From Clostridiaceae bacterium (GTDB lineage: Bacteria > Bacillota > Clostridia > Clostridiales > Clostridiaceae): a stretch of 8,424 bases of DNA. This document shows, piece after piece, positions 1-8,424 of this stretch. The translations under genes were made by a program, and so were the position numbers. The number at the start of each line of letters is the position of its first letter. Positions within the stretch are counted from its first letter, which is position 1. The stretch is from positions 1 through 8,424 of the forward strand of contig CABIZX010000012.1 of NCBI GenBank assembly GCA_902363375.1, read 5' to 3'. Below the pieces are notes generated by a model that was not told the origin of the DNA, ran no database searches, and saw only the letters and a list, made by a program, of their open reading frames with translations.

Positions 1-558
<558 letters not shown>

Positions 559-792
559 AGATAGTGCTAGAAATTTTAATTTCGTGCAATATCTTACTCA
601 ACTAAGTTGAGTTTCCTTTGCATTACTCTTCTTCTAACTTTTAAACCGAGCTTGAATTGCTCTTTTTTCGCTGACTTGTTAAGTCATTTATTTGATAGAT
701 TTCTCTATCGGAATTAACTGGTTTTACCTTTTTCTCTATTTAATTTTCAAAGACCATTTGGTTTTCATTATCATCGGTTACTTCCGACGACT
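559..792 (-). promoter_or_regulatory. rRNA operon transcribed leader
   Basis: This is the stretch between the inferred transcription start (about 792) and the mature 16S 5' end. It holds no coding frame but several compact hairpins: 694-699/704-709, whose loop on the transcribed strand is a GAAA tetraloop; 672-677/681-686 with a 3-nt loop; and 597-602/606-611. Together with the boxA-like element these fit the antitermination and RNase III processing leader of bacterial rRNA operons. The leader assignment is inferred from position; the hairpins are seen directly. Confidence 0.75.
741..756 (-). promoter_or_regulatory. boxA-like antitermination element of the rRNA leader
   Basis: The minus strand reads TGGTCTTTGAAAATTA. 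This resembles the boxA consensus (TGCTCTTTGAAAA-type) that loads NusB/NusE (S10) onto RNA polymerase in rRNA leaders. It lies about 40 nt downstream of the inferred start and well ahead of 16S, the usual place. The match is by eye. Confidence 0.65.
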
Positions 793-798
793 TTTATT

Positions 799-827
799 AT
801 TCTACTAGATAATTTCTTATCTGTCAA
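799..827 (-). promoter_or_regulatory. rRNA operon promoter (sigma-A type)
   Basis: On the minus strand there is a perfect -35 TTGACA (827-822), a 17-bp spacer and a -10 TAGAAT (804-799). The predicted start is near 792, on A or G. The DNA upstream of the -35 is strongly AT-rich with A/T tracts, like an UP element. Spacing, near-consensus boxes and position about 240 nt before 16S make this the main rRNA promoter. I found no convincing second promoter further upstream. Confidence 0.85.
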
Positions 828-835
828 CAACTTTT

Positions 836-854
836 TTAAGAAATTCTTTCTTAA
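836..854. repeat. AT-rich inverted repeat abutting the rRNA promoter
   Basis: Arms TTAAGAAA (836-843) and TTTCTTAA (847-854) are perfect inverted copies around a 3-nt centre. The repeat ends 8 bp upstream of the -35 box, within the likely UP-element region. It could be a protein site or simply AT-rich symmetry. Confidence 0.5.
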
Positions 855-865
855 ATTTTATTGAT

Positions 866-893
866 GTTTTATCGCTTTGTTCAGCGACAAAAC
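866..893. repeat. Inverted repeat upstream of the rRNA promoter
   Basis: Arms 866-876 (GTTTTATCGCT) and 883-893 (AGCGACAAAAC) are 11 nt long with a 6-nt loop. Ten positions match; the eleventh is a G-U pair in minus-strand RNA. It has more G/C than the surrounding DNA and lacks a T-run on either side, so it does not look like an intrinsic terminator. Its role is unknown. Confidence 0.6.
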
Positions 894-922
894 ATATATT
901 ATCATGATTTATTTTCTTAGAA

Positions 923-961
923 ATATCATAATAATTTAATGTAATTAAATTATTATGATAT
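923..961. repeat. Perfect 18-bp inverted repeat with 3-nt loop
   Basis: Arms 923-940 and 944-961 are exact reverse complements over 18 bases, separated by GTA. Nearly every base is A or T. No poly-T run follows on either strand, so it is not a standard intrinsic terminator. It lies between the DUF1904 terminator and the rRNA promoter. The rest of the gene-free stretch 962-1103 shows nothing else I can support. Confidence 0.8.
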
Positions 962-1103
962 ACCTTCTATTTTCATGTAATTCCTATGTCTTTCTAATAT
1001 CGATACACTAGGCAAGGTATAATTATGTATCTTACTAATTTACTTTAATTAAAATATCAAAGATTAACAATATAATTTATTGCTCTAAGCAAATATAGAT
1101 GAC

Positions 1104-1136
1104 TAAAAAACACATGGCAATTATATGCCATGTGTT
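1104..1136 (-). terminator. Intrinsic terminator after the DUF1904 gene
   Basis: An 11-bp perfect stem (1126-1136 with 1109-1119 on the minus strand, core ACATGGCA) has a 6-nt loop. The complement of the A-run 1105-1110 supplies the U-tract. It begins 17 nt after the stop codon and shields the rRNA operon from read-through. Confidence 0.9.
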
Positions 1137-1152
1137 CTTATTTCATCGTCTA

Positions 1153-1479
1153 TTAAAAATGTACTCCATTTTCATAATATAATTTTTCTTCAAGAACATG
1201 AAAAATAACATCAACAGTATCATATCCTAACTCTCTAATATGTTTAGTAATGATACTTGCTGCTTTATCTTGGATTTCTTGTCCTCTATCAAACCAGCTA
1301 ACATCTACTATTGGATATCCATTACATATCTCTCCATCTTTAATAAAGGTCGATCTTTTAAGCTCCAATGTAAAATAATCACGTGGACATTCTAATAATG
1401 CCTCTAATTCATCTATAAGTCCACTACTTATCCTTATTACTTCATGCTCTTTTACAGCTCTTAATGTTAAAATAGGCAT
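1153..1479 (-). CDS. DUF1904 family protein (tautomerase-like fold)
   Basis: A 108-residue protein starting MPILTLRAV. It matches my memory of DUF1904 (PF08921): Pro directly after Met, a central CPRDYFTLEL segment, the VSWFDRGQ motif, and a C-terminal LGYDTVDVIFHVLEEKLYYENG-like strand region. The family is structurally grouped with the 4-oxalocrotonate tautomerase/MIF superfamily, where Pro2 exposed after Met removal is the catalytic base; activity here is inference. The ATG at 1479 is chosen over an in-frame GTG six codons upstream, because that GTG overlaps the Shine-Dalgarno AGAAAGGAAG sitting 5-6 nt before the ATG. It lies 81 nt downstream of cysS on the same strand, with a hairpin between, and may be partly co-transcribed. 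No substrate is known to me. Confidence 0.85.
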   Translation of the reverse strand: MPILTLRAVKEHEVIRISSGLIDELEALLECPRDYFTLELKRSTFIKDGEICNGYPIVDVSWFDRGQEIQDKAASIITKHIRELGYDTVDVIFHVLEEKLYYENGVHF

Positions 1480-1513
1480 AATATCTTCCTTTCTCACTTT
1501 TAAATATAAATAC

Positions 1514-1542
1514 CCACCTAATACATTAAATATATCAGGTGG
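1514..1542 (-). terminator. Hairpin between cysS and the DUF1904 gene, possible weak terminator
   Basis: On the minus strand, CCACCT (1542-1537) pairs with AGGTGG (1519-1514). The stem continues inward for seven more pairs, two of them G-U, to a 3-nt loop, for 13 pairs in all. What follows (GTATTTATATTT) is U-rich but not a clean U-run, so termination may be partial and leave some read-through into the DUF1904 gene. It begins 18 nt after the cysS stop codon. Confidence 0.5.
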
Positions 1543-1560
1543 ATTTCTTTTAATAATGCT

Positions 1561-2967
1561 TTATTTTACTCTCCAAGTAGTTCCTTCTTTACTATCTAAT
1601 ACTTCTATATTCATCTCTAATAATTGTGCTCTTATTTCATCTGATCTTTTATAGTTTTTTTCTTTTCTAGCCATATTTCTTTCTTCAATAAGGGCATTTA
1701 TAAGCTTCTCATCTACTGAAGCTACTTCCTTCTCAATAATCATAAGGTTAAGAGATAAAACTTTATCAAAGTCTTCTATTAGTGTAGCTTTCTCTTTATT
1801 ATTTAATGAGCTATCTTTTATAACTTCGTTAAGCACTGTAAATGCATTAGCTATATTTAAATCATCACTTAGTTGTGCTTTAAATTTTTCTTTATATTCA
1901 CTAATAATTTCTTTGTTTATACTATCATTTTCATCTATATTAGTTAATATTGAAGCTATTTTTTTCTTTAATGCTTTATATCCATTTTGTGCATCCTTTA
2001 AACTTTCGAAGCTAAACACTAGTTGTTTTCTATATTTAGATTGTAAGCAAAAATATCTATAATCCAAAGGTGTAAATCCTTCTTCTTCAAGTCTAGACAC
2101 TGTTAAAAAGTCTCCACTTGATTTTGACATCTTACCACCATCTAATACTAAGAACTCACCATGAACCCAATAGTTTACCCATTTATGTCCTAATGCAGCT
2201 TCTGATTGAGCAATTTCATTTGTATGGTGAACAGGTATATGGTCTATTCCTCCGCAATGAATATCTATATACTCACCTAAATATTTAATACTCATAGTAG
2301 AGCACTCTAAATGCCATCCTGGGAACCCTCTACCCCAAGGAGAATCCCATTGCATTATTTGATTAGAGAATTTTGAATTTGTAAACCAAAGTACGAAATC
2401 TAGAGGATTCTTTTTATTCGGATCTATTTCTATTCTACTACCAGCCTCTAATTCATCTATACTCAAATTGGCTAGTTTTGTGTAATCCTCAAATTTGTCT
2501 ATTTCAAAGTATACATTTCCGTTTGATTCATAGGTATAGCCACGTTCTTCAAGTTTCTGAATGAATTTAATCATGTCATCTATGTGTTCTGTTGCTCTAC
2601 ATACTACTGTTGGTCTCTTTACATTTAATTTTTTGCAATCTTCAAAGAAAGCATCTTCATAAAATTTTGCAATTTCCCATACTGTTTTATGCTCACGACT
2701 TGCGCCTAAAGCCATTTTATCTTCTCCTTCATCCCCATCTGATTGAAGATGACCTACATCTGTTACATTCATAACATGTTTAACTTTATACCCTACATAT
2801 TCTAAGGATTTCTTTAATGCATCCTCAAATATATAAGTTCTTAAGTTTCCTATATGAGCATAGTTGTATACAGTAGGACCACAAGTATACATTCCAACCT
2901 TATTTTTATTTGCAGGAATAAATTCTTCTTTATTTCTAGTTAAGGTATTGTATAAATAAAAACTCAT
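1561..2967 (-). CDS. cysS: Cysteinyl-tRNA synthetase
   Basis: Cytoplasmic class I aminoacyl-tRNA synthetase (EC 6.1.1.16) that charges tRNA-Cys using ATP. It has 468 residues, the normal family length. Visible hallmarks are the N-terminal CGPTVYNYAHIGN block with Zn ligand Cys29 and HIGH-type motif HIGN (38-41). The other Zn-site residues are Cys222 (in WHLECSTM), His247 and Glu251 (in VHHTNE). The KMSKS loop is at 279-283, and the C-terminal helical anticodon-binding region contains KRSDEIR. The ATG is preceded by AAAGGAGA at a good distance. No truncation or frameshift is seen. Upstream, a leader with a cysteine-run peptide and a terminator (3085-3225) very likely controls expression. In B. 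subtilis cysS is followed by mrnC and rlmB; here the DUF1904 gene follows instead. Confidence 0.98.
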   Translation of the reverse strand: MSFYLYNTLTRNKEEFIPANKNKVGMYTCGPTVYNYAHIGNLRTYIFEDALKKSLEYVGYKVKHVMNVTDVGHLQSDGDEGEDKMALGASREHKTVWEIAKFYEDAFFEDCKKLNVKRPTVVCRATEHIDDMIKFIQKLEERGYTYESNGNVYFEIDKFEDYTKLANLSIDELEAGSRIEIDPNKKNPLDFVLWFTNSKFSNQIMQWDSPWGRGFPGWHLECSTMSIKYLGEYIDIHCGGIDHIPVHHTNEIAQSEAALGHKWVNYWVHGEFLVLDGGKMSKSSGDFLTVSRLEEEGFTPLDYRYFCLQSKYRKQLVFSFESLKDAQNGYKALKKKIASILTNIDENDSINKEIISEYKEKFKAQLSDDLNIANAFTVLNEVIKDSSLNNKEKATLIEDFDKVLSLNLMIIEKEVASVDEKLINALIEERNMARKEKNYKRSDEIRAQLLEMNIEVLDSKEGTTWRVK

Positions 2968-3084
2968 TTCATATCTCCTTTACATATTTCTCATAGTTAA
3001 TGTTTTCATAGTAGTTACTGATCTATAACTTATACTTTACATCACATCTAGTTTTCTTAGTTTAACTATATTAGTATATAATAT

Positions 3085-3111
3085 AAAAAGCCACAGAACT
3101 ATCTGTAGCTT
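3085..3111 (-). terminator. Intrinsic terminator inside the cysS leader
   Basis: On the minus strand, AAGCTACAGA (3111-3102), loop TAGT, then TCTGTGGCTT (3097-3088) form a 10-bp stem with one G-U pair. TTTTTATATT follows the stem core. It lies about 60 nt after the leader peptide stop codon and 117 nt before the cysS start. No other gene upstream on this strand needs it, which fits a conditional terminator. Confidence 0.85.
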
Positions 3112-3172
3112 AAATAACAATTAAAATTTATATAAATTATTAATTACATTATTATAGCTCAGTAGTATCTTG

Positions 3173-3217
3173 TTAAATTATACACATTCCAAAACAACAA
3201 CAACAACATCTACACAT
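3173..3217 (-). CDS. Cysteine-run leader peptide of cysS (14 residues)
   Basis: The minus-strand frame reads MCRCCCCCFGMCII and then TAA. Seven of 14 residues are cysteine, including five consecutive UGU codons at 3208-3194. A Shine-Dalgarno AAAGGAGA (3233-3226) sits 9 nt before the ATG, and a promoter lies just upstream. Position (before a terminator, before cysS) and composition match leader peptides of attenuated amino-acid operons. There, ribosome stalling on the codons of the sensed amino acid prevents termination. Its translation is likely regulatory and the peptide itself probably has no other role (inference). Cysteine-rich upstream ORFs controlling sulfur genes are known in mycobacteria and Bordetella; I do not recall one described for a clostridial cysS. 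Chance is unlikely given the five-codon run plus the RBS. Confidence 0.85.
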   Translation of the reverse strand: MCRCCCCCFGMCII

Positions 3218-3251
3218 AATAATGTTCTCCTTTAAAATAATTTATATTTAA

Positions 3252-3279
3252 ATTCTATCATATTATAATAATTTTACAA
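3252..3279 (-). promoter_or_regulatory. Promoter of the cysS leader transcript
   Basis: On the minus strand there is a -35 TTGTAA (3279-3274), a 16-bp spacer and a -10 TAGAAT (3257-3252). TG precedes the -10 one base away, making an extended -10. The -10 hexamer is identical to that of the rRNA promoter. The predicted start near 3245 gives a 5' UTR of about 28 nt before the leader peptide and about 278 nt before cysS. Confidence 0.65.
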
Positions 3280-3451
3280 GTTATATCTATAAAGAAAACT
3301 ACACTTTATTTAATATTTCTCAACTTCCAAGATCTTTTATAAATATAAAAGGATTTAATATTATTCTAAAGAATAAATAAACTTATAAATGATGCTATAT
3401 ATACTTCTTTGAAACTAAATATACAATATGATAAATTAAGGTGGTGATTTT
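3280..3451. other. Divergent intergenic region before the amidohydrolase gene
   Basis: This AT-rich stretch separates the leftward cysS leader promoter from the rightward amidohydrolase gene. It contains a 7-bp inverted repeat around a 2-bp centre (3361-3367 and 3370-3376, TTATTCT/AGAATAA), which could be an operator. The only -10-like candidate I see for the rightward gene is TGCTATATA (3393-3401), and it has no convincing -35 partner. No further gene or RNA was recognised. Confidence 0.4.
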
Positions 3452-5056
3452 ATGTCTATAGATATATATGTTAATGGAAATATTATATCCTTAGATAAAG
3501 AGAAAAGTTATGAAGCTTTTGCTGTAAAAGATGGTAAATTCCTAGCTGTAGGGCGTAATAAAGATATCATGTCCTTATTTCATAGTGATGAATGTAAAAT
3601 TACAGATTTGGGTGGAAATACTGTAATTCCTGGATTTAACGATGCTCATATGCATCTACTTAATTATGGATTTCAGAAAAATGCAGTTCAACTAAATAAT
3701 ATTTCATCTATAGAAGAGATGATAAAAGTTGTTAAATCTTATATTTCTAAAAATAATATTCCGAAAGGCACATATATAATCTCTAGAGGTTGGAATGATA
3801 ATTGTTTTAAGGAGAAAAGACTTCCAAACAGATATGATTTAGATAAAATTTCTTATGAGCATCCAATCATATTTTCAAGAATATGTGGTCACATTGGTGT
3901 AGTTAATTCAAAGGCTATAGAACTATTAGGCATAGATAAAATCAAGGAAAATCCTGCTGGTGGTGCTATAGACAGGAAAAATAGTATTCCTACTGGAGTC
4001 CTACGTGAAAATGCATTAAATATAGCTCTTAGTAAGGTTCCGCCTACCTCAGTTGAGGATATCAAAGCTGCACTTTGTAGTACTTTTGATGACTTAATTA
4101 AATGTGGAATAACTACTGTGCAAACTGAAGATTTAACTCATTGTAGAAATCTGCGTAATTTAATACAGGCCTATAAAGAGCTGGAGGAAGAGGGAAAGCT
4201 TCCAGTTAGAATAACTTTACAACTTTGTCTCAATACAGATGAGTTATTAAAAGAAGCCAAAGAACTTGGTTTAAAGTCTAAATTAGGTAATGACTTTATA
4301 AAAATTGGAGGCCTTAAACTTTTTCAAGATGGTTCCTTAGGGGCACGTACTGCTGCTATGATGGATAATTATGAAGATACATCTGATAATGGTATTAGTA
4401 TTTATTCACAAGAGGAATTAGATAGTTGGGTTACTAAGGGGTTTAATCAAGGGTTTCAAATTATAATTCATGGTATAGGCGATAGAGCTTGTGAAATGAT
4501 ATTAAATTCCTATGAGAAAATATCTAATGGTAGTACTGATAACCTTAGACCAGTTATCGTACATTGTCAATTTACTAATGATCTTCTATTAAATAGATTT
4601 AAAGATATTGGTGTAATAGCTAATGTTCAGCCAGCCTTTATTATGAGTGATTATCCTATAGTCGAAAAAGCTGTAGGAAAAAAACGTACTAAAAGTAGCT
4701 ATGCTTTTAATTCTATGATACAGAAGGGTATTCCTGTAGCCTTTAGCTCCGATGCTCCCATCGAAAGTTTTAATGTAATTGAAGGAATTCATGGAGCTGT
4801 AAATAGGACAGATTTAAACAATAATCCTAAGGGTGGATTTAATATTAATGAAGGTGTTACTGTGATGGATGCTTTAAAGGCTTATACAACAATACCTAGT
4901 TATATGTCATTTGATGAAGAATACAAGGGTAAAATAAAAGTAAACTATTTAGCTGATTTTATAATCTTATCCCAAGATATTACTTCTGTACCTAAAAATA
5001 AAATTAAAGATATTAAAGTTTTAGAAACCTATGTAGATGGGCGAAAAGTCCTATAG
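3452..5056 (+). CDS. Amidohydrolase family protein, YtcJ-like
   Basis: A 534-residue metal-dependent hydrolase of the Amidohydro_3 type (PF07969; B. subtilis YtcJ has similar length), predicted cytoplasmic. An N-terminal beta-sandwich segment (about 1-60) leads into the TIM barrel with the HxH metal motif GFNDAHMHL (His66, His68). Lys289 in GLKLFQDGSLGAR is the expected carboxylated bridging lysine. Later ligands are His340 (IIHGIGDRA), His371 (VHCQF) and Asp434 (FSSDAPIES). All key residues are present. The C terminus returns to the sandwich (ADFIILSQD, VDGRKVL). The ATG follows AGGTGGTGA at good spacing. Related enzymes act on amides, formamides or cyclic ureides, but the substrate cannot be predicted. 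It looks monocistronic, with a terminator right after it and a convergent gene beyond. Confidence 0.9.
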   Translation: MSIDIYVNGNIISLDKEKSYEAFAVKDGKFLAVGRNKDIMSLFHSDECKITDLGGNTVIPGFNDAHMHLLNYGFQKNAVQLNNISSIEEMIKVVKSYISKNNIPKGTYIISRGWNDNCFKEKRLPNRYDLDKISYEHPIIFSRICGHIGVVNSKAIELLGIDKIKENPAGGAIDRKNSIPTGVLRENALNIALSKVPPTSVEDIKAALCSTFDDLIKCGITTVQTEDLTHCRNLRNLIQAYKELEEEGKLPVRITLQLCLNTDELLKEAKELGLKSKLGNDFIKIGGLKLFQDGSLGARTAAMMDNYEDTSDNGISIYSQEELDSWVTKGFNQGFQIIIHGIGDRACEMILNSYEKISNGSTDNLRPVIVHCQFTNDLLLNRFKDIGVIANVQPAFIMSDYPIVEKAVGKKRTKSSYAFNSMIQKGIPVAFSSDAPIESFNVIEGIHGAVNRTDLNNNPKGGFNINEGVTVMDALKAYTTIPSYMSFDEEYKGKIKVNYLADFIILSQDITSVPKNKIKDIKVLETYVDGRKVL

Positions 5057-5075
5057 TCATTTCCTTAAACTTACA

Positions 5076-5115
5076 AAAAAAGATGCAAATATTATTTATT
5101 ATTTGCATCTTTTTT
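5076..5115. terminator. Bidirectional terminator between convergent genes
   Basis: A perfect 15-bp stem (5076-5090 with 5101-5115, core GATGCAAAT) has a 10-nt loop. An A-run leads in and a T-run leads out, so it works on both strands. It sits 20 nt after the amidohydrolase stop and 20 nt after the stop of the leftward membrane-protein gene. Confidence 0.92.
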
Positions 5116-5135
5116 ATATAATTAAAATACATGTT

Positions 5136-5513
5136 CTATTTATTATTAGAATTATTCTTAACTCTATTAGGCTTTGCTTTTGGTTTTATGACTATATCAT
5201 TCTTTTTATTTTTTGACTTATTATAAGCAGCCTGTTCAACTTTTTTTTGAGTTCTACCCATAAATCCCGATAAATCTAAAAACCATAAAAATAATATAAC
5301 AAATATACCTGGTATAACGTAGTTCATTACTATCACTGGTAGTTCTGGGAATAGGAATGGCGGTATTGTAAATTCAGCAAAAGCTATTATTAATACTATC
5401 CATTTGTTTATTTTTATTTTATCTAAAATAAATTTCTTGATTAATGGATATATTGCTAATATCACAATTACAAATAATGCAATGATTCCTAGAAAAATCA
5501 ATGTATTTTTCAT
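5136..5513 (-). CDS. Small membrane protein of unknown function
   Basis: A 125-residue protein I do not recognise. Three hydrophobic segments are visible: about 4-24 (starting LIFLGIIALFVIVIL), about 38-58 (WIVLIIAFAEFTIPPFLF) and about 60-82 (VIVMNYVIPGIFVILFLW). They are followed by a strongly basic, Asn/Lys-rich hydrophilic tail from about residue 86. It is probably an integral membrane protein with a positively charged, cytoplasmic C-terminal tail (positive-inside rule, inference). The ATG at 5513 is chosen because a full AAGGAGG (5527-5521) lies 7 nt upstream; an in-frame start seven codons further up has no such site. It is transcribed alone and ends at the shared terminator. Confidence 0.75.
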   Translation of the reverse strand: MKNTLIFLGIIALFVIVILAIYPLIKKFILDKIKINKWIVLIIAFAEFTIPPFLFPELPVIVMNYVIPGIFVILFLWFLDLSGFMGRTQKKVEQAAYNKSKNKKNDIVIKPKAKPNRVKNNSNNK

Positions 5514-5547
5514 ATAATTTCCTCCTTCATTCATATAACTAAATAGT

Positions 5548-5553
5548 ATTATA
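5548..5553 (-). promoter_or_regulatory. Candidate -10 box for the small membrane protein gene
   Basis: A perfect TATAAT on the minus strand (5553-5548) lies about 35 bp upstream of the start codon. No good -35 hexamer is seen at 16-18 bp, so this is tentative in such AT-rich DNA. Confidence 0.35.
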
Positions 5554-5628
5554 TAATATATATCTATAAAAATGTACTTACTATGACTGTTTTCTTATCT
5601 ATTCACAAAATATTAATAATATTATTTT

Positions 5629-5656
5629 TTGTATTATACGGTTTAAAAACTATAAT
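5629..5656 (+). promoter_or_regulatory. Promoter of the DUF378 gene
   Basis: A -35 TTGTAT (5629-5634), a 16-bp spacer and a perfect -10 TATAAT (5651-5656) place the start near 5663, about 40 nt before the start codon. The DUF378 gene then runs to its own terminator, so it is a single-gene unit. Confidence 0.6.
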
Positions 5657-5703
5657 CAGTGGCAATACTATCAATTGTAATCTATATAAAAGGAGATGTA
5701 TTT

Positions 5704-5928
5704 ATGAAAGTATTAGATTCAATTGCACTAATTTTAGTTATCATTGGTGCAGTAAATTGGGGACTAATAGGTTTATTTAATTTTGATTTAGTTGCCATTT
5801 TATTTGCAGGCTCTAGTGCCTTCGGTGCTATAAGCACATTTAGTAGAATTGTTTATGTAATAGTAGGATTAGCAGGTCTTTATGCTATATCATTCTTTGC
5901 TAAAAGTAAATATACTGATGTGGAATAA
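5704..5928 (+). CDS. DUF378 family small membrane protein (YuzA-like)
   Basis: A 74-residue protein with two membrane segments: about 4-26, containing the family signature GAVNWGLIGLFNFD, and about 45-66 (IVYVIVGLAGLYAISFF). The signature and size match DUF378 (PF04070), which includes B. subtilis YuzA. The function is not known. The ATG at 5704 follows AGGAGA (5691-5696) with 7-nt spacing; in-frame sequence upstream of it lacks an RBS and does not match the family. It has its own promoter and a strong terminator. Confidence 0.92.
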   Translation: MKVLDSIALILVIIGAVNWGLIGLFNFDLVAILFAGSSAFGAISTFSRIVYVIVGLAGLYAISFFAKSKYTDVE

Positions 5929-5934
5929 TTTTTC

Positions 5935-5955
5935 AGCCGCAATTGCGGCTTTTTT
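5935..5955 (+). terminator. Intrinsic terminator after the DUF378 gene
   Basis: The palindrome AGCCGC-AATT-GCGGCT (5935-5950) is followed by five T, one A and another T-run. The GC-rich 6-bp stem stands out in AT-rich surroundings and starts 6 nt after the stop codon. Confidence 0.93.
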
Positions 5956-6042
5956 ATTTTTTTGATAATTATATAGGATTTTTTTCATTTTTAATTTATA
6001 ATAATTTCGATAGTTTTGTGATAATATATAAATTTTATAAGA

Positions 6043-6071
6043 TTGTTTTATATCTATATATATTTTATACT
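6043..6071 (+). promoter_or_regulatory. Candidate promoter of the DUF2284 gene
   Basis: A -35 TTGTTT (6043-6048), a 17-bp spacer and a -10 TATACT (6066-6071) lie about 40 bp before the start codon. The spacing is right, but many AT-rich alternatives exist nearby. Confidence 0.5.
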
Positions 6072-6109
6072 TAACTGTGATGTAATAAAACTAATTGAGG
6101 TGTTATAAA

Positions 6110-6745
6110 ATGATAAAATATATTTCTTATAATGTTAAACAATGTACTATAGAAGAATTACTAAAGTATTACAACCCTAAGGTTATAAATAAATATTGTG
6201 AAAGCTGTAATAAGTTTAGTAAATTCTGGTCATGTCCTCCATTATCCTTTAATGACCTAGAATATATATCCAAATATAAATATTGTTATGTAATTAGTGG
6301 TAAAACCTACATAAATCAAATTCCTGAAGATGAATTAAATAATCTTGTAGAGCATGCTCTTACCAAATATAGTAGCATCAGTAATGGTAATGATGAATTT
6401 TCAAATACATTTAATGGTTTATACTATAGCTTTAGAGAATTTAATGATAATAAACTGCTTTCATTAGAGTCCCATTTTTCTGATACAACTGCCCTTTTTT
6501 CTGGAAGGTGTTTGATTTGCAATAATTGTTCACGTAGCAATAATATGTCTTGTATCTTTCCAAATAAATTAAGATATTCTCTAGAAGGTCTTGGTTTTGA
6601 TGTGTCTGGAATAATTGAGAATATTGTTAATGATAAAATCCAATGGAGTAATGATTCTAGGCCTGAATATGTCACCTGTGTTTCTGGACTACTTTCTAAT
6701 TCAAAAATTCCTGAAGAAAAAATTGTAGAATTACTTAAAAGATAA
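6110..6745 (+). CDS. DUF2284 family cysteine-rich predicted metal-binding protein
   Basis: A 211-residue soluble protein. The N-terminal CESCNKFSKFWSCPP motif (Cys30, Cys33, Cys42) and the later cluster Cys134, Cys137, Cys140, Cys148 (GRCLICNNC, then SCIFP) are the two conserved cysteine groups of DUF2284 (PF10050). They are followed by the typical R-x-S-x-E-x-x-G-x-DV stretch (155-165). The spacing suggests binding of an Fe-S cluster or another metal, but no cofactor or reaction is established that I know of. The ATG at 6110 is chosen because GAGGTG lies about 7 nt upstream; an in-frame TTG five codons earlier overlaps that site. gapN follows after 88 nt in the same direction, so read-through into it is possible through the hairpin at 6772-6830. 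Confidence 0.87.
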   Translation: MIKYISYNVKQCTIEELLKYYNPKVINKYCESCNKFSKFWSCPPLSFNDLEYISKYKYCYVISGKTYINQIPEDELNNLVEHALTKYSSISNGNDEFSNTFNGLYYSFREFNDNKLLSLESHFSDTTALFSGRCLICNNCSRSNNMSCIFPNKLRYSLEGLGFDVSGIIENIVNDKIQWSNDSRPEYVTCVSGLLSNSKIPEEKIVELLKR

Positions 6746-6771
6746 GGCTTAATATTTTATTTATAGTATTT

Positions 6772-6830
6772 AAAATTACCTCTTTGATAATAATAATGGT
6801 ATTAAATATCATTATGAAAGAGGTGATTTT
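6772..6830 (+). promoter_or_regulatory. Long inverted repeat burying the gapN ribosome binding site
   Basis: Arms AAAATTACCTCTTT (6772-6785) and AAAGAGGTGATTTT (6817-6830) pair over all 14 positions, one as U-G. After a G/G mismatch, further pairs form inside (6787-6791 with 6811-6815, 6793-6795 with 6807-6809). The 3' arm contains the complete gapN Shine-Dalgarno AAAGAGGTGA and ends 3 nt before the TTG start. In read-through RNA the site would be closed. Because the 3' arm merges into TTTTTCTTT, the hairpin could also act as a weak terminator for the DUF2284 gene. The structure is seen; both roles are inference. Confidence 0.65.
6784..6812 (+). promoter_or_regulatory. Candidate gapN promoter nested in the inverted repeat
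   Basis: A -35 TTGATA (6784-6789), a 17-bp spacer and a -10 TATCAT (6807-6812) give five of six consensus bases in each box. The predicted start near 6819 gives a leader of about 15 nt that keeps the Shine-Dalgarno but lacks the left arm of the inverted repeat. Confidence 0.55.
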
Positions 6831-6833
6831 TCT

Positions 6834-8282
6834 TTGTTCAAATGTGTAAAGAAAGAGAATCATTATTGTAATTTAGTAAACGGTCAATGGATGACGACTG
6901 AGAACACTATAGATATTTTTGCTCCTAGTAATAATTCTTTTATAGGGACTATCCCTCAAATGAATAAAGCTGATGTAGACCAAGTGATAAGTTTTGCTAA
7001 AGAAAGTCAAAAATCTTGGAGCGATATGCCAGTTAGCAAACGTTCTGAAATTTTACATAGAGCAGCAACTTTGCTTGAAGAAAATTGTGATGAACTTGCT
7101 AATGTTCTTATGATGGAGATAGGAAAAGATATAAACTCATCTATTTCGGAAGTAAAACGTACTGCAGACTTCATTCGATTCACTGCAGATTCTGGTAAAA
7201 ATTTAGAAGGTGAAACCATAGCAGCAGATACTTTTCCTGGATTTAAAAAGAATAAGATGAGTTTAGTTCAAAGAGTTCCCATCGGCTTAGTCCTTGCCAT
7301 TTCTCCTTTTAATTATCCAATTAATTTATCTGCATCTAAAATAGCACCTGCATTAGTTGGTGGTAATAGTGTTATTCTCAAGCCTCCAACCCAAGGTGCC
7401 ATTAGCGCTCTTCACCTTATTAGAATCTTTCAAGAAGCAGGTGTTCCGAATGGAGTATTAAACTCCGTCACAGGTAAATCTTCTGAGATAGGTGATTATC
7501 TTGTTACTAATGATAATATTAACTTCATTAATTTTACAGGTTCTACAGATGTAGGTAAGCACATAGCTAAAATTGCTGGTATGGTGCCTATGATAATGGA
7601 GTTGGGTGGAAAAGATGCTGCCATTGTTCTTAAAGATGCAGATTTAGATGATACAGCTAGAGAAATTGTTTCAGGTGCCTACAGCTATTCTGGTCAACGA
7701 TGCACCGCTATTAAACGTGTATTAGTTACAGAGGATGTTGCTGATGAATTATCCTCTAAGATCTTAGAGGAAGTAAAAAAATTAACTATTGGATCGCCTG
7801 AGTCTGGTGCTAAAATTACTCCATTAATTGATAAAAAATCTGCTGATTTTGTTGAAACTCTTATCCAAGATGCTTTAAATAAAGGGGCAAAATTATTACA
7901 TGGCAATAAAAGAGAAGGAAATTTAATATATCCAACTCTTTTTGATATGGTAAATAGCGATATGCGTCTTGCCTGGGAAGAACCTTTTGGCCCTGTACTT
8001 CCTATAATTAGGGTAAAAGATAAAGATGAAGCAATTGAAATTGCTAACAAGTCTCAATATGGTCTTCAATCTAGTGTGTTTACAAGAAACATAAATGATG
8101 CCTTTTATGTAGCTAATAAATTAGAAGTAGGAGCTGTCCAAATAAATAATAAGTCTGAAAGAGGACCAGACCACTTTCCATTTTCTGGAGTTAAGTCTTC
8201 TGGTATGGGTACTCAAGGTATTAAATATAGCATAGAAGCTATGACTAGACTTAAATCTATAGTATTAACAATTGATAATTAA
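6834..8282 (+). CDS. gapN: NADP-dependent non-phosphorylating glyceraldehyde-3-phosphate dehydrogenase
   Basis: A 482-residue aldehyde dehydrogenase superfamily enzyme closely resembling streptococcal GapN (EC 1.2.1.9). That enzyme oxidises glyceraldehyde-3-phosphate directly to 3-phosphoglycerate, making NADPH and bypassing the ATP step of glycolysis. Visible features: oxyanion Asn160 in AISPFNYP, Lys183 in LKPPTQG of the cofactor site, FTGSTDVG (234-241), general base Glu256 in MELGGKD, catalytic Cys290 in SGQRCTAIKR, and EEPFGPVLPI near 382. PPTQG, GQRCTA.KR and the KYSIEAM tail are GapN-like rather than general ALDH. The start is TTG at 6834, 8 nt after AAAGAGGTGA; the first in-frame ATG (codon 20) would remove conserved N-terminal sequence. 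Expression may depend on which promoter makes the mRNA. Confidence 0.92.
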   Translation: MFKCVKKENHYCNLVNGQWMTTENTIDIFAPSNNSFIGTIPQMNKADVDQVISFAKESQKSWSDMPVSKRSEILHRAATLLEENCDELANVLMMEIGKDINSSISEVKRTADFIRFTADSGKNLEGETIAADTFPGFKKNKMSLVQRVPIGLVLAISPFNYPINLSASKIAPALVGGNSVILKPPTQGAISALHLIRIFQEAGVPNGVLNSVTGKSSEIGDYLVTNDNINFINFTGSTDVGKHIAKIAGMVPMIMELGGKDAAIVLKDADLDDTAREIVSGAYSYSGQRCTAIKRVLVTEDVADELSSKILEEVKKLTIGSPESGAKITPLIDKKSADFVETLIQDALNKGAKLLHGNKREGNLIYPTLFDMVNSDMRLAWEEPFGPVLPIIRVKDKDEAIEIANKSQYGLQSSVFTRNINDAFYVANKLEVGAVQINNKSERGPDHFPFSGVKSSGMGTQGIKYSIEAMTRLKSIVLTIDN

Positions 8283-8315
8283 ATATAATAAAAAAGCTTC
8301 AAGAGTTTTAAAATG

Positions 8316-8366
8316 GAACCTATAGAATAGACACTTTAAAAAGACTATTCATATAGGTTCTTTTTT
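8316..8366 (+). terminator. Intrinsic terminator after gapN
   Basis: The left arm (8316-8330, GAACCTATA plus GAATAG) pairs with 8345-8350 and 8352-8360, with one bulged A at 8351 and a 14-nt loop. Six T follow (8361-8366). It lies 33 nt after the gapN stop; nothing else is seen between the two. Confidence 0.85.
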
Positions 8367-8400
8367 GTGTACAATAAAAAACAGAAAGGTTGTGAATACC

Positions 8401-8424
8401 ATGAGTAAAAAGTTATTCTCGAAA
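8401..8424 (+). CDS. Start of an unidentified gene (first 8 codons)
   Basis: The last 24 bases read MSKKLFSK with no stop before the window edge. An AAAGG purine patch (8384-8388) lies about 12 nt before the ATG, which is long for a Shine-Dalgarno spacing. A TACAAT -10-like hexamer is at 8370-8375, with no clear -35. A lysine-rich start could open a signal peptide, but eight residues cannot show this. It is a gene start by position and direction only. Confidence 0.5.

What the first reader, a model, noticed from the sequence alone, without database searches (positions are those of the whole stretch)
3085..3279. Poly-cysteine leader peptide and conditional terminator upstream of cysS: a tRNA-Cys-sensing attenuator
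Seen: a promoter, a strong RBS, a 14-codon frame with five consecutive UGU codons (7 Cys of 14), an intrinsic terminator about 60 nt after its stop, then cysS on the same strand. Established: trp, his and leu leaders use this arrangement, with codons of the sensed amino acid. Cysteine-rich upstream ORFs regulate sulfur genes in mycobacteria and Bordetella. Inference: low Cys-tRNA-Cys stalls the ribosome on the UGU run, stops terminator formation and raises cysS, closing a feedback loop on the charging enzyme itself. Peptide-based attenuation of a synthetase gene would be unusual in Firmicutes, which mostly use T-boxes, and I do not recall this leader being described.
Basis: partly seen in the sequence, partly recalled or inferred. 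Interest (0 to 1): 0.9.

Follow-up and report, generated by a model that had tools for sequence, protein, structure and literature searches.

The report
Cysteine-sensing leader switch for cysS
In many clostridia the gene for the enzyme that loads cysteine onto its tRNA is preceded by a tiny gene encoding a run of cysteines and by a transcription-stop hairpin, an arrangement predicted to let ribosomes feel cysteine shortage and turn the enzyme up, in a bacterial group better known for a different sensor (the T-box).

Summary
Upstream of cysS on the minus strand lie a promoter-like site, a Shine-Dalgarno sequence, the 14-codon ORF MCRCCCCCFGMCII (3217-3173) and an intrinsic terminator (3111-3088). 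The same parts precede this cysS type in 28 other genomes; in one order, 23 of 57 genomes with this cysS have the poly-Cys ORF. Such ORFs are about 60-220 times rarer elsewhere in the same DNA. Terminator pairs covary, and in 27 of the 28 leaders measured the antiterminator arm lies within or just after the ORF's last codons. No T-box was found here. Best explanation: ribosome-mediated transcription attenuation by Cys-tRNA supply. The kind is known: Cys attenuators of cysS are predicted in Rhodobacterales, a His leader of hisS in bacilli. Ten searches of an open-licence library listed no description of this clostridial family. Eleven relatives carry a second terminator-like hairpin (six weak) whose 5' arm can pair with the first terminator's released arm, suggesting one switch for both. 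Regulation is untested; at equilibrium the full-length transcripts mostly favour the terminator in every state, and the predicted switch is weak in the window's own copy.

The parts
3252..3279 (-). likely promoter: TTGTAA, 16 nt, TAGAAT with extended TG
   Evidence: consensus match only; the leaders of L003 and L027 show TATGATAAAAT at the same place
3226..3233 (-). Shine-Dalgarno sequence AAAGGAGA, 8 nt before ATG
   Evidence: read; an SD-like motif by a lenient list in 29 of 29 leaders, in L028 only AGGT
3173..3217 (-). leader ORF MCRCCCCCFGMCII with stop codon
   Evidence: poly-Cys ORF control
3194..3208 (-). five consecutive UGU codons (Cys run); putative arm 1 overlaps this run
   Evidence: pairing of this region with arm 2 is not distinguishable from shuffles in the window (p 0.35)
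3156..3166 (-). arm 2, antiterminator 5' arm ACTACTGAGCT
   Evidence: p 0.028 against 500 linker shuffles
3098..3110 (-). arm 3, shared by antiterminator (with arm 2) and terminator (with arm 4)
3088..3111 (-). intrinsic terminator hairpin (arms 3 and 4), -13.4 kcal/mol
   Evidence: covariation of the stem over 16 leaders
3080..3087 (-). U-rich tail of the terminator
1561..2967 (-). cysS, cysteinyl-tRNA synthetase, 468 aa

Best explanation
The stretch 3279-3080 is very likely a ribosome-mediated transcription attenuator that is predicted to raise cysS when charged tRNA-Cys runs short. Shown by sequence: an ORF with a Cys run and an SD sequence, an intrinsic terminator, an arm that competes for the terminator's 5' arm, and the same order of parts in 29 leaders. 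Inferred: with enough Cys-tRNA the ribosome reaches the stop codon and covers arm 2, so arm 3 pairs with arm 4 and RNA polymerase stops; with too little, the ribosome stalls on the UGU run, arm 2 stays free, captures arm 3 before arm 4 is made, and polymerase reads on into cysS. In about half of the leaders the Cys-run or SD region also pairs with arm 2 better than shuffles, which would keep the switch off when the ORF is not translated, as in the trp design; this third pairing is not distinguishable from chance in the window's own leader.
For: Poly-Cys ORF far above background upstream of cysS. 29 leaders with ORF, arm 2 and terminator. Cys codons vary between UGU (124) and UGC (41) while the run stays, and the rest of the peptide varies. 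Terminator stem: 93.1% of cells paired, 5 of 9 pairs changed on both sides, 0 of 500 shuffles as high. Arm 2/arm 3: p < 0.05 against linker shuffles in 18 of 28 leaders (no correction for many tests). Arm 2 begins 13-46 nt after the Cys run and from 37 nt before to 8 nt after the ORF stop in 27 of 28 leaders measured (L029 is the exception, L086 was not reached). Masking a ribosome at the first Cys gives a mean antiterminator probability of 0.84, at the stop 0.31; shuffled linkers give a difference of 0.20 (25 rounds, highest 0.32) against 0.53. A covariance model finds the cysS leader as best match in 25 of 25 chosen genomes, 13 of them not used to build it. No T-box here. No minus-strand promoter-like site after the terminator.
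Against: No expression data. Full-length transcripts at equilibrium mostly favour the terminator in every state (mean 0.82-0.84 stalled, 0.89 at stop, 0.94 free), so the model needs the antiterminator to form first. In the window, L003, L027, L019, L021 and L024 the antiterminator probability before arm 4 hardly differs between stall and stop; for the window the energy gap opens only with a footprint of +12 or more. Arm 1:2 pairing beats shuffles in only 15 of 28 leaders and not in the window. The leader is missing in L001 and L002 and in 34 of 57 genomes of the order; 17 of the 35 without the ORF within 450 nt still have a terminator-like hairpin.
Confidence: 0.85

Rival explanations
1. The poly-Cys ORF is a stalling sensor, but of something other than tRNA charging: the nascent poly-Cys chain responds to metal, thiol redox state or sulfide, and the same arms then switch transcription.
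For: Cys runs bind metals and react with oxidants (general knowledge); the anatomy would look the same.
Against: The downstream gene is the synthetase for exactly this amino acid in every leader-bearing locus examined; the Cys run sits at the N-terminus of ORFs as short as 13 codons, so most of it would still lie in the ribosome tunnel (inference).
Confidence: 0.07
2. In the window's own lineage the switch is degenerate: the terminator simply sets a constant low level of cysS, as may be so in relatives that kept the terminator and lost the ORF.
For: Weak predicted switch in the window; 17 of 35 genomes of the order without the ORF within 450 nt keep a terminator-like hairpin.
Against: Window, L003 and L027 all keep an intact ORF, SD, arm 2 and terminator, with substitutions between them but no broken frame.
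Confidence: 0.05
3. The ORF makes a functional Cys-rich micro-peptide (for example metal-binding) that happens to precede cysS and has its own terminator.
For: The ORF has an SD sequence and is followed by a terminator.
Against: Apart from the Cys run the peptide is not conserved and its length varies from 13 to 33 codons; a plain terminator needs no arm 2, yet arm 2 is placed by the ORF's end and pairs above chance in 18 of 28 leaders.
Confidence: 0.02
4. A T-box riboswitch too divergent to be called, in which the frame is accidental.
For: T-boxes specific for cysteine precede cysS in other Firmicutes (PMC2940859, passages) and precede the other cysS type in 4 of 20 loci examined here.
Against: No T-box match in the stretch even at E 1, nor upstream of cysS in 39 loci scanned at the gathering score, 16 of which carry the leader.
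Confidence: 0.01

Closest known systems
uORFC-8-2 motif, Rhodobacterales cysS (PMC8632094, section 24 read)
   Same: Predicted ribosome-mediated attenuator before cysS with Cys codons in a short upstream ORF and a terminator.
   Different: Alphaproteobacteria; two tandem Cys codons usually at positions 14-15 and two stems, the first holding the Cys codons. Here a run of mostly 3-6 Cys near the start and arm 2 at the ORF's end. No shared model was available to test kinship.
His leader peptide before hisZ and hisS* in bacilli (PMC2965389, passages)
   Same: Leader-peptide attenuator predicted on synthetase-family genes in Firmicutes, on a duplicated gene, in place of a T-box.
   Different: Histidine; bacilli; no cysS or clostridial Cys leader appeared in the passages seen.
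Poly-Cys leader ORFs of cys operons in Actinobacteria (PMC1262725, passages; Canestrari 2020 known only from a reference list)
   Same: Cys-codon runs in short upstream ORFs.
   Different: Before biosynthesis operons, without a terminator hairpin according to PMC1262725; described as leaderless in the cited title.
Leu-rich attenuator of ilv in Staphylococcus aureus (PMC5794164, passages)
   Same: Ribosome-mediated transcription attenuation in a Firmicute, with genetic evidence.
   Different: Biosynthesis operon, leucine.
T-box riboswitch (RF00230)
   Same: Senses tRNA charging and controls synthetase genes by antitermination.
   Different: Binds tRNA directly and needs no ORF; no match here.

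Membership tests
ribosome-mediated transcription attenuator | short ORF with a ribosome-binding site | tested here: met
   (sequence only; translation itself not shown)
ribosome-mediated transcription attenuator | cluster of codons of the amino acid linked to the downstream gene | tested here: met
   Cys run before cysS; 15 against 0.07 expected
ribosome-mediated transcription attenuator | intrinsic terminator before the gene | tested here: met
ribosome-mediated transcription attenuator | antiterminator that excludes the terminator | tested here: met
   window p 0.028; 18 of 28 leaders p < 0.05
ribosome-mediated transcription attenuator | ribosome position decides between the two folds | tested here: inconclusive
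   met as a family mean; hardly any difference in the window by that measure, a gap by energy with footprints of +12 or more; full-length equilibrium mostly favours the terminator
ribosome-mediated transcription attenuator | arm 1:2 protector hairpin | tested here: inconclusive
   15 of 28 leaders p < 0.05, window p 0.35
ribosome-mediated transcription attenuator | read-through depends on amino-acid supply | not testable with these tools
   needs an experiment
T-box riboswitch | match to the T-box covariance model | tested here: not met
uORFC-8-2 motif | tandem Cys codons near positions 14-15 of the ORF | tested here: not met
   Cys at positions 2, 4-8 and 12; motif as described
mycobacterial poly-Cys ORF attenuators | no terminator hairpin | tested here: not met
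   terminator present; feature from PMC1262725 passages

The most novel reading that the evidence does not exclude
Clostridia have a separate, ancestral cysteine-sensing attenuator family for a second type of cysS. In its full form it is a relay of interlocked hairpins: when the ribosome stalls, arm 2 captures arm 3, the freed arm 4 captures arm 5 of a second terminator, and one event opens two terminators in series. The window carries the simpler one-terminator form.
Probability: 0.33. Interest if true: 0.72.

Novelty: new member of a known kind. Interest (0 to 1): 0.57.

Why it matters
It would give clostridia a ribosome-based sensor of charged tRNA-Cys on a synthetase gene, beside the T-box that the other cysS type carries in 4 of 20 loci examined from the same order and its kin. 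Two sensors for one signal, on two types of one enzyme, make it testable why a lineage uses translation or direct tRNA binding. A 2005 survey stated that no Firmicutes synthetase gene was regulated by classical attenuation (PMC1262725, passage); the hisS prediction (PMC2965389) and this family argue otherwise from sequence. The interlocked second hairpin, if it works, would be a simple way to make one switch tighter.

Tried and rejected
T-box: rejected; searches scanned 39 of the 80 loci, so 12 of the 28 leader-bearing relatives were not scanned. Chance: rejected. The leader on other genes: in 25 chosen genomes the next R1 matches have E 0.0057 or worse; the five fetched (L232-L236) have no Cys run at the matched place, the remaining weak ones were not fetched. 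L207, a weak hit in 148 genomes of another order, shows no poly-Cys ORF of 20 codons or more and was not pursued. The other cysS type: no R1 match in 31 loci and no run of three Cys codons within 600 nt upstream. More distant cysS: of 29 loci L085-L113 only L086 has a Cys-rich ORF of this kind; of 6 genomes in the order of G004 only G004 itself has it. The column tool was not used for antiterminator pairs, because alignment A1 shifts arm 2 in some rows; they were counted per sequence. That count's own-against-exchanged test for arms 2 and 3 is biased, since arm 2 was chosen as the best partner of its own arm 3; the shuffle test allows for the choice.

The second hairpin: found by eye; in 6 of the 11 leaders it folds weaker than -7 kcal/mol by itself. 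Tandem duplication alone would give part of the arm 4 / arm 5 fit; the own-against-exchanged test (-16.3 against -12.5 kcal/mol, 11 leaders including L006, L086 left out) lowers but does not remove this.

Literature: ten searches of an open-licence library listed no clostridial Cys leader before cysS. Most subscription papers are not held and supplements could not be read.

Full report
1. What is there. On the minus strand: likely promoter 3279-3252, SD 3233-3226, ORF MCRCCCCCFGMCII 3217-3173 with five UGU at 3208-3194, terminator 3111-3088, cysS 2967-1561. Added here: ACTACTGAGCT (3166-3156) pairs with AGCTACAGATAGT (3110-3098), 11 pairs with two bulges; as a hairpin of its own it folds at -14.1 kcal/mol. 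The two folds share arm 3 and exclude each other.

2. Chance. In the 80 cysS loci (1.1 million strand-bases), short ORFs with four or more Cys in a row occur 15 times within 450 nt upstream of cysS and twice elsewhere; with three or more, 19 and 9. Expected upstream from the rate elsewhere: 0.07 and 0.3.

3. Conservation. 19 of the 80 loci have the poly-Cys ORF. In the order of C. sulfidigenes, 57 of 225 genomes have this cysS type at E 1e-170 or better; 23 of the 57 have a Cys run of three or more in a short upstream ORF: 22 within 450 nt and L166 farther out. An automatic scan finds a terminator-like hairpin in 21 of those 22 (L139 falls below the cut-off) and in 17 of the 35 others. In the order of G004, 6 of 148 genomes have the cysS type and only G004 the leader. 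I analysed 29 leaders: the window, 19, and L086, L133, L136, L138, L155, L165, L166, L169, L171. Their first terminator was picked by eye; its hairpin is weak in L017 (-6.2) and L032 (-2.1 kcal/mol). L086 has six Cys in 24 but no run of three.

4. Structure. Terminator stem over 16 leaders: 93.1% of cells paired, 5 of 9 pairs with changes on both sides, 0 of 500 shuffles as high; slid versions reach at most 55.6%. Antiterminator: p < 0.05 against 500 linker shuffles in 18 of 28 leaders, window 0.028, L003 0.058. Pair types at arm 3 core position 1 are A-T 11, G-T 8, G-C 4, and at position 2 C-G 19, T-G 3, T-A 2, over 27 distinct arm combinations of 28 leaders, L029 left out because the automatic search missed its arm. 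Own arms pair at -11.2 against -8.1 kcal/mol for exchanged arms, a test that leans towards own arms. The Cys-run or SD region pairs with arm 2 at p < 0.05 in 15 of 28.

5. Geometry. In 27 of 28 leaders measured (not L029; L086 not reached) arm 2 begins 13-46 nt after the Cys run and from 37 nt before to 8 nt after the ORF stop, in ORFs of 13-33 codons. A ribosome on the Cys run would leave arm 2 free; one at the stop would cover it or have just crossed it. With a masked 30-nt footprint the antiterminator probability in a transcript ending at the terminator loop is 0.84 (first Cys), 0.67 (last Cys), 0.31 (stop) and 0.36 (free RNA), means of 29. Shuffled linkers give a stall-stop difference of 0.20, sd 0.05, highest 0.32 of 25 rounds, against 0.53. 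Against this: the window, L003, L027, L019, L021 and L024 show almost no difference, and in the full-length transcript at equilibrium the terminator mostly wins in every state. For the window, the terminator's advantage is 1.8 (stalled on the first Cys) against 5.5 kcal/mol (stop) with a footprint of +12, 2.9 against 7.8 with +15, and nearly equal (2.1, 2.5) with +9; L003 and L027 go from slightly antiterminator-favoured to terminator-favoured with +12 or more.

6. A second hairpin. Twelve leaders have a second terminator-like hairpin, found by eye. In 11 of them (not L006) arm 4 of the first pairs with arm 5 of the second more strongly (-11.1 to -22.5 kcal/mol) than the second hairpin folds by itself; in 6 of the 11 that hairpin is weaker than -7. 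Arms of one leader fit each other better than exchanged arms (-16.3 against -12.5, 11 leaders including L006, L086 left out; no permutation of 10,000 as low). Inference: when arm 2 holds arm 3, the freed arm 4 would hold arm 5, so one event would open both. Tandem duplication could explain part of the fit.

7. Specificity. Model R1 gives the cysS leader as best match in all 25 genomes that I chose because they carry it; 13 were not used to build it (E 3.4e-15 to 0.0017), though some are close kin of rows that were. Next matches have E 0.0057 or worse; the five fetched have no Cys run there. The other cysS type has no leader in 31 loci and a T-box directly upstream in 4 of 20.

8. Evolution. 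On a CysS tree of 50 rows the leader needs 9 changes (shuffled mean 16; 0 of 500 as low; at least 6 forced by starred branches) and occurs in deep, long-branched rows such as Oceanirhabdus (L054) and L086 (quick tree). Old presence with repeated loss fits but is inferred; the count cannot tell gain from loss. Around C. psychrophilum, C. frigoris and C. bowmanii one row (L006) keeps the leader while its kin keep terminators without the ORF. Of the 57 genomes, 30 also have the other cysS type (E below 1e-180); the leader is in 19 of these 30 and in 4 of the 27 with this type alone. Kin are counted apart and drafts may miss genes. It suggests an inducible second enzyme in many species; in the window's closest relatives (G001, G002) this seems to be the only cysS. 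No genome is held for the window.

9. Known or new. Leader-peptide attenuation is a known kind. A Cys attenuator of cysS is predicted in Rhodobacterales (section read), poly-Cys leaders in Actinobacteria (passages), a His leader of hisS in bacilli (passages). Ten searches listed no clostridial Cys leader, and Rfam has no family at this stretch. Hence a new member of a known kind, with a possible new variant in the two-hairpin form.

Noticed in passing
window 1-558 (-): Part of a 16S rRNA gene runs off the window edge, downstream of cysS and of a 114-aa ORF at 1497-1153 with no NCBIfam match.
   Followed up: no
L025 (upstream of 3001) and L038 (upstream of 3001): Terrisporobacter and Tissierella share nearly the same last stretch before cysS although they belong to different families, and their CysS rows are sisters; perhaps transferred.
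   Followed up: no
L004-L005, L007-L013, L034: Relatives that keep one or two terminators before cysS but have lost the poly-Cys ORF; L004, L012 and L034 keep short Cys-codon remnants without the frame.
   Followed up: partly
L016, L166, L169 between leader parts and cysS: Extra stretches are inserted after the terminator (L016, L166) or between the two hairpins (L169, gap 82 nt).
   Followed up: no
L176, L178, L180, L194: T-box directly upstream of the other cysS type: two sensors for one amino acid within related genomes.
   Followed up: partly
window 3452-5056 (+): A divergent 534-aa gene with weak amidohydrolase-type matches (hutI, allantoinase and others, below cut-off) shares the intergenic region with the leader.
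   Followed up: no
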